Shown here piece by piece: positions 1-64,000 of a DNA stretch of 64,000 nt. The stretch comes from Sporosalibacterium faouarense (GTDB lineage Bacteria; Bacillota; Clostridia; Tissierellales; VENL01), in NCBI RefSeq assembly GCF_016765695.1, contig NZ_JAETGO010000045.1, positions 1-64,000 on the forward strand, given 5' to 3'. The position numbers and the translations under genes were made by a program. Position 1 is the first letter of the stretch; every line of letters starts with the position of its first letter. The notes below the pieces were generated by a model. It had not been told where the DNA came from. It did no database searches and saw only the letters and a program-made list of their open reading frames with translations.

Positions 1-1
1 A

Positions 2-955
2 GGAATGACACCAAAGGGAGGCTTTTTCCCAGTAATAGCAGGTGTAGTAGTTTCAACAGTAGTCTCATTCTTAGTTGCATCTTTCTTCATAAAGAGGTCA
101 AAGGATGATGAAGACTTAGATGAAGCAAAGGAAAGAGTAAAAGATTTAAAAAATAAAAAAGAAGATAAAAAAATAGATATAACAAAAGGAAACAATGTTA
201 ACAAGATAGTATTTGCATGTGATGCAGGTATGGGTTCAAGTGCAATGGGAGCATCAAGGTTGAGAAATAAAATAAAGAAAGCAGGCTTAGATATAGAGGT
301 TATAAATACTGCAATAGATCAAATACCAAATGATGCAGATATAGTTATAAGTCATAAGAGTTTAACAGACAGAGCTAGATCAGTAGCTCCTAATGCAAAA
401 CATATTTCAATAGATGATTTCCTAAACAGTCCAGTGTATGAAGAGTTAATTGGTCAGTTAGTTCAAAGTTCGGGAAGCAAAGATAACGCTAATACTAATG
501 CTGTAGAGAAGGTACAGGATGATGGCACAGTACTAAGCAAAGAGAATATTAAGTTAAATCTAAAAAGCGTAGATAAAGAAGAAGCAATTAAGATGGCAGG
601 TAAGCTATTAGTGGATAATGGATATGTAGAATCAGATTATATAAGTGACATGATTGCTAGAGAGAAAAAGCTTACAACATATATCGGTAGAGGAATTGCA
701 ATTCCACATGGAGTCGAAGATTCTAAGAAAAGAGTTAAAGAATCAGGAATAGTAGTATTACAGTTTCCAGAAGGTGTTGACTTTGGAGATGATAACATCG
801 CGTATCTAGTTATAGGTATAGCAGCTAAAGGTAAAGAACACTTAGAAATACTTTCTAATCTAGCAAGTATTTTAGATGATGATGAAGTAGTTGAAAAGCT
901 TAGAAAGACTGATGACTTAAATGCAATCTATAAGGTATTCACTACAAATAACTAG
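2..955 (+). CDS. mtlA: PTS mannitol-type permease, C-terminal part (end of IIC, then IIB and IIA), cut by window edge
   Basis: This is the 3' part of a sugar PTS permease that phosphorylates its sugar during uptake; the reading frame is open to the left edge, so the true start is outside the window. Counting from the first ATG at 5, residues 1-30 are the last membrane segment of IIC and residues 35-60 a charged linker. The IIB domain follows, with the phospho-cysteine in ACDAGMGSS (Cys72), and then IIA with the phospho-histidine in AIPHG (His235). This IIC-IIB-IIA order and the ATPKG-like end of IIC fit the mannitol family MtlA rather than the fructose family. It is co-directional with a PfkB kinase 23 bases downstream. 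The neighbouring dehydrogenase suggests a hexitol or ketose substrate, but the exact sugar cannot be read from this fragment. Confidence 0.9.
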   Translation, partial: GMTPKGGFFPVIAGVVVSTVVSFLVASFFIKRSKDDEDLDEAKERVKDLKNKKEDKKIDITKGNNVNKIVFACDAGMGSSAMGASRLRNKIKKAGLDIEVINTAIDQIPNDADIVISHKSLTDRARSVAPNAKHISIDDFLNSPVYEELIGQLVQSSGSKDNANTNAVEKVQDDGTVLSKENIKLNLKSVDKEEAIKMAGKLLVDNGYVESDYISDMIAREKKLTTYIGRGIAIPHGVEDSKKRVKESGIVVLQFPEGVDFGDDNIAYLVIGIAAKGKEHLEILSNLASILDDDEVVEKLRKTDDLNAIYKVFTTNN

Positions 956-978
956 AAACAAAGTTTGGAGGATAGAAT

Positions 979-1917
979 ATGATTATAACTGTTACGTTAA
1001 ATCCAGCTATAGATAAAACCATAACAATAGATGACTTCCAAATTGGGGCTGTAAATAGAGTTAATTCCACTAGGATAGATGCAGCTGGTAAAGGAATAAA
1101 TGTTTCTAAAGTGATTAAAGCTCTAAACGGAGAAAGTAAGGCAATAGGAATATTAGCTGGTTCTTCAGGTGAGTTTATAAAAAGTGAGTTAGATAAAATT
1201 AATATATCGAATGATTTCATAATGGTTGATGGAGAAACAAGAACAAATGTAAAAGTAGTAGATACGAAAAGTCAGATTACAACGGAAATAAATGAAAAAG
1301 GACCATATATTGAAGATGAATCCTTAGATGAAATTAAAAAGAGAATTATAGACACAATACCAGAAAATGCTGTAGTAGTATTTTCTGGCAGTGTCCCTAG
1401 AAATGTAGATGTATGTATATACGAGTACCTAGTTGAAAAATCAAAAGAAAAAGGTGCAAAGTGTATATTAGATACCTCTAAGAAGTTATTAAGTGAGAGT
1501 ATAAAGGCTGGTCCGTTCTTAGTAAAGCCTAATATTCATGAGTTAGAAGAGCTTTTAGATAGAAAATTAGAAACTAATGAAGCGATAGCAAAGGCAGCAA
1601 AAGAATTTTTAAATTATGGAGTACAATATGTTGTTGTTTCTCTTGGTAAAGATGGCTCTTTATTCGTGACAGAGGATAAAGTCGCTTTAGTTAAGGGGAA
1701 ACAAGTAGAGGTAAAGAGTACTGTAGGGGCTGGAGATGCCATGGTTGCAGCATTGGCCTTTGCAATAGAACAAAATTACTCCTTTGAAGATATTATTAAA
1801 TTAGCTTCGGCTACTAGTACTACTGCTGTAATGACTGAAGGAACTCAGCCAGGAAGTATAGAGGAAATTGAGAGCTTGAAATCAGAAGTGAGTTTTGAAT
1901 ATTTAGATGTTGAATAA
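979..1917 (+). CDS. fruK: 1-phosphofructokinase-like PfkB-family sugar phosphate kinase
   Basis: The 312-residue protein belongs to the PfkB (ribokinase) family, LacC/FruK branch, which phosphorylates fructose 1-phosphate to fructose 1,6-bisphosphate (or tagatose 6-phosphate in LacC). Visible signatures are the first PfkB motif AAGKGINVSKVIKALN at residues 35-50 and the second around STVGAGDAM, where GAGD (250-253) forms the anion hole and Asp253 is the expected catalytic base. The start ATG follows GGAGG by nine bases. It sits between a PTS permease and a polyol/ketose-phosphate dehydrogenase, so it probably carries the transported sugar phosphate into glycolysis. Family assignment is secure; fructose 1-phosphate as substrate is an inference. 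Confidence 0.85.
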   Translation: MIITVTLNPAIDKTITIDDFQIGAVNRVNSTRIDAAGKGINVSKVIKALNGESKAIGILAGSSGEFIKSELDKINISNDFIMVDGETRTNVKVVDTKSQITTEINEKGPYIEDESLDEIKKRIIDTIPENAVVVFSGSVPRNVDVCIYEYLVEKSKEKGAKCILDTSKKLLSESIKAGPFLVKPNIHELEELLDRKLETNEAIAKAAKEFLNYGVQYVVVSLGKDGSLFVTEDKVALVKGKQVEVKSTVGAGDAMVAALAFAIEQNYSFEDIIKLASATSTTAVMTEGTQPGSIEEIESLKSEVSFEYLDVE

Positions 1918-1950
1918 ATATAGATGAAACTATAAAGGAGAGTGACAAGT

Positions 1951-3213
1951 ATGAAAACTAAAGCAGTGAGATTATATGGTGTAAATGACTTAAGACTAGA
2001 AGAATTTGAATTACCAGAAATAAAAGAAGATGAAATATTAGCTAAGGTAGTATCAGATAGTATTTGTATGTCAACATATAAAGCAGTTATCCAAGGTGAG
2101 AAACATAAAAGAGTTCCAGAAGATATTGCTGAAAATCCAATCATTGTAGGCCATGAGCTTGCAGGAGAAATAGTAAAAGTAGGAGATAAGTGGAAAGATA
2201 AATTCGAAGCAGGAAGCAAATTCTCTCTACAACCAGCTTTAAACTATAAAGGAAGCCCATACTCTCCAGGTTATTCTTACAAATACTTTGGTGGGGATGC
2301 AACATATATGGTAATACCACACGAAGTAATGGAACTTGGTTGCCTATTAGAATATGAAGGAGATGCTTTCTTCCAAGCATCATTAGCAGAACCTATGTCA
2401 TGCATAATAGGTGCATTCCATGCCAATTACCATACTAAGAATGGTGTTTATGAACACAGCATGGATATAAAAGAAGGTGGATATATGGCAATTCTTGGTG
2501 GTGTTGGTCCTATGGGATTAGGAGCTATAGATTATGCTATCCATCGTGATAGAAAGCCCAAAATGCTGGTAGTTACTGATATAAATGAGGATAGACTTAA
2601 AAGAGCAGAGTCTATTTTAAGTATTGAAGAAGCTAAAGCACATGGTGTTGAGCTTAAATATGTTAATACTAAAGATCTTGAAGATTCAAATGAATATTTA
2701 CGTTCTCTTACTGATGGAAATGGCTTTGATGATGTATTTGTATACATTCCAGTTGCACCAGTAGTAGAAGAAGCAGATAAGATTTTAGCTAAGGATGGTT
2801 GTCTAAACTTCTTTGCAGGACCAACAGATAAAGAGTTCTCAGCTAAATTAAACTTTTATAATGTACACTATGCTTCAACACATATAGCAGGAACAAGTGG
2901 TGGGAATACAGATGACATGAAAGAATGTTTAGAGATGACAAGCAAAGGATTAATTAATCCTGCTGTAATGATTACTCATATTGGTGGAATAGACAGTGTT
3001 AAAGACACAACTCTAAACCTACCTAATATCCCAGGTGGTAAAAAGCTCGTGTATCCACATATTGATATGGAATTAACTGCAATAGATGATTTTGAAGAAA
3101 AAGGAAAAACTGATGAGTTCTTTGCAAAATTAGCAGAGATTACAAAGAGAAACAAAGGCTTATGGTCATTAGAAGCTGAACAATTCTTATTAAAGGAAAA
3201 AACTATAGACTAA
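1951..3213 (+). CDS. Zinc-type alcohol dehydrogenase, L-sorbose-1-phosphate reductase-like
   Basis: A 420-residue medium-chain dehydrogenase. It shows a likely catalytic Zn ligand Cys39, GHE at 67-69 and a Rossmann motif GGVGPMG at 183-189; the four-cysteine structural zinc lobe typical of most alcohol dehydrogenases is absent. The long form with an extended C-terminus resembles SorE, which interconverts L-sorbose 1-phosphate and glucitol 6-phosphate. I chose ATG 1951 because AAAGGAG lies ten bases upstream; an in-frame GTG at 1942 lies only one base after that site. It is in the PTS-kinase-HPr operon, which fits processing of a PTS-imported sugar phosphate. The substrate is inferred from resemblance and context. 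Confidence 0.75.
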   Translation: MKTKAVRLYGVNDLRLEEFELPEIKEDEILAKVVSDSICMSTYKAVIQGEKHKRVPEDIAENPIIVGHELAGEIVKVGDKWKDKFEAGSKFSLQPALNYKGSPYSPGYSYKYFGGDATYMVIPHEVMELGCLLEYEGDAFFQASLAEPMSCIIGAFHANYHTKNGVYEHSMDIKEGGYMAILGGVGPMGLGAIDYAIHRDRKPKMLVVTDINEDRLKRAESILSIEEAKAHGVELKYVNTKDLEDSNEYLRSLTDGNGFDDVFVYIPVAPVVEEADKILAKDGCLNFFAGPTDKEFSAKLNFYNVHYASTHIAGTSGGNTDDMKECLEMTSKGLINPAVMITHIGGIDSVKDTTLNLPNIPGGKKLVYPHIDMELTAIDDFEEKGKTDEFFAKLAEITKRNKGLWSLEAEQFLLKEKTID

Positions 3214-3273
3214 GACATAAACTATTAAATAATCTAAAGAAGATAATAGTATATATTTTAAGGAGGATATTAA

Positions 3274-3537
3274 ATGGAACAATTAGTTACAATTATAAAT
3301 GAAAGTGGAATACATGCAAGACCAGCTAACTTATTTACTAAGATGGCTTCAAAATATGAGTGTGAAATAGAAATTGAAGTAGGAACTAAAAAAATAAATG
3401 GAAAATCAATAATGGCTATGATGGGATTAGGCCTTTCAAAGGGTACTGAGATTAAGCTTATAACAAATGGGTCAGATGAAAAAGAAGCTATGGAAAATTT
3501 AGTTGAATTAGTAAAAAGTGGATTTGATGAAGAATAA
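3274..3537 (+). CDS. ptsH: HPr phosphocarrier protein
   Basis: An 87-residue HPr, the small cytoplasmic protein that passes phosphate from enzyme I to PTS IIA domains. The active-site histidine is in GIHARPA (His14) and the regulatory serine that HPr kinase modifies in Firmicutes is in GKSIMAMMGLG (Ser45). Length matches the family. AAGGAGG precedes the ATG. Its place at the end of a sugar-specific operon is notable, because general ptsH usually pairs with ptsI. It could be the only HPr of the cell or a dedicated copy; the window does not say which. Confidence 0.93.
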   Translation: MEQLVTIINESGIHARPANLFTKMASKYECEIEIEVGTKKINGKSIMAMMGLGLSKGTEIKLITNGSDEKEAMENLVELVKSGFDEE

Positions 3538-3540
3538 AGA

Positions 3541-3570
3541 AAATTGCCTTTGCATATGCAAAGGCAATTT
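3541..3570 (+). terminator. Palindromic terminator after ptsH
   Basis: A perfect 30-base inverted repeat centred on TGCATATGCA starts four bases after the ptsH stop codon and is followed by short T runs. It probably ends the PTS operon, although the T tract is weak. Confidence 0.7.
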
Positions 3571-3654
3571 ACATATTTCGACAAAGATTTCAGAATAAAA
3601 GTTTACTCCATACAAAAACTATAACTATTATTATAAATAAATGAGGTAGAATAT

Positions 3655-4110
3655 ATGTTCTTTATATTTCGCTTTATAATTGTATGGACAATATGGTTTA
3701 TATTTGCTGATAAAAAAAGATGGAGAGAGCTATTTACAATAGCATTTTTTGCTTCTGCAATAGGATCTACAACAGATCATTTAATGCATTATTTTAAGTT
3801 TTGGAGCTATAAAAATAGCTTGATTGATAAATTTATAATTAATGTAATAGATGATTGGGGAATATATATTGTAGCTACATATTTATTTATTCAATGGTAT
3901 CCAGAGGCTAGAAAAATTCAATATAAGATTATGTATTGGATTTTATGGACTACTACTGCCATTACTATAGAAATAATACATATAATGGCAAATCAAATGG
4001 CTCATTATAATGGATGGACTTTATTTCACTCTTACATTGCTGATTGGATATTGTTTTGGGTGTTTTATAAAATTCATAAAGTTTTTAAATATGAGAGGTT
4101 ATCTGAGTAA
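3655..4110 (+). CDS. CBO0543-family integral membrane protein
   Basis: A 151-residue hydrophobic protein with about four membrane segments (around residues 2-18, 25-45, 70-85, 93-145) rich in Trp and His, for example STTDHLMHYFKFW and DDWGIYIV. It resembles the CBO0543 family of clostridial membrane proteins of unknown function; a second family member lies at 51791-52381. GAGGT precedes the ATG. A Spo0A-like box (TTTCGACAAA, 3576-3585) lies in the short region upstream. No function can be stated. Confidence 0.65.
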   Translation: MFFIFRFIIVWTIWFIFADKKRWRELFTIAFFASAIGSTTDHLMHYFKFWSYKNSLIDKFIINVIDDWGIYIVATYLFIQWYPEARKIQYKIMYWILWTTTAITIEIIHIMANQMAHYNGWTLFHSYIADWILFWVFYKIHKVFKYERLSE

Positions 4111-4163
4111 ATTGTATCAAAAAATCATTTATGTATAATAAATAAAATATAGAGTTAAATTAG

Positions 4164-4220
4164 AATGAGTTATATAAACATCAATTTATTATGAATGTTT
4201 ATATAACTCATTTTTATTTT
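4164..4220. terminator. Strong bidirectional terminator
   Basis: A 17-base-pair perfect stem (4164-4180 with 4196-4212) with a 15-base loop is followed by a T-rich tail. It lies between the rightward gene ending at 4110 and the leftward gene ending at 4230, so it can serve both. Confidence 0.85.
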
Positions 4221-4229
4221 ATGATTTTA

Positions 4230-4502
4230 TCAAAATGCGTTATCTAGCAAAATAATTACACCAACATAGTAAACTATAACAATAAATATAATACTAAATA
4301 TAGAATGGAAAAGACTTTTTTTATCCTTGTGTTTAATAAACTGAACTATAGATACTATGAGAAAAAGTAAATTAATTACTCCTGCGAGGATTATTCCTAT
4401 AAACCCAAAATCAGCATTACCATAGCCTATAGAAAATAAACTTATAGCTACAATAACTAAATTTATAATCCAAACTATACTTGAAAATGATAATTTTATC
4501 AA
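4230..4502 (-). CDS. Small three-segment membrane protein, unknown
   Basis: Ninety residues with three hydrophobic segments (about 5-25, 33-55, 65-88) and a short charged loop KHKDKK between the second and third. I recognise no family. The start is the TTG at 4502, because AAGGAG ends eight bases before it; a longer in-frame ATG start at 4547 has no ribosome site and would translate that site as protein. It lies 106 bases downstream of metQ on the same strand and could be read from the same transcript, but nothing links it to methionine transport. Confidence 0.6.
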   Translation of the reverse strand: MIKLSFSSIVWIINLVIVAISLFSIGYGNADFGFIGIILAGVINLLFLIVSIVQFIKHKDKKSLFHSIFSIIFIVIVYYVGVIILLDNAF

Positions 4503-4608
4503 AATAACACTCCTTCTAAAAATATGCATACTTTCATATTTCATCAATTGAATGTTAACGTAAAGGATACTTTATGTCAAATTATCACCATAGTTTTTAT
4601 TAATGAAA

Positions 4609-5424
4609 TTAAAAGGCTGGAATGATAGCACCGTTATAATTTTCTTCAATGAAACCTTTTACTTCATCTGACTGCAAAGCTTCAATCAGTACTTTTATTG
4701 CTTCATCATTAGTATCCTCAGGACGTATAGCCACGATATTTGCATATGGAGAATCAGTACCTTCTATAAGTATAGAATCTTTTATCGGATTTAATTTGGC
4801 TTCTAGAGCATAGTTAGTATTTATGATTGCTGCATCAACATCTTCTAAGCTTCTAGGTAGTTGGGCTGCATCAATTGGTTTGAAAACTAGATTCTTAGGG
4901 TTAGAAATAATATCATTTTCTGTTGCTTCAAGACCTGCATCTGCTTTCAATTCAATAATTCCTTCACTATCAAGAAGAATAAGGGCTCTTCCTTCATTAG
5001 ATGGGTCATTTGGTATAGTTATGATAGCTCCGTCCTTTAATTCATCTATGGAACTTATGCTCTTTGAATATAAACCTAAGGGTTCAATATGAACTTTACC
5101 AGCACTAACCATTTCTATATCTCTTTCTCTAGAAAAGGATTTCATATATTGAACGTGTTGAAAGAAATTGGCATCTATTTCTTTACTATCTAGGGCTACA
5201 TTAGGGCTAACATAATCAGTGAATTCGACGATTTGAAGTTTTATTCCCTGTTCTTCTAAAGTAGGTTTAATAAATTCTAGTAACTCAGCATGGGGCAAAG
5301 GAGTTGCTCCAACTCTTAAAACTTTTAATTCATCATCACTAGAGGTGTTTATATCACCACATCCATTTAAGAATAAAGTGAAAACTAAGAGACTAACTAA
5401 TAAAACAATTAAACTTTTTTTCAT
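4609..5424 (-). CDS. metQ: MetQ, methionine-binding lipoprotein of ABC importer
   Basis: A 271-residue NlpA/MetQ-family lipoprotein. The signal sequence MKKSLIVLLVSLLVFTLF ends in a lipobox LNGC, placing it on the outer face of the membrane. Family motifs include LRVGATPLPHAELLEF after the linker, DANFFQH, and ITIPNDPSNEGRAL. It binds methionine for MetI/MetN. ATG 5424 is the start, eight bases after AGGAGG; the upstream TTG at 5430 is too close to that site. It is the last gene of a leftward metN-metI-metQ operon under SAM riboswitch control. Confidence 0.93.
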   Translation of the reverse strand: MKKSLIVLLVSLLVFTLFLNGCGDINTSSDDELKVLRVGATPLPHAELLEFIKPTLEEQGIKLQIVEFTDYVSPNVALDSKEIDANFFQHVQYMKSFSRERDIEMVSAGKVHIEPLGLYSKSISSIDELKDGAIITIPNDPSNEGRALILLDSEGIIELKADAGLEATENDIISNPKNLVFKPIDAAQLPRSLEDVDAAIINTNYALEAKLNPIKDSILIEGTDSPYANIVAIRPEDTNDEAIKVLIEALQSDEVKGFIEENYNGAIIPAF

Positions 5425-5436
5425 ATGCAATACCTC

Positions 5437-6087
5437 CTATTTTTTATTGATAGCTTGAGCTATCTTATTTCCAGATGATTGAATCACCTGAACTAAAATC
5501 ACTAAAATTAAAACAGTAATAAGCATTAAATTTGTTTGAAATCTATGATAGCCATATCGAACAGCTAAATCGCCTAAACCACCTCCTCCTACTACTCCAG
5601 CCATGGCCGAGTAACCAAGAATGTTGATAATAGTTATAGTTACACCTAATACTAGTGAAGACATTGCTTCAGGAATTAATGCCTTCAGAATAATCTGTAA
5701 GGGGCTAGCTCCCATAGCGATAGATGCCTCTATTACTCCCCAGTCAACTTCATTAATAGAACTCTCTACTATACGGGCAAAGAACGGGGTAGCTGCAAAT
5801 ACTAAAGGAACAATAGCAGCAGTGGTTCCAATGGTAGTTCCAACTAGAAATCTCGTAAATGGAATAATGAAAACCATAAGAATCACAAAGGGTAAAGATC
5901 GTGTAATATTGATGAAATAAGATAGAATAAAGTTAATAACTCTATTTGGAAGAATATGTCCTTTTTCTGTGACAACTAGAGTAATTCCAAGAGGTAAGCC
6001 TAAAAGTATTGTAAATGCTAAAGAAATAAAGACCATGTATAGAGTCTCTATGGCAGATGGAATAATAAGTGCAATGATATCATTCAT
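5437..6087 (-). CDS. metI: MetI, methionine ABC transporter permease
   Basis: A 216-residue permease with about five membrane segments. The cytoplasmic EAA loop that contacts the ATPase is visible as EASIAMGASPLQIILKALIP, near residues 119-138, and the AMAGVVGGGGLGDLA stretch is typical of MetI. Its start overlaps the end of metN by eight bases (6080-6087), which suggests translational coupling; metQ follows after 12 bases. Confidence 0.93.
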   Translation of the reverse strand: MNDIIALIIPSAIETLYMVFISLAFTILLGLPLGITLVVTEKGHILPNRVINFILSYFINITRSLPFVILMVFIIPFTRFLVGTTIGTTAAIVPLVFAATPFFARIVESSINEVDWGVIEASIAMGASPLQIILKALIPEAMSSLVLGVTITIINILGYSAMAGVVGGGGLGDLAVRYGYHRFQTNLMLITVLILVILVQVIQSSGNKIAQAINKK

Positions 6088-7075
6088 AATTTAAAACCTC
6101 CATTTTTACGTTATTTTCTTTAAGAAAAGTCTGTATCAAGTGCAAAGTGGACATATCTGTCTTAATCTGTACGATTAATTTTCCAATAGGCTTATCTTGA
6201 ATCCATTCAATTTTGCCAGATAGTATATTTATATCTACTTCAAACTCCCTTATTATTTTAGAAATCAATGGCTTGCCTGCACTGTTATGGGTGAAGGACA
6301 AACTAAATATTCTATCTTTATCTAAGGATGTAGGAAGAACTCTTAACTGATCAACAAAGTCTTGGGTAGCCTTTTGTCTTGGTGTAGAAAAAACATCTAT
6401 TGTGTTACCAGCCTCTAAAATTTGACCATTTTCTAATATAGCTACATGTGTACATATCTCCTTGACTACATCCATTTCATGGGTTATTAATATGATAGTA
6501 ATTCCAAAGGTCTTATTTATCCTTTTTAATAGGTCCAGTATTTGTTTAGTGGTCTTAGGGTCTAAAGCTGAGGTGGCTTCATCACATAGCAATACATTTG
6601 GATTAGAAACCAAGGCCCTAGCTATTCCCACTCTTTGTTTCTGTCCCCCACTTAATTGAGAAGGATAAGAGTTAGCTTTATCAGTAAGGTCTACCAGCTC
6701 TAATAGCTCGTTAACTCTTTTAGAAATTTCAGTTTTAGGAACTTTGGATAACTTCAATGGAAAAGCTATATTATCAAATACTGTCTTGCTACTAAGCAAA
6801 TTAAAACCTTGAAAAATCATTCCGATATTTTTTCTAAGATTTCGTAATCTTTTGGTAGAAAGGTTTGAAACGTTGACATTACTAATCAAAATATTTCCTG
6901 TAGTAGGTTCTTCAATTCTATTAATACATCTGATTAATGAGGATTTACCTGCTCCACTTAGACCAATAATTCCAAAGATTGAACCTTGTTCAATGAATAA
7001 ATTAATATTATCAAGGGCAACAACTTTATTATCTTCTTTAGAATAGACCTTAGAAAGATTTTCAATTTTTATCAT
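6080..7075 (-). CDS. metN: MetN, methionine ABC transporter ATPase
   Basis: A 331-residue ATPase that drives methionine import. Walker A is GLSGAGKSS, the signature is LSGGQKQR, Walker B is NVLLCDEATSALD, and the H-loop is LITHEMD. The C-terminal part (about 260-331) is the NIL/ACT-like domain found in MetN, which senses internal methionine in studied homologues. ATG 7075 is chosen because AAGGAG lies seven to nine bases upstream and MIKIENLSKVY is the usual beginning; the longer frame to 7147 runs into the leader. First gene of the operon, about 100 bases downstream of an S-box terminator. Confidence 0.95.
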   Translation of the reverse strand: MIKIENLSKVYSKEDNKVVALDNINLFIEQGSIFGIIGLSGAGKSSLIRCINRIEEPTTGNILISNVNVSNLSTKRLRNLRKNIGMIFQGFNLLSSKTVFDNIAFPLKLSKVPKTEISKRVNELLELVDLTDKANSYPSQLSGGQKQRVGIARALVSNPNVLLCDEATSALDPKTTKQILDLLKRINKTFGITIILITHEMDVVKEICTHVAILENGQILEAGNTIDVFSTPRQKATQDFVDQLRVLPTSLDKDRIFSLSFTHNSAGKPLISKIIREFEVDINILSGKIEWIQDKPIGKLIVQIKTDMSTLHLIQTFLKENNVKMEVLNYE

Positions 7076-7173
7076 ATAAACACTCCTTATGCTATTAAAT
7101 ATTTTAGTACTATAATGTAGTTCTGCTATTAATTCTAAATACTCCAAGAAATTATAAAAATAGTTAAAGGGTA

Positions 7174-7206
7174 ATAAAAAAACTCTTTCTATGAGAAAGA
7201 GCTTTT
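7174..7206 (-). terminator. Intrinsic terminator of the canonical S-box
   Basis: On the minus strand a nine-base-pair stem (7182-7190 with 7194-7202) and a three-base loop are followed by seven U. It is the expression platform of the adjacent SAM riboswitch: when SAM is bound the hairpin forms and metN is not transcribed. Confidence 0.9.
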
Positions 7207-7330
7207 AAAATCAAGATCACTCTCTCATCTGTCAGTACAGTGTACTGCAGGAATTAGCACCGATACTTATTATAAGCCGGTTGCTGGGTTTCATTGGGCC
7301 AGACCCTCCACCTCTCTGGATAAGAAACTA
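7207..7330 (-). ncRNA. SAM-I (S-box) riboswitch, canonical
   Basis: Read leftwards, the sequence carries the S-box core: CTTATCC-AGAGAGGTGGAGGG, then CTGGCCCAATGAAACCC, GCAACC, GGTGCTAATTCC, TGCAG and the closing GATGAG that pairs with CTTATC in P1. All four helices, including P4, can be drawn. It binds S-adenosylmethionine and switches the terminator at 7174-7206, repressing the methionine importer when SAM is plentiful. Confidence 0.95.
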
Positions 7331-7371
7331 CTATGAAATTATTATTTTTTATAAAAACTATTAATATAAAA

Positions 7372-7405
7372 TAAAAAACCTTCTTAGCTAATTGCTAAGA
7401 AGGTT
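7372..7405 (-). terminator. Intrinsic terminator of the upstream S-box-like RNA
   Basis: On the minus strand a 12-base-pair stem (7377-7388 with 7394-7405) with a five-base loop is followed by six U. It lies directly after the S-box-like aptamer at 7434-7526 and before the second riboswitch, so the leader has two successive transcription checkpoints. Confidence 0.85.
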
Positions 7406-7433
7406 TAATTTAATAATTAATTAAAATCGAGCC

Positions 7434-7526
7434 TCCTTATCGTCATTAGCAGAACCACCTTGCTTTTATAAAGTAGGTTGGTATAGGGTCTTTGAGCTAA
7501 ATCTCTACCCTAACTCTAGATAAGAA
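7434..7526 (-). ncRNA. S-box-like riboswitch variant lacking P4 (SAM-I/IV-like)
   Basis: Ninety-three bases that fold like the SAM-I core. P1 is UUCUUAUC (7526-7519) with GAUAAGGA (7441-7434). P2 is UAGGGU with ACCCUA. The SAM-contacting landmarks AGAG, CCAACC and AGGUG are kept. The P2 loop UUAGC can pair with GCUAA after P3, the position of the SAM-I pseudoknot. P4 is missing: the sequence runs from the pseudoknot strand straight to P1. The GGCCC and GGCAACC blocks differ from consensus. It is followed by its own terminator. SAM is the likely ligand from architecture and from the metNIQ operon, but the core changes leave room for another ligand. Confidence 0.6.
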
Positions 7527-7545
7527 TAAATTTTCAATTTTATAT

Positions 7546-7574
7546 ATACTAACATATATTTTGAGACTTGTAAA
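7546..7574 (-). promoter_or_regulatory. Promoter for the riboswitch-metNIQ transcript
   Basis: On the minus strand TTTACA (7574-7569) and TAGTAT (7551-7546) are separated by 17 bases, about 20 bases before the first aptamer. Spacing is ideal and each box is one or two bases from consensus. Confidence 0.6.
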
Positions 7575-7801
7575 TAAAAAATCAAAAAAATTATTATTTC
7601 CTATAGTAAAATTAACTTATAAGGCAAGTTGTTTTCCAAGTCTAATTTTATAAAAATATAATTTTAGCTATTTGGTTAATATATTCATGGAGTTATTAAC
7701 TTAGAACAAAAATGATATAAAAAATCAATTATTATTTTAGGAATAGTTATAGCATAAGAATTTTAGGGTATGCAGATAATAAATATTAGAGGAGGGATTT
7801 T

Positions 7802-8989
7802 ATGTCATATAAAATTAGTGAAAAAGTTAAATGGGTAGGAAAGATTGATTGGGAATTGAGAAATTTCCATGGATATGAGTATTCAACACATAAGGGGACA
7901 TCCTATAATTCTTATTTAATAAGAGATGAAAAGACAGTACTTATTGATACAGTGTGGAGACCATTTGCTGATGAATTTGTTGAAGAATTAAAGAAAGAGA
8001 TAGATTTAGACGAAATAGATTACATAATAATGAATCATGGTGAGATTGACCATAGTGGTGCACTTCCTGAACTTATGAAGGAAATCCCTGGCACTCCTAT
8101 ATACTGTACTAGCAGTGGAGTTAAATCATTGAAAGGACATTATCATGAAGACTGGAATTTTAAAGAAGTAAAAACGGGTGACACTTTAGATATTGGAGAA
8201 AATACATTAACATTCGTTGAGGCGAAAATGCTTCATTGGCCTGACAGCATGTTTACCTATATGGCAGGTGAGAATATATTTTTCAGCAATGATGCCTTTG
8301 GGCAACACTATGCTTCTGAATTAATGTTTAATGATTTAGTAGATAAAGCAGAATTAGATCAACAATCTATCAAATATTATGCAAATATTTTAACGCCATT
8401 TAGTCCTTTAGTTAAGAGAAAAATCAATGAGATATTAAGTATGAACTTACCGATTAATATGATTTGCCCAAGCCATGGAATTATTTGGAGAGAGAATCTT
8501 ACTCAAATAGTCGAAAGGTATCTTAAGTGGTCAGACAATTATCAGGAAGACCAAATAACAATAGTCTATGATAGTATGTGGCATGGAACTAAAAGAATGG
8601 CAGAAGCTATCACGGAAGGTATAAAGACTGTTAATAAGGAGCAAAATATCAAACTATATAATTCAGCTAAAACTGATAAAAACGATATTCTGACCGAGGT
8701 ATTTAAATCTAAGCTAGTTTTGGTTGGATCTCCAACAATAAATAACGGGATTCTCTTTTCAATAGCTGGTATCCTTGAGATGTTGAAAGGATTGAAGTTC
8801 AAAAATAAAAAAGCTGCTGCCTTCGGAACATATGGATGGAGTGGAGAGTCGGTTAAAATAATTACAGATGAATTAAAAGAAGCAGGATTAGATGTAATTA
8901 ATGAAGGCATTAAGCAATTATGGAATCCAGGTGAAGAGGAAATGAATGAGTGTAAAGAATTTGGTAAAGAAATCTTTCAGAAGTTATAA
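7802..8989 (+). CDS. Flavodiiron protein (A-type flavoprotein), copy 1
   Basis: A 395-residue flavodiiron protein, which reduces O2 to water and/or NO to N2O in the cytoplasm of anaerobes. The beta-lactamase-like diiron domain holds all ligands: His79-x-Glu81-x-Asp83-His84, His145, Asp164 and His225. A flavodoxin domain follows from about residue 250, with the FMN-binding TYGWSGE near 340. No rubredoxin domain is fused, so electrons must come from a separate partner. AGGAGG precedes the ATG. It stands alone. This copy has HGEIDHSG at the diiron site, whereas the other two copies have H-x-EPDHSG. Confidence 0.93.
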   Translation: MSYKISEKVKWVGKIDWELRNFHGYEYSTHKGTSYNSYLIRDEKTVLIDTVWRPFADEFVEELKKEIDLDEIDYIIMNHGEIDHSGALPELMKEIPGTPIYCTSSGVKSLKGHYHEDWNFKEVKTGDTLDIGENTLTFVEAKMLHWPDSMFTYMAGENIFFSNDAFGQHYASELMFNDLVDKAELDQQSIKYYANILTPFSPLVKRKINEILSMNLPINMICPSHGIIWRENLTQIVERYLKWSDNYQEDQITIVYDSMWHGTKRMAEAITEGIKTVNKEQNIKLYNSAKTDKNDILTEVFKSKLVLVGSPTINNGILFSIAGILEMLKGLKFKNKKAAAFGTYGWSGESVKIITDELKEAGLDVINEGIKQLWNPGEEEMNECKEFGKEIFQKL

Positions 8990-9234
8990 GTTTTATTCAC
9001 TATTATAACACTATGGATAATTGGTAATCTTAATCAGTTATCTGTAGTTTTTTTATTAAATATAGGAAATACATATCAAAAATCCACGTAAAATTTATAT
9101 GAAAATAAAATCCCATGATTTTTACAGATAATAATAGTCCAATTACAGTTAGCAAACTGATTTCTAAAAGTGTATTTGGGTATAAAAATAACAAGACAAT
9201 AAAATTATAGTTAAAAATTAGAGGGGGAATCATA

Positions 9235-9588
9235 ATGGATTATAGATTTATATTATCATTGATATTGGCAATTATTGTGGCTATATTTGCTATTCAAAAT
9301 TCTAGTGCAGTGGATATAAATTTTCTGTTTGCTAATTTTAATATATCTCAAGCATTAGTTATATTGGTATCAGCATTATTAGGAGCAATTGTAGTTATGT
9401 TCTTAGGAATAGTCCAAAGAATGAAAGTAAATAAAAAATATAAAAATGTAGCTAAGATAGTTGAAAAACTAGAAGTAGAAAATAATAAGTTAATGGCTAA
9501 AAATCAAGAGCTTATTAGTAAATTAGAAGAAGGACATACTAGTGAAGCAAATAATAAAGAGGAAGAGACACCTGAGATACAGGGGTAA
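9235..9588 (+). CDS. LapA-domain (DUF1049) small membrane protein
   Basis: The 117-residue protein has two hydrophobic segments (about 5-22 and 37-58) with AIQNSSAVDINFLF between them, the signature of the LapA/DUF1049 family. A coiled-coil tail (about 65-100) and an acidic C-terminus follow. In Gram-negatives LapA works in lipopolysaccharide assembly; in this organism its role is unknown. GAGGGGG precedes the ATG. Confidence 0.8.
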   Translation: MDYRFILSLILAIIVAIFAIQNSSAVDINFLFANFNISQALVILVSALLGAIVVMFLGIVQRMKVNKKYKNVAKIVEKLEVENNKLMAKNQELISKLEEGHTSEANNKEEETPEIQG

Positions 9589-9647
9589 AATTCTTAAAAG
9601 AAAGTTTGATATGTTAAAGTTAAATAAGATAAGTTAACTTAAAATAG

Positions 9648-9700
9648 ATAAGTTCATGGTAGTTAGATTTCTTTTAATTACATGAACTTATTTTATTTTT
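9648..9700 (+). terminator. Terminator after LapA-like gene
   Basis: ATAAGTTCATG (9648-9658) pairs with CATGAACTTAT (9681-9691), followed by a T-rich tail, 60 bases downstream of the LapA-like gene. Confidence 0.75.
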
Positions 9701-9856
9701 AATTTTTAATAAATTAAATTATTTTGACAAATAGTAGATTACTCATTAGATGGTTTTTAAAAAAAAGTTAAGGTATAAAGGGATATATAAATTTATTGAT
9801 TAAAGAACAAATGTTTGCTATAGTTAAATATATATTTTATAATAGGGGGAGATTAA

Positions 9857-10531
9857 ATGCTCAATATTGAAAAGCATGAGAAAATCATGGATATTGTAAA
9901 ATCTGAATTATCTTGCTCTGCTCACAATATGGACCATGTTTTAAGAGTACATAGCTTATGCCTAGAAATAGGTAAACATGAGAAAAATGTTAATTTAAAT
10001 GTTTTAATTCCAGCTGCTTTATTACATGATATTGCTAGAGTAATAGAAAGTAAAGATACAACTGGAAAAACTGACCATGCTATTTTAGGCAGTGAAATGG
10101 CAGAGAAAATATTAAAAGGGCTGGATTATAATGATAATGATATTGAAGAAATAAAACACTGTATAGTAGCCCATAGATTTAGAAGTGGAAATGAGCCAAG
10201 ATCTATAGAAGCCAAGATTCTTTTTGATGCAGATAAGCTAGACGCTATAGGTGCTATTGGACTAGCTCGCTGTTTTATGCTATCAGGACAATTTGGACAA
10301 AGATTAGAGATTATAGATGACTTGGATCAATATATTAAAGAGAATACCACAGATAATGGAAGAATCAAAGATGTTTCTAAACATACACCATTTATTGAAT
10401 ATGAATTTAAGTTTAAAAAAATACCAAAAAGGCTTTTTACTAGTAGTGCGAAGGAAATAGGAAATGATAGGATAAAATATATGGGCAGATTTTTTAATAG
10501 ATTAACAAAAGAAATAAAAGGAATCATGTAA
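9857..10531 (+). CDS. HD-domain metal-dependent phosphohydrolase
   Basis: The 224-residue protein has the HD-domain pattern: an early His in NMDHVLRVH, the HD pair in ALLHDIAR near residues 53-60, a following His in CIVAHRF, and a later Asp in DADKLDAIGAIG. This resembles the YedJ/HDIG type of uncharacterised hydrolases acting on nucleotides or phosphate esters. It is cytoplasmic, and a class I methyltransferase gene starts 18 bases downstream. Substrate unknown. Confidence 0.82.
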   Translation: MLNIEKHEKIMDIVKSELSCSAHNMDHVLRVHSLCLEIGKHEKNVNLNVLIPAALLHDIARVIESKDTTGKTDHAILGSEMAEKILKGLDYNDNDIEEIKHCIVAHRFRSGNEPRSIEAKILFDADKLDAIGAIGLARCFMLSGQFGQRLEIIDDLDQYIKENTTDNGRIKDVSKHTPFIEYEFKFKKIPKRLFTSSAKEIGNDRIKYMGRFFNRLTKEIKGIM

Positions 10532-10549
10532 ACGAGAGGAGAATATTTA

Positions 10550-11161
10550 ATGGGCAGTAAAATTAAGGATAATATAGCTAAGACATATAACTCGTGTGCT
10601 AATATAAGGGATAAAAATATCGCCCAAGATTGGAAAGTTCACATTAGAAAAGAGTTCTTGGAATATTTAAAGGAAGAAGACAAGAAAACTCTTCTAGATT
10701 TAGGAGCTGGGACAGGTATACATAGTGAATTTTTCAAGCAACAAGATATAGATGTTAAGGCTATTGATATATCAAGAGAAATGGTAAAGCTTTGTTTGGA
10801 GAAGGGTATAAAGTCCTTTGAACTTGATTTTTATAAGCTATATTTATTAAAGAGCAAATTCGATTCTGTATGGGCAATGAATTCATTATTGCATATAGAA
10901 AAGAGAAATATTTCAGATGTACTTAAGCAGATTGATAATATTTTAAATCCTTCTGGCTTATTTTATATGGGGGTTTATGGAGGAGAAGATTCAGAGGGAA
11001 TATGGGAAGATGATATTTATCAGCCGCCAAGATTCTTTTCATTCTATAGTAGTGATAAATTAAAGAAAGTTTTATCCCAATATTTTGAATTAATCAGCTT
11101 TAAGGAAATAAAATTAGATGGGAAATTCGATTTTCAATCAATAATTATGAGGAAGAAATAA
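10550..11161 (+). CDS. Class I SAM-dependent methyltransferase
   Basis: Two hundred and three residues with the SAM-binding glycine loop LLDLGAGTGIHSEFF near residues 45-59, an acidic second motif (VKAIDISREM) and a motif-IV-like stretch SVWAMNSLLHI. Length fits small-molecule methyltransferases such as the UbiE/SAM-MT11 group. It follows the HD-hydrolase gene after 18 bases with its own GAGAGGAG site, so the two probably form one transcript. Substrate not identifiable. Confidence 0.85.
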   Translation: MGSKIKDNIAKTYNSCANIRDKNIAQDWKVHIRKEFLEYLKEEDKKTLLDLGAGTGIHSEFFKQQDIDVKAIDISREMVKLCLEKGIKSFELDFYKLYLLKSKFDSVWAMNSLLHIEKRNISDVLKQIDNILNPSGLFYMGVYGGEDSEGIWEDDIYQPPRFFSFYSSDKLKKVLSQYFELISFKEIKLDGKFDFQSIIMRKK

Positions 11162-11336
11162 GATATGTAATTCTTAAAATTTTTATTGGCAAATCACCTC
11201 ATATTTAGTTGCATCTATTATTTTAAAAAGATATTTTAGTAAATTATAGAGAAACCTATGATATGATAAAGATGCTATCAAAAAAGGCTTCTCTAGATAT
11301 AAGATAAAGATACATATGATTTTATCTTTTGATAAG

Positions 11337-11442
11337 ACTCCCACTTCTATAAGTGGGAGAGAAGACTTCTCTTCAGGTGGCGTAGAGTCTCCATCTGAAG
11401 CCCCGATGTTCTGCTTTAGCAGAACGAGTTCACTTAGTGGGA
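11337..11442. other. GC-rich cluster of three hairpins, possible IS200/IS605-type end or structured RNA
   Basis: About half of these bases are G or C, against roughly 30 % around them. Three hairpins follow each other: CTCCCACTT/AAGTGGGAG (11338-11359), CTTCAGGTGG/CCATCTGAAG (11371-11400) and GTTCTGCT/AGCAGAAC (11408-11425). The last bases (AGTGGGAG, 11435-11442) can also pair with the first arm. A palindrome AGAGAAG-A-CTTCTCT lies between hairpins 1 and 2. The cluster abuts the stop codon of the DUF3231 gene. Such arrays occur at the 3' ends of IS200/IS605 elements and their guide RNAs, but no transposase or TnpB is present. It may be a remnant, a non-autonomous element or a stand-alone RNA. 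Confidence 0.45.
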
Positions 11443-11978
11443 GATCCAGGAGGATTATAATCGGGTGGAATCTTCGCCCAGCCTCTTTTTCTCATTTTGG
11501 TCTTCAAAGTTGAACCAAAGGTTAAACTTTCAATCAAGAACTCTACCCAAATGGCCCCGATATCAGTTCTAACAGATTGAGATGCAGCTGTTGCTGCCTG
11601 AATCGACATAGATATTATTTTTAAAGCTAGACCATTACTAATCTCTGTATTACTTAATTTTACTCCAGGTGGAATATCAATTGAATTACTCTTAGGCTTA
11701 TCTTCTGTAATTGGAGGGATGGACACTCCTTCTTTTATCATAAATTCTTTGAGCTTTTTACTTTGATTTTTACACAATTTCATTCCATCTTCTAAAATTC
11801 CTAATAACTCATCATCGGTTGTGGTGTTTTTACTCAATTGTTCAAAGGACAAGGCTTCAGTGACTAAAGAAAAATAAGTCCAGCAGAATGAAGCCTCAAT
11901 AATATTTAATGGTGGCTTTGCTTCATCATCAATGACAGTATTAAACATACCTTTTATAGCTTCCATAATATTTGGCAT
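11430..11978 (-). CDS. DUF3231 family protein
   Basis: A 182-residue protein of the DUF3231 family, small helical-bundle proteins common in spore-forming Firmicutes, with no known function. Recognisable parts are the N-terminal helix followed by ASFCWTYF, the central DGMKLCKNQSKKLKEFM and the C-terminal RKRGWAKIPPDYNPPG. AGGTG precedes the ATG. Monocistronic and leftward; its stop codon lies at the edge of the GC-rich hairpin cluster. Confidence 0.75.
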   Translation of the reverse strand: MPNIMEAIKGMFNTVIDDEAKPPLNIIEASFCWTYFSLVTEALSFEQLSKNTTTDDELLGILEDGMKLCKNQSKKLKEFMIKEGVSIPPITEDKPKSNSIDIPPGVKLSNTEISNGLALKIISMSIQAATAASQSVRTDIGAIWVEFLIESLTFGSTLKTKMRKRGWAKIPPDYNPPGSPTK

Positions 11979-12145
11979 TTTATCACCTCTTTTAAATATT
12001 TTTCGTCATTAAATATTAATTTATTCCCATATTTATAATCTCAAGAATTTGGATGATTAATTTATTTATAAAACATGTTGTATTATTATTCAAATAGGGT
12101 AAAAATTTACCAAACAATTGGAAGGCTAATCAAAGGGGGGTTACT

Positions 12146-13741
12146 ATGAATAAGAGTAATGAAAAAAACTTTAATATTTCATACCAAGATGTGTTTTATA
12201 ATTCAAATTTGATTATGCTCTTAATTGATACTAAAAATGGAGATATAATTGATGCAAATCCATCGGCACTTAATTTTTATGGATATAGCAAAGATGAGAT
12301 GTATGGCTTAAAGATATTTGATATCAATAATTCGAATGATGAAGAAATATGGAATAAGATGAATTTAGTAATTAAGCATAAAGAAAATAAGTTTTATTTC
12401 AAGCATAAATTATCTAATGGGGAATTAAGGGATGTTGAAGTGAACTGGGGAGTAACTTCCTGGAATAACAAAAATGTTTTGCATACTGTAGTCAATGATA
12501 TAACTGAGAGTGTTAAATCCATTGGGAATTTAGAAGAGAGTAAGATAAAATATGAAGTACTATTTAATAGCTCTAAAGATTATGTTTATCTTCATTTAAT
12601 TGATGATAATGGATTTCCTGGAAGATTTATTGAAGTAAATGATATAGCTAAAAGAAATATAGGATATACAAGAGAAGAGTTTTTGGATATGACTCCTATG
12701 GATATATTTGACTCTAAAGGCATAATGAAAAACTATTCTGCAATAATGGAAACATTATTGGAAGGAAAAACTGTTACTTTTGAATCTATTCTTATTACGA
12801 AGTCTGGTTCTAGGATTCCAGTTGAAATAAACTCTAAGGTTTTCCAATTGATTAATCAACCTATAGTTTTAACTGCTGCAAGGGATATAACTAGACGTAA
12901 GATAATGGAAAAGGATAGAGAAAAGCTAATAGAAGAAAAAGAGTATAATAAATTAAGAAGTGAATTTTTTGCTAATATATCCCATGAATTAAAGACTCCA
13001 TTAAATATGATCTTTTCTACAATTCAATTTATTAAAGTATATTTAGAGTCAGGGAAAGGTATCATAAGACTCAGGGAAGGAATAAAATATTTAGATAAAA
13101 TGCTACTGAATTCCTATAGATTATTAAGAATTGTTAATAATATAATTGATATAACAAAGATAGATGGAGATTTTTATACATTAGATTTAGTTGATCATAA
13201 TATTATATGTTTAATAAATAATATTGTTGAAGAAGTATCTCAATCTAAACAAATTAAAGGTCGTACTCTGGAAATGCAATGTGAAACCAAAGATATCAGT
13301 ATAGCTGTTGATAGCTACAGTTTTGAGAGGATTATTCTTAATCTTATATCTAATTCAATAAAATTTACTGACAAAGATGGTAAAATCATTATAAAAGTTT
13401 ATGAAGAGAATGATTATATTTGTATTTCAGTTATGGATGATGGCATTGGCATTGATAAAGACAAGCTTAGCTGTATATTTGATCCATTTAGACAAGTGGA
13501 TAGAAGTTTAAATAGGGCTAATGAAGGAAGTGGAATGGGACTATCAATATCAAGAGCTTTAGTAGAGCTACATGGAGGAGAGATAAAAGTAGAAAGTATG
13601 ATTAATAAGGGGAGTACTTTTACAGTAAAATTTCCTGATAGGAAAAACTCATTAGAAGATAACTCAATAATAGAGGAAGGTAATAATCGTATAAATAGGG
13701 GGAATCAAGTAAAAATTGAGTTATCAGATATTTATTATTAG
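12146..13741 (+). CDS. PAS-PAS sensor histidine kinase, soluble, orphan
   Basis: A 531-residue kinase without membrane segments. Two PAS domains (about 15-125 and 135-250) lead into a HisKA domain with the phospho-acceptor in NISHELKTPLN (near residue 280). The ATPase domain follows: N box NLISNSIKFTDKDG, G1 DDGIGIDKD, G2 EGSGMGLS. The signal must be cytoplasmic. There is no response regulator next to it, so the partner is elsewhere; orphan kinases of this shape often feed the sporulation phosphorelay, which is only a suggestion here. AAAGGGGGG precedes the ATG. Confidence 0.9.
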   Translation: MNKSNEKNFNISYQDVFYNSNLIMLLIDTKNGDIIDANPSALNFYGYSKDEMYGLKIFDINNSNDEEIWNKMNLVIKHKENKFYFKHKLSNGELRDVEVNWGVTSWNNKNVLHTVVNDITESVKSIGNLEESKIKYEVLFNSSKDYVYLHLIDDNGFPGRFIEVNDIAKRNIGYTREEFLDMTPMDIFDSKGIMKNYSAIMETLLEGKTVTFESILITKSGSRIPVEINSKVFQLINQPIVLTAARDITRRKIMEKDREKLIEEKEYNKLRSEFFANISHELKTPLNMIFSTIQFIKVYLESGKGIIRLREGIKYLDKMLLNSYRLLRIVNNIIDITKIDGDFYTLDLVDHNIICLINNIVEEVSQSKQIKGRTLEMQCETKDISIAVDSYSFERIILNLISNSIKFTDKDGKIIIKVYEENDYICISVMDDGIGIDKDKLSCIFDPFRQVDRSLNRANEGSGMGLSISRALVELHGGEIKVESMINKGSTFTVKFPDRKNSLEDNSIIEEGNNRINRGNQVKIELSDIYY

Positions 13742-13832
13742 ATAGTTTTTTGAATAAAAAGACTTTCTACTTAGTAAAATAATGGTACAGAAAAATGTTA
13801 ATTAAATAAAATTTAATATTAGGAGTGATAGG

Positions 13833-15005
13833 ATGAAGAAAAAAATTGGATTATTACCTAAGCTAATAATAGGTATAATTGCTGGTATAATAATAGGTTT
13901 GATTTCTAAATCAATAGAGATGTATGTAATTGTAAGACTGCTTAGCACCTTTAGTGGGATATTTGGAAATTTCTTAAAATTCATTATACCTTTTGTTATA
14001 ATCGGATTTGTGGCGCCAGGTATTGCCGATTTAGGAAGGGGCGCAGGAAAATTATTGGGAATTACAGCAGCCATTGCCTACATATCAGCAGTAGTTGCAG
14101 GAATAACAGCTTACTTTATTGGGTCAGCTATATTACCAGGGTTAATTAAAGGTGGAGAACTAGTATCAGAAGCAGGAATAGATGTAAGCCCATACTTTAC
14201 TATTGAGATTGAACCAATGATGGGTGTAATGACAGCTCTTGTAACAGCCTTTTTACTAGGGTTAGGAATGTCAAGTATAAAGGGAAAAAGTCTATTTGAA
14301 GCATTAAGAGACTTTCAAAAGATAATAGAATTGGTAATTAGATATATTCTAATACCATTTATACCTCTTCACATAGCAGGAATTTTTGCTAAACTAACAA
14401 CAACAGGTGAAATATTTAATACCATAAAGACATTCTCATCTGTCTTTGTTATGATAATTATACTTCAATTATCGTATATTATAGTTCAATATATTATAGC
14501 TTTTATATATACTGGAAAGAATCCAGTGAGATGTATAACTAATATGTTGCCAGCATATTTTACGGCTTTAGGTACTCAGTCCTCGGCAGCTACTATACCT
14601 GTAACTATTCAAAGTGCGAGGAAGAATGAAGTCTCAGAAGATATTATTGACTTTGTTATACCATTAGGAGCTACCATCCATTTAGCAGGGGATACAATTA
14701 CACTGGTACTAGCATCTATGGGGGTAATGTTAATGTCAGGGACAACACCAACTTTTGCTACTATGCTTCCCTTTATATTAATGCTTGGAGTAACAATGGT
14801 TGCAGCACCTGGAATTCCTGGTGGTGGAGTAATGGCAGCACTAGGTTTATTAGAAAGTATGCTTATGTTTGGATCAGGACAACAGGCTCTAATGATAGCA
14901 TTACATTTTGCTCAAGATAGTTTTGGAACAGCAACAAATGTAACTGGAGATGGAGCTATAGCTATAATTGTAGATAAGATTGCAGGTAATAATAAGAGTA
15001 AATAG
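13833..15005 (+). CDS. Dicarboxylate/amino acid:cation symporter (DAACS family)
   Basis: A 390-residue transporter with eight or so membrane segments, the family's usual length. The serine-rich re-entrant loop appears as TALGTQSSAATIP and the substrate/cation region as HLAGDTITLVLASM and QDSFGTATNVTGDGA. Homologues take up glutamate, aspartate, serine or C4-dicarboxylates with Na+ or H+. AGGAGTG precedes the ATG. Monocistronic, with a hairpin 50 bases downstream. Confidence 0.85.
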   Translation: MKKKIGLLPKLIIGIIAGIIIGLISKSIEMYVIVRLLSTFSGIFGNFLKFIIPFVIIGFVAPGIADLGRGAGKLLGITAAIAYISAVVAGITAYFIGSAILPGLIKGGELVSEAGIDVSPYFTIEIEPMMGVMTALVTAFLLGLGMSSIKGKSLFEALRDFQKIIELVIRYILIPFIPLHIAGIFAKLTTTGEIFNTIKTFSSVFVMIIILQLSYIIVQYIIAFIYTGKNPVRCITNMLPAYFTALGTQSSAATIPVTIQSARKNEVSEDIIDFVIPLGATIHLAGDTITLVLASMGVMLMSGTTPTFATMLPFILMLGVTMVAAPGIPGGGVMAALGLLESMLMFGSGQQALMIALHFAQDSFGTATNVTGDGAIAIIVDKIAGNNKSK

Positions 15006-15053
15006 GAAAATGGTATCATATAACAAATATAAAATATCTAGTATAATATTTAT

Positions 15054-15085
15054 ATAGAAGCTGACATAGTCTTGTCAGCTTCTAT
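15054..15085 (+). terminator. Hairpin after symporter gene
   Basis: A 13-base-pair perfect stem (15054-15066 with 15073-15085) and a six-base loop lie about 50 bases after the symporter stop codon. There is no clear T tract, so it may act as a transcript-stabilising hairpin as well as a terminator. Confidence 0.6.
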
Positions 15086-15404
15086 CATAAGGACAAGCAT
15101 AAAGATGAATTTAGATTTATCATATTAGAATTATATTCTGAATAGATATAAAAGCAGTATTATAAATTACTTTAAAAAAATTGTTCTAAAATACAATGAT
15201 TGACATTTTACGACAAAGGAATTGTATATAATAGATATTGAATGTATTGATTATAAGTTAGAATTGATAAAATATATTTTAAATATAATAAAAATCAAGA
15301 ATAATTGGAACAATTTAGAGAAAATATAAGTCTAATAAGTTATATGGAGAGTAACTATTATTCTGCTAACATAATATACTTTTGAACATATGGGGTTGAT
15401 AAAT
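15086..15404. other. AT-rich intergenic region
   Basis: About 320 bases between the symporter hairpin and the next gene. I see no coding sequence. A TTGACA at about 15202 with TATAAT-like bases some 20 bases later may be the promoter of the 15405 gene; an ACGACAAA near-match to a Spo0A box lies between them. Confidence 0.4.
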
Positions 15405-15989
15405 ATGGTTTATAAACTATTTACGTCACTTAATATTACAGATTGTGAAAAAAAGCTCAGAGATACAATAAAAGAGAATATGTTGCCCTCAAGTGCTGAT
15501 AGAATAAAATGCTTTGGTAAGCTAGATATTAAAAAAAGAAATTTTTGGATAATGAATAAATTTAGAAAAAATAATTGTGATAAGAGAAAGTATAATTTAC
15601 CATCACTAGGGAAATTTGTTGGGGAGTTACATCCTAGTGAAGATGGAACTAAGATTGTAGGTCAATTTGAATCGTTTAGAATTTCAAAGGTATTTTTAGG
15701 CATTTGGTATATGGCTATTATATTTTCTTTAACTCTATGTATATATAGAGGGGTACTAGATTTTGTAGTAAATGATAATATTAATACATCTTTAATTAAA
15801 ATTTGTTTAGCTATTATTACCCTTTGTATAATAGGTTGGATCGTATTTAAATTAAGTATAAGTAGAAGAAAAAAGGTTGAAGAGCATACTATGGAATTTT
15901 TAATAAATCTATTACAAGTTGATGAAATAGAAACAGAATTGGAAGAGAATATTGTTGCTTTTTCAAGTCTCAATGAAGGATTAGAATAA
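15405..15989 (+). CDS. Membrane protein of unknown function
   Basis: A 194-residue protein with a basic N-terminal half (lysine-rich around residues 35-60), then two membrane segments in the C-terminal half (about 95-115 and 128-148) and an acidic tail. I recognise no family. ATG 15405 is preferred over the in-frame ATG 15390 because a weak GGGG lies before it, while 15390 has none; the choice is not firm. Monocistronic. Confidence 0.6.
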   Translation: MVYKLFTSLNITDCEKKLRDTIKENMLPSSADRIKCFGKLDIKKRNFWIMNKFRKNNCDKRKYNLPSLGKFVGELHPSEDGTKIVGQFESFRISKVFLGIWYMAIIFSLTLCIYRGVLDFVVNDNINTSLIKICLAIITLCIIGWIVFKLSISRRKKVEEHTMEFLINLLQVDEIETELEENIVAFSSLNEGLE

Positions 15990-15999
15990 AGAGAGTTAG

Positions 16000-16235
16000 A
16001 GCTAATGTATGAATTAAAATTTAATAACCTTATTTCACTTATAATTTATGGCCGAGAATACCTAGATTTTTTTTAAAAAAGAAAAGGGACAATCGGCTTT
16101 TAATTTTTTTTAAAATACTTTATACTTTTTAATAAAAAATCAATAAATTTATGTGAAAGTAGAAGGATATTTAATAAAAAAAGTAGAATCAAGTATATAA
16201 TAGATAATAGAAGTTATATAATATAACGTACTTCC
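16000..16235. other. AT-rich intergenic region, nothing coding seen
   Basis: A strongly AT-rich stretch with long A and T runs. It contains several TATAAT-like sequences near 16190-16225 just before a hairpin with a T tract, which could mark a small untranslated RNA. Confidence 0.35.
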
Positions 16236-16285
16236 ATAAGGTAGGCAAGAAATGCCAGCATATACCAGTATCTTATTTTTTTGTT
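16236..16285 (+). terminator. Hairpin with T tract, terminator-like
   Basis: ATAAG and GGTA/GGCA arms pair with TGCC/TACC and CTTAT through an interrupted stem, followed by seven T. It is 250 bases after the last gene and 155 before the next, so it may end a long 3' region or a small RNA. Confidence 0.45.
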
Positions 16286-16385
16286 TAAGATTAACAAAAA
16301 AGTTGAAATTTTCAGATAACAAGAGTATAATGTATGCAAGTTTATAATTATATAGATATTTATAGAATTATGTATTGTAAAACAG

Positions 16386-16414
16386 TTTACATGCCTATAG
16401 GTATATGATATAAT
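16386..16414 (+). promoter_or_regulatory. Promoter of the RRNPP-type regulator, with palindromic spacer
   Basis: TTTACA (16386-16391) and a perfect TATAAT (16409-16414) are 17 bases apart, 27 bases before the gene start. The spacer holds an imperfect palindrome around CCTATAGG, a plausible site for autoregulation. Confidence 0.7.
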
Positions 16415-16440
16415 TAAATTAATTAAAAGAAGGTGGTTAA

Positions 16441-17763
16441 ATGAAAGAAAGAACAAATATGACCCTGGGAGAAAACCTTAAAAGTATAAGGAAAGAATTA
16501 GGGTTACGACAACATGAGATTGTAGGAGATGAAATAACAAGAAATCTTATTAGTATGATAGAAAATAATAAAACACCTCTTTACTATAGAACTGCTAAGC
16601 TAATAGCAGATAATATTAATAGGATTTCAAAAGAGAGGAATCTAGATATACATATCGACCCTGAAGATATTATGGATCCTCGAAGAATTGAAGCTAAGAA
16701 ACAAGCCGATAGATATATTGAAAAACTTCAGAGTTATATAAGAAATAATCACTATGAAGTTGAAGAATATTATATTAGAGAAATTGAGGCTTTCTTAAAA
16801 AAGTGGAATATTTCTGATAAGAAGGTTGTTATTTATGAGCTTTTAGGTAAGATAAGCTATCATTATAATGATTTACAAAGACAGTATAACTATCTTACAA
16901 GAGGATTAGAAAATTATTTTGTTAATCCAATAAAAAAAGATATACATAAACTTGTAATGAGTTTAATTGGCAACTGTATTTTTACTGGTAGATATAGAGA
17001 AGCAATAAATCTAAGTAATTTAGATTGTATGAGCGCTGATAGACTATCTGATGAACTTAAGGTAAAGTTAAACTTTAATGTTGCTTTGGCATATAAGAAT
17101 CTTGAGAGATATGATAAGGCATTATATTATCTACAAGAATTAAAGAAATATATTGGAAGTAATAATTCAGAAGGACTTAGGAAATCACTAATTTTAGAAG
17201 GAATTTGCTATAATGAAAAAGGACAAGAAGATAAAGCTATTGAAATATATTTAAAGGCCATTCAAATATTAGATGATGAAGACAAAGAAAAAGCAGTTGT
17301 ATATGCTAATATTTTAGATATATATGTTTCTCAGAAGGATAAAGAAAGGGCTGAAGAATATAGGAATAAATTAGTAAGTCTATTGCCTATATTTGAATCT
17401 GCTAATGAGTATATATCAAATATATATTATAATTTAGCTGAAGCCAGTGAATTATTGGGGCAAAATGATTTAGCAGAGGAGTATTATAAAAAGTCGATAA
17501 TAAAAGCAGTGGAATTTAATAAAATTGATTATGCTATTAAAGGACAACTTACACTACTAGATTTATATTCAAGAACTAATTCAGAAGATAAAATAGTTTC
17601 AAATAAAGAGATTTTCACCAAGGTTTTTGAACATATGAATGTTTCTGGAAGTTTGGAATTAATTCTTAGGCTTACTCTTGCTTGTATTGAAAGGGGAGAC
17701 AAGGATGAGGCTAAGAACTTAATAAACCAAATATTAAAGGGGGGGCATGAGAATGAAAATTAA
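16441..17763 (+). CDS. HTH-TPR transcription regulator of the RRNPP (peptide-sensing) type
   Basis: A 440-residue protein with an N-terminal XRE-type helix-turn-helix (about residues 7-65; LGENLKSIRKELGLRQHEI) followed by a long all-helical region of TPR repeats (about 90-435), for instance NVALAYKNLERYDKALYYL and YYNLAEASELLGQNDLAEEYY. This arrangement is that of RRNPP regulators (PlcR, NprR, PrgX, AimR), where the TPR part binds a re-imported secreted peptide. AAGGTGG precedes the ATG. Its last 11 bases overlap the start of a small secreted-peptide gene, the usual genetic arrangement of regulator and cognate signal. The ligand assignment is inference. Confidence 0.85.
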   Translation: MKERTNMTLGENLKSIRKELGLRQHEIVGDEITRNLISMIENNKTPLYYRTAKLIADNINRISKERNLDIHIDPEDIMDPRRIEAKKQADRYIEKLQSYIRNNHYEVEEYYIREIEAFLKKWNISDKKVVIYELLGKISYHYNDLQRQYNYLTRGLENYFVNPIKKDIHKLVMSLIGNCIFTGRYREAINLSNLDCMSADRLSDELKVKLNFNVALAYKNLERYDKALYYLQELKKYIGSNNSEGLRKSLILEGICYNEKGQEDKAIEIYLKAIQILDDEDKEKAVVYANILDIYVSQKDKERAEEYRNKLVSLLPIFESANEYISNIYYNLAEASELLGQNDLAEEYYKKSIIKAVEFNKIDYAIKGQLTLLDLYSRTNSEDKIVSNKEIFTKVFEHMNVSGSLELILRLTLACIERGDKDEAKNLINQILKGGHENEN

Positions 17764-17893
17764 AAGACTAATTTTATCTCTATTATTAATTGCATCTTTA
17801 ACATTAAGCACTATGAGTTTTGTAGCGGCAGAGCAAATTGACCCAACACCAATGACGTGTGAAAGTATTAAGATACCACTAGAGATTAAATAG
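17753..17893 (+). CDS. Phr-like secreted signalling-peptide precursor, 46 residues
   Basis: A short gene overlapping the end of the regulator gene. The product begins with a basic MKIKR, a hydrophobic core of about 18 residues and a signal peptidase site at SFVAA-EQ. A polar tail of about 20 residues ends in TCESIKIPLEIK. This is the shape of Phr/NprX/AimP pro-peptides, which are exported, trimmed and re-imported by an oligopeptide permease. A run of seven G lies eight bases before ATG 17753; an in-frame ATG at 17747 is too close to it. A very strong terminator follows. No sequence similarity to a named peptide is claimed; the call rests on size, signal and position. Confidence 0.72.
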   Translation: MKIKRLILSLLLIASLTLSTMSFVAAEQIDPTPMTCESIKIPLEIK

Positions 17894-17942
17894 GTTACAT
17901 AAGGAAAAGAATGAACGCAAGATATAAACGGAAAAAATTGTT

Positions 17943-17988
17943 AAGCATATAAGGTGTAGTATACTACACCTTATATGCTTTTTTGTGT
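17943..17988 (+). terminator. Strong intrinsic terminator after the peptide gene
   Basis: A perfect 38-base palindrome (17943-17980) runs directly into TTTTTTGTG, 50 bases after the peptide stop codon. Confidence 0.92.
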
Positions 17989-18091
17989 TATAATAGATGG
18001 GTCAGCATCATAATTTCATCACAATTTATTGCTAAAATAATATAGGTTAGAGTTTCACCTTTATATGATACTAAATGAAGGGAGAGGACGA

Positions 18092-19462
18092 ATGAAGAAA
18101 AAGAACTATTTGAATTTCAGTAAAAAGAAAATGCTAGCAGGGACTTTGTCCATAATTATGATTATAACTATTCTTGGAGCTTTATACATAAATGCGCAAG
18201 CATATGAAGTTAAGGTTAATAATAAAGTGATTGGATTGACAAAGGATAAAGATAGCATAGACCAGGTTATGAGCTCTATGAAAGCATCATATAAGGAGCA
18301 ATATAATAAGGAAGTTGAGTTCTCACAAGATGTCTCTTTTAATAAGGTTATGGCATTTGGAGAAAAAACTGAATCTTCCACAGAAATTATGAGTGAGATT
18401 GAAAAAAATATAGATGTTGAAGTGGAAGCTTATGCAATAACTGTAAATGATGAGGATTTAGCCATTGTATCCGATGAAAAGATAGCCGAGAAAATATTGG
18501 ATGAACATAAGCAAACATATGTAGAACAACTTCAAGATGAAAGTGATATAGATATAAAAGAAATTGGTTTTGTAGAGAATGTTGAAATACAAAAAAAATA
18601 TGTTGATCCTGATTCGATAATAGATGAAGAAGAAACCTATAATTTAATAACTACAGGAACAAAAGAAATAAAAAAGTATAAAGTTCAAAAGGGTGAAACG
18701 GCAACTCATGTGGCAGTTAAGTATCATATTTACTTAGATGATTTAAGAAAGGCTAATCCAGGTGTTAATTTAGAATTGCTTCAAATTGGACAGACTCTCA
18801 ATGTTTCTGTGCCAAAGCCACTAATTAGCGTGAAAATTGTAGAAGGATTAGAATATGAAGAAGCTATACCTTTTGAAGTGGAATATGAGGATGAAGATAA
18901 CTTATATATAGGAGATAGGAAAACTAAGGTTCAAGGTGTAAATGGAGAAAAAGAGGTTAAAGCAGAAGCTATTATGATTAATGGAATAGAAGAAGAAAGA
19001 AAGATTGTTGATGAAAAGGTTGTTAAAGAACCAAAAACAAGCGTTGTTTTAGTAGGGACAACTCCAAGACCAAAGACTTTAGCCTATGGTGAATTTAGGG
19101 ATCCTACCAGAGGTTTAGGTAGAATTTCTTCACCATTTGGAAGTAGGTGGGGAAGTACTCATACAGGTGTAGACATTGCAAATCCCATAGGTACTACTAT
19201 TACTGCTGCAGATGGCGGAAAAGTAGTATTTGCAGGTGTTATGGGGACATATGGAAAACTTGTTATTATAGATCACGAAAATGGATATCAAACATACTAT
19301 GCCCATTGTAGTGCATTTCTAGTTAAGAAGGGCGAGAGAGTATATCGAGGTGAAGCAATAGCAAGAGTAGGGAATACTGGAAGATCCACAGGACCTCATG
19401 TGCATTTTGAAGTGAGGAAAAATGGAACTCCCGTCAATCCTTTAAGCTATATAAATAGATAA
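18092..19462 (+). CDS. Secreted M23 endopeptidase with LysM and G5 domains
   Basis: A 456-residue cell-wall hydrolase. A basic N-terminus and hydrophobic segment (about 12-35) form a signal or membrane anchor. A LysM peptidoglycan-binding domain (KYKVQKGETATHVAVKYHI, about 198-245), a G5 domain (about 248-330) and the zinc peptidase domain (about 345-456) follow. Zinc and catalytic residues show as HTGVDI and HVHFEV, plus YYAHCS. It cuts peptide cross-links in the wall. ATG 18092 follows AGGGAGAGG; the in-frame ATG at 18065 would put that site inside the protein. A family member of this build often acts in sporulation or daughter-cell separation; which applies here is not visible. Confidence 0.9.
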   Translation: MKKKNYLNFSKKKMLAGTLSIIMIITILGALYINAQAYEVKVNNKVIGLTKDKDSIDQVMSSMKASYKEQYNKEVEFSQDVSFNKVMAFGEKTESSTEIMSEIEKNIDVEVEAYAITVNDEDLAIVSDEKIAEKILDEHKQTYVEQLQDESDIDIKEIGFVENVEIQKKYVDPDSIIDEEETYNLITTGTKEIKKYKVQKGETATHVAVKYHIYLDDLRKANPGVNLELLQIGQTLNVSVPKPLISVKIVEGLEYEEAIPFEVEYEDEDNLYIGDRKTKVQGVNGEKEVKAEAIMINGIEEERKIVDEKVVKEPKTSVVLVGTTPRPKTLAYGEFRDPTRGLGRISSPFGSRWGSTHTGVDIANPIGTTITAADGGKVVFAGVMGTYGKLVIIDHENGYQTYYAHCSAFLVKKGERVYRGEAIARVGNTGRSTGPHVHFEVRKNGTPVNPLSYINR

Positions 19463-19468
19463 AATCAA

Positions 19469-19540
19469 AAAGTGATCGTGCTTTTAAATACCATTTAAGG
19501 GAATTTATTTCCCTTAGGAAAAGCTTGATCACTTTTTTTA
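19469..19540. terminator. Long bidirectional terminator hairpin
   Basis: AAAAGTGATC at the left pairs with GATCACTTTT at the right, with a nested AAGGGAA/TTCCCTT hairpin inside, followed by T7. It lies between the rightward peptidase gene and the leftward arsR-type gene. Confidence 0.85.
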
Positions 19541-19543
19541 TGT

Positions 19544-19903
19544 CTATTCATGGCAAACATGTTCGAGGCCTCTGGCCAATATATCATATATATGATCATC
19601 GTCTAAAGAATAAAAAACAGATTTACCTTCCTTTCTATACTTTACAATTCGTGCACCTCTTAAAACCCTTAGCTGATGTGATATGGCAGATTGAGTCATA
19701 TCGAGTAATTCAGCAATATCACAGACACACATTTCTGAATTAAAAAGTGCAAAAATAATTCTTACTCTAGTATTATCACCTAAAACTTTGAATAGGTTAG
19801 TTAAACTATGGACACACTCTTCTCTCGGATAATCGGATTTAACCTTATCTACTATTTCTTTATGAACTACTTTACAATTACATACTAAATTTTCATCACT
19901 CAT
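19544..19903 (-). CDS. ArsR/SmtB-family metal-sensing repressor (CadC/CzrA-like)
   Basis: A 119-residue winged-helix repressor. It has an N-terminal CNC, a DNA-binding region TQSAISHQLRVLRGARIV, the metal-box MCVCDIAELL (alpha-3 type site with two cysteines) and a C-terminal DDDHIYDILARGLEHVCHE with the Asp/His pattern of the alpha-5 zinc site. It thus carries ligands for both a thiolate (Cd/Pb-type) and a His/Asp (Zn-type) site. ATG 19903 is seven bases after AGGAGG; the longer frame to 19927 is not used. It is convergent with the peptidase gene and no metal pump is adjacent, so its targets are itself and genes elsewhere. Confidence 0.88.
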   Translation of the reverse strand: MSDENLVCNCKVVHKEIVDKVKSDYPREECVHSLTNLFKVLGDNTRVRIIFALFNSEMCVCDIAELLDMTQSAISHQLRVLRGARIVKYRKEGKSVFYSLDDDHIYDILARGLEHVCHE

Positions 19904-19934
19904 TGATAAACCTCCTAAATTTATCACTTAAATC

Positions 19935-19954
19935 ATATGAATATTTATTCATAT
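19935..19954. promoter_or_regulatory. ArsR/SmtB-type operator
   Basis: ATATGAATA-TT-TATTCATAT is a perfect 9-2-9 inverted repeat 32 bases upstream of the repressor start. It has the symmetry and A/T-rich TGAA core of SmtB/CadC operators, so autorepression is likely. Confidence 0.7.
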
Positions 19955-20042
19955 ATATACCACGATTATATAAAGATTATGCACTAAAGTCAAACTAAAT
20001 AATAAAAAGATGGAAAATATTATAATAATAATATATAATAGA

Positions 20043-20054
20043 GACTAAGTAGTC
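20043..20054. promoter_or_regulatory. Possible TetR operator
   Basis: GACTA-AG-TAGTC lies 26 bases before the TetR start, directly after a TATAAT-like sequence near 20034. Placement fits autorepression; the arms are short, so this is tentative. Confidence 0.35.
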
Positions 20055-20079
20055 GGTTTTATTCCAAAGGAGTGGTTAC

Positions 20080-20688
20080 TTGCCTAGAATAAGTGAAGAG
20101 AAAAAAAGACAAAGAAAAGAACATATTCTAAATCATGCTTTAAAGGTATTTGTAGAAAAAGGCTATGAGGGTTCTAGTATGGATGATATAGTTAAGTCTT
20201 CTGGAGTTAGTAAAGGGGGAATATATAATTACTACAATAGTAAAGACGATATATTTCTTAGTATATCCCAAAGATCTGCCGAATATAGAAGGAAGTATTT
20301 AAAAGAACTATCAACAGATATAACATATAATGAAAGACTTAGGGAATACTTGAGGCTAGTTTTAAACAAGATGGATGATAAGGATAAAAGAGGGCAAGGA
20401 AAATTCATCTTTGAATCTTGGATTGTGATGAGTAGAAAAAAAGATCTTAAGAAAATTGCAAAAGAAAGATATTTAGACTTTGAGCGAGACCTAATTAATC
20501 TTATAAATGAAGGTATTAGGAAAGGAGAATTTAAAAGAGATTTAGATGTTAAATCTATGGTTTATATAATAATCTCTACCTTAGATGGGATTGCTTTTTT
20601 TAGATGTGTTTTAGGAGTAGAACCATCTGAAGATATTAAAAGCACCTATATTGAAATGATTTTAAATAAAATAAGCTTGGGGGAATAA
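20080..20688 (+). CDS. TetR-family transcriptional regulator
   Basis: A 202-residue regulator with a typical N-terminal helix-turn-helix (HALKVFVEKGYEGSSMDDIVKSSGVSKGGIYNYYNSKDDIF, about residues 17-57, given here in part as landmarks) and an all-helical ligand domain. The start is TTG, seven bases after AAAGGAG. A GNAT acetyltransferase gene begins two bases after its stop codon, so the pair is one operon. Ligand unknown. Confidence 0.88.
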   Translation: MPRISEEKKRQRKEHILNHALKVFVEKGYEGSSMDDIVKSSGVSKGGIYNYYNSKDDIFLSISQRSAEYRRKYLKELSTDITYNERLREYLRLVLNKMDDKDKRGQGKFIFESWIVMSRKKDLKKIAKERYLDFERDLINLINEGIRKGEFKRDLDVKSMVYIIISTLDGIAFFRCVLGVEPSEDIKSTYIEMILNKISLGE

Positions 20689-20690
20689 AT

Positions 20691-21533
20691 ATGATAAATT
20701 TTAAGAGATGTACTGAAGTTAGTGATAGCAAAATATACGAAGCATTTAATAAAGGCTATGCCGACTATATTATTAAAATACGGCTTACTGAAGAACAATT
20801 TATAAAGAGGTTTTTAGGTATTGAATGTGAAAGGAAGAACTCTTTTGTTGCATTAGATGATGAGAAACCTATAGGTTTGATTTTAGGGGATATTCAAAAT
20901 TATAATAATTTAAAAACAATGAGATGCTGCGGATTAGCAGTTATACCAGAATATAGAGGGACAGAAGTAGCCCATAAGCTGTTTGACTTACATAAATCCG
21001 AGGCTGAAATTAGTAATTGTGATCAGTTATTCCTTGAAGTTATAGATAAAAATATTAGGGCCATTAAATTTTATGAAAAAAAGGGGTATAAAAAAGTTTA
21101 TGATTTAAATTATTATATTTCATCTGATTTGAATAGCTGGAAGAAAAATAGTTCACAGTTTGAAATCAAGGAAATAGAATTTGATATATTAAAAGAGAAG
21201 CGAGAAGAACTATCAGACCTACATATAAATTGGCAAAATGAATTCTTTATTATTGAAAAGCTAGATAATATAAAAAGCTACGGTGTCTATGATAATAATG
21301 AGTTGATAGCAGCATTGAATATTCAAGGGAATGGCTTTATCAATTTTATATGGGTGAATAAAAGATATAGAAATAGGGGTATAGCTACATCTCTCTTACA
21401 AAAGGCAGTGAAAGAAATGAATCTAAAAAATATACTAACTTGGTCAACCAATAACATGATGTACCAAGGGTTCTTGGAAAAAAGAGATTTTAATATTAAA
21501 ATAAGTCAATATGAAATGACTAGAGTGCTTTGA
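20691..21533 (+). CDS. Tandem GNAT N-acetyltransferase
   Basis: The 280-residue protein contains two GNAT folds. The N-terminal one (about 1-145) shows GLAVIPEYRGTEVAHKLFD and a closing AIKFYEKKGYKKV. The C-terminal one (about 155-280) shows IWVNKRYRNRGIATSLL, the acetyl-CoA loop, and YQGFLEKRDF. Substrate is unknown; acetylation of a small molecule or drug would fit its position two bases behind a TetR gene. GGGG precedes the ATG. Confidence 0.82.
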   Translation: MINFKRCTEVSDSKIYEAFNKGYADYIIKIRLTEEQFIKRFLGIECERKNSFVALDDEKPIGLILGDIQNYNNLKTMRCCGLAVIPEYRGTEVAHKLFDLHKSEAEISNCDQLFLEVIDKNIRAIKFYEKKGYKKVYDLNYYISSDLNSWKKNSSQFEIKEIEFDILKEKREELSDLHINWQNEFFIIEKLDNIKSYGVYDNNELIAALNIQGNGFINFIWVNKRYRNRGIATSLLQKAVKEMNLKNILTWSTNNMMYQGFLEKRDFNIKISQYEMTRVL

Positions 21534-21552
21534 TAAAGGCATTTTAGATATG

Positions 21553-21588
21553 AAGAATAGGTATTGCTGTACAGCAATACCTATTCTT
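21553..21588 (+). terminator. Terminator after GNAT gene
   Basis: A perfect 36-base palindrome centred on CTGTACAG, followed by TATTTATATCTT, 20 bases after the stop codon. Confidence 0.8.
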
Positions 21589-21752
21589 TATTTATATCTT
21601 TGAGAAATGATCATGGCATAAAGAAAAATAGGAATCTCTTTTTAAAATATAAACATTATATACAAAATTAGCACACAAATTAAAACAAAATTTATGTCAA
21701 AAATGTTATAATACAAAGATGCGCAAATATTAATCAGGAGGGAGTTATTGAT

Positions 21753-23756
21753 ATGAAGAAACTTAACAGACTAGTAATTTTAGCAATGTTACTAATTTTA
21801 GTTATTACAGGATGTAAAGGATTAAGTACAGAAAAGGATACCTTAAGCTCTAGGGAAATAGTTATAAGTGAAATCGCTTGGATGGGAACAACAAAAGATT
21901 ATAATGATGAGTGGATTGAGCTATATAACACTTCCAATAATGATATAAATTTATCAGGGTGGACACTAAAGTCAAAAGATGGAACACCAACAATAGAATT
22001 AAAAGGCATTATTCCAGCAAAAGGATATTTTTTATTAGAGAGATCTAAGGATGATTGTATACCAGATTTGAAAGCTGATTTGATTTATTCAGGTGCTCTT
22101 AGTAATTCTGGAGAATCACTTTATCTTAAAGATCGTAAAGGAAAAACTATAGATACTATTAATAGTTGGATAGCAGGTAATAATGAAAGTAAGGCTACCA
22201 TGGACCTTAGAAATCACAATAGTAGTGATTCGGTAGCTAATGATTGGGGAACGTCTACTGAAAAGTATAGTTTAGGATATGGTACACCAAGAAATTCAAG
22301 ATATATTATTTCAAATGACGGATTAAATGAAGACAAAGATATAGAAGATAATAAAGGTCTTGGTAATTCTAAAAATGGTGAATTAGGTTGGGCATCCAAT
22401 AGTACCGAAGCCATAAATGTATACTTTAATAAATCCGCCTTAACTGAATATGCTATTTCAGGAAATGAGGCCAATTATAATGTTAATTTGGAAGAAAGAT
22501 TAATACATAGAATTAGTGAAGCAAAAGTTTCTATTGACATGGCAACTTATGAAATAAATCTACCTAGAGTAGTAGATGCATTAATTAATAAAGCATCAGA
22601 AGGGGTAAAAATAAGGATTATTGCAGATGCCAAGGAAATAGATGAATCAAACTTTGATGAGAGATATGCACTTATGAGAATATATTTGGAAAAAATGTTA
22701 AGAGGTAAAGATGGAAGAGTTGGGACTACTGATGATATAGCCATTTTTAGTGACTCTCCAATTTTTGCAGTCAAAGAATCTAATTTAAGAGATCAATATA
22801 ATCTTCCCTTAAGCTTTAATGATGTTAAAAATGTAAAATTGATGATAAATGATGATGTTGTATCAGGTAATTTGTTATCCTATGGTGAACAAAAGAAAAA
22901 TAATAGCTTTTATGCTCCAAATGACCAAATGCATAATAAGTTTGTAGTTGTTGACGATACATGGGTTTGGACAGGAAGCTGGAATTTTACTATCACAGGA
23001 CTTTATGGTTCAGAAGAAAATATGAAAAATGGAATTTTGGGCGGCAACCAACAACATTCAGTTGAAATAAAATCCCATGAACTTGCTACAATTTATGAGA
23101 CAGAATTTAATGAGATGTGGGGTAGTAATGATTTGATACCTAATGCAGAGATTGCCAATTTACATTCTAGGAAAAGTGATAATACAGTACATAAACTATC
23201 TATCGGAGAATCGAAAGTAGAGGTGTATTTTTCACCTGGTGATAACGCTCTAGGTAGAATGGCAGAAATTATAAAAAATGAAGCTGACCATAGTGTATAT
23301 TTTGAAATCTTTTCTTGGTCAGATCAAAGATTATTGGATGAAGTTAAATATAAATGGGAACAGTCTTATGAAGATTCTAAAGGCATACTTACTGGATTTG
23401 ATGTAAAGGGATTGTTTGATGGAAGTTATTGGGACCAGTGGTGGTCAGCATCTGTTGATATGACTGGTAGAAAAGGATCTATGGATAGTAAAGGAAATAA
23501 AAATAACAGATGGGCAAATCCAGCTCCAGTATTTCCAGCTAACGAAGAAAGGAAACTCCATGCTAAAACTATGATAATAGATGCTGATACGGATAGTAAT
23601 CCTACAGTAATTGTGGGGTCAACGAACTGGAGCAATAACGGTAACTATGTAAATGATGAAAATATGCTTATAATATATGATAGAAAAATAGTCAATCAAT
23701 TCTTACAGGAATTCTATGCTAGATATAAGAAGGCAGCTGGATGGATTTCACAGTAA
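21753..23756 (+). CDS. Lipoprotein with lamin-tail domain and phospholipase-D-like nuclease domain
   Basis: A 667-residue surface lipoprotein. The signal sequence ends in a lipobox VITGC. Residues about 35-150 form a lamin-tail (LTD) beta-sandwich (IVISEIAWMG...DEWIELYN...SGWTLK). From about 215 a phospholipase-D superfamily fold follows, with both HKD motifs: HNKFVVVDDTWVWTGSWN near residue 393 and HAKTMIIDADTD near 604, the latter followed by GSTNWSNNG. PLD-fold enzymes of this kind cut DNA or phospholipids. The LTD domain is often joined to extracellular nucleases, so an outward-facing nuclease is my best guess. AGGAGGG precedes the ATG. Confidence 0.85.
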   Translation: MKKLNRLVILAMLLILVITGCKGLSTEKDTLSSREIVISEIAWMGTTKDYNDEWIELYNTSNNDINLSGWTLKSKDGTPTIELKGIIPAKGYFLLERSKDDCIPDLKADLIYSGALSNSGESLYLKDRKGKTIDTINSWIAGNNESKATMDLRNHNSSDSVANDWGTSTEKYSLGYGTPRNSRYIISNDGLNEDKDIEDNKGLGNSKNGELGWASNSTEAINVYFNKSALTEYAISGNEANYNVNLEERLIHRISEAKVSIDMATYEINLPRVVDALINKASEGVKIRIIADAKEIDESNFDERYALMRIYLEKMLRGKDGRVGTTDDIAIFSDSPIFAVKESNLRDQYNLPLSFNDVKNVKLMINDDVVSGNLLSYGEQKKNNSFYAPNDQMHNKFVVVDDTWVWTGSWNFTITGLYGSEENMKNGILGGNQQHSVEIKSHELATIYETEFNEMWGSNDLIPNAEIANLHSRKSDNTVHKLSIGESKVEVYFSPGDNALGRMAEIIKNEADHSVYFEIFSWSDQRLLDEVKYKWEQSYEDSKGILTGFDVKGLFDGSYWDQWWSASVDMTGRKGSMDSKGNKNNRWANPAPVFPANEERKLHAKTMIIDADTDSNPTVIVGSTNWSNNGNYVNDENMLIIYDRKIVNQFLQEFYARYKKAAGWISQ

Positions 23757-23845
23757 AAAAATAAGGAAATGGTAACAGAATTTAATAAAAGGCATATTAT
23801 AATAATAGCTAAAGGCAAAGTAACTTGTTGAAGGGAGGATTCTTA

Positions 23846-23953
23846 ATGGCTGACGGTAAAGGATTATTAGCTGGATTATTCGATGGAGGTAGCGAATTAT
23901 TATTTTTCTTCTTGTTACTAGTTATACTATTCATGCCTTACGGATATAAGTAA
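23846..23953 (+). CDS. Tiny hydrophobic protein, LLFFFLLLVILF family, copy A
   Basis: A 35-residue protein starting MADGKGLLAG and ending MPYGYK around the hydrophobic core SELLFFFLLLVILF. It has an excellent ribosome site (GGGAGGA) and is followed by a terminator, so it is very likely translated. Two paralogues share the core: 26856-26960 and 27182-27295. I recognise no named family. Similar short Gly/Tyr-ended membrane peptides occur in spore-formers, and a spore-coat or membrane role is only a guess. Confidence 0.7.
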   Translation: MADGKGLLAGLFDGGSELLFFFLLLVILFMPYGYK

Positions 23954-23972
23954 TAAATTCCACTCTTACATT

Positions 23973-24004
23973 GAAACGAAGCTATAGTAGTATAGCTTCG
24001 TTTC
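23973..24004. terminator. Bidirectional terminator
   Basis: A 14-base-pair perfect stem (23973-23986 with 23991-24004) and a four-base loop lie between the tiny gene and the leftward gene ending at 24037. Confidence 0.8.
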
Positions 24005-24036
24005 GCTTTGCAATAAAAAAAATATAAGCTTCTAAA

Positions 24037-24231
24037 TTATTGCTTCTTCACCAGTTTTGATGCAACAAAAAGTACTATCATTACTAAAATATATATAAGG
24101 TATAGACCTTTAGCACCTATTATAGGAATATTAATGAATCCTTCTGGATGATTTAATGCATACACAAAAAAAAGAACTGCAAAGATGAACATGGAAACAC
24201 TAATTGTAAACAATACTTTTGATAAATTCAT
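24037..24231 (-). CDS. Small two-segment membrane protein, unknown
   Basis: Sixty-four residues with two hydrophobic segments (about 5-25 and 38-58) and a basic end KLVKKQ. ATG 24231 follows GGGAGAG; the longer frame to 24306 would run into the terminator of the upstream gene. No family recognised. Confidence 0.55.
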   Translation of the reverse strand: MNLSKVLFTISVSMFIFAVLFFVYALNHPEGFINIPIIGAKGLYLIYILVMIVLFVASKLVKKQ

Positions 24232-24275
24232 ATCTCTCCCTCTCACTTTATACATTAATAGACAAAAAGTAATGT

Positions 24276-24316
24276 GAATTAGGTATTGTATATATAATAT
24301 ATACAATACCTAATTC
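24276..24316 (-). terminator. Palindromic terminator after the papain-fold hydrolase gene
   Basis: A 41-base near-perfect palindrome, 38 bases downstream of the leftward gene 24354-25184 and upstream of the next leftward gene. It probably separates the two transcripts. Confidence 0.7.
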
Positions 24317-24353
24317 ATTTATATTACAGAATCACTACAAATAAATTGTCTAT

Positions 24354-25184
24354 CTATTGCTCACTAAAATCAATTTCAGATACTTCCGAGCTGTTCATAA
24401 TATCATGAGGTGTTATGCCTGGCTCTGAAAATCCTGATTTTTCGATATCAATATCTTGATTTTTGTAAGATGCCCATACTAGCTCTGAACAATACCAGTC
24501 TGTTTCACTTGAGCTAGTGTCTTTTGCAAAATCTAGACTGTAAGATGAGCCAACTTCTCCAGAGCAAAAGGATATAGCATCTGTTATATTTGTTGATGTA
24601 GCATCATCTACACGAAGAATTGTAACATCTTTATCATCAACCCTTGTATCATCTAAAAGACTTCTTACAACCCCATCACTGATAGCTTCTATTAATCTAA
24701 TATATGTTACATCTTGCTCTGAATTATAATGAAAGCCCTCAACAATTGCAATATGTCCAGTTATACCGAATCCACCATTATCTTCATAAATGACATCACC
24801 TTTTTTTATTACATCTTTAAGATTATATTTACTATAATCTGGGTGTACATCAGATGGTAATGATGTACCAATATTATAATAATATGAAGATCCTCCTCCA
24901 CTACTAGAGGAACTACTTTCTATTTCTGATTGAGGTTGAAGTAAAGAATAAAAAACATCTAAATATTCTTGTGCATTTGAATAGTCTTGCTCTTTATAGT
25001 CTTTGATAAAATCTTCAAAAGTCATGTTAAGGGGTATATCATTGGTATCGGCATAGTATGTGATTTCTTTATATGCAGCTTTAAGATTGATATCAGGAGA
25101 TTCAGCAAATCCCATGGAATTAACGCTTAAAAGCATAATTAAAATAATTGTTATAGACAAAAATTTGCTATAAAATTTTTTCAT
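24354..25184 (-). CDS. Secreted YiiX/NlpC-P60-superfamily (permuted papain-fold) hydrolase
   Basis: A 276-residue protein with a cleavable signal peptide (SMGFAES) and a serine/glycine-rich linker near residues 88-105. The hydrolase domain shows a histidine in GITGHIAIVEG (near 143) and a late cysteine in WYCSELVWASY (near 231). This reversed His...Cys order is that of the permuted YiiX/YebB group of NlpC/P60 enzymes. The likely substrate is a peptide or lipid amide in the envelope. GGAG precedes the ATG. Monocistronic. Confidence 0.78.
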   Translation of the reverse strand: MKKFYSKFLSITIILIMLLSVNSMGFAESPDINLKAAYKEITYYADTNDIPLNMTFEDFIKDYKEQDYSNAQEYLDVFYSLLQPQSEIESSSSSSGGGSSYYYNIGTSLPSDVHPDYSKYNLKDVIKKGDVIYEDNGGFGITGHIAIVEGFHYNSEQDVTYIRLIEAISDGVVRSLLDDTRVDDKDVTILRVDDATSTNITDAISFCSGEVGSSYSLDFAKDTSSSETDWYCSELVWASYKNQDIDIEKSGFSEPGITPHDIMNSSEVSEIDFSEQ

Positions 25185-25374
25185 AAGATAGCTCCTTTCA
25201 TAATTCTCTTTATTAATATTTTTTGTGATAAATCTATCACCTATATAACAAGCTTGTATATTAATATAATCGTATCATTTCGAATATTGTATTGTCAATA
25301 ATTAACAGTAAATATTTTTCCTAATATTATAACTGGAAATTGTTTAATTAAGAGTTTTATATTTTTTGATTTTA

Positions 25375-25417
25375 TTTGACCGGAGTCAAAGTTTTAGTAT
25401 CAATTTAATCCTATAAT
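25375..25417 (+). promoter_or_regulatory. FNR/CRP-type activator site and class II promoter of flavodiiron copy 2
   Basis: TTTGAC-CGGA-GTCAAA (25375-25390) is a perfect 6-4-6 palindrome. TATAAT (25412-25417) starts 22 bases after it, putting the palindrome centre at about -41.5 from the expected transcript start, the classic position for an FNR/CRP activator replacing the -35 box. The ric promoter at 49442-49484 has the same architecture. Confidence 0.8.
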
Positions 25418-25537
25418 ATAAGTAACAAAGAAAATAACATATACAAAATTAAAATGTTACGTATTGTAAATAAATGTATAAGAAATGTTTTATAATTGAG
25501 ATTTTGAAATCATTAAAAAATTAGGGAGGAATTAAGT

Positions 25538-26767
25538 ATGAAAAAAGAAATGTTAGTGGCAGAAAATACTTATTGGGTAGGTTATGTTGATGATAGAAAG
25601 GTACCCTTCCACAGATTAATTTTAGAAAAAGGAACAACATATAATAGTTATCTATTGAAAACTGAAAAGCCAACAGTAATAGATACAGTAGATATTAGCT
25701 TTGGAAGAGACTTTGTTGAAACAGTTAAGAACCATATTGATCCAGAAGACATAAAGTATATTGTTATAAATCATGTTGAACCTGATCACTCAGGCGGTCT
25801 TCCAGCTTTGGCAAGCAAGGCTAAGGATGCTATTATAGTTACAACTGAATTAGGAGCTGAAGAATTAAAGGAAATGTATAAGCTTCATGATAGAGAATTT
25901 TTAATTATAAAGGATGGAGATAGATTAGATATAGGTGGAAAAACCCTTAGATTCTTTGAAACTCCATATCTTCACACCGAGGAGACTATGATAACCTATT
26001 GTGAAGAAGATAAAGTTTTATATCCATGCGACATATTTAGTAGTCATGTGGCAACAAAAGAGTTGTTTAATGATTTAGCGGCAGAAGATATTAAGGAAGA
26101 TTTTGATGTATACTATAAGCTCATCATGCATCCCCATAGACCCTATGTTCAAGATATGATTACTAGGATTAGAAAATTGGATATTGAAATGATTGCACCT
26201 TCACATGGATATATTTTAAGAGAAAATGTAGACAAATTCATTGATACCTATGACGAAATGAGTAAACCTTCTAAAGAGGATAAAGAGGCATTGATTGTAT
26301 ATTCAACTATGACTAATAATACGAAAAAGATTGCTAATTATATTCTTGAAGGACTTGAGGATAAGGGAATACCTGCAAAAGTAATTAAAGCAGATAAAAA
26401 TACAAATATTGATGAAATTAAAGAAGCCATATTAAAGGCAGATGCAATATTCTTTGGTAGTTCAACTAGATATGCTGATATGGTTGGAAGCATTGAAGAT
26501 GTGTTAAAAGAGCTAAAGAATATGGATTTAAGCTCTAAGTTAGGTGTAGCCTTTGGATCATATGGTTGGAGTGGAGAAGCAGTAGAAGTAATAAATGACT
26601 ATCTAAATGAGAGTAATATAAATGTTGTAGACAGATCACTTATTATTAAATCAACTGGAATGGATGACGTTCAATTCCCTATAAGAATAAAGTTTAATCC
26701 AGATGAGCAAGGAAAAGAAATGCTATATAAATCAGTTCATACAGTAGGAGATCTACTAGTAGGATAA
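25538..26767 (+). CDS. Flavodiiron protein, copy 2
   Basis: The 409-residue protein reduces O2 and/or NO. Diiron ligands are His79-x-Glu81-x-Asp83-His84, His146, Asp165 and His223. The flavodoxin domain begins near residue 255 (ALIVYSTMTNNTKKIA) and has SYGWSGE near 343. No fused rubredoxin. AGGGAGG precedes the ATG. The promoter carries the palindrome shared with the nitrosative-stress gene ric, so this copy is probably the NO-responsive one. A strong terminator follows. Confidence 0.94.
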   Translation: MKKEMLVAENTYWVGYVDDRKVPFHRLILEKGTTYNSYLLKTEKPTVIDTVDISFGRDFVETVKNHIDPEDIKYIVINHVEPDHSGGLPALASKAKDAIIVTTELGAEELKEMYKLHDREFLIIKDGDRLDIGGKTLRFFETPYLHTEETMITYCEEDKVLYPCDIFSSHVATKELFNDLAAEDIKEDFDVYYKLIMHPHRPYVQDMITRIRKLDIEMIAPSHGYILRENVDKFIDTYDEMSKPSKEDKEALIVYSTMTNNTKKIANYILEGLEDKGIPAKVIKADKNTNIDEIKEAILKADAIFFGSSTRYADMVGSIEDVLKELKNMDLSSKLGVAFGSYGWSGEAVEVINDYLNESNINVVDRSLIIKSTGMDDVQFPIRIKFNPDEQGKEMLYKSVHTVGDLLVG

Positions 26768-26792
26768 TTATATTGGATAGTTGAGATAATAG

Positions 26793-26840
26793 AAAAGCAT
26801 TTAAAGGAGGTTTCTTGACCTCCTTTAAATGCTTTTTCTC
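26793..26840 (+). terminator. Strong terminator after flavodiiron copy 2
   Basis: An 18-base-pair perfect stem (26793-26810 with 26819-26836), eight-base loop and T tail. Confidence 0.92.
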
Positions 26841-26855
26841 AAATTTATGCAGTTA

Positions 26856-26960
26856 CTAGCAGCCTCCGAAATATGGATAGCAGAAAAGTATTACTAGTAA
26901 CAAGAAGAAGAATAATAATTCACTTCCACTTTCACCAAAACCTCCGTATCCGTAACCCAT
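26856..26960 (-). CDS. Tiny hydrophobic protein, LLFFFLLLVILF family, copy B
   Basis: A 34-residue protein, MGYGYGGFG at the start, core SELLFFFLLLVILF, end CYPYFGGC. The minus-strand GGGGTG lies a few bases before ATG 26960; an in-frame ATG at 26978 would contain that site and has none of its own. The core is identical to copy A and nearly so to copy C only 220 bases away on the other strand. Confidence 0.62.
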   Translation of the reverse strand: MGYGYGGFGESGSELLFFFLLLVILFCYPYFGGC

Positions 26961-27181
26961 ACCTTCACCCCATTTCATAGGATACTAGGATATAATTTAT
27001 CCTATTGTAATATATGTGATTGAGATTTAAAGTGTGAATAAGGACATGTTTTAACGGGAATAAGAACAAAATAATTAAGGAAAATGAAGTTTAATTTTAA
27101 GAAATATACACATAATTTATGATTATTCATATAATGAAGTAACCAAGATATCAATAGCTTTAAGCAAAGGGGGTTCATCTA

Positions 27182-27295
27182 ATGGCAGATGGAAAAGGTG
27201 GAATCTTAGGTTGCTATGGTGGAGATAGTAGTTTACTATTTTTCTTCCTATTACTAGTTATTTTATTCTGCTATCCATACTATGGCGGATGCTAA
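27182..27295 (+). CDS. Tiny hydrophobic protein, LLFFFLLLVILF family, copy C
   Basis: A 37-residue protein, MADGKGGILGC at the start (as in copy A), core LLFFFLLLVILF, end CYPYYGGC (as in copy B). AAAGGGGG lies eight bases before the ATG. It has a terminator 75 bases downstream. It thus links copies A and B as one family. Function unknown. Confidence 0.7.
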   Translation: MADGKGGILGCYGGDSSLLFFFLLLVILFCYPYYGGC

Positions 27296-27368
27296 TAATT
27301 AATTAAGTTATAAGCAACGAATAAAAAATGGATAATTGAATAAATGTTTTATAGCGATAAAAGAGAAA

Positions 27369-27400
27369 AAAGTCTGGATTCATATATGAATTCAGACTTT
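27369..27400. terminator. Bidirectional terminator
   Basis: A 32-base palindrome with one G-T pair between tiny copy C and the leftward NlpC/P60 gene, with A/T-rich flanks on both sides. Confidence 0.8.
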
Positions 27401-27406
27401 TATTCG

Positions 27407-27841
27407 TTATTGTATAACTCTTATGGCCCCTTTAAATCTTCTCTTCCAATGTCTTTCTAATTTACTAATTAGAAATCCACTTTTAGGAGACATGTGAACA
27501 AATCTATCTTGGCTTATCATTATACCTGTATGAGTGATGATATTGCGACTAATGGCAAAATAAGCTAAATCTAGAGGTTGTAGTTCATTTATTGAAACCT
27601 GTTTATTACTAAATTGTTTTATGGCACTGATATATCTTTCTGGATCAGTTTTATACCAATCTTCTGGAATAAATTCTCCATCATCATTGGGGATTTCAAT
27701 ACCAAATTCTCTGTAGAAAAGAATCACAAAGCCTAAGCAATCTATTCCTTCCTCAAAAGAACGACCATTATGAACGAACTTTACTTTTTCAAACTTTGGA
27801 ATTAAGCTTTTGATTTTTCTTTCAATATCATTCTGATTGAT
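27407..27841 (-). CDS. NlpC/P60-family peptidase with no canonical start codon
   Basis: About 144 residues of an NlpC/P60 domain, which hydrolyses gamma-D-glutamyl-diaminopimelate links in peptidoglycan. The catalytic cysteine is in IDCLGF and the histidine in THTGIMI, with a third polar residue in FVHMSPKSG. The first in-frame ATG/GTG/TTG is the GTG at 27727, which lies after the catalytic cysteine and would give a dead protein. The frame extends upstream to a TGA, and GGAGGTG sits five bases before an in-frame ATC (27841-27839). I therefore take ATC 27841 as start. Alternatives are a frameshift or sequence error. No signal peptide is visible. Confidence 0.6.
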   Translation of the reverse strand: MNQNDIERKIKSLIPKFEKVKFVHNGRSFEEGIDCLGFVILFYREFGIEIPNDDGEFIPEDWYKTDPERYISAIKQFSNKQVSINELQPLDLAYFAISRNIITHTGIMISQDRFVHMSPKSGFLISKLERHWKRRFKGAIRVIQ

Positions 27842-27919
27842 AGTAACACCTCCACTTATAACTGGTCATATAACTCTTAATATATAGTTATGCTTTAGAA
27901 AAAAAAAGGATACTTATTT

Positions 27920-27955
27920 ATAAAGCTCTCAAGTTTATAAACTTGAGAGCTTTAT
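27920..27955. terminator. Perfect 36-base palindrome in a divergent intergenic region
   Basis: A perfect inverted repeat centred on TTTATAAA. It looks like a terminator but lies upstream of both flanking genes (leftward NlpC/P60, rightward Tad operon). The 395-base gap also contains a short open frame (28017-28115) that I do not accept as a gene. Confidence 0.5.
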
Positions 27956-28181
27956 AGGGTTAGCTTAAGAGTAACGAATATTTGGAAGGCAAAGAATAAT
28001 TTACAGTTTAGGTTGATTCTGGAGTTCTTCTTTTGGTAGTACAAGATATGAAGAAATTGAAATTGTGTTACTAAAAGAAGGAAATAAATTAATAAAGTGT
28101 ATAAATATATTTTAGAGGGACTATATAATATGAAAAAAACATAAAAAAATGTATATTCTTGGAGTAATTTGAAAAAATATG

Positions 28182-28216
28182 TTGACATTTACCTCCTTTG
28201 ATTGTTTAAATCAAAT
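28182..28216 (+). promoter_or_regulatory. Promoter of the Tad-like operon with overlapping palindrome
   Basis: TTGACA (28182-28187) is 17 bases from TTTAAA (28205-28210). TTTGATT and AATCAAA (28198-28216) form an inverted repeat over the -10 region, where a repressor would block polymerase. The first gene starts 28 bases downstream of the -10 box. Confidence 0.5.
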
Positions 28217-28237
28217 TAAGAAGTAAGGAGTGGTTGA

Positions 28238-29815
28238 TTGGTGAAAAAGATAAGAGTTCTTTTGTTAAAAAAGCATGATGAGAATGAAGAATTTGTAAAA
28301 TCTCTTCAAGTCTTTTTTAGCAAAAGGAATATAGAATTAAACATAGTAGAAAGATTTGATAAATATGGTACTATAAATACTTTGAAGCAAGATAAAGCTT
28401 TTACTGCAGTTATTATACAGGAACATTTAAATGACTCATCACCCATTGACTTAAGATTTATTAAAGAGATAAAACAAGAGATTTCCAATGTAAGGTTGAT
28501 ATTTATTATTTCTGACCATCATAAAGATAATATCAAATATTTACAAAAACTATATGATAGCAAGATATATAACACTGTATTTCAGCAAGATATAAGTGGT
28601 GAAATGATTGGCAAATTAATTCTTAATTATACTAAACCAGAGGTTAGTAAATCATATCTAGGCTTAGATGAAAAGAAATTACATAATACATCGGAACATG
28701 AGTCTATGGAATCAGTTGACTATAAAGATATGAGTTCTATCATTGAATATCTTTATTCATCCAAAGACTATAAAGATTTATCTAGTAGATATAATTTGAT
28801 ATCTAAAAATTATGATGAATCGAAAAATATTAATATAATAGCTAGACTTCCTAAAGAATTAAAAAACAAACTTCATGGGAATAAAAGATATGAAATATTT
28901 AGAAATAAGCTAGAAAAAGCTGAAGAAAATCATATAGATATAAAATCAGATAAATTAGAGGAAAATAAAACTAGAATTATTACGAAACAAAGGATTATAA
29001 AAAAAGAGGTAATAAAGCATGTTTATAATTTGCCTAAGGATTATAAAAAAGTAATTTCTGTATTCGGGTTTGAGAGTGTAGGAAAAACTACTATAGCTTC
29101 TAATTTAGCATACTTACTAAGTGAGAATAAAGTTAGGACAACATTAATTGATACAGATACTGAAAAAAAAGATGTATACTATCATTTTGATAAGGAGTAC
29201 GTGGATTGTTTAAGTAAATTAAATACAAGTAAAGAGTGTATGGATCTTGGACAAGTATTAAATGAATATTTGACAGTCTTTTCAGAGCATAAGGATAGAA
29301 ATGTAGAATTGTCTCAGGAAAAGCTTATGAACCTAATTAACAGTTCCAAAAAAAGTTCTGACATAGTTATTATAGATTTATCCGATAAACTAAAGCAAGA
29401 AACCATATCTACATTATTAAATTTCTCCGACAATATACTTTTTATATCTTCTCAAAATATGAACTCTTTATATAGAACTCTTGATTATATATCTAACTAT
29501 AAGGACGAATTAGATTCTATTGAATTAGTCATTAATAGATTTGTTCAAGGGGTTAAGTATTTAGATAGTAAGAGTATAAGAAAGCATTTCTTTAATAGTT
29601 TTAAAGAGAATCCACAGCAGATAAATGTTAATAATGTATTTCAAATAGCCGATGATAGAAAATCCATTATTAATGGATTAGCTTTAAGAAAACCTGCCAT
29701 TTCAATATCTAATAATAATATAAGGGAAGATATAAAACAGATTGCAGAGTATTATTATAAAAGAACAGATAATCAAAAAGGATTTTTCAAAAAATTAATT
29801 AAGTTTGTAAAATGA
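28238..29815 (+). CDS. TadZ/CpaE-like protein: receiver-like domain plus MinD/ParA ATPase
   Basis: The 525-residue protein starts with a receiver-like domain (about 5-130; IRVLLLKKHDENEEF), has a charged linker, then a MinD/ParA-type ATPase from about 268 with P-loop FESVGKTTIASNLA and LIDTDTEKK. This layout is that of CpaE/TadZ, which positions Tad pilus machines in the cell. The start is TTG 28238, seven bases after AAGGAG, or GTG 28241. It opens the ten-gene rightward operon. Family by architecture; sequence is divergent. Confidence 0.75.
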   Translation: MVKKIRVLLLKKHDENEEFVKSLQVFFSKRNIELNIVERFDKYGTINTLKQDKAFTAVIIQEHLNDSSPIDLRFIKEIKQEISNVRLIFIISDHHKDNIKYLQKLYDSKIYNTVFQQDISGEMIGKLILNYTKPEVSKSYLGLDEKKLHNTSEHESMESVDYKDMSSIIEYLYSSKDYKDLSSRYNLISKNYDESKNINIIARLPKELKNKLHGNKRYEIFRNKLEKAEENHIDIKSDKLEENKTRIITKQRIIKKEVIKHVYNLPKDYKKVISVFGFESVGKTTIASNLAYLLSENKVRTTLIDTDTEKKDVYYHFDKEYVDCLSKLNTSKECMDLGQVLNEYLTVFSEHKDRNVELSQEKLMNLINSSKKSSDIVIIDLSDKLKQETISTLLNFSDNILFISSQNMNSLYRTLDYISNYKDELDSIELVINRFVQGVKYLDSKSIRKHFFNSFKENPQQINVNNVFQIADDRKSIINGLALRKPAISISNNNIREDIKQIAEYYYKRTDNQKGFFKKLIKFVK

Positions 29816-29836
29816 AATTAAAGTGAGGGATAGCCA

Positions 29837-30640
29837 TTGACAAGTATTAAAGATAAAAAAATATATTTTGTAATTATACTTTTCTTAATGATTTTATCAG
29901 CCACAATTTACTTTTATGAAAATATTAGAATTCCTAATTCGACAACTCAGACAATGTTGGAAGTAAAGAAAGAAGTTGATATTAATTCAATGCCTAAAAC
30001 TTCAGTGGCAATGATGATAGGCAATAAAGACATAGACAAGTATACAGAGATTTCTAAAGAAATAATTGACACTCAAATGAAACTAGTAGAAGTACCTAAT
30101 GATTTTGTACCTAAAGGTGCTGTCACTGACCTAAATATGATATTAGGGAAGATTTGTAAAGAGCCACTAAGAGCAGGTGAACAACTTGTGTTAGAAAGCT
30201 TCTCAGAAGATGAGAAATGGTTTGGTGAATTTCAGAGACTTAAAGAGTTTACAATTAGGTCAACTGTTGCAGATACTTTGGAAAGCGGAAACATAATAGA
30301 TGTATTAGTCATTTATGGAAATGGGGATTATGATGTTGTATTTCCAAAGGTTAAGATAAAAAAGCTTTCAGAAAAGAAAGCTGATATTGAGACTCAAGAA
30401 GATGATAAGGTGCAGATAGTTATACCTGTAGATGAAATAGGAATAAGAGATTTAGTAGCAGCCGAAAAGCTAGGAGAACTAGATGTGAGAATATATCTAG
30501 ATGAAAGTCAGTCAACATCTGTGAAAACATTTGACTTTGAAAAAGCTAAGGAACAGTTAAAATTAACAGATAATAGTGATAAATCAAATATTATAAATAG
30601 ATACTCAAAAGAAGCTAATAAATTTAAGATATCAAATTAA
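29837..30640 (+). CDS. SAF-domain membrane protein, CpaB/RcpC-like
   Basis: The 267-residue protein has one N-terminal membrane segment (about 9-26) and an extracytoplasmic part. A SAF-like region near residues 85-125 (VPNDFVPKGAVTDLNMILGK) is followed by LRAGEQLVLESF, the pattern of CpaB/RcpC pilus-assembly proteins. The start is TTG after a GAGGG. It lies between the two ParA-like genes of the Tad operon. It probably anchors the assembly machine to the wall or outer face. Confidence 0.75.
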   Translation: MTSIKDKKIYFVIILFLMILSATIYFYENIRIPNSTTQTMLEVKKEVDINSMPKTSVAMMIGNKDIDKYTEISKEIIDTQMKLVEVPNDFVPKGAVTDLNMILGKICKEPLRAGEQLVLESFSEDEKWFGEFQRLKEFTIRSTVADTLESGNIIDVLVIYGNGDYDVVFPKVKIKKLSEKKADIETQEDDKVQIVIPVDEIGIRDLVAAEKLGELDVRIYLDESQSTSVKTFDFEKAKEQLKLTDNSDKSNIINRYSKEANKFKISN

Positions 30641-30655
30641 TACTGAGGTGTTGAT

Positions 30656-31510
30656 ATGATAATAAGCATTGCTTCACCTAAGAAGGGATTAGGACAAACT
30701 GTTACAGCGATTAATATTACTGCTATGATAGTTAGGTTAATTGAGGAACCTTCTTTAATTATTGATACAAATAAATATTGTAAGGGAATCTCATATTATC
30801 TATCCGATAGTCAAGTCACTAAAGGATTAGACGAATTTAAATGCTTGCTAGATTTAAATATGTTAAACAGTAAAATTAAGTTTGATTCTTGTACGAAGCA
30901 TGTTAGTGAAAATATAGATATTATGGATTCAAATGAGAGTCAGGGACTATGCAAAAACGATATTAGTTTGTTGGCAGGGCTTGTACGCAAATACTATCCT
31001 ACTACAATTATTGATACAGCTTATGATAGTGATACAATGAATGATTATCTTTTTTCTGAAAGCGATATTATAGTAATCATACTAAATCAAGATCGAAGCT
31101 TATTGCAAGAAATTATAAATAATAAAGCCTATAGAAAATATAAAGACAAAGTAATCTTCGTCGTAAATAAATATATGGATAGTTATAGGAATCAAAATAT
31201 AAAGTTTACTAGGAAACTAATAAATAATCATTTGAAAAAGAATGGGTTTAAGGATAATAAAATATTTAAGTTGGATTTCGATGCAGAGATTATAAATGAA
31301 TGTAATAATAATAGCATTCTTAATTATGTGTTAAACAAGTCAACCATTAATGGTGGGTATTTACTACAATTAAGAAGATTAGTTGAATATATTATGACGA
31401 ACTGTACTAAACATGATACTTTTGAAATTCCAATAGAATCTGACAATAAAAGAAAAGCTTTTTTTAGCATGTTTAACATTACAAAGGGCAGGGGGATTTT
31501 AAATGAATAA
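30656..31510 (+). CDS. MinD/ParA-like protein with degenerate P-loop
   Basis: The 284-residue protein has the fold landmarks of a MinD/ParA ATPase: ISIASPKKGLGQTVTAINI at the start, LIIDTNKYC, TTIIDTAYDSD and FVVNKYMDS. The P-loop reads KKGLGQTVT where the family needs K-G-G-x-G-K-T: the nucleotide-binding lysine is a glutamine. It probably binds nucleotide weakly or not at all and may act as a structural partner of the 28238 product. Its end overlaps the TadA gene by eight bases. Confidence 0.7.
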   Translation: MIISIASPKKGLGQTVTAINITAMIVRLIEEPSLIIDTNKYCKGISYYLSDSQVTKGLDEFKCLLDLNMLNSKIKFDSCTKHVSENIDIMDSNESQGLCKNDISLLAGLVRKYYPTTIIDTAYDSDTMNDYLFSESDIIVIILNQDRSLLQEIINNKAYRKYKDKVIFVVNKYMDSYRNQNIKFTRKLINNHLKKNGFKDNKIFKLDFDAEIINECNNNSILNYVLNKSTINGGYLLQLRRLVEYIMTNCTKHDTFEIPIESDNKRKAFFSMFNITKGRGILNE

Positions 31511-33173
31511 CCTAAGTAATTTATTGCATGAGGACCTGTATGACTTTTTAGAACACACATACAAAGAAAAAATTGATGATTTATTTAAAGATATAGATAC
31601 TTATCAAAGCTTATTCGGAATTAAAGAGAGAGAATTGGCAAAAAAAGATGTGAAAATGCTACAGGACTTAAAGAAATTGGCAATCGGTAATAATATGGCA
31701 AGGAAATATGTTATCAACCAATATCTAAATGCGATGTTAAAGGTTTTGAAAGTTGAAGAAGAAGAGTTAGATACAATTATCAACTTTAAAGAGATATCCA
31801 ATAACGATTCTAGGATATTACTGGAAATACTTCTGGATATGTATGATATGTCAGAAATAATAAATAAATACAATATTAAGACTAGATTTACTGAAGAAGA
31901 ATTAAGAGAAATTATATTATGTGAGGAAAACAAGATTAAGGAGAGTTATGCTGATTTTAAGGATAGATTAAAGATCTTAGCAATTATACTGTATACAATA
32001 AATGATGGTAAAAACCTAATAGACACTTTAACTTATCATTCTATTAATGAAGTTGGGATTAGAGATAAGGACTATATATACATAATTTATAAGGGAGAAA
32101 AAATCTATATTGATTTTTTGAAATTCAATAAGACCAGCATTTTAAGAAATATTCAATATAAAACTACAAGGAATGCCAGTAGTAAGTATGATGAGAGCAA
32201 CCCAACTGTTACTACTACTTTACAAAATTCAAATCGTATTACTGTAGCAGGGTATTCAGCAGTACCTTCTAGTAAATATTGGTATTACAATGAAAGGATA
32301 TTTAATTTAGGAGCAATAACCCTTGAAGAGTTAAGGGATGAATATAAAACTATAGATCAGAAAATATATGATTTATTATTAATACATACTCGAGGGCGAG
32401 GTTCCCATTTAGTTTCAGGTAGTGATATGGGTGTAGGTAAAACCACTTTTTTAACTGCAATGATTGAAAAAATTCCTAATGAGTGGGGCATAGGGATTTT
32501 AGATGCCCAAGATGAGATACAGGCCCAAGAAAAATTTTCCCATAAAAATATAAAGCCTTTGATAGAGAATCCTTATAGAACTGTAGATCAATTATTTCAA
32601 CAAATGCTAAAAATGTCTAGAGATATTGCAATAGTAGGAGAAATAGTGAAATCTGAGCATATGGCAGAGATGATGAATGCGGCACTTAGGCTTAATGCAG
32701 GAGTAGGTGGAACAATGCATTTATATTCTCCCTTTGAAGCAGTTGCTAACTGTGTGAATTTGCTTATGAGAACCAAAATGTATGATGAGAGCAAAACAGC
32801 TGAAAGTGATGTGTCGAGGGCTCTAGATTTGATTATACATTTATCTAAATTAAAGAATGGAAGAATTGTTGTTGAAAGCATTATAGAAATAGAACATATA
32901 GAAGATTCATATTATTTAGAACCAGTATTGAAAGGAAAACGGAGTACAAGAATAGGAAATTTAATAAATATGGCTCAATTATCTTTGAAAAAATATTTAT
33001 ATCCCCATAGCTTTAAATACAAAGAAATAATTAGATATAACATGGAAAAGGATATATGGGAAATTAGAGAGTTACCTTCCGAGAAGTATTTTAATAAGCT
33101 AATAAGACATCAGCATATAACGCTAGAAGAAATTGATGATTTTAGGGAATCTTTCATGAGAGTAAAAGATTAA
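31503..33173 (+). CDS. TadA/CpaF-like secretion ATPase
   Basis: A 556-residue hexameric ATPase of the type II/IV secretion superfamily that powers pilus assembly or secretion. An N-terminal helical region (1 to about 150) precedes the catalytic half: Walker A SGSDMGVGKTT near residue 306, Walker B MSRDIAIVGEIV near 375-386, and the His-box GGTMHLYSP where TadA has TTIHANSP. It starts inside the previous gene with GGGGG before ATG. Together with the two T2SSF-like genes behind it, it defines the locus as Tad-like. Confidence 0.88.
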   Translation: MNNLSNLLHEDLYDFLEHTYKEKIDDLFKDIDTYQSLFGIKERELAKKDVKMLQDLKKLAIGNNMARKYVINQYLNAMLKVLKVEEEELDTIINFKEISNNDSRILLEILLDMYDMSEIINKYNIKTRFTEEELREIILCEENKIKESYADFKDRLKILAIILYTINDGKNLIDTLTYHSINEVGIRDKDYIYIIYKGEKIYIDFLKFNKTSILRNIQYKTTRNASSKYDESNPTVTTTLQNSNRITVAGYSAVPSSKYWYYNERIFNLGAITLEELRDEYKTIDQKIYDLLLIHTRGRGSHLVSGSDMGVGKTTFLTAMIEKIPNEWGIGILDAQDEIQAQEKFSHKNIKPLIENPYRTVDQLFQQMLKMSRDIAIVGEIVKSEHMAEMMNAALRLNAGVGGTMHLYSPFEAVANCVNLLMRTKMYDESKTAESDVSRALDLIIHLSKLKNGRIVVESIIEIEHIEDSYYLEPVLKGKRSTRIGNLINMAQLSLKKYLYPHSFKYKEIIRYNMEKDIWEIRELPSEKYFNKLIRHQHITLEEIDDFRESFMRVKD

Positions 33174-33186
33174 ATGGGAGAAAAAG

Positions 33187-34221
33187 GTGAGTAAAATGAA
33201 TGTACTGGAAAGGATATATTTTGGATGGTGTAATATTTTTCATAAAAGTATAAGATACTTAAAGTTTTTAATTGATGATATATATTGGGTTCTACCTCTC
33301 GTAATAGCCTTAGCTTTACTAATAATCTTATTAAGAAATCTAATCAGTGATAAGATGCGAAGAAGACGATATTTGATAAATAAAAATCGCATAAGATGGG
33401 CAAAGAAAATAACTGAGAAGATGTCAAAATATAGTTTCTTGAAAATATTAATAGATAAAATAGCCCTAAAGATTTGCGTATTTAATGATAGGTCATTTGA
33501 AACTAATAGAGAATATAGCTCTATTACATTAATTTTAGTAATAGTGTTTATAGCCGTTAATGTAGGATGGCTACTTCCAACAGTTAATATACTTTGGTAT
33601 CAGGCATTATTCTTTTTAATTTTTATAATAATTTTTTTAAGCTTGGTATTTTATATTGTAAATACAATAATTAGATTTAATTTTACTAAGCAACTGCCAA
33701 GGACCTTTAAATTACTCAATAGTAGATTTGGGAGAAAAGGAGATATCTTGGAAGCTATTAATATATCGTTAGAGGATTTAGATAAAGCAATTGCTAGGGA
33801 ATTAACTCGTATATTAGATGTGCTTGTAAAGAATGATGACGATATAATTAATCAAGAATTTGAAATGATAGATAAAATCTATGAAAATGAATATTTTACA
33901 ATCTTACTTAATCTTATAAAGCATGCATACTATAAACCTGGTAATAAAGCTCTTCAAAAAATATTTTCCAATACAACATCAAACATTCTTTTTGAGCTCC
34001 AAGTTCAGAAGAAATTATCTATGGCTAATATATGGTATATATTAATGGCTTTCTTAATTCCCTATGGAATTACTAAAGTAGAAGCATTCAATATACAAAC
34101 ATTAGGGCCTCAGTCTATGGAATTCTATAACGACCCATTGGGAATAGCAATAAAGATAGCAGTTTATATATCAATGTTTATATATATATTATGTTTATTG
34201 CTTCTTAAAAGAACAGCATAA
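33187..34221 (+). CDS. TadB-like inner-membrane platform protein
   Basis: A 344-residue protein with a membrane segment near 32-50, two more near 112-155 and a pair at the C-terminus (about 282-340), with soluble helical stretches between. This matches TadB/T2SSF-like platform proteins in size and position directly after TadA, although the sequence is divergent. Start is GTG 33187 or ATG 33196; both have acceptable ribosome sites. Confidence 0.7.
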   Translation: MSKMNVLERIYFGWCNIFHKSIRYLKFLIDDIYWVLPLVIALALLIILLRNLISDKMRRRRYLINKNRIRWAKKITEKMSKYSFLKILIDKIALKICVFNDRSFETNREYSSITLILVIVFIAVNVGWLLPTVNILWYQALFFLIFIIIFLSLVFYIVNTIIRFNFTKQLPRTFKLLNSRFGRKGDILEAINISLEDLDKAIARELTRILDVLVKNDDDIINQEFEMIDKIYENEYFTILLNLIKHAYYKPGNKALQKIFSNTTSNILFELQVQKKLSMANIWYILMAFLIPYGITKVEAFNIQTLGPQSMEFYNDPLGIAIKIAVYISMFIYILCLLLLKRTA

Positions 34222-34248
34222 TGAATAATAATAAAGGAGCTATTTATT

Positions 34249-35433
34249 ATGACTTTTCAAATTAGTGAGTATTTGTTTATATTGCCACTGTTTTTAGTTG
34301 TTGTTTTTATAATACAATATTTTACATCTGTTAAGAGTATGTACAGAGTAAAAACGGTAGAAGAAATTAGAGAAGTTAATAAAAAAAATGGGATGATAGG
34401 CAAAGTAAAGACAAAAATTCGAAAAACAATGGACTTTATTGGAAAATATACTACGCCTCCCCAAAGCTGGAAAGTATACAAGCTTTATAAGAAGCTTTTG
34501 GGATTTACGAAATTCAAGATAGAAGATTATTTTGCCATAAAGACTATTACAATTATTTTCTGTATATTTCTTATATTTTTAATTAGATATACTAATATAT
34601 CAATATACACAAGGGAAATTATAAAAAGCTATGATTACAAAGTAGACGTAATATATGAGCAAGATGATAGAGGTGTTGATAAGGATAAGGCATTAGAAGA
34701 AGAAATATATTTAATGGATAAGGTAGCAAATATGTTCACTTATGAGGAATTAATGAACGAAGATAAGGTGGAGGAATCATTGGAAAGGATTAGAGACTTT
34801 ATTATAAGTACAAATTTAGATTTAGAGTTACCAAGCTATACAGTAGCCAACAAAATATATTATAGGTTACAAGATTACTATAGTATTAGAAAACCAAGGT
34901 ACAAGCTATATTTTCTAGCAGCAGTAATCATATTTTTTCTATATGATATTTCAATGGTTATATACAATATATTTGCTAAAGCTAGTGCAAAAACAGAGCT
35001 AAGGTTTCTAAGAAAATTAATTATACTAAATGGGAATTTCAATAATGTTAAATTCAATGAATTATTATCTTTGCTAATTGATAAATCCAAATACTATAAA
35101 AGATTACTTCAAGAAATAGAAGAAGCAAATAACAAGAATACAGTTGAAAATGAAGTTGCATATAGAAAAGTTTTGTCAGCACTTAAAGATGATAATGCTA
35201 GATTATTTTTTGAAAAATTAGAACAAGCCAATAATAGTAATTTTGAGTATGCTATAAAGAATATCGAAGAAGAGGAAGAATTAGAAAAGGAAGAGAGGAA
35301 TATTAAAATTGACACAAGGGTAGAGGCGATTCACTCATTTGGAGTATCAGGAGCGTTCATCATTATTTATTTACTTGTAAACTATTTATTACTTCCATGG
35401 TTACAGTCATACGATATCACATCCTTTTATTAG
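34249..35433 (+). CDS. TadC-like inner-membrane platform protein
   Basis: A 394-residue protein with membrane segments near 8-26, 100-120, 222-242 and 368-388 and long charged helical loops, including a Glu/Lys-rich stretch near 340-355. Position after TadA and TadB, and the overall build, indicate the second T2SSF-like platform protein (TadC). AAGGAG precedes the ATG. Confidence 0.68.
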   Translation: MTFQISEYLFILPLFLVVVFIIQYFTSVKSMYRVKTVEEIREVNKKNGMIGKVKTKIRKTMDFIGKYTTPPQSWKVYKLYKKLLGFTKFKIEDYFAIKTITIIFCIFLIFLIRYTNISIYTREIIKSYDYKVDVIYEQDDRGVDKDKALEEEIYLMDKVANMFTYEELMNEDKVEESLERIRDFIISTNLDLELPSYTVANKIYYRLQDYYSIRKPRYKLYFLAAVIIFFLYDISMVIYNIFAKASAKTELRFLRKLIILNGNFNNVKFNELLSLLIDKSKYYKRLLQEIEEANNKNTVENEVAYRKVLSALKDDNARLFFEKLEQANNSNFEYAIKNIEEEEELEKEERNIKIDTRVEAIHSFGVSGAFIIIYLLVNYLLLPWLQSYDITSFY

Positions 35434-35494
35434 AAGGGAGTGTATGGAAGGTTTTGAAATTAATAGTAACTATTATAGGTGAAGAAGGGATATC

Positions 35495-35878
35495 ATGAAG
35501 GAAGTAGTTTTTCTAATAATAATTTCGATTATAATTCTTGGGTTTCTGTCTAGTGATATAATTCCACTCTTTAGAAGCTCTATGGATGTTATAGGCACAG
35601 TTGCAGAAAAGGAGTATGAGGGACAGAAGATAAAATCCAATGTCCTATTGCCACTTGAAAAAGATAGTGTTGTCGGGAGTGATGTTATAGGAGTAATTAG
35701 GTATTTTAGTGATGATGATACAGTTACAGTTAAAATAATCATGGGAGAAGAAACTGAGATATACACAAACAATAGTTATAATGCAACAGATTTTACTATA
35801 CCCTATGACATGATTTTCAATTCAAGTTATGAATATGATGAACAAAAACTTTTAAAAGCTATTTATACAAAAAATTAA
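35495..35878 (+). CDS. Single-anchor pilin-like protein 1
   Basis: One hundred and twenty-seven residues: an N-terminal hydrophobic helix (about 4-22) directly after MKE and a polar, probably beta-rich, extracellular part. There is no prepilin leader (no short basic leader ending in Gly before a hydrophobic stretch with Glu at +5). It resembles minor pilins only in layout and in being part of the Tad-like operon. AAGGG precedes the ATG. Confidence 0.55.
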   Translation: MKEVVFLIIISIIILGFLSSDIIPLFRSSMDVIGTVAEKEYEGQKIKSNVLLPLEKDSVVGSDVIGVIRYFSDDDTVTVKIIMGEETEIYTNNSYNATDFTIPYDMIFNSSYEYDEQKLLKAIYTKN

Positions 35879-35908
35879 AAATTTAATACTATTTAAGGAG
35901 GAAGCAAT

Positions 35909-36259
35909 ATGAAAACAGTTTTAGCGGTATTGATTTTATTAGTTATTACTTTAGGACTTATTGCTGGTCCAATAAATGAGCAGACTGCAGGAATTAGAGA
36001 TGCAGGAGATCAAGGAAAAATAGAAATGAATAAAGTAAATCTAATAGCTAAAAACTCTAGCTATGTCACAGGTAATATTGTTATGAGTGATTATAATCAT
36101 TATGGCTCATCAAGAATTACTATATATGATACTGATGGAGATGAAATGTCTAGCAGTGATGTACTAGAGAGAGCTGTTTTTGATAAAAGTATACATTATG
36201 ATGAAAATGGAGAAGTACAGTTCATAATTTTTCACCAAGTTGATTTAAGTACAGAATAA
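35909..36259 (+). CDS. Single-anchor pilin-like protein 2
   Basis: A 116-residue protein with an N-terminal hydrophobic helix (about 2-20) and a region near GINEQTAGIRDAGDQ-like residues 21-35 followed by a beta-rich part. AAGGAGG, the best ribosome site in this operon, precedes it and a weak terminator follows, so it may be made in the largest amount and could be the main subunit. No standard prepilin cleavage motif. Confidence 0.55.
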   Translation: MKTVLAVLILLVITLGLIAGPINEQTAGIRDAGDQGKIEMNKVNLIAKNSSYVTGNIVMSDYNHYGSSRITIYDTDGDEMSSSDVLERAVFDKSIHYDENGEVQFIIFHQVDLSTE

Positions 36260-36287
36260 TTAATATTAGTTAAATAGAAATATGAGT

Positions 36288-36320
36288 CCTCTTGTACAGG
36301 TGCAAGGGGTTTCATTTTAT
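36288..36320 (+). terminator. Weak internal attenuator in the Tad-like operon
   Basis: CCTCTTG (36288-36294) pairs with CAAGGGG (36303-36309), followed by TTTCATTTT. It lies between pilin-like genes 2 and 3 and could lower expression of the last two genes. Confidence 0.5.
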
Positions 36321-36355
36321 TAATGAACAATTTAGCAAATATAGGGGATGACGTT

Positions 36356-37084
36356 ATGCCAGGTAAAATGATTTTTACTATTATAGGACTGCTGATTGCT
36401 ACTATTATTTTACTCCATGTATATAGCTTTTTTATACATATAAGTATAAAGAATGATATAAATCAAATAAATTTCTATACCATTTACGATATATCAGATA
36501 GTGGAATTTTTAAATCTAGTACATATGATGGGTTAAAGGAAAAGATTAATAAGCACGGTGACTACAAGATAGCTTTAAGATTAGATAAGCAAGTAAAACC
36601 TGGAATTTATGATACTTATTTTAATAAGGCAGAGATATTGGATAAATATCTAAGAAAAGGTGATAAAATAACTATTTATCTAGAGGATAAGAAATTAACA
36701 TGGTTTGGGAGACTCGTAAATCTTTCATTTTTAAGCAAGAGTCCTAAAAACGCCATAGATAACAGAATTAGATCAGTCAAAAGTGCTGTAATAACTAAAA
36801 ATGCAAAGGATATTGTTAAGGGATATGATGTTATAGCAGATATATCGAACAAAAGATCTAATAGTAGTATTGCAATCTTAGTATCTACTAAGATGAACTC
36901 TAACGGAAAATACTATGGTGATAGCTCTCATAAAGAAATCATAACAACTAATTTAAAATATGGAGATAGTTTAGACGAAGAATATCCAGGAATTAATTAT
37001 ATTTTTGATAACGGGGATTTTATGAGAAAAATAGAGTATGATTCAAATGGGCTCATAGAGTTAGTCAAGTATATTCAACAATAG
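36356..37084 (+). CDS. Single-anchor membrane protein of the Tad-like operon
   Basis: Two hundred and forty-two residues with an N-terminal membrane helix (about 5-28) and a long extracytoplasmic part with no recognised domain. ATG 36356 is eight bases after AGGGG; the in-frame ATG 36323 has no ribosome site. It probably is a minor pilin or an assembly accessory, by position. Confidence 0.55.
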   Translation: MPGKMIFTIIGLLIATIILLHVYSFFIHISIKNDINQINFYTIYDISDSGIFKSSTYDGLKEKINKHGDYKIALRLDKQVKPGIYDTYFNKAEILDKYLRKGDKITIYLEDKKLTWFGRLVNLSFLSKSPKNAIDNRIRSVKSAVITKNAKDIVKGYDVIADISNKRSNSSIAILVSTKMNSNGKYYGDSSHKEIITTNLKYGDSLDEEYPGINYIFDNGDFMRKIEYDSNGLIELVKYIQQ

Positions 37085-37096
37085 AGGTGGATTGAG

Positions 37097-37873
37097 ATGG
37101 GAAAACTGGTTGCATATATAATTGTAATTTCATTTATTGTGGTTACTTTTCTCGCTGCTTATAACCTATATCAAAATAATTATGCAGTCCAAGATATTAA
37201 TTATGCCTTGAGCTTATCAGCTAAAGCATTAGCTAATAACGTAAATAATACTAGAAGTAACTTTAACAATACATCTAAAGGATATAAGAAGAATATGTAT
37301 GAAGAATCTATAGAAGTTGATAAGGAAAGATTACTGCAAGAGTTCTATGAGACTTTGTACACTAATTACTATAATGAGGATCTTTATAGGCAAATAAAGA
37401 AAAATATATTAATTAAAATGATTGTATATAGTGATAAATGTTATGTAGCTAAGAAAAACGATAAATGGAGCCCACCATATTTTTTTACTAAAGAATCTGG
37501 GGGGAAGCTAATATATTTTAATTCCAATAATGATTTAGCATATTACTATAATTCTAGTAATAATAGAATATACACTAATATATCAAACTTAGGAATCACA
37601 GAGAAAGAAAAGCAGCAAATTGTTATTGATAAAATTAATAGTATTGTTGCTCAGAATACATATGGTGATAATAGAGAAATGGGATTGAAAATTGGAATGT
37701 ACAATCCTTTTAATATTGATGGAAAGTATATGGAATCATATTCTAGATTTAACGTCTTAGATGGTCTGACATTTTTTATTGTCCATGCTTCAGATAGAAA
37801 TATTTTTTTAGACAATAAAGAATTTAGATATAATAACTATACTGTTATTGGTTACACCATGATCCACGAATAA
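37097..37873 (+). CDS. Single-anchor membrane protein ending the Tad-like operon
   Basis: A 258-residue protein: N-terminal membrane helix (about 4-24), a TadE-like position in the operon, then an Asn/Tyr-rich extracytoplasmic part. GAGGTGG precedes the ATG, 12 bases after the previous gene. No known domain; minor pilin by position only. Confidence 0.55.
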   Translation: MGKLVAYIIVISFIVVTFLAAYNLYQNNYAVQDINYALSLSAKALANNVNNTRSNFNNTSKGYKKNMYEESIEVDKERLLQEFYETLYTNYYNEDLYRQIKKNILIKMIVYSDKCYVAKKNDKWSPPYFFTKESGGKLIYFNSNNDLAYYYNSSNNRIYTNISNLGITEKEKQQIVIDKINSIVAQNTYGDNREMGLKIGMYNPFNIDGKYMESYSRFNVLDGLTFFIVHASDRNIFLDNKEFRYNNYTVIGYTMIHE

Positions 37874-38128
37874 CAAGACCGGTCAAAGATAGATTAAGAA
37901 AATTATTAGGGAGTACCCAATCCAAGTTCGTTCAACAAATTAGTAATTAATGGCGATACTACTGTTCATTAATGGTGAAAAAACGACAAAATATGCGTTA
38001 ATTTCATAGAATCTTATAAAAAAATTTACTTATTTCTGTAAAACTATTGAACTCCACGACATTATTTGATAAAATTTGAATATATTACCAAGGCGTAACA
38101 TTTCAAATTTGGTTAGGGGGTTAAAAAA

Positions 38129-38404
38129 GTGAAAGGAAAATTTAAGTACACTATTAGAGGGTATTCGTCAAAGAGCCATAAGAAAAAAAGAGAAAAAGTA
38201 AAGGAATTACCAAAGTTAAATAAATTAGTAGAAGTGTATCCCAAATACCTAAAAGGAAATGAAAATCTTGAAATAAGAAGAGGAATATTCATCTTGGAGA
38301 CTAAGCATCTCTTGTTTCTGGAGACAGAAGATAAGTCAAATAAGTTAGAAGCTTTTAGTAAGTCTGATTTAAAAAATCAAATATACATTTATGAATATCT
38401 ATAA
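38129..38404 (+). CDS. Small basic protein, unknown
   Basis: Ninety-one residues, lysine-rich in the first third, then a short beta-rich part (IRRGIFILETKHLLFLETED). The start is GTG after GGGGG. It precedes the GGDEF gene by 73 bases in the same direction and may be co-transcribed with it. No family recognised. Confidence 0.5.
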   Translation: MKGKFKYTIRGYSSKSHKKKREKVKELPKLNKLVEVYPKYLKGNENLEIRRGIFILETKHLLFLETEDKSNKLEAFSKSDLKNQIYIYEYL

Positions 38405-38477
38405 TTTAAATAAATGAAGAATTTTATACTTAAGATAGACTTTCTATAATTGAATTAATTACCATAGAGGTGTTTAA

Positions 38478-39791
38478 ATGAATATAATAGTAATGTTAAC
38501 TCTAATGATAGCACTAATTTTAGGATATTTTAACAAGCATATATACATATTGATAATACCAATTATGAACTTTATTTGGCTAAAGAATCCCATCTATAAA
38601 AAGATTTTATATATAATGATTATTATGTTCGCAATGATAGTAAGTAATTACATAATGTCTAGTAGTAAAAACAATTATTATATTTTATTTTTTACCATAT
38701 CTCTACTGCTGACTATAATTATAAGTCACTTTATTTTTAGAAATAAGAACAAAGAAATAAATGTATTACAGAATAAATTATTAGAATCAGAAGGAAATAT
38801 TATTTTAAGAGATATTTTGAGATTAGCAATTAAGGATGAAGAAATGACCTTATTAGAGTCAACGAAAAAGATATGTAATGTTATAAGAAACCACTATGAA
38901 GTTAAGTATTGCACAATATTTCTTAATACTCCTAGAGGATTAAGTATAGCTGCAACAAATATAGAAGATAAATATCGTAGTCATATGGAGAAGTACGCTA
39001 ATAATAAGCTAAAAGAGATATTCTATCAGACTAATCAAGGTGCCGATGCAAGTATAATTTGTGGAGATGAGATATTAGATTATCCCACAGCTATATATAG
39101 AGGAATATGTTATTTTTATTTCATTCCTTTAAATCTGGGGGACAAGATGTTAGGCGCTCTAATGATAGAAGATATTAGCAGATATAGAATGGAATCATTG
39201 GAAAATAATTTTTTTGAAATTGTGATAGAAAATATTACAATAGTGTTGCAAAACTTTATATATAAAGCTAAATTAGTTTCCGTAGCTATGGTAGATGGTT
39301 TAACTCAAGTGTGGAATAGAACTTATCTAGATAAATATCTTAATAATGAAATAAATGGACATGATATCTCTGATGAACCTATTGCAATTGCTGTGATGGA
39401 TGTAGATTATTTTAAAAAGTTTAATGATACTTATGGTCATCTTCATGGGGACAAAGTATTACGCAGGATAAGTAAGTTTATAAAAGAAAATATTAGAGAA
39501 GGAAAAGATATTGTAGCAAGATATGGTGGAGAAGAATTTGTTATCGTATTCACTGAGACTAGTACTCTAGATATTTATGAAAAGGTAGATTGGATTAGAG
39601 AGAAATTATCTCAATTAATTATAACTAATGACAAAAATGAAAATACACCAGTAACAGTTAGTTTTGGAATTGCAGAATATCCTAATGATGCTGATAACGT
39701 AACTAGTTTAATTAAAAGGGCTGATGAAGCTTTGTATTTCTCGAAGGAAAATGGAAGGAACAAAGTAACTCAATATAGTGGTATTGCATAA
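38478..39791 (+). CDS. Membrane diguanylate cyclase with GAF domain
   Basis: A 437-residue protein: four N-terminal membrane segments (about 1-88), a GAF-like sensor (about 110-255) and a GGDEF domain (about 268-437). The active-site motif reads GGEEF in ARYGGEEFVIVF and the domain opens with DGLTQVWNRTYLD, so it is expected to make cyclic di-GMP. I see no RxxD inhibitory site at the usual place. It lies between the Tad-like operon and the lysine operon; cyclic di-GMP control of the pili is possible but not shown. GAGGTG precedes the ATG. Confidence 0.88.
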   Translation: MNIIVMLTLMIALILGYFNKHIYILIIPIMNFIWLKNPIYKKILYIMIIMFAMIVSNYIMSSSKNNYYILFFTISLLLTIIISHFIFRNKNKEINVLQNKLLESEGNIILRDILRLAIKDEEMTLLESTKKICNVIRNHYEVKYCTIFLNTPRGLSIAATNIEDKYRSHMEKYANNKLKEIFYQTNQGADASIICGDEILDYPTAIYRGICYFYFIPLNLGDKMLGALMIEDISRYRMESLENNFFEIVIENITIVLQNFIYKAKLVSVAMVDGLTQVWNRTYLDKYLNNEINGHDISDEPIAIAVMDVDYFKKFNDTYGHLHGDKVLRRISKFIKENIREGKDIVARYGGEEFVIVFTETSTLDIYEKVDWIREKLSQLIITNDKNENTPVTVSFGIAEYPNDADNVTSLIKRADEALYFSKENGRNKVTQYSGIA

Positions 39792-39819
39792 ATATTTAGA
39801 AAATTTTTAAAAACTTTTG

Positions 39820-39848
39820 TTGACATAGATACTTTTATGTGTTAAATT
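39820..39848 (+). promoter_or_regulatory. Promoter of the lysine operon leader
   Basis: A perfect TTGACA (39820-39825) is 17 bases from TAAATT (39843-39848), about 27 bases before the first lysine riboswitch. Confidence 0.65.
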
Positions 39849-39874
39849 ATTAAACAATACTAATAAACGAATAA

Positions 39875-40045
39875 CAATGTGGTGTAGAGGCCGCGATAGG
39901 TTAAGAGTACTATATTAAAATATATAGGAAAGGAACTGTCGCCGAAGCGTATAGCTTAGAAACTATATGCTGGGGCTATGTTGAATAAACATAGCACTGT
40001 CGTTGGAAGATTGCCCAATTTTCTGATGGAGCACTTATCACGTTG
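39875..40045 (+). ncRNA. Lysine riboswitch (L-box), first copy
   Basis: The conserved core is visible: GTAGAGGCCGCGAT, AAGAGTA, GGAAAGG, GTCGCCGAAG, CTGGGGCT, GTTGAATAAACATAGCACTGTCG. P1 pairs CAATGTG (39875-39881) with CACGTTG (40039-40045). It binds lysine and controls the terminator that follows. Confidence 0.95.
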
Positions 40046-40066
40046 GGGCAGAAGGCGATTGTATAT

Positions 40067-40104
40067 AACAGTCATGAGTTTCCTTTTGCTCATGGCTGTT
40101 TTTT
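40067..40104 (+). terminator. Terminator of first lysine riboswitch
   Basis: AACAGTCATGAG pairs with CTCATGGCTGTT (one G-T pair), then T6. Confidence 0.93.
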
Positions 40105-40141
40105 GTTACCATTATGAATCTTTCAAACTTTATATAACAAA

Positions 40142-40316
40142 CAGTGTGGTGTAGAGGCCGCGATAAGTCAAGAGTACCATAGTATATATATGAAACGTGG
40201 GAAAGGGACTATCGCCGAAGCATATAGTTTAAGTTATATGCTGGGGCTATGTTGAATAAACATAGCACTGTCGTCGGAAGATTGCCCAATTTTCTGATGG
40301 AGCACTTATCACATTG
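40142..40316 (+). ncRNA. Lysine riboswitch (L-box), second copy
   Basis: A near-repeat of the first copy with the same core blocks. P1 arms CAGTGTG (40142-40148) and CACATTG (40310-40316) have co-varied with those of copy one, which shows that both are folded RNAs and not a recent duplication. It lies directly before lysA. Confidence 0.95.
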
Positions 40317-40335
40317 GGGCAGGAGGCGACTTTTT

Positions 40336-40375
40336 AACAGTCATGAGCCCTTTTGCTCATGACTGTTAATTTTTT
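40336..40375 (+). terminator. Terminator of second lysine riboswitch
   Basis: A perfect stem AACAGTCATGAG/CTCATGACTGTT followed by AATTTTTTG, 74 bases before lysA. Confidence 0.9.
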
Positions 40376-40448
40376 GAATAAATAATTTAAATAAAACTAT
40401 AATTAAGATAAATTCATATAAAATAGAAAATGAAAGGAGAATTATCAA

Positions 40449-41750
40449 ATGAAGCTTTTTGGAACGATGAATATTAATAATAAAGGTCATTTAGAAATAG
40501 GTGGATGTGACTCAATGGATTTAATAAGTGAATATGGAACACCACTTTATATAGTGGATGAGGCTTTAGTAAGGGAAAGATGTCAATCATTTAGATTAAA
40601 CTTTTCACACAAGGATATTGATGCTGAAGTTATATATGCATCAAAAGCTTTTCTTAGTATAGCTATGTGTCAGTTAATAGAGGAAGAAGGATTATCTCTA
40701 GATGTGGTATCGGGAGGCGAACTATATACTGCGATTAAAGCAGGTTTTCCCCTAGAGAAGATATATATGCATGGCAATAATAAGACTAGAGATGAGTTGA
40801 CAATGGCTATAGAAGCCGGTGTAGGTAGAATCATTGTTGATAATAGGAATGAAATAGAATTAATTGAAAAGTTGTGTAAATCTTTAGATAAGGATATAGC
40901 TATTTTACTGAGAGTTAATCCTGGGATTGAGGCCCATACTCATGAATATATAAAAACTACTAAAAATGACTCTAAGTTTGGAGAAAGTATTTTCACTGAA
41001 GATATTTATGAAATTATTAATAAAATTAATTCTAGTAGATATATAGAATTTAAAGGATTACACAGTCACATAGGTTCACAAATATTTCAAGAAAAATCAT
41101 TCTATGAGCAAAGCAATGTAATGCTAGAACTAATAAAAAGGATTAAAGAAAAAAGTAATGTTGACGTTAAAGAATTAAATCTAGGTGGTGGATTTGGAAT
41201 TTACTACTCCCAAGGAGATTCACCTATAGATTTGAATCAATTTCTACAAAATATGATTGTGAACATAAAGGAGAAAGCTAGAGAATTAGGAGTGATTACT
41301 CCTAAGATTATGATAGAACCTGGTAGAACTATAATTGCAAATGCGGGTACTACACTATATAGAGTAGGAAGTACAAAGAATACCTATGGGGGAAAACATT
41401 ATGTATTTGTAGATGGAGGAATGAATGATAATCCGAGAACTGCTTTATATGGGGCACAGTACGAAGCTGCAATAGCTAATAGAATGGTAGATCCTAATGA
41501 AGATACTTACACTATTACGGGTAAATGCTGCGAATCAGGTGACATCATTGTAAAAAATATATCTCTTCCTCATCCAAATATTGATGATGTGATAGCAGTA
41601 TCTAGCACGGGAGCATATAACTATAGTATGGCCAGTAATTATAATAGATTGCCTAGGCCTCCAGTAGTATTTGTAAAGAACAAAGAAAGCAAATGTGTGG
41701 TTAGAAGAGAAACCTATGAAGATATTATAAGAAATGATTTGGTCATCTGA
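40449..41750 (+). CDS. lysA: Diaminopimelate decarboxylase
   Basis: A 433-residue PLP enzyme that converts meso-diaminopimelate to lysine, the last step of the pathway. The PLP lysine is in VIYASKAF (near residue 66); GGGFGIYY binds phosphate; MIEPGRTI and CCESGDI (with the active-site cysteine) complete the site. Length is typical. AAAGGAG precedes the ATG. First gene of the lysine operon, under two lysine riboswitches. Confidence 0.96.
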   Translation: MKLFGTMNINNKGHLEIGGCDSMDLISEYGTPLYIVDEALVRERCQSFRLNFSHKDIDAEVIYASKAFLSIAMCQLIEEEGLSLDVVSGGELYTAIKAGFPLEKIYMHGNNKTRDELTMAIEAGVGRIIVDNRNEIELIEKLCKSLDKDIAILLRVNPGIEAHTHEYIKTTKNDSKFGESIFTEDIYEIINKINSSRYIEFKGLHSHIGSQIFQEKSFYEQSNVMLELIKRIKEKSNVDVKELNLGGGFGIYYSQGDSPIDLNQFLQNMIVNIKEKARELGVITPKIMIEPGRTIIANAGTTLYRVGSTKNTYGGKHYVFVDGGMNDNPRTALYGAQYEAAIANRMVDPNEDTYTITGKCCESGDIIVKNISLPHPNIDDVIAVSSTGAYNYSMASNYNRLPRPPVVFVKNKESKCVVRRETYEDIIRNDLVI

Positions 41751-41767
41751 TAGAGAGGGGGATTCTA

Positions 41768-42973
41768 TTGAATATCATAGTACAAAAATATGGTGGTACA
41801 TCAGTTGAGTCAATAGAAAAAATGCAGAATATTACAAATAAAATAATTAATAAAATTAATCAAGGTCATAATGTGGTTGTCGTTGCTTCAGCAATGGGAA
41901 AAACGACGAATCAGCTTTTAAAAATGGCTGAATCAATTTCTGTCAATCCATGTAAAAGAGAACTAGATATGCTTATGTCTACTGGAGAGCAGGTTTCGAT
42001 ATCTCTTTTATCAATGATTTTGAAAGAAAAAGGATATGATTCTATATCACTAACAGGATTTCAAGCAGGTATTAGAACCGAAGGAGTGCATACAAAAAAT
42101 AAGATAGCACGAGTAAATATTGATAATATTAAAAAACATGTACAACAGGGAAAAATTGTTGTTGTAGCAGGGTTCCAAGGTATTAATGAAATAGGAGATA
42201 TAACAACACTAGGTCGAGGTGGCTCAGATACTACAGCAGTTGCCTTGGCTGCGAAGTTGGAATGTGCTTGTGAGATATATACAGATGTTGAAGGTATATA
42301 TAGTATAGATCCAAGAGTATATGCTGATGCTAAGAAACTTGAATATATAAGCTATGAAGAAATGATGGAAATGTCTAGCTTAGGAGCTAAGGTCATGGAA
42401 CCGAGATCAGTTGAATTAGGAAAGAAGTATAATGTACCAATATATGTGGCATCAAGCCATAAGGATATAAAAGGAACTTATATAAAGGAGTTTGATCAAA
42501 CTATGGAACAGAAAAGTATAACTGGCTTAAGTGTTAGTGATAATGTATTGATGATAACAGTTAATCATGTGCCGTATTCCCCAGTGAATATATCCGATGT
42601 ATTTGGAAGATTAGCAGGTCAAGATGTGAATATAGATATGATAAGCCAAACATCTCCAAATCAAGGTCATGTAAACATATCATTTACCACATCTAAAGAG
42701 GATGAATCAACTATAGATGATATAATGAGAAGTTTAAAAGGAAAATACGGCGGTATAGAATTACAAAAAGATGCTGATATTACGAAAATATCCGTTATTG
42801 GTACTGGAATGAGGAATGAATCAGGCGTGGCATCTAAAGTATTTAAACTGTTCGCAGACCATAGTATTGAGTTTAAACAGGTTACCACTTCTGAGATAAG
42901 TATTTCATATACTATTAAATCTAAGGATAAGCTGAGAGCTGTAAATATGCTTGCCAAGACTTTTAACCTTTAA
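41768..42973 (+). CDS. lysC: Aspartate kinase with ACT domains
   Basis: A 401-residue kinase for the first step from aspartate. KYGGTSV near the N-terminus, the central TTLGRGGSDTTAVALAA and the TDVEGIYSIDPR loop are the catalytic motifs. Two ACT domains (about 265-401; ITVNHVPYSPVNISDVFG and ISVIGTGMRNESGVASKVF) allow feedback by lysine and/or threonine. The start is TTG after GAGGGGG, 17 bases behind lysA. Confidence 0.95.
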   Translation: MNIIVQKYGGTSVESIEKMQNITNKIINKINQGHNVVVVASAMGKTTNQLLKMAESISVNPCKRELDMLMSTGEQVSISLLSMILKEKGYDSISLTGFQAGIRTEGVHTKNKIARVNIDNIKKHVQQGKIVVVAGFQGINEIGDITTLGRGGSDTTAVALAAKLECACEIYTDVEGIYSIDPRVYADAKKLEYISYEEMMEMSSLGAKVMEPRSVELGKKYNVPIYVASSHKDIKGTYIKEFDQTMEQKSITGLSVSDNVLMITVNHVPYSPVNISDVFGRLAGQDVNIDMISQTSPNQGHVNISFTTSKEDESTIDDIMRSLKGKYGGIELQKDADITKISVIGTGMRNESGVASKVFKLFADHSIEFKQVTTSEISISYTIKSKDKLRAVNMLAKTFNL

Positions 42974-43094
42974 ATAAGATAAGTAGCATTATTTATAAAG
43001 AATAAATAATTTTTTGGGCAATGCTTAGTACTTAAATTTATGAAAAATGTACTGGATTGAACTATTTTTTAGTATAAATAAAGGGGAGATATCT

Positions 43095-43943
43095 TTGATA
43101 TATTTTGAGAAACTTCAAGGAGCAGGTAATGACTTCATTATATTTAATGGTAATAAGGAAGAACTACCATCCTTATCAAAACTAGCTAAGGAAGTATGTG
43201 ATAGACATTTTGGGATAGGAGCAGACGGTATGATAGTTGTAGCACAGTCTAAAATAGCAGATGTGAAAATGATATTTTACAATGCCGATGGATCAATAGC
43301 TCCGATGTGTGGAAATGGAATAAGATGCTTTGGAAAGTATGTTTATGATAAAGGAATTGTTGATAAAGAAAACTTTGATGTTGAAACCTTAGCAGGGATT
43401 ATTAAAATAGATATTCTAAAGGGAAATAAAGAAGACAGTATAGATAGAATTAAAGTTAATATGGGCAAAGCTTCCTTTGATACTAGCAAATTTCCTATAA
43501 AAACAGATAAAGAACAGTTTATAGAAGAAGATATTAATATTAATAATAAAATGTTTAAAATTACTGCTTTACTTATGGGAACCATTCATACAGTAGTATT
43601 TGTAGATGATCTTGAAGAAATAGATATTAGTGAATTGGGATTCTATATAGAGAATCTGCCTATATTTCCAGAGAAAACTAATGTAAACTTTTGCGAAATT
43701 ATTGATGATCATAATTTAAAGGTAATTACTTGGGAAAGAGGGGTTGGTCAGACATTAGCCTGTGGCACAGGTTCAACTGCAGTAGCAATTACAAGTCAAA
43801 AGATTAATAGAACAAGTGACCGAGTTAATATACATGTCCTTGGGGGCAGTCTAGAAATAGAAAACACAAATGATGGAGTGTATATGACTGGGCCTGCTGA
43901 GCTTATATGTACAGGCTATTATAATGAATCTATAGAGGAGTGA
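43095..43943 (+). CDS. dapF: Diaminopimelate epimerase
   Basis: A 282-residue epimerase converting LL- to meso-diaminopimelate. The two catalytic cysteines are in MCGNGIRC and LACGTGSTA; KLQGAGNDF starts the protein as usual. The start is TTG 43095, about eight bases after GGGGAG; the longer frame from 43047 adds 16 residues unlike the family and would contain the ribosome site. Confidence 0.95.
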   Translation: MIYFEKLQGAGNDFIIFNGNKEELPSLSKLAKEVCDRHFGIGADGMIVVAQSKIADVKMIFYNADGSIAPMCGNGIRCFGKYVYDKGIVDKENFDVETLAGIIKIDILKGNKEDSIDRIKVNMGKASFDTSKFPIKTDKEQFIEEDININNKMFKITALLMGTIHTVVFVDDLEEIDISELGFYIENLPIFPEKTNVNFCEIIDDHNLKVITWERGVGQTLACGTGSTAVAITSQKINRTSDRVNIHVLGGSLEIENTNDGVYMTGPAELICTGYYNESIEE

Positions 43944-43948
43944 TAAAA

Positions 43949-44956
43949 ATGAAGAGAATTAATTTAGCTATAGTAGGAGCAACAGGAATGGTTGGTAGGA
44001 CATTTATACAAGTTTTAGAGGAAAGGGACTTCCCTGTTAATGAAATATACTTTTTTGCTTCAGCTAAATCAAAGGGACAAGTATTATCTTTTAGAGGGAA
44101 AGAGTTTGTTGTGGAAGAGTTAAGTGAAGAGTCATTTGATAGAGAAATAGATATAGCTTTATTTTCTGCAGGTGGTGAGGTTAGTAAGAGGTTTGCACCA
44201 ATAGCAAGGGACAAAGGGATTATAGTTATAGATAATAGTAGCGCATGGAGAATGGAAAAAGATGTGCCTTTGATTGTACCAGAAGCAAATCCAGAGGATA
44301 TTAAATGGCATAATGGAATAATAGCGAATCCAAATTGTAGTACAATACAGGCAATATTGCCCCTTAAAGTATTAGACAATGCTTTTAAAATAAAGAGGGT
44401 AGTCTATTCTACTTATCAAGCAGTGTCTGGATCTGGAGTAGGAGGAATAAAAGACTTAAAAAATGGAGTTAATGGTATTGAAAACTCTAAATATCCTCAT
44501 CCAATAGCATTCAATTGTCTGCCTCATATAGATATATTTATGGATAATGGATATACAAAGGAGGAAATAAAGATGATTGAAGAAACAAAGAAAATACTTG
44601 GCAATGATGAACTAAGGATAACTGCTACAACAGTTAGGGTTCCTGTAAAGTATGGACACAGTATTTCAGTGAATGTTGAGTTTGAAAATAACTTTGAAAT
44701 TAGAGATGTATATAGTGTCTTAGAAAAAGCTCAAGGAATAATTATAAAGGATAATCCAAAAGAAAACATATATCCTATGCCTTTATATGCTGAAGGAACG
44801 GATGACGTTTACGTAGGTAGGATAAGAAGGGATTTTAGCTTGGAAAATGGACTTAATATATGGGTTGTGGCAGACAATATTCGTAAAGGTGCAGCTACAA
44901 ACACAGTTCAAATAGCAGAACTGTTATTGGAGGATGATGAAAATGACATTATTTAA
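43949..44956 (+). CDS. asd: Aspartate-semialdehyde dehydrogenase
   Basis: A 335-residue enzyme reducing aspartyl phosphate. NADP motif GATGMVGR, the catalytic cysteine in NPNCSTIQ, the QAVSGSG loop and the histidine in [10 protein letters not shown] are all present. ATG 43949 follows GAGGAG by eight bases; GTG 43940 is too near. The start follows dapF by five bases and the end overlaps dapA by 14 bases. Confidence 0.96.
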
Positions 44957-45830
44957 GGGTTCAGGTGTGGCGCTTGTAACACCATTTAAAAGTAATAAGG
45001 TTAATTATCAAAAGCTTGAAGAATTAATTGAATGGCATATTGAAAATAGTACTGATGCAATTATAATCTGTGGAACAACAGGGGAAGCTTCTACTATGAC
45101 AAGGGAAGAAAAAAAGAAAGTTATAAGATTTACGGTTGAACAGGTTAATAATCGTATACCTGTGATTGCGGGAACAGGTAGTAATAATACAATTGAAGCA
45201 ATAGAATTAAGTAAATATTCACAAGAAGTGGGTGCAAATGGCCTTTTGATAGTAACACCCTATTATAATAAAACTACTCAGAAAGGGTTAATAAAGCACT
45301 ATACCACTATTGCAGATAGCATAAATATACCTATTATACTATATAATGTTCCGGGAAGAACTGGATTAAATATGACGCCTAAAACAGTATTCCAGTTGGC
45401 TAGTCATCCTAATATACAAGGTGTAAAAGAAGCTAGTGGTAATATTAGTCAAGTAGCAGAGATAGCTAGAATATGCCCTGATGATTTCTATATTTATTCA
45501 GGAAATGATGATCAAATAGTGCCACTCTTATCACTGGGAGGTCAAGGGGTAATATCAGTTGTAGCTAATATTTTACCTAAGGAAACTCATGATATAGTTT
45601 CAAGTTATTTAAGTGGAAAAATTGACCATGCAAGAGAACTACAATTACATCTTAATGGATTAATAAACTCACTATTTATTGAGACAAATCCAATGCCTAT
45701 AAAGACAGCAATGAACATATTAGGTATGGATGCAGGGGAAGTGAGACTACCATTAACTAAGATGGAGCCACAAAATATAGAAATACTTTTAAATAATTTA
45801 GAAGAAATAGGTTTAATTAGTAGGAGGTAA
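44943..45830 (+). CDS. dapA: 4-hydroxy-tetrahydrodipicolinate synthase
   Basis: The 295-residue class I aldolase condenses aspartate semialdehyde with pyruvate. [26 protein letters not shown] and the Schiff-base lysine in GVKEASG are visible. ATG 44943 lies nine bases after GGAGG and gives the usual [15 protein letters not shown] beginning; earlier ATGs at 44934 and 44937 are closer to that site. Confidence 0.96.
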
Positions 45831-45834
45831 TTCA

Positions 45835-46587
45835 ATGATAAAAGTTATACTTTATGGATGCAATGGCAAAATGGGTCAGGTAATGAGTAATCAGTTAATG
45901 ATGGAGAATGACTTCGAAATTGTTGCTGGAATTGATAGAGATACAGTCAAGCATGAAAATAATTATCCAGTTTATAATAGTCCATATGACTATAAAGAAG
46001 AAGTAGATATTATCATAGATTTTTCTCATACATCCTATTTAGAAGAGATGTTAGAGTTTGCTGTAAATAAACGTATTCCATTGGTGATAGCAACTACAGG
46101 GCTTACCAAAGAACATATGGAGGGAATACAGGAAGCATCTAAGAATATCCCGATTCTTTATTCGTCAAATATGTCCTTAGGCGTCAATGTATTAAGAAAG
46201 GTTTTGAGACAGATAAGTCCAGTTATAGATGAAAGCTTTGATATAGAGATTATTGAAAAACATCATAATAAAAAATTAGATGCTCCTAGTGGTACGGCTT
46301 ATTTATTAGCTAATACTATTAATGAATCTTTAAGTAATAAGAAAGAATATGTTTATGGTAGAGAAGGGAAAGATGCCAGGAGAAAGAATAATGAGATTGG
46401 CATCCATGCAATTCGTGGTGGGACTATAGCTGGAGAGCATTCTGTTATTTTCGCAGGTCTTGATGAAGTAATAGAAATAAAGCATACTGCTCTATCTAAA
46501 AATATCTTTGCCATGGGAGCTATAAGGAGTGCTAAATTTATCATAGAGAGCCAGCCGGGATTTTACACTATAGATGACATTTTTTGA
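45835..46587 (+). CDS. dapB: 4-hydroxy-tetrahydrodipicolinate reductase
   Basis: A 250-residue NAD(P)H reductase. The nucleotide motif is GCNGKMGQV, the active site EIIEKHHNKKLDAPSGTA, and IRGGTIAGEH and GHT-like KHTALSKN follow. AGGAGG precedes the ATG, four bases behind dapA. Confidence 0.96.
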   Translation: MIKVILYGCNGKMGQVMSNQLMMENDFEIVAGIDRDTVKHENNYPVYNSPYDYKEEVDIIIDFSHTSYLEEMLEFAVNKRIPLVIATTGLTKEHMEGIQEASKNIPILYSSNMSLGVNVLRKVLRQISPVIDESFDIEIIEKHHNKKLDAPSGTAYLLANTINESLSNKKEYVYGREGKDARRKNNEIGIHAIRGGTIAGEHSVIFAGLDEVIEIKHTALSKNIFAMGAIRSAKFIIESQPGFYTIDDIF

Positions 46588-46621
46588 GATAAGATAATAA
46601 ACAAATTTAAGAAAGGATGAA

Positions 46622-47365
46622 ATGCAAATGACTATTGAAGGTAGAATGTTAAACACTGAAAAGCAGTTAAATAATGCCTATGAAATTGCAAGGTTTATCA
46701 AGGAAGCAAAAAAATCTACACCGATAAAGCTGTATATCAAGGGAAATCTTGATGAAATGGACTTTACAGGCTTAAAAGTTTTTGGGGAAGGAAACTCAAA
46801 GATAGTGTTTGGAGAATATGACGATATATTAAATATTCTTAGAAAATATAAAGAAAAAATTGAAGACTTCCATATTGAAAATGATAGGAGAAACTCGGCG
46901 ATTCCACTTTTGGATATAAAGGATATTAAAGCTCGTATTGAGCCCGGTGCCATTATTAGAGATATGGTAGAAATCGGTGAGAATGCAGTTATAATGATGG
47001 GAGCTGTTATAAATATAGGGGCTGAAATCGGTGAAAATACAATGATTGATATGAATGCAGTGGTTGGGGCACGAGGAACTATTGGTAACAATGTCCATGT
47101 AGGAGCAGGAGCAGTAATAGCAGGAGTATTAGAGCCACCTAGCAAAACACCTGTAATAATTGAAGATGATGTACTTATTGGAGCGAACGCAGTTGTTTTA
47201 GAGGGAGTAAGAGTAGGTAAAGGAGCAGTGGTAGCTGCAGGATCTATGGTTACTAGAGATGTACCTGCCAATAGCGTCGTAGCTGGTACACCAGCAAGGG
47301 TGATTAAAGAAAAGGATGCAAAGACAGCGGATAAAGTAAAGATATTAGATGATTTAAGAAAATAA
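46622..47365 (+). CDS. dapH: Tetrahydrodipicolinate N-acetyltransferase
   Basis: A 247-residue acyltransferase with left-handed beta-helix hexapeptide repeats (about 100-215, for example [20 protein letters not shown]) and an N-terminal alpha/beta domain. The sequence matches the DapH N-acetyl type of Firmicutes rather than the succinyl DapD. It commits the pathway to N-acetylated intermediates. Two possible ATGs (46622, 46628) follow AAAGGA. Confidence 0.93.
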
Positions 47366-47371
47366 TATTAT

Positions 47372-47435
47372 TGAGGAAATTGTGTATTAAAATTTTGTGA
47401 TTCAATGTATTAGTTTCAAAATACACAAATTTCTC
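47372..47435. repeat. Dispersed inverted-repeat element, copy 1
   Basis: TGAGGAAATTGTGTATT at the left is mirrored by AATACACAAATTTCTCA at the right, with a 30-base centre. It lies between dapH and the aminotransferase gene and shares its ends with elements at 50362, 52842 and 63566. Confidence 0.6.
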
Positions 47436-47468
47436 ACTTATATACCAATGTAATAGGGGGTGTTAAGT

Positions 47469-48659
47469 ATGAGTAATATTTTTGAGGAAGATAAAAAATA
47501 CGTTTTAAATGTATATAGAAGAGACAAATTAAAAATCACAGAAGGTAGAGGGTCTTACCTTTATGATGAAGATGGAAATAAATATCTAGATATGTATAGT
47601 GGTATTGCAGTAAATAATTTAGGGTTAAGTAATCCTGAAGTTCTATCTAGAATTGCTAGTCAAGCCTCTAAATTTATTCATCTGTCTAATTACTTCGTAT
47701 CTGAGCCTACAGTAAAGCTTGCGAAACTATTAGTAGAATCTAGCTTTGCATCTAAAGTGTTTTTTACTAACTCAGGTGCTGAGGCAAATGAAGCGGCAAT
47801 TAAACTGGCAAGAAAATTTGGTAAAGAATTAAATAGAAATAAGATTGAAATACTTACAGCCTACAATTCTTTTCATGGTAGAACTTGTGGTAGTTTAACA
47901 TTAACTGGACAAAAGAAATATCAAAACGATTTTCAACCTTTGTTATCAGGAGTGGGTCACTTTATTTTTAATGATATAATCTCACTTAGAGAAAAAGTTA
48001 ATGAAAATACTTGTGCAGTTTTCTTAGAGATGATTCAAGGAGAGGGTGGCATTAAAGAGGCTACTCAAGAATTTATTGATACTTTGGTTGAACTTGCAAA
48101 TAAATATAATTTCTTAATTATAGTTGATGAGATTCAAACAGGACTAGGTAGAGTAGGAGACTTATTTGCTTATGAGAAATATGAATTTACGCCCCATATA
48201 GTTACCTTAGCTAAATCATTAGGTGGAGGAATCCCTCTAGGGGCTATGCTTGTAAACGAACAAATTTCAGAAGTTCTTCAACATGGAGATCATGGAAGTA
48301 CCTTTGGAGGAAATTCTCTAGCTTGTGCAGCAGGTGAATATATTTTGGCAACTGTTAATAAGAATGGTTTTAAAAAAGAAGTTAAAAATAAGAGTCGTTA
48401 TATTTTTAATAAAGTATATGAGCTTAGGGGTAAATTTCCCAAGATTATTAAAGAGGTTAGAGGACGGGGATTGATGATTGGTATAGATGTTGGTGATTAT
48501 GCAAAAGAAATTAAGACTAAAGGCATAGAGAGGAAATTGTTGTTGAATATAACTAATAAAACAGTTGTTAGATTGTTGCCTGCGTTAACCATTTCATTTG
48601 GTGAGATAGATGAGTTTTTATCAAAGTTTAAGCTAATATTACAGGATATAAATGAATGA
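47469..48659 (+). CDS. ArgD-type aminotransferase, probable N-acetyl-LL-diaminopimelate aminotransferase
   Basis: A 396-residue class III PLP aminotransferase. NSGAEANEAAIKLAR, SFHGRT, DEIQTGLGR and the PLP lysine in LAKSLGGGIPLGAM are visible. By sequence it is an acetylornithine aminotransferase relative. No arginine genes are nearby and the lysine pathway here needs an N-acetyl-diaminopimelate aminotransferase, so that role is likely. ATG 47469 is eight bases after AGGGGG. It may be separated from the operon by the repeat at 47372. Confidence 0.82.
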   Translation: MSNIFEEDKKYVLNVYRRDKLKITEGRGSYLYDEDGNKYLDMYSGIAVNNLGLSNPEVLSRIASQASKFIHLSNYFVSEPTVKLAKLLVESSFASKVFFTNSGAEANEAAIKLARKFGKELNRNKIEILTAYNSFHGRTCGSLTLTGQKKYQNDFQPLLSGVGHFIFNDIISLREKVNENTCAVFLEMIQGEGGIKEATQEFIDTLVELANKYNFLIIVDEIQTGLGRVGDLFAYEKYEFTPHIVTLAKSLGGGIPLGAMLVNEQISEVLQHGDHGSTFGGNSLACAAGEYILATVNKNGFKKEVKNKSRYIFNKVYELRGKFPKIIKEVRGRGLMIGIDVGDYAKEIKTKGIERKLLLNITNKTVVRLLPALTISFGEIDEFLSKFKLILQDINE

Positions 48660-48735
48660 ACTCGTTCGGATAAATAGGTTTAAAATCCCATTTAAGGGTA
48701 TAAAATTCATAAAATTATAATAAGGGGAAAATATT

Positions 48736-49437
48736 ATGGCTAATTGTGAAAGATGTACACATAATCTATGTGCAAAAAAAGTACCTATATTTTCAAATTT
48801 GTCCCGAGATGAATTGATTGAAATAATAAAGATGACAGGACATAGGGAATATAAAAAAGGAGAAACTATTTTTTTAGAGGGTACAGACGCAAATACTTTA
48901 TATATAATTAATGAAGGTAGAATAAAGCTATTTAAGTATACTAAGGATGGAAAGGAGCAAATACTTCATATCCTATCCAATGGAGATTTCTTTGGTGAGT
49001 TAAATCTTTTTAAAGACGGCGAGTATAATTTTAATGCAAAAGCAATTATGGAAACTAAGATTTGCACATTAACAAAAGATAAAATGAAGGCAATTATTTT
49101 AGATAAGCCTGAGATTGGATTAAAGATACTTGAGGTTATAGGTGACAGGCTATCAAATGTAGAAACATTAGCTCAGAGTTTAGCAACAAATGATGTTGAA
49201 GCTAGAATAGCTAAGTTACTTTTAGATTTAAAAGAAGAATATGGGAAAGAGGTACTTAAAGGTACTTCTTTGAAATTACCTATTACTAAAGGTGATATGT
49301 CAAATTATACAGGAGTTGCTAGGGAGACAATTAGTAGAAAACTCAAGAAATTTGAAGAAGAAGGAATAATAGAGTTAGTTGGAACGAAAAAAATAGTAAT
49401 AATTGATGAAGAAAAATTAGAAGATTATTTATTTTAA
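48736..49437 (+). CDS. Crp/Fnr-family regulator with FNR-type cysteine set
   Basis: A 233-residue regulator: N-terminal cysteines Cys4, Cys7 and Cys12, a cyclic-nucleotide-like beta-barrel with a fourth cysteine Cys110, a long dimer helix, and a C-terminal helix-turn-helix. The recognition helix reads TGVARETISRKLKKFEEEG. The cysteine spacing (3, 5, 98) is close to that of E. coli FNR (3, 6, 93), so a [4Fe-4S] cluster sensing O2 or NO is likely. It lies just upstream of ric, whose promoter holds a TTTGAC-N4-GTCAAA site, and is the natural candidate to bind it and the same site at 25375. GGGG precedes the ATG. Confidence 0.85.
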   Translation: MANCERCTHNLCAKKVPIFSNLSRDELIEIIKMTGHREYKKGETIFLEGTDANTLYIINEGRIKLFKYTKDGKEQILHILSNGDFFGELNLFKDGEYNFNAKAIMETKICTLTKDKMKAIILDKPEIGLKILEVIGDRLSNVETLAQSLATNDVEARIAKLLLDLKEEYGKEVLKGTSLKLPITKGDMSNYTGVARETISRKLKKFEEEGIIELVGTKKIVIIDEEKLEDYLF

Positions 49438-49441
49438 TTTG

Positions 49442-49484
49442 TTTGACTGAGGTCAAAGATATTTAAACAAATTCCTCCTATAAT
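49442..49484 (+). promoter_or_regulatory. FNR/CRP-type activator site and class II promoter of ric
   Basis: TTTGAC-TGAG-GTCAAA (49442-49457) is followed after 21 bases by TATAAT (49479-49484). Palindrome form, spacing and even the sequence around the -10 box (CCTATAAT, AAAGTAAC) match the promoter at 25375-25417. Confidence 0.8.
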
Positions 49485-49586
49485 TAAAGTAACAACAAGA
49501 TATTAAGTTTAGTGAAATTTTGATAGCAAGATTTTGTAAAAAGAGCTTGAGATATTAAATTATAGAATTTAGAGGAGGAATTTATT

Positions 49587-50294
49587 ATGACAAAGGTATT
49601 TAATAAAAAACAAAAAATAGGTGAGATTGCAACTATATTCCCTAAAGCTACAGATGTATTTATGAAGTATAATATTGATTTTTGTTGTGGAGGAGACAGA
49701 CCATTATCAGAAGCTATTGATGAGCAAAATATAAACGAAGAAAATCTTATTTCTGAACTTAATGAAAAATATGAAATATTTAGAAATGAAGTAAGTCAGG
49801 AAAAGGATTGGACTCAAGAGTCATATACAGATTTAATTGATTATATAGTTAATAAGCACCATTCCTATATGAAAGAGGTTCTTCCGATAACTACTGACCT
49901 AGTAAGCAAAATATTACAAGTGCATTATGAAGAATCCGGAGATGTTCTTTCTAAGGTTCATAGTCTATTTAATAGTTTGCGTACAGAAATAGAAGCTCAC
50001 TTAATAAAAGAAGAGGAAATTTTATTTCCAAGAATTAAGGAATACGAAAAAGCTCCTTCTAAATCGTTGTTAGATGAAGCTATAAAAGTAATGGAAGAGA
50101 CTGAAAACGAGCATGATAATGCAGGAGACATATTAAAGGAGATTAGAAAAATTACTAACGATTATGAAGTTCCTTCAACAGGATGTTTTACATTTGAAAA
50201 AACTTATGAAAAACTTCAAAACATTGAATCAGATTTATTTCAGCACATACATTTAGAAAATAACATCTTATTTGAAAGATTAAAAAGAAACTAA
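49587..50294 (+). CDS. scdA: RIC/ScdA di-iron iron-sulfur cluster repair protein
   Basis: A 235-residue protein that repairs Fe-S clusters after NO or oxidant damage. The N-terminal DUF542 part has the double cysteine DFCCGGD (Cys33, Cys34). The hemerythrin-like domain follows with its iron ligands in NKHHSYM, EIEAHLIKEEEILFP, ENEHDNAG and HIHLENNILF. AGAGGAGG precedes the ATG. Under the FNR-type promoter and followed by a strong terminator. Confidence 0.95.
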   Translation: MTKVFNKKQKIGEIATIFPKATDVFMKYNIDFCCGGDRPLSEAIDEQNINEENLISELNEKYEIFRNEVSQEKDWTQESYTDLIDYIVNKHHSYMKEVLPITTDLVSKILQVHYEESGDVLSKVHSLFNSLRTEIEAHLIKEEEILFPRIKEYEKAPSKSLLDEAIKVMEETENEHDNAGDILKEIRKITNDYEVPSTGCFTFEKTYEKLQNIESDLFQHIHLENNILFERLKRN

Positions 50295-50314
50295 GATATA
50301 TTGAGAAATAAAGT

Positions 50315-50358
50315 AATAAGAACTGGTTACTAATAAAAATTAGTAACCAGTTCTTATT
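50315..50358 (+). terminator. Strong terminator after ric
   Basis: An 18-base-pair perfect stem (50315-50332 with 50341-50358) and an eight-base loop, 20 bases after the stop codon. Confidence 0.9.
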
Positions 50359-50361
50359 AAA

Positions 50362-50400
50362 TGAGGAAATTTTATATTAAGATTTTATTCAAATATAAAC
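50362..50400. repeat. Dispersed repeat, copy 2 (left end only)
   Basis: TGAGGAAATTTTATATTAA matches the left end of the other copies; no matching right end is visible. The rest of the gap to 50675 holds no gene that I can see. Confidence 0.4.
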
Positions 50401-50674
50401 TGGAAACAAGAATATTATTTTGGATTAATAATTGTCTTATAAAAAATCTATACTCATAAGTACATGTAATTTTGGGGCTTTAAGAATTAAGCTCTTAGAT
50501 TTAGTAAATATAAATCTAATACCTGAAATCAATATATGATTTTTGTCACATTGATAAATGATACTAATCACATTATTCCTTGGCAGAAAATAGTATTATA
50601 TAACTAAATAAAGGAAGTAATACTAAATAATAAAAGTATATTAGAATATAATTACTAATTAATGGAGGGATATT

Positions 50675-51034
50675 ATGGATAAGGACAAAATGCGAGAGGA
50701 TTTTAAGAAAGAGATAGGATTTGTTCCTCCAGGAGTCATGGTTTCTGAAGCTTTCGGTGAAAATTTTCAAAAAATAATTTCAGAGTATCATCATGAAATC
50801 TGGGAAGGTGGAGTTATTCCACTAAAATATAGATATCTTATAGCTCTAGCAACTGCCATATTTGACAATAATGAAACTAGAGCTAAGCTTGAAATGAATA
50901 AAGCTATAAAATATGGGGCAAATAAAGAAGAGATTATTGAAGTTTTAAAGCAACAGGTTTGGATGAAGGGTGCACCAACTTTAGTTCAAATTGCACCGTT
51001 AATTAAGTATATGGAAAGTAAGTTTAATAAATAA
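50675..51034 (+). CDS. Carboxymuconolactone-decarboxylase/AhpD-like protein lacking the redox cysteines
   Basis: A 119-residue all-helical protein with the CMD fold pattern (LKYRYLIALATAIF...AIKYGANKEEIIEVLKQ). AhpD-type members have CxxC in the helix before this point; here that place reads ATAIFDNNET with no cysteine at all in the protein. Disulfide reductase activity is therefore not expected. It is followed after 21 bases by a hemerythrin gene. GGAGGG precedes the ATG. Confidence 0.78.
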   Translation: MDKDKMREDFKKEIGFVPPGVMVSEAFGENFQKIISEYHHEIWEGGVIPLKYRYLIALATAIFDNNETRAKLEMNKAIKYGANKEEIIEVLKQQVWMKGAPTLVQIAPLIKYMESKFNK

Positions 51035-51055
51035 AAAAATATATGAGGTGATAAA

Positions 51056-51610
51056 ATGAATGCTATAAAATTAATGATGGAAGAACATAAGTATATTAAG
51101 AGAATGCTAGAGGTCGTAAGAAAACTAAGTATTAAAGTACTTAATGGAGAAGATGTAGATTATAATATTTTTTATAAAGTAATAGACTTTGTAAGAAATT
51201 ATGCTGATAAGCATCATCATAATAAAGAAGAAGAAATATTATTTAAGAAAATGTCTGAGGAGCTTGGTGAAGCTATTGCAAATGGACCTATATTTGGTAT
51301 GCTTGCAGAACATGATTTAGGAAGACTTTATATGAAGAATCTTGAAGAAGCAGTGCAGAGAGTGCAAGATGGGGATATGGATTCTCGTGTAGATGTTATT
51401 GCAAATGCTATATCATATACTGATCTGCTTCATAGACATATTGATAAAGAGGATAATGCCATTTATAAATTTGGAGAGAATAAACTAAAGAAAGAAACTT
51501 TACAAGAAGTAGAAGAAATGTGTGAAGAAGTGGAAAAAGAAGCTGAAAAGGAAAGTATACAACAAAGGTATATTGATTTAGTTGATGAACTAGAAAAAAT
51601 GATGGAGTAA
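51056..51610 (+). CDS. Hemerythrin-like di-iron protein
   Basis: A 184-residue four-helix protein with hemerythrin ligands: EEHKYIKRM at the start, KHHHNKEEEILF, LAEHDLGR and HRHIDKEDNAIY. An extra charged C-terminal helix (about 145-184) follows. Such proteins bind O2 or NO at a di-iron centre. The neighbours, ric and the FNR-like regulator, support a stress role. GAGGTG precedes the ATG. Confidence 0.9.
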   Translation: MNAIKLMMEEHKYIKRMLEVVRKLSIKVLNGEDVDYNIFYKVIDFVRNYADKHHHNKEEEILFKKMSEELGEAIANGPIFGMLAEHDLGRLYMKNLEEAVQRVQDGDMDSRVDVIANAISYTDLLHRHIDKEDNAIYKFGENKLKKETLQEVEEMCEEVEKEAEKESIQQRYIDLVDELEKMME

Positions 51611-51621
51611 CTCCCCAAAAC

Positions 51622-51657
51622 ACAAGGGCGCTAATTTAGTGTCCTTGTATTTTTTTA
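51622..51657 (+). terminator. Terminator after hemerythrin gene
   Basis: ACAAGGGCGCTAA pairs with TTAGTGTCCTTGT through G-T pairs, then T7. Confidence 0.88.
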
Positions 51658-51790
51658 TTTTTGTATAAAATTACAATGATTGTTTTTTGATAACAAAGTA
51701 AATAAATTTGGTGAAAACGATATACAAATGTAAGAAAAACTACTAAATGGGAAAGATAAAGAATAGATTAATTTGTTAGGGAGGGTAATA

Positions 51791-52381
51791 ATGAATTTTG
51801 GACTAAATATAGAGACTTTTATTACTATCTTTTCAATAGTACTTTCGACAATAGGAATTGTATACATTCTCAGATTCAATTGGAAGCAATATGGTGCCCT
51901 CTTTTTGTTCAGTGCTATTACAGGGGAGCTAATTTGTATATTTTTTATCAAAGTTGGATTTTATTCATATCCATATAGGTTATTTCCATCCATATCTTCA
52001 ATGCCATTTGTAATAATACTAACTATGTTTCCCCTTTATGTTTTAATAGGAGTAAGATATAGTCCAAAATCTTGGTATCATAAGGTACCCTTTTATTTGA
52101 TTATTGTACATATAGGAGTGCTATTAGAATTATTATTTGAAAACACTACAGAATTAATTAAATATGATAGATTTTGGGATGGATGGGATTCCTATACCTG
52201 GTGGTGGGTATTCTTACTAACTTTTGAGTTTATAGGAGGAACAATTGTGTCAGAAAAATTCAGAAAACCATTAAACATTGAGACGCTACGATTTGGTAGG
52301 ATTGGATGGATTATACAACATCTAATTTTTATAGCTACTATATTTTTATTTGGATTCTACGTGGGAAGAGCCACTTTATGA
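51791..52381 (+). CDS. CBO0543-family membrane protein, second copy
   Basis: A 196-residue integral membrane protein with five or six segments and Trp-rich loops (DRFWDGWDSYTWWWVF). It is of the same kind as the 3655-4110 product. ATG 51791 follows GGGAGGG. Function unknown. Confidence 0.65.
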   Translation: MNFGLNIETFITIFSIVLSTIGIVYILRFNWKQYGALFLFSAITGELICIFFIKVGFYSYPYRLFPSISSMPFVIILTMFPLYVLIGVRYSPKSWYHKVPFYLIIVHIGVLLELLFENTTELIKYDRFWDGWDSYTWWWVFLLTFEFIGGTIVSEKFRKPLNIETLRFGRIGWIIQHLIFIATIFLFGFYVGRATL

Positions 52382-52463
52382 TATACTAGCTTTAATATAG
52401 AAAATTAGTATTATATATATTGAAATATGTGTGAAAGAATCTCAAAGAAGGGGGAAGTGAATT

Positions 52464-52730
52464 ATGAGTCAACATATGTTTAATTTTAGTTTCGGATTAG
52501 GCTGGCTATGGATGATAATAGGATCTTTACTGAAAGTAGCTATAGTTGTAGCAATTGTTGTAATTATAGTTAAAGTGCTTCAAAATAATAAAAGAAATGA
52601 TAATTCAAGCTATAAACCGATGGGGAATACACATTCTAATAGGGCTATTGAAATTCTTAAAGAAAGATATGCAAGAGGAGAAATTGACGAAGAGGAATAT
52701 AAAAGCAAGTTGAATCAACTAAAGGAATAA
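52464..52730 (+). CDS. SHOCT-domain membrane protein
   Basis: Eighty-eight residues: one membrane segment (about 12-40) and a C-terminal SHOCT motif AIEILKERYARGEIDEEEY (about 62-80), a short helical pair found at the ends of many small membrane proteins and thought to help assembly. AAGGGGG precedes the ATG. A terminator follows at 52800. Confidence 0.82.
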   Translation: MSQHMFNFSFGLGWLWMIIGSLLKVAIVVAIVVIIVKVLQNNKRNDNSSYKPMGNTHSNRAIEILKERYARGEIDEEEYKSKLNQLKE

Positions 52731-52799
52731 ACACATATAATTTAGATAAGTGACTTCTGAAGTAAAATATTAAAGTTAATTTTAATAAGAACTACTATT

Positions 52800-52833
52800 A
52801 AAATCGCTCTTTTCAAAAAAGGAGCGATTTTTA
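52800..52833 (+). terminator. Terminator after SHOCT gene
   Basis: AAAATCGCTC (52800-52809) pairs with GAGCGATTTT (52822-52831), then T-rich. Confidence 0.85.
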
Positions 52834-52841
52834 ATTTTAAA

Positions 52842-52880
52842 TGAGGAAATTGCATAAAATTTTAATATGTAACTTCCTCA
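52842..52880. repeat. Dispersed inverted-repeat element, copy 3
   Basis: A 39-base element: TGAGGAAATTGCATA is mirrored by TATGTAACTTCCTCA with two mismatches. Shortest copy of the family. Confidence 0.6.
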
Positions 52881-52899
52881 AATAATTGAGTAACAATAA

Positions 52900-53079
52900 T
52901 TATTTATTTGGTAGCTTCTCTAAAGCTTTTTTAACTATATTTCCACAATTTCTTGATGATACTCCACCCCAGCCGTCTCTTTGAACTGTATCATATACAC
53001 CTAGTTCTTTAGCTATTTCTACTTTCATTTCTTCCAAAGCTTGTCGTGCATGGGGAGAAGGGGAATTTAGTTTACTCAT
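52900..53079 (-). CDS. Alpha/beta-type small acid-soluble spore protein
   Basis: A 59-residue protein with the SASP pattern: ARQALEEMKVEIAKELGV, then RDGWGGVSSRNCGNIVKKALEKL. Alpha/beta SASPs coat DNA in the dormant spore and protect it from UV and heat. AGGAGG precedes the ATG. The EIAKELGV stretch covers the usual site of the germination protease. It shows that the organism makes endospores. Confidence 0.9.
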   Translation of the reverse strand: MSKLNSPSPHARQALEEMKVEIAKELGVYDTVQRDGWGGVSSRNCGNIVKKALEKLPNK

Positions 53080-53159
53080 ATTATACCTCCTAATTAATAA
53101 TAATTTGATAAATGGTAAAAATATATACAGATTTGTATTATAGTTTTATTTTGTGTAAA

Positions 53160-53187
53160 AAAAAGATTCATAATCCATAATCTTTTT
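53160..53187. terminator. Hairpin with T tracts in a divergent intergenic region
   Basis: AAAAAGATT pairs with AATCTTTTT. It lies upstream of both the leftward SASP gene and the rightward spoVA-type operon, so its target transcript is unclear. Confidence 0.4.
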
Positions 53188-53292
53188 AACATTCAAACCA
53201 AAAATTGCTTAGTTAAATGAAAAGTTAATTGTATTAAATATTACTATTTAGCAAAAATTAATTTTAGTTGGGTTATTTAAGGAGGATTCCTA

Positions 53293-53499
53293 ATGACAAT
53301 ACATTCTCAAGTTACACAAACATTAGCTAATTTAAAAGGTATTAAGGCTACATTGTCTACATATCAAGTGCAAGAAAAAAATGAAGATACAAAAAATATT
53401 ATTAAAGAGTCAGTTAAAGAAACAAATGAAATAATAAAAGATTTAGAAAATAGAATTAAAACATTAGAGCTAGAAGAGCCTCAATATAAGGGATATTAG
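53293..53499 (+). CDS. DUF1657 small spore-associated protein
   Basis: Sixty-eight residues, helical (TLANLKGIKATLSTYQVQ...EEPQYKGY), of the DUF1657 family. In Bacillus the family is linked to the spoVA2mob operon. AAGGAGG precedes the ATG. First gene of the operon; a second DUF1657 gene closes it. Biochemical role unknown. Confidence 0.85.
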   Translation: MTIHSQVTQTLANLKGIKATLSTYQVQEKNEDTKNIIKESVKETNEIIKDLENRIKTLELEEPQYKGY

Positions 53500-53510
53500 G
53501 AGGAGCTATA

Positions 53511-54371
53511 ATGAAAGAATGGGTAGAAATATTATTAAGAACTATAATACTGTTTTTTGTAACATTAGGATTGGTAAAGATAAGGGGAAAAAAACATCCT
53601 ACTAAAATGACAGCCTTTGATTACATTTCTTATGGTGTAATTATTATACTAGTTACCTTAACATCAGTAAAAATTATTGAAAATTGGGTTTTTGGAGTTA
53701 TAGCATTAATGGTGTGGAGTCTATTTCCAGTTGGCCTTGATTACCTGTCAATGAAAAGTAAAATGCTATATGAATTTATTCATGGAAAAGAAACTGTTTT
53801 GATTAAGAATGGAAAGATATTAGAAGAAAATATTAGTAAGTTAAAAATGACAGGAGAAGATCTATTAAGAGAATTGAGAACAAAAAATGTTTTTTCGTTG
53901 GCAGATGTTGAATTTGCGATGCTAGAGACTACAGGAGATGTGAATGTATTATTAAAGTCAGATAAAAAGCCAATTACAGCAAAAGATTTAGGTGAAAAAG
54001 TATCAATGAGTAAGGAATCACAAACAATAATTTTAGATGGGAATATTATTGATGAGGCTTTGTTTAACGCAGGTTTAAATAGAGATTGGGTTGGAACGCA
54101 GCTAAATGGAATGGGGATATCTATAGACAATGTTTTCATAGGTCAAGTTGATTCTTCAGGAGATTTGTTTGTAGATCTTTTTGATGATTCTATTCAACAT
54201 CCACAGCCTAAAGTAAAGGATCTTCTTTATGCCAATTTACAAAAGGTTCATGCAGACCTTATTACCTATTCTTTGGAAACTGAAAATTCCACTGCAAAAG
54301 AAATGTATTTAAAGAATATTAAAAAGATAGATAAGATGATAAAAAAGCTTAAACCATATTTAATCAATTAG
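53511..54371 (+). CDS. YetF-like DUF421 protein with C-terminal DUF1657-like part (2Duf)
   Basis: A 286-residue membrane protein: three membrane segments (about 8-75), a soluble DUF421 domain (about 85-225; MTGEDLLRELRTKNVFSLAD), and a helical end (LLYANLQKVHADLITYSLE) that resembles DUF1657. This fusion is the '2Duf' protein of spoVA2mob operons, which in Bacillus is a main cause of raised spore heat resistance. GGAGG precedes the ATG. Confidence 0.88.
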   Translation: MKEWVEILLRTIILFFVTLGLVKIRGKKHPTKMTAFDYISYGVIIILVTLTSVKIIENWVFGVIALMVWSLFPVGLDYLSMKSKMLYEFIHGKETVLIKNGKILEENISKLKMTGEDLLRELRTKNVFSLADVEFAMLETTGDVNVLLKSDKKPITAKDLGEKVSMSKESQTIILDGNIIDEALFNAGLNRDWVGTQLNGMGISIDNVFIGQVDSSGDLFVDLFDDSIQHPQPKVKDLLYANLQKVHADLITYSLETENSTAKEMYLKNIKKIDKMIKKLKPYLIN

Positions 54372-54382
54372 AAGGTGATAAA

Positions 54383-54862
54383 GTGTCAAATAAAAAGAAG
54401 AAAAAACTAACAAAGATTCAACAAGATTATCAAGATTTTGCAAATCAAAGAGAACCCAAACGACCTGTAGTAAAAAACTGTTTGAAGGCTTTTTTAGTAG
54501 GTGGAACCATATGTACTATTGGACAGGGTTTACAATGGTTTTTCATAAAGTATTTTGATTTTACTGAAACTACAGCTGGCAATCCAACGGTAGCGGTATT
54601 GATAATAACCTCAGTATTATTAACTGGTTTAGGAGTGTATGATCATATGGGCCAATGGGCAGGGGCAGGCACTGCTATTCCCGTAACAGGATTCGCCAAT
54701 ACAGTTGCTTCTGCTGCTATCGAACATAAGAGTGAAGGATATGTTTTAGGTGTAGGAGGAAATATGTTTAAGCTGTCTGGCTCAGTAATTGCTTATGGAG
54801 TATTTTCAGCCTTTATTGTTAGTATAATTAAAATCATAATTCAATGGTTAGGTGGGATGTAA
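54383..54862 (+). CDS. spoVAC: SpoVAC, spore dipicolinic acid channel protein
   Basis: A 159-residue membrane protein with about four segments; CLKAFLVGGTICTIGQGLQ and AGAGTAIPVTGFANTVASAA are typical SpoVAC stretches. It forms part of the inner-membrane channel moving Ca-dipicolinate into the forespore and out at germination. The start is GTG after AAGGTG. The next gene starts at the base after its stop codon. Confidence 0.93.
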   Translation: MSNKKKKKLTKIQQDYQDFANQREPKRPVVKNCLKAFLVGGTICTIGQGLQWFFIKYFDFTETTAGNPTVAVLIITSVLLTGLGVYDHMGQWAGAGTAIPVTGFANTVASAAIEHKSEGYVLGVGGNMFKLSGSVIAYGVFSAFIVSIIKIIIQWLGGM

Positions 54863-55867
54863 ATGCTAGCAGGACATCAAACATGGCAATTTGAATCGAA
54901 ACCAGTTATATTATCATCAGCTGCAGTTGGGGGTCCTTTTGAAGCAAACGGGAAACTAGCTAATGATTTTGATATTCTTCACGAAGATATTTGGCTTGGA
55001 CAGGATAGTTTTGAGAAAGCCGAAAAGAAATTATTAGAACAAGCTTGTGAAATGGCTATTCAAAAAGCAGGAATGAAGAAAGAAGATATTGGATTTTTAA
55101 TCAGTGGAGATCTGATGAACCAAATTATTTCTAGTAGCTTTGCTGCGAGAACTTTAGGAGTACCATTTCTAGGAATTTTTGGAGCATGTTCTAGTTCAAT
55201 GGAAGGATTAGCATTAGCAGGGCAATTAGTCGACAGTAGTGCAGCAAACTATGTAATTGCAGCAGCATCAAGTCATAATGCTGCTGTAGAAAAGCAATTT
55301 AGATATCCAACAGAGTATGGTGGACAGAAGCCACCTACTGCTCAATGGACAGTCACTGGTGCAGGTGCAGCATTGGTAGGTAAGAAGGGAGAGGGACCAA
55401 AACTTACTTCTGCCACAATTGGTAAAATAGTGGATATGGGACTTTCAGATCCTTTTAATATGGGAGGAGCCATGGCCCCTGCTGCAGTTGATACTATAGA
55501 AGCTCATTTTAGAGATTTGAATATTGATCCTTCATATTACGATGTTATAGCGACTGGAGATTTAGGTTCGGTAGGACATAGAATAGCTGGAGACTTATTG
55601 GATAAACATGGACTTAAAGTACCAAAAGATATTTTAACTGACTGTGGACTTTTAATATATAGTGATAGTCAGCCAGTTTTTGCAGGAGCAAGTGGATGCG
55701 CTTGTTCTGCCACAGTTACATATGGTCATTTTTTAAAGGAAATGAAAAAGGGAAATCTAAAGAAAATTTTGGTTGTAGCAACAGGAGCATTATTATCTCC
55801 TTTATCTTATCAACAGAAAGAAAGTATACCTTGCATTGCTCATGCTGTGTCGATAGAAATGGAATAG
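54863..55867 (+). CDS. spoVAD: SpoVAD, dipicolinic acid-binding spore protein
   Basis: A 334-residue thiolase-fold protein that binds dipicolinic acid. Typical stretches are GACSSSMEGLALAG, ATGDLGSVGHRI and ASGCACSATVTYGHFL. It works with SpoVAC and SpoVAE. Its start directly follows the spoVAC stop codon, which suggests coupled translation. Confidence 0.95.
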   Translation: MLAGHQTWQFESKPVILSSAAVGGPFEANGKLANDFDILHEDIWLGQDSFEKAEKKLLEQACEMAIQKAGMKKEDIGFLISGDLMNQIISSSFAARTLGVPFLGIFGACSSSMEGLALAGQLVDSSAANYVIAAASSHNAAVEKQFRYPTEYGGQKPPTAQWTVTGAGAALVGKKGEGPKLTSATIGKIVDMGLSDPFNMGGAMAPAAVDTIEAHFRDLNIDPSYYDVIATGDLGSVGHRIAGDLLDKHGLKVPKDILTDCGLLIYSDSQPVFAGASGCACSATVTYGHFLKEMKKGNLKKILVVATGALLSPLSYQQKESIPCIAHAVSIEME

Positions 55868-55884
55868 AAAAGAGGTGCTATATA

Positions 55885-56238
55885 GTGGAAAAATTTATTT
55901 GGGCTTTTATAATAGGTGGAGGTATATGCGTAATAGGGCAAATAATGATGGATGTTTTTAGACTAACACCTGCTCACACTACCAGTACTCTGGTTGTTGT
56001 TGGGGCAATATTAGGAGGTCTAGGTTGGTATGAACCATTAATTAAATTTGCTGGTGCTGGTGCATCAGTTCCAATTAGCAGCTTTGGCAATTCACTAGTA
56101 AAAGGTGCATTAGCTGAGGCAAATCGAGATGGGATAATAGGAGTCATAACAGGAATTTTTGAAGTGACTAGTGCAGGAATATCTTGTGCTATAATTTTTG
56201 GTTTTTTGGGAGCATTAATTTTCAAGCCAAAGGGATAA
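55885..56238 (+). CDS. spoVAE: SpoVAE (SpoVAEb type) spore membrane protein
   Basis: A 117-residue membrane protein homologous in pattern to SpoVAC (IGGGICVIGQIMMD, GAGASVPISSFGNSLVKGAL). The start is GTG 55885 after GAGGTG; the open frame further upstream is inside spoVAD in another frame. Confidence 0.92.
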   Translation: MEKFIWAFIIGGGICVIGQIMMDVFRLTPAHTTSTLVVVGAILGGLGWYEPLIKFAGAGASVPISSFGNSLVKGALAEANRDGIIGVITGIFEVTSAGISCAIIFGFLGALIFKPKG

Positions 56239-56330
56239 ATTTTATAATTCTAAATATAGATTACTAATATTTAGTGCCGAAATTGTATGAGAATATAATT
56301 CTCATTGACTATGAAAAGGAGGTGATTAGC

Positions 56331-56534
56331 TTGACAGTAGGAACTCAAATGCAACAGGCTATAGCTGGCGTACAAAGTGCATCTGCTACTATGAAAACTT
56401 TTGCTTTAGAAACACAAGATCAACAAGCCAAGAAAGAGTATCAACAGTTAGCCCAAAGTTTAGACAGTGCTCTTCAGACATTAAAGAAAAGACAACAATT
56501 TATTGAGCAGCAAGAGCCTCAATATAAACAGTAA
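56331..56534 (+). CDS. DUF1657 protein, second copy
   Basis: A 67-residue, Gln-rich helical protein ending QQEPQYKQ, like the first copy's EEPQYKGY. The start is TTG, eight bases after AAGGAGG. It closes the spoVA2mob-like operon. Confidence 0.85.
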   Translation: MTVGTQMQQAIAGVQSASATMKTFALETQDQQAKKEYQQLAQSLDSALQTLKKRQQFIEQQEPQYKQ

Positions 56535-56544
56535 TAAAAAAGAT

Positions 56545-56585
56545 GTAAAATCAAGTCAAAAGCTAAGCTTTTGACTTGATTTTAC
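56545..56585. terminator. Bidirectional terminator after the spoVA-type operon
   Basis: A 41-base palindrome with 20-base arms, between the operon and the leftward DUF4097 gene. Confidence 0.88.
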
Positions 56586-56612
56586 AAGGTGCTGTAATGG
56601 GTTAAAACATGT

Positions 56613-57485
56613 TTAAAGTTTATATATATTAACATTTCCTGAAGATGTTTTTATGTTTATAGTGCTATTAGAACTGTCACCAACAAAGCCATTTAGATGA
56701 TTTTGTTTAATAGTTCCTTTAACTGTAACAGGAAATTCAATATCAATATTACCTGATGATGCCTTAGCATGGATTTTGAAGCAAGATTCAGGTGGTAATC
56801 CTAATGAAACCTTTCCAGAAGATGTTTTAATATCACTGGTGCATTCATTAAAGTCATTATATTTAGCATTTAATTTTCCAGAACTTGTGGAAGCATTTAA
56901 ATCTCCATTTAAATCTTCAATATCTATGCTCCCTGAGCTAGTGGAAATATCTAATGGTCCTTTGTGTGATTTAACTTTTGCCTTACCTGAACTAGTTGAG
57001 ATGCTTAATTTACCCTCATAGTTTTCAAATAAAGCATCACCTGAAGAAGTCCTGAAATTTGAAATACTTGCTTTTATATAGTTAGCGACAATATTTCCAG
57101 AGGAAGAATTGCATTCTAAATTATATATGCTTATATTTGATATATAAGTATCCCCTGAGGAAGCTTTAGTAATTAAATCTTCTTTATAAGTATTTGGTAG
57201 ATATACATCTAACACTAAGGAACCTCTCCAGCTGTTAAAACCAATTAAATTGAAATTTGATGTCTTTTCTATTTTTACTTCTATATTAATCTTACCTTCT
57301 TCTACTTCACAAAAAAGTTGTGGGATATTATTTTCATTATTAGTAGAAACTTCGCCGTGAAAATGAACCTTTAATTTGTCCTCATTAGTTTCAATTAAGT
57401 TTATATTTGGACTTGATACTTTAATATAAATCCTATTAATATCTTTAATACTAAAACTTTTTCTTACATCAACGCTCTTTTTCAT
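56613..57485 (-). CDS. DUF4097 beta-repeat protein
   Basis: A 290-residue protein without signal peptide or membrane segment. From about residue 105 it repeats a (T/A/S)SSG(D/K/N/S) tetrad about every 20 residues, ten times or so (for instance STSSGKAKV, STSSGSIDI, ASSGNIDI), the mark of a right-handed beta-helix of the DUF4097 type. Members often accompany PspC/LiaF-like envelope-stress genes; none is next to it here. GGAGGG precedes the ATG. Role unknown. Confidence 0.82.
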   Translation of the reverse strand: MKKSVDVRKSFSIKDINRIYIKVSSPNINLIETNEDKLKVHFHGEVSTNNENNIPQLFCEVEEGKINIEVKIEKTSNFNLIGFNSWRGSLVLDVYLPNTYKEDLITKASSGDTYISNISIYNLECNSSSGNIVANYIKASISNFRTSSGDALFENYEGKLSISTSSGKAKVKSHKGPLDISTSSGSIDIEDLNGDLNASTSSGKLNAKYNDFNECTSDIKTSSGKVSLGLPPESCFKIHAKASSGNIDIEFPVTVKGTIKQNHLNGFVGDSSNSTINIKTSSGNVNIYKL

Positions 57486-57763
57486 GAAATCCCTCCAAGT
57501 AACTACTATATACTAATTGACAAATATTAAATTAATTAAATTAATTAATAGTATTGAAATGATTTAATGTTTCATTATGTATATGAATTTAATTTAATTA
57601 TACTTGCAATAAGTTAAAAAGTCAAGAAGGGTTTTTAATAATATTAAATATTATATTTATATATTTAATATATATTTTAAATAATTAAAGCTACCTTACT
57701 TGAACTAGCTTAATATACTGAAAATTCTGCTCCTATCATACTAAATATTAGAATATAAAAAAA
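57486..57763. other. AT-rich intergenic region
   Basis: About 280 bases, extremely AT-rich, with repeated AATTAAATTAATT units between 57524 and 57600. It must hold the promoter of the DUF4097 gene; I cannot single it out. No gene seen. Confidence 0.4.
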
Positions 57764-57794
57764 ACGAAGTAAAGGAATGGATTCCTTACTTCGT
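57764..57794 (-). terminator. Terminator overlapping the end of the kinase gene
   Basis: On the minus strand ACGAAGTAAGGAAT pairs with ATTCC-TTTACTTCGT (one bulged base), followed by eight T. The kinase stop codon lies inside the stem. Confidence 0.8.
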
Positions 57795-59198
57795 CATTTC
57801 TATCCATATTTTAGTACCTTTATTTACTTTACTATTGATACCATACTTAAAATTATGGGCTTCTAGAATGTTTTTAACAATAGACATACCTAATCCTGTT
57901 CCAGTATTATTTCTTTGTCTTGATTTATCAACTTTATAGAATCTGTCCCATATATGTGGAAGGTCTTCTTCTGGAATACCAATACCATTATCAATAATTT
58001 CTATTCTAATCATGTTCTGCCTATCTGAGATTTTAATTATGACAGTAGTATCATTAGTCGAGTGCATTATGGCATTATTAATAAGATTAAGGATCACTTG
58101 ATATATTTTGTCTTCATCAGCAGTAACCATTATACTATCAGCAGAAAAATCTTTTATAAGAGAGATTTCATTTTCCTTAGCTATATGGGATAATTTATCT
58201 AATACCTTCTTTATAGTTTCAATAATATTGAAATCAGTTAGGTTAGGAGTATAATAACCAGCCTCCATTTTAGAAAGGTATAGCATATCTTCTACCATAT
58301 TATTTAATCTGCTAGATTCATCTATAATTACGTTTAGATAATCAGCAGTATTTTTCTTTTCTTCTCCTTTAGTTTCCATTACCAATTCTGCATAAGCTCT
58401 AATTAAACTGATGGGTGTTTTAAGCTCATGGGATGTATTAGCGATAAATTCCCGTCTAAATTTCTCAGTTTGACCTAGCTGTGTAGATAGATTATTGATC
58501 GTTTTGCCCAATACACCTATCTCATCCTTAGATTTAATATTAACTTTGGATGAAAAATCTCCTTTAGCAATTTGTTTAGCAGCTTGATTTATTTTTACAA
58601 TTGGACTGGTAAAAATTTTAGCTAGAATTAGGGCTAAAACAGTACCTATTGCTATTGATAATAGAGTAATAATTGTCAATTGCCTTCTCAGTATAGTGAT
58701 GGTTTCTTTTATAGGTTGAACCGGAGAACTTAATATAGCAGTTCCTACTATTTCATCGTTATGAACTAAGGGAACGCCGACTGTAATAAAGGTTGCATTT
58801 AATATATGAATTCTATTTTGCTTAACAAAAACTTTTTGGCTTAAAAGGTCTCTTCTAATGTCTCGAAAATTTAAAAAGCTATTGATATTATCTCTGAAAA
58901 TTTTAGAACTATCACTACTATACAAAACACCTTGGTTAGGGGTAAAAATTATTATACCCGCAGTATAAGAAGAAGTAAAAGCATCAATCTCGTCTTTAAT
59001 ATTCACAGACAAAGGGTCAAGATTTTCAGTCTTTTCTATTAATGATGCAATAGCTTTACCTTCATTCAGGAGAAGATTTGATCTCTCATTTAGATAAAAT
59101 CTGTTTAAAAAGAATATTTGAAATATCCAAATAAGAACAATAATAATTATAACTAATCCTGTAATACCTAACCATAGCTTGCTTAAAATACTCCTCAT
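57786..59198 (-). CDS. Two-component sensor histidine kinase (OmpR-partner type)
   Basis: A 470-residue membrane kinase: segments near 10-30 and 175-195 with an extracellular sensor part between them, a HAMP domain (about 195-245), HisKA with NTSHELKTPISLIRAYAEL (near 255), and the ATPase domain (NLINNAIMHS, DNGIGIPEEDL, GTGLGMSIV). Its ATG is one base after the regulator's stop codon. It is divergent from a secreted helical protein, its probable target or modulator. Confidence 0.93.
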   Translation of the reverse strand: MRSILSKLWLGITGLVIIIIVLIWIFQIFFLNRFYLNERSNLLLNEGKAIASLIEKTENLDPLSVNIKDEIDAFTSSYTAGIIIFTPNQGVLYSSDSSKIFRDNINSFLNFRDIRRDLLSQKVFVKQNRIHILNATFITVGVPLVHNDEIVGTAILSSPVQPIKETITILRRQLTIITLLSIAIGTVLALILAKIFTSPIVKINQAAKQIAKGDFSSKVNIKSKDEIGVLGKTINNLSTQLGQTEKFRREFIANTSHELKTPISLIRAYAELVMETKGEEKKNTADYLNVIIDESSRLNNMVEDMLYLSKMEAGYYTPNLTDFNIIETIKKVLDKLSHIAKENEISLIKDFSADSIMVTADEDKIYQVILNLINNAIMHSTNDTTVIIKISDRQNMIRIEIIDNGIGIPEEDLPHIWDRFYKVDKSRQRNNTGTGLGMSIVKNILEAHNFKYGINSKVNKGTKIWIEMTK

Positions 59199-59199
59199 A

Positions 59200-59889
59200 T
59201 TATTCTTCCACCTTTAATTTATATCCCGTTCCCCAAACGGTATGAATACATTTTTTATGATGGGCAAGTTTTTCTCTTAACTGTTTGATATGGGTATCTA
59301 CTGTTCTTAGATCACCATAAAAGTCGTATCCCCAAATGTTATCTAGTAACTGTTCTCTTGTATAGACTCTCTCAGGATTTCTAGCGAGAAATTTAAGAAG
59401 TTCAAATTCTTTAGGAGTTAGAGAAATTTCTTTGTCTTCCAAGAAAACTTGTTGTGATAAATTATTTATTTTAATATATTTTCCTATATTTATTATGTCT
59501 TTATACTTAGCATTTGTTTTATTATTTGCTCTTTTTAAAACAGCTTTAACTCTAGCTACAACTTCTTTGGGACTAAAGGGTTTAGTAATATAGTCATCAA
59601 CTCCTAGCTCAAAACCAAAAAGTTTATCATATTCTTCTCCTCTAGCAGTAAGCATAATTACGGGTAGGTCGGAGGTTTCTCTAATCTTTCTACATACTGT
59701 CCATCCGTCTATTTTTGGCATCATTACATCTAAAATGAGAAGAGAGTAATCAAATGAATCAAGCTTATTTAGAGCATCCTTGCCATCACGGGCTTCATCA
59801 ACCTGAAAGCCTTCTCTTTCAAGAAATATCTTTATGACTTGTCGCATTTTTTCCTCATCATCAACAATAAGTATTTTTTGACTTTCCAT
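59200..59889 (-). CDS. OmpR/PhoB-family response regulator
   Basis: A 229-residue regulator: receiver domain with acidic DDEE, phospho-Asp in LLILDVMMP (near 54), Thr in MLTARG and Lys in ITKPFSPKE, then a winged helix (SLTPKEFELLKFLARNPERVYTRE, in part; RTVDTHIKQLREKL). ATG 59889 follows GGGAGG. First gene of a leftward pair with its kinase. Confidence 0.95.
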   Translation of the reverse strand: MESQKILIVDDEEKMRQVIKIFLEREGFQVDEARDGKDALNKLDSFDYSLLILDVMMPKIDGWTVCRKIRETSDLPVIMLTARGEEYDKLFGFELGVDDYITKPFSPKEVVARVKAVLKRANNKTNAKYKDIINIGKYIKINNLSQQVFLEDKEISLTPKEFELLKFLARNPERVYTREQLLDNIWGYDFYGDLRTVDTHIKQLREKLAHHKKCIHTVWGTGYKLKVEE

Positions 59890-60156
59890 AGACAATCCTC
59901 CCATCAACAACTTCTATAGAGATATAATAACACAATAAGCTATTAATAACTTCATAAAGAGAAAAAAATCATAAAACCATCACAAAAATAGAATATATTT
60001 ACATTAAATACATTTATAACCTAAAAAGATATATTCATCACAACTTTTGACAAGAAAATCAAAAATTGTTCAACTTTTTATCATAAATTTATCACATTTG
60101 ATGGTTATACTAATCTTAAGTTTAAAACCAAATAATTAATTGGGAGGTTTGATTAA

Positions 60157-60906
60157 ATGCTAAAAAGGTTTAGAATTGGTAGGTTCATTTTATGTATTAC
60201 TCTAATATTAATAATGACTATACCAACAATGTCATTTGCTGAGGAGCCAGAGGAGAATACAGAAAAACAAAGTCCATTAGAAACAAACGATAAGTTTAAG
60301 GCTAGGGAATCTATAGAAAAGAGAGAAGAAGGATTTCTCGATATTATAGAGAAATATTCTCCAGAAACATTAGATGACTGGAAAGAAGCTATTGAAACAA
60401 GAAAAGAATTAATAAAAGAAATAAGAGAAATGAGAGCTGAGAAAATAGATAATAAAAAAGGAAAATTCAATGATGAACGCAAGGATAAAATTGATGAATT
60501 TAAAAAACTGAAGGAAGAAAAAATACAGGAGTTAAAAGAAAAGATTGACAATGGCAAGCTAAGTGAAGAAGAAGCAAAAACTGAGTTTAAAGAATTTATG
60601 GAGAATCAGAAATCTAAATTTAAAGATAATAGGGAGCAGCTTTCAGAGAGAAGAAATAGAGAAAAAACTGATGAATGGAAATCTAAGAGAAAAGAAAAGA
60701 TAGAAAAAATGAAAGCTAAAAGAGAAGAAGTCAGGGAGACACGTAAGAAATTAATTGAAGCGATTGAATCCGATGATTCGGAAACTGTTAGTGAAATATT
60801 AGGAAGTATGCTTAGTGAGTTTAAGAAAACAAATGATCTTATTGAAAATAAGATAGAAGAATATAAAAACAATAAGATTGATATAATAACGAGCATGGTT
60901 CAATAG
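60157..60906 (+). CDS. Secreted Glu/Lys-rich helical protein divergent from two-component genes
   Basis: A 249-residue protein: signal peptide with cleavage at MSFAEE, then an almost wholly charged helical chain (E, K, R, D), very low in hydrophobics, likely a long coiled coil. I recognise no family. Position opposite an envelope two-component system recalls CpxP opposite CpxRA, a secreted helical modulator induced by its own system. That parallel is inference from layout. GGGAGG precedes the ATG. Confidence 0.68.
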   Translation: MLKRFRIGRFILCITLILIMTIPTMSFAEEPEENTEKQSPLETNDKFKARESIEKREEGFLDIIEKYSPETLDDWKEAIETRKELIKEIREMRAEKIDNKKGKFNDERKDKIDEFKKLKEEKIQELKEKIDNGKLSEEEAKTEFKEFMENQKSKFKDNREQLSERRNREKTDEWKSKRKEKIEKMKAKREEVRETRKKLIEAIESDDSETVSEILGSMLSEFKKTNDLIENKIEEYKNNKIDIITSMVQ

Positions 60907-60950
60907 CAAAGGATGTAGCTTTGCAAATACGTTAAGTAAATGTATTTTAA

Positions 60951-60979
60951 AAGAGCTGAGGATATTTTCCTCAGCTCTT
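60951..60979. terminator. Bidirectional terminator
   Basis: AAGAGCTGAGGA pairs with TCCTCAGCTCTT around a six-base loop, between the helical-protein gene and the leftward flavodiiron gene. Confidence 0.88.
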
Positions 60980-60980
60980 A

Positions 60981-62183
60981 CTAATTTTTATCTTCTTTTA
61001 ATTTTTTGGCCATAACTTGACCTATTTTAATGCAACCTTTGATATCTTCTTCAGTAGCAGAGCTTTTTGCTTCCACCGAGTCAGTAATTAACTCAAATTT
61101 ACTTTCAGCAGCGAATTTTTCGAGATTATTAACTCCACCACCACTCCAGCTATAAGAACCAAAAATAGCTAAATAGCGATTTTTTAAGTTCCTATTTTTA
61201 AGTTTATGAACTAGTTCTCTAATTGGTGGGAATAGAGAAGCATTATAAGCACAAGATCCTAAAATCAATCCTTTATACTTCCAAATGTCACTTAATAAAT
61301 ATGATGGATGGGTTTTTGATGCATCATATACTTTGATATTTTTTATTCCTTCTTGAGCCAATGACCTAGCAATGGTATCAGCCATTTGCCCAGTATTGCC
61401 ATACATTGTACCATAAACTATGACAACACCTTCCTCACCTTCATATTTACTCCATTTATCATATAGAGATATAACCAAGTCTAAATCATTTCTCCAAATA
61501 GGGCCATGGGTTGAACAAATATATTTAATATCTACATCAGATAATTTTTTTATTGCTTTTTGTACCATTGGACCATATTTGCCAACTATATTTGAATAAT
61601 ATCGTCTCATTTCATCTTCAAAGAGATGTAAATCTACTTGATCGTCAAATATTCCACCATCAAGAGTGCCGAAGCTACCAAAGGCATCTCCAGAGAATAA
61701 TATGTTATTATTTTCTTCATAAGTCATCATAGTTTCAGGCCAGTGAACCATAGGGGTCATATAAAACTTTAACTTGTGATTTCCTAAGTCTAATACATCT
61801 CCTTCATCAATTGTTTCAACATTTTCATTTATCCTATAAAAATCATCAATCATACCAATTGTTTTTTTATTACCAACAATTTTAATTTCAGGATAAAGCT
61901 TAGTTATTGCACGTAATAATCCGGAATGATCAGGTTCCATATGATTTACAATAAGATAATCAATTTTCTTATCTTTTCCTATAATACTTTGAATTTTATC
62001 AATGTATTCATAGAAATAATCCCCTTGAACTGTATCTATTAATGCTACCTTTTCATCATTTATAAGATATGAATTATATGCAACACCGTGGGGAAGGGGC
62101 CAAAGATTCTCAAAAAGCTCTAAGGTTCTGTTATTAACACCAATATAATGTACATCCTTCGTTATATTAACCGAATTAAGCAT
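60981..62183 (-). CDS. Flavodiiron protein, copy 3
   Basis: A 400-residue flavodiiron protein. Ligands His81-x-Glu83-x-Asp85-His86, His147, Asp166 and His226 are complete; the flavodoxin domain starts near 254 (GVVIVYGTMYGNTGQMA) and has GSYSWSGGG at the flavin. ATG 62183 follows AGGAGG; the frame extends to 62222 without a ribosome site. It has no FNR-type palindrome, so it is regulated differently from copy 2. The formate/nitrite channel gene lies upstream in the same direction. Confidence 0.94.
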   Translation of the reverse strand: MLNSVNITKDVHYIGVNNRTLELFENLWPLPHGVAYNSYLINDEKVALIDTVQGDYFYEYIDKIQSIIGKDKKIDYLIVNHMEPDHSGLLRAITKLYPEIKIVGNKKTIGMIDDFYRINENVETIDEGDVLDLGNHKLKFYMTPMVHWPETMMTYEENNNILFSGDAFGSFGTLDGGIFDDQVDLHLFEDEMRRYYSNIVGKYGPMVQKAIKKLSDVDIKYICSTHGPIWRNDLDLVISLYDKWSKYEGEEGVVIVYGTMYGNTGQMADTIARSLAQEGIKNIKVYDASKTHPSYLLSDIWKYKGLILGSCAYNASLFPPIRELVHKLKNRNLKNRYLAIFGSYSWSGGGVNNLEKFAAESKFELITDSVEAKSSATEEDIKGCIKIGQVMAKKLKEDKN

Positions 62184-62356
62184 GATACTACCTCCTAAAT
62201 TAATCTTCTCGCAATATATCAAAAATATATATACCTATATAATACTAAATTAAACACTTAATTTTAGAATTCACTTTAAATAACGTAAATCCAACTTTAT
62301 ATAATAAGTAAATAATATAAAAAAGTGAGTTATAAAGGACTTGATTTTCCATGAAT

Positions 62357-63136
62357 TTATTTCTTAGCAGGCAATATATAAGTTATATAATAAACTCCAG
62401 GAACTATTATAGCTCCCCCGACTATATTACCTAATGTAACTGGAATGAGATTATTATACCATATTTCTAGCCATGAGTTAGTGATACCTGAAAACTTTCC
62501 TAAAGATAGGAAGAACATATTTGCTATAGAGTGTTCATATCCAGATAATACAAATAACATTATAGGAAACCATGTTGCCAAAATTCTAGAAGTGATATCT
62601 CTAGCAGCAGTACCCATCCATACTGCTAGAACAACTATGAAGTTACAGAGTATTGCTCTGATAAAAGCTTCTCCAAAGGTTAATGATAGTTTGCTTTCAC
62701 TTATTTTAATTGCTAGATTCAAAGCATTTTCTTGTAAAAGATTAGAATAGCTAATTGACCATGCAAGAATAATTGAGCCGATAAAATTACCTAAGTACAC
62801 AAGAAACCAATTTCTTAATAGCTGTTTTAATGTTATTTTTTTACTAGCTAAGGCTAAAGTCATAAGATTATTCCCTGTAAAGAGTTCTGCTCCTGCTATA
62901 ACAACTAGCATAAGACCTACTGGAAAAACAAAGGCTCCCAAAAATTTCATAAGACCAATATCTATATTGCTTAGAGATTGCATTACAATAATGTCCCCAT
63001 ATGCTCCTAAGCCTATGAAAATTCCAGCCATAATGGCGAGAAGAAGAGTTCGTACTATAGATAGTTTGGCTTTAGTCTCTCCGGCTATTATAGTATATTC
63101 TGCTACTTCAGAAGGAGCTAAATATCTTTTCTCCAT
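62357..63136 (-). CDS. Formate/nitrite transporter (FocA/NirC family)
   Basis: A 259-residue channel with six membrane segments. GAELFTGNNLM after segment two and NFIGSI and LCNFIVVLAVWM are FNT signatures; GYEHSIANMFF carries the central gating histidine. It moves formate, nitrite or hydrosulfide across the membrane. The next leftward gene (flavodiiron copy 3) starts 174 bases on; nitrite/NO chemistry would connect them, but separate promoters are likely. Confidence 0.92.
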   Translation of the reverse strand: MEKRYLAPSEVAEYTIIAGETKAKLSIVRTLLLAIMAGIFIGLGAYGDIIVMQSLSNIDIGLMKFLGAFVFPVGLMLVVIAGAELFTGNNLMTLALASKKITLKQLLRNWFLVYLGNFIGSIILAWSISYSNLLQENALNLAIKISESKLSLTFGEAFIRAILCNFIVVLAVWMGTAARDITSRILATWFPIMLFVLSGYEHSIANMFFLSLGKFSGITNSWLEIWYNNLIPVTLGNIVGGAIIVPGVYYITYILPAKK

Positions 63137-63270
63137 AAAATGTCATCCTTTTTTCTTATTTTGTTCTTATTTTTTCAGTTTTCAAAGCAAAAAATACTAA
63201 TAGATAAGTAAAGTATAATATTGTTAATTACCATAAGTGTCATAATATAAAAGGAGATGAATTTAAAGGT

Positions 63271-63546
63271 ATGAAAATAACTGGAATAAAGAGTATTGAA
63301 AAATTAGGTGATTCTATTAATGTGTTAGTCGATGTTGATATTGGAGCCGATAAAGCAAATGAATGGGAATTGACAAATGCAATTATCTCAGTAATGTATA
63401 CAAAGGAAAAAGACGGATTTACAGAGTATATGGAGCTATTAGATAGAGGAATAATAGTACATGGTTATGAAATAAGTCCAAATGAAGAAAAGAAAATTAT
63501 TGATTATTTAGAGAATAATGATATACCTAATCGTTTAAATGATTAA
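63271..63546 (+). CDS. Small soluble protein, unknown
   Basis: Ninety-one acidic residues, alternating beta strands and helices (INVLVDVDIGADKANEWELTN; ...EKKIIDYLENNDIP). No family recognised. AAAGGAG is 15 bases upstream and AAAGG is next to the ATG. Followed by a dispersed repeat element. Confidence 0.6.
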   Translation: MKITGIKSIEKLGDSINVLVDVDIGADKANEWELTNAIISVMYTKEKDGFTEYMELLDRGIIVHGYEISPNEEKKIIDYLENNDIPNRLND

Positions 63547-63565
63547 TTATGACTTTTCTTATATT

Positions 63566-63725
63566 GATGAAATTGCATATTGAAATTTTATGCAAGATTA
63601 TATTCTCGTGACTCCGGTATTAGCCACTTTGTTATTTAATTTAAGGAAAAAGTGACTGAATAAGTCGCAACTCCGATGAAAATCTTGAAAAAATATATTT
63701 AATTTGTAAATATGCAATTTCCTCA
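63566..63725. repeat. Dispersed inverted-repeat element, copy 4 (160 bases, MITE-like)
   Basis: TGATGAAATTGCATATT at the left and AATATGCAATTTCCTCA at the right are 17-base inverted ends with one mismatch. The interior can fold back (CAAGAT/ATCTTG and GTGACT-type arms). It encodes nothing. This is the largest and most complete copy of the family. Confidence 0.65.
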
Positions 63726-63751
63726 TATTAAATATAAGGGAGAAATTCTTT

Positions 63752-63789
63752 AAAAGACTCAGCAATGAAAAATTGGGAGTCTTTTTTTT
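63752..63789 (+). terminator. Intrinsic terminator
   Basis: AAAAGACTC (63752-63760) pairs with GAGTCTTTT (63777-63785), followed by a T run. It may end the transcript of the 63271 gene after reading through the repeat. Confidence 0.75.
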
Positions 63790-63837
63790 ATAATTCAAAA
63801 AATATAAAATAAATTTCATTTCAATTTTTAATAATAT

Positions 63838-64000
63838 TAAATATTTAATAATTATATTTTAAAATATAAAACTATAATTAAAAAAATTAATAATTTACAT
63901 TGACAAAATTTAAATTCATGAATATAATTAAAATATAAATACATAATAATTAATATTATTAATATAAAAATAAATAAAATAAATCTAGAATTAAAATATG
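63838..64000. other. Extremely AT-rich region at window edge
   Basis: About 160 bases with hardly any G or C. No gene is visible within the window; it precedes whatever lies to the right and contains the promoter described separately. Confidence 0.6.
63900..63928 (+). promoter_or_regulatory. Perfect consensus housekeeping promoter facing right
   Basis: TTGACA (63900-63905), 17 bases, TATAAT (63923-63928): every base matches the sigma-A consensus, inside very AT-rich DNA that also resembles an UP element. It should drive a strong transcript beyond the window. Confidence 0.8.

Follow-up and report, generated by a model that had tools for sequence, protein, structure and literature searches.

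The stretch of DNA analysed here (the window, 64,000 nucleotides, part of contig C58 of the 4.12-Mb genome of Sporosalibacterium faouarense) carries two overlapping genes that very probably form a self-contained quorum-sensing operon of the RRNPP type, with a circuit that would run in positive feedback. The reading as an RRNPP receptor with its propeptide—proposed in a preliminary description for a Clostridia-type anaerobe—is well supported by the linkage of the two genes across the receptor family, by profile matches to NprR and Rap, and by the fold of the receptor model. Systems of this kind are already known. The pair belongs to a branch in Tissierellales that is still largely uncharacterised and stands closest to Qsr/Qsp and NprR, and the informative additions are P-x-P signals, repeated precursors, and an operator.

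The promoter of the pair (16386–16414, + strand, score 11/12) consists of the −35 hexamer TTTACA starting at 16386, a 17-nt spacer, and the extended −10 TGATATAAT ending at 16414. The receptor gene (16441–17763, +) encodes a regulator of 440 aa with an XRE-type HTH and a TPR superhelix, as judged by ORF, Pfam, profile, and model. Pfam places the HTH DNA-binding domain at residues 10–69 (16468–16647, +; HTH_19, E 7.3e-8, above the family cut-off) and finds TPR_12 (4.5e-14) and further TPR families. RRNPP receptors are expected to measure 250–500 aa, to contain a TPR domain and, in all but Rap, to begin with an HTH; the window receptor features all three. The receptor gene overlaps the propeptide gene (17753–17893, +) by exactly 11 bases (17753–17763). 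The latter encodes the 46-aa MKIKRLILSLLLIASLTLSTMSFVAAEQIDPTPMTCESIKIPLEIK and has equivalents in the family. Its Shine–Dalgarno sequence AAAGGGGGGG (17736–17745, +) lies within the receptor gene and ends 7 nt before the ATG; an alternative in-frame ATG at 17747 would make the propeptide two residues longer. N-terminal positive charge, a hydrophobic core, and V-A-A preceding the cut point to a signal peptide (17753–17830, +) with probable cleavage at FVAA|EQ. As judged by this hydropathy and charge, the propeptide falls into the class of exported RRNPP precursors of 10–100 aa encoded next to the receptor. A Pfam search with the 46-aa propeptide matched no family. Downstream lies a perfect palindromic, bidirectional terminator (17943–17980), a 19+19-nt inverted repeat (17943–17961/17962–17980) with T runs on either strand and a folding energy of −25 kcal/mol (z −6.5). 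The preliminary description had named a 440-residue HTH–TPR protein, an overlapping 46-codon gene with a ribosome site, a signal-peptide cut near SFVAA-EQ, and a perfect palindromic terminator, and all four stand.

The receptor is related to known RRNPP receptors. A profile of 39 receptor sequences finds NprR (6e-17), RapH (1e-13), Rap105 (9e-11), and also Rap-pLS20 in the PDB; engineered and eukaryotic TPR proteins match this profile equally well or better. The AlphaFold2 model of the receptor (pLDDT 89, pTM 0.79) superposes on NprR (5dbk, Z 21.7), RapI (Z 21.8), and the TPR protein LGN (Z 23.3). Because this generic TPR protein superposes as well as NprR and Rap, the fold alone does not discriminate. 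All 39 receptors have N290, and 38 of them retain N213. In RNPP receptors, a strictly conserved Asn holds the peptide backbone, Asn227 in the case of RapF (PMC3601957). N213, a possible counterpart, lies within a [YF]N-x-x-L motif resembling Y226-N227 of RapF, but the profile registers against different Raps disagree. At two conserved sites, the window receptor differs from its family: it has K137 where 36/39 receptors have Asp, and S174 where 37/39 have Lys.

An order-level search gave matches in 62 of 249 genomes (the family level comprises three genomes in the collection) and several dozen near-full-length receptor homologues of roughly 25–41% identity. Relatives known by name are Tissierella simiarum, Schnuerera, [Clostridium] ultunense, Thermohalobacter berrensis, Maledivibacter, Caloranaerobacter, Thermotalea, and some Clostridium species. 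A first scan of genome contigs with the single receptor protein as query returned no matches. Fifty-two receptors, the window receptor included, score above 250 bits on the family profile, and 43 of them have an SD-preceded exported small ORF beside the stop codon, compared with 2 of 167 other genes from the same loci. The scan ran from 30 nt before to 130 nt after the receptor stop and accepted ORFs of 28–130 aa with SD, charged start, and hydrophobic core. The small ORF accompanies 27/28 receptors scoring at least 500 bits (the window receptor being one of them), 9/11 at 400–500, and 7/13 at 250–400 bits; below 250 bits, it is rare. Under these strict criteria, nine of the 52 receptors lack the ORF: L032, L035, and L050 have it further off or with a weaker SD, and two further ones are truncated T. 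simiarum copies (the first gene of L039, and L040). Distant Clostridium-type homologues are mostly without it, which is consistent with the orphan RRNPP regulators without peptide described for Clostridium (PMC7376267). The presence of a small secreted gene beside homologues had been put forward as a check on the pair, and its lack as counterevidence: close homologues have the gene, and those without it are mostly distant and of the orphan type.

Two separate observations stand beside this linkage. The genome of T. simiarum contains six receptor paralogues (L012, L037, L038, L039, and L040), four with differing P-rich signals and two truncated without a working peptide gene. At L005 (G002), on the complement strand (38–986 on that strand), a 315-aa weakly TPR-like protein is followed by a 46-aa exported ORF, MKKLFKSLACISLVFILSVSIVSATDGDDSGGVCSAGHIIEEIIIK—perhaps a further signalling pair.

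The 48 collected propeptides feature a common block a short way behind the signal peptide, in forms such as VPPEPIRDSI, DPEPWS, PDPERI, GPTRP, and VQNPEPM. P-x-P is present in 38/48 tails (tail shuffles: mean 15.6, maximum 25) and PIR[DE] in 13 of 48 (0.17 in shuffles), both patterns having been picked after inspection of the sequences. Around ten precursors bear 2–8 copies of the block, such as VQNPEPM and FGHTPDPVMP, each twice, in T. simiarum propeptides, GEINPEPIR three times (L017), and GPDPIRAE six times (L010). The T. berrensis precursor (L025 from 2809, + strand; also L079) has 117 aa and carries VVPEP(W/R)S eight times, in eight near-identical 12-residue units, AAVVPEPWSVDV. Such tandem repetition singles the block out as the unit that functions. 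For known RRNPP subfamilies, surveys in the literature count as many as six pheromone copies (PMC9765709), and processing has been demonstrated for two duplicated propeptides of the Phr kind (PMC11343458). The signal type, assigned by eye, tracks the receptor tree: it changes 11 times, whereas 300 shuffles of the labels average 22.6 changes and never fall below 19, though related sequences inherit signal type and receptor together.

In the window propeptide, (Q)IDPTPM lies directly behind the presumed FVAA|EQ cut and 12 residues short of the C-terminus. Since the conserved and repeated block sits just behind the signal-peptidase site, comparison with the P-x-P block of the 48 propeptides predicts the mature signal QIDPTPM, or IDPTPM/EQIDPTPM (17834–17854, +). 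The signal is thus probably (Q)IDPTPM, with approximate termini, rather than the C-terminal tail TCESIKIPLEIK favoured in the preliminary description. A signal at the C-terminal end of the propeptide (KIPLEIK-type) would follow the rule among known RRNPP propeptides (PMC9765709), and one repeat copy indeed stands at the C-terminus in L037, L017, L036, and L018. It is nevertheless improbable here: comparison of the C-terminal residues across relatives, as proposed earlier, reveals that the sequence beyond the P-x-P block varies, with conservation and repetition confined to the block itself, and the active AEPTWGW of Clostridium acetobutylicum QspB is described as likewise internal (PMC7376267). 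Less probable still is that the small ORF encodes a short, toxin-like membrane peptide next to an orphan regulator or antitoxin of the HTH–TPR type. In favour are the small size and hydrophobicity of the product and the existence of RRNPP-like orphans that lack a peptide, both as described for Clostridium (PMC7376267) and among the distant homologues found here. Yet what is conserved and tandemly duplicated is the polar tail behind the signal peptide rather than the hydrophobic segment. With an internal and repeated signal as the preferred reading, naming the last propeptide residues as the pheromone would probably pick the wrong molecule in this family.

Comparison of homologous upstream regions yielded an operator, GTAAA-N4-TTTAC, present in the window as GTAAAACAGTTTAC (16377–16390, 10/10 match) and overlapping the −35 hexamer; in most promoters, its TTTAC half forms bases 1–5 of the −35. 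It is found at 10/10 in 21 of 48 homologous promoters and at 9/10 in 9, compared with 0.1% and 4.5% of order-1 shuffles; with the window and related species among them, these promoters are only partly independent, and the counting followed on a consensus already noticed in the same sequences. The 4.12-Mb genome holds three perfect sites, that of the window included, and the combination of perfect operator, N18, and TATAAT occurs genome-wide in the window promoter only. Another palindrome, CCTATAGG in the promoter spacer (16390–16407), was rejected as operator: homologues do not conserve it, and at one mismatch the genome contains 24 copies of it compared with 16 of the reversed control. GTAAA-N4-TTTAC was adopted instead. 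A conserved operator on its own promoter implies autoregulation of the receptor. As the operator covers the −35, the simplest reading is repression of its own operon, which the peptide would relieve or strengthen; the repressor sign is deduced from the position of the site alone.

The second perfect site of the genome (C47:90334) lies between two divergent genes (G000:C47, L156), one for an exported protein of 209 aa (5627–6256, −) and one for a hydrophobic membrane-type protein of 116 aa (6400–6750, +). On the minus strand, the operator lies over TTTACA, and TGATACCAT follows at the customary spacing, a layout as in the receptor promoter. The receptor might instead be a peptide-dependent activator of a target elsewhere, its own-promoter operator being secondary. 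Such activators switched on by peptide are NprR and PlcR, and for the + strand gene, the C47 site precedes the −35, at about −50 relative to the predicted start, a usual place for an activator. This remains a possible but doubtful reading: in the receptor promoters, the operator covers the −35 itself, and it does likewise on the minus strand of C47, both of which favour repression.

The exported protein of C47 features a glycine/hydrophobic stretch and has no significant family match, geobacillin-26 appearing only at E 2.5. A homologue in G005 (L177, 37% identity) is also divergent to a small membrane-type protein; the membrane-type proteins of G005 and C47 give no significant alignment with each other. 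Given the lack of a family match and of alignment between the membrane partners, a bacteriocin/immunity role of the C47 pair as a candidate receptor target is only a guess, and with two other perfect sites in the genome, one could be intergenic by chance. The third perfect site (C83, L115) was discarded as a target because it has no promoter layout and apparently lies within a coding region. The genes adjacent to the window pair (15390–15989 and 18065–19462) have no operator at up to one mismatch.

A regulon common to all relatives was likewise discarded: the sites precede differing genes—for a GntR regulator, a LytTR-like regulator, and hpt—with no shared target. In [Clostridium] ultunense-like genomes (L151–L154), the receptor operator is common to a divergent GntR/FCD-type gene with its own −10. 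In three of these, the leader of the GntR gene contains a hairpin-like repeat, TGTACCAGG...CCTGGTACA, which had no match in Rfam at the gathering threshold. GTAAA-N4-TTTAC also stands before a gene for an hpt-like phosphoribosyltransferase in two congeneric species (L148 and L136; G158 and G159), and a perfect operator with TATGATATTAT is located upstream of a gene for a 117-aa LytTR-like regulator (L120, G160:C20:128583).

The preliminary description had taken such systems to be few in Clostridia, which understates their number: eight RRNPP-type systems are described in C. acetobutylicum (PMC7376267) and five in C. saccharoperbutylacetonicum (PMC7206700), and RRNPP_detector (Bernard et al. 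2023) gave 21 novel candidate subfamilies, with Tissierellaceae and Peptoniphilaceae mentioned (PMC10075063). Qsr-Qsp (QssA-H) of C. acetobutylicum and QssR-QssP of C. saccharoperbutylacetonicum are described as an HTH–TPR receptor followed by an exported precursor of 39–50 aa (PMC7376267, PMC7206700), as in the window. Shared with Qsr-Qsp are further the Clostridia hosts and a short proline-containing signal, the active and internal AEPTWGW of QspB (PMC7376267). Compared by description, the Qsp motif is P...W, whereas here P-x-P precedes IR, W, M, ER, or others. Of the Leu, Pro, and Trp typical of Qsp signals, PW occurs in part of the wider family, and the window signal has no Trp. As far as the accounts in PMC7376267 and PMC7206700 extend, no operator is reported for these systems, in contrast to GTAAA-N4-TTTAC here. 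NprR-NprX of the Bacillus cereus group resembles the window pair in its HTH, its many TPRs, and the order of receptor and propeptide. NprR is the best natural RRNPP profile match in the PDB, and its subfamily is known for multi-copy propeptides (PMC9765709), as found here; it differs by its signal and by an identity of about 12% over the structural alignment. Rap-Phr of Bacillus and its phages likewise combines a TPR receptor, matched by the profile in RapH and Rap105, with a downstream exported propeptide, and duplicated pheromones are processed from one propeptide (PMC11343458). However, Rap proteins lack the HTH and have response regulators as binding partners, and Phr signals are penta/hexapeptides, usually C-terminal and without P-x-P. 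The candidate subfamilies of RRNPP_detector were predicted by the same gene order as in the window, with the C-terminus as the usual signal, unlike the P-x-P block here, and the receptor family may already be among them (PMC10075063). A phage origin of the arbitrium kind was rejected, as no phage homologue emerged and the neighbouring genes examined include none of prophage type; a search of a plasmid collection gave distant matches only, for example, Clostridioides difficile RstA at 2e-6.

The gene anatomy, the family linkage, the conserved signal block, the conserved operator, and the relationship to NprR and Rap are observations, around which the following mechanism can be proposed. Regulator and propeptide would be co-transcribed from the one promoter, with translation of the propeptide probably coupled to that of the regulator. 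The propeptide would leave the cell by way of Sec and be cut after VAA; trimming outside the cell would then yield a short signal with P-x-P, (Q)IDPTPM being the likeliest form. An oligopeptide permease would re-import the signal; the genome encodes eight binding proteins of the SBP_bac_5 oligopeptide permease type, a possible route. The peptide may then dock in the concave groove that the receptor's TPRs form; the receptor, as an HTH dimer, would occupy GTAAA-N4-TTTAC over the −35 of its own promoter, most simply as a repressor, and release of this repressor by the peptide would result in positive feedback. It can tentatively be suggested, at less than even chances, that a Tissierellales-wide branch uses P-x-P pheromones placed behind the signal peptide in one to eight copies and has receptors that close their own promoters through GTAAA-N4-TTTAC, with the same switch set here on a bacteriocin-like/immunity-like pair. 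A receptor, a predicted signal, and a DNA target, each of them testable, are now available side by side for an order of anaerobes that has received little study, and the operator provides a handle for finding the genes that these systems control.
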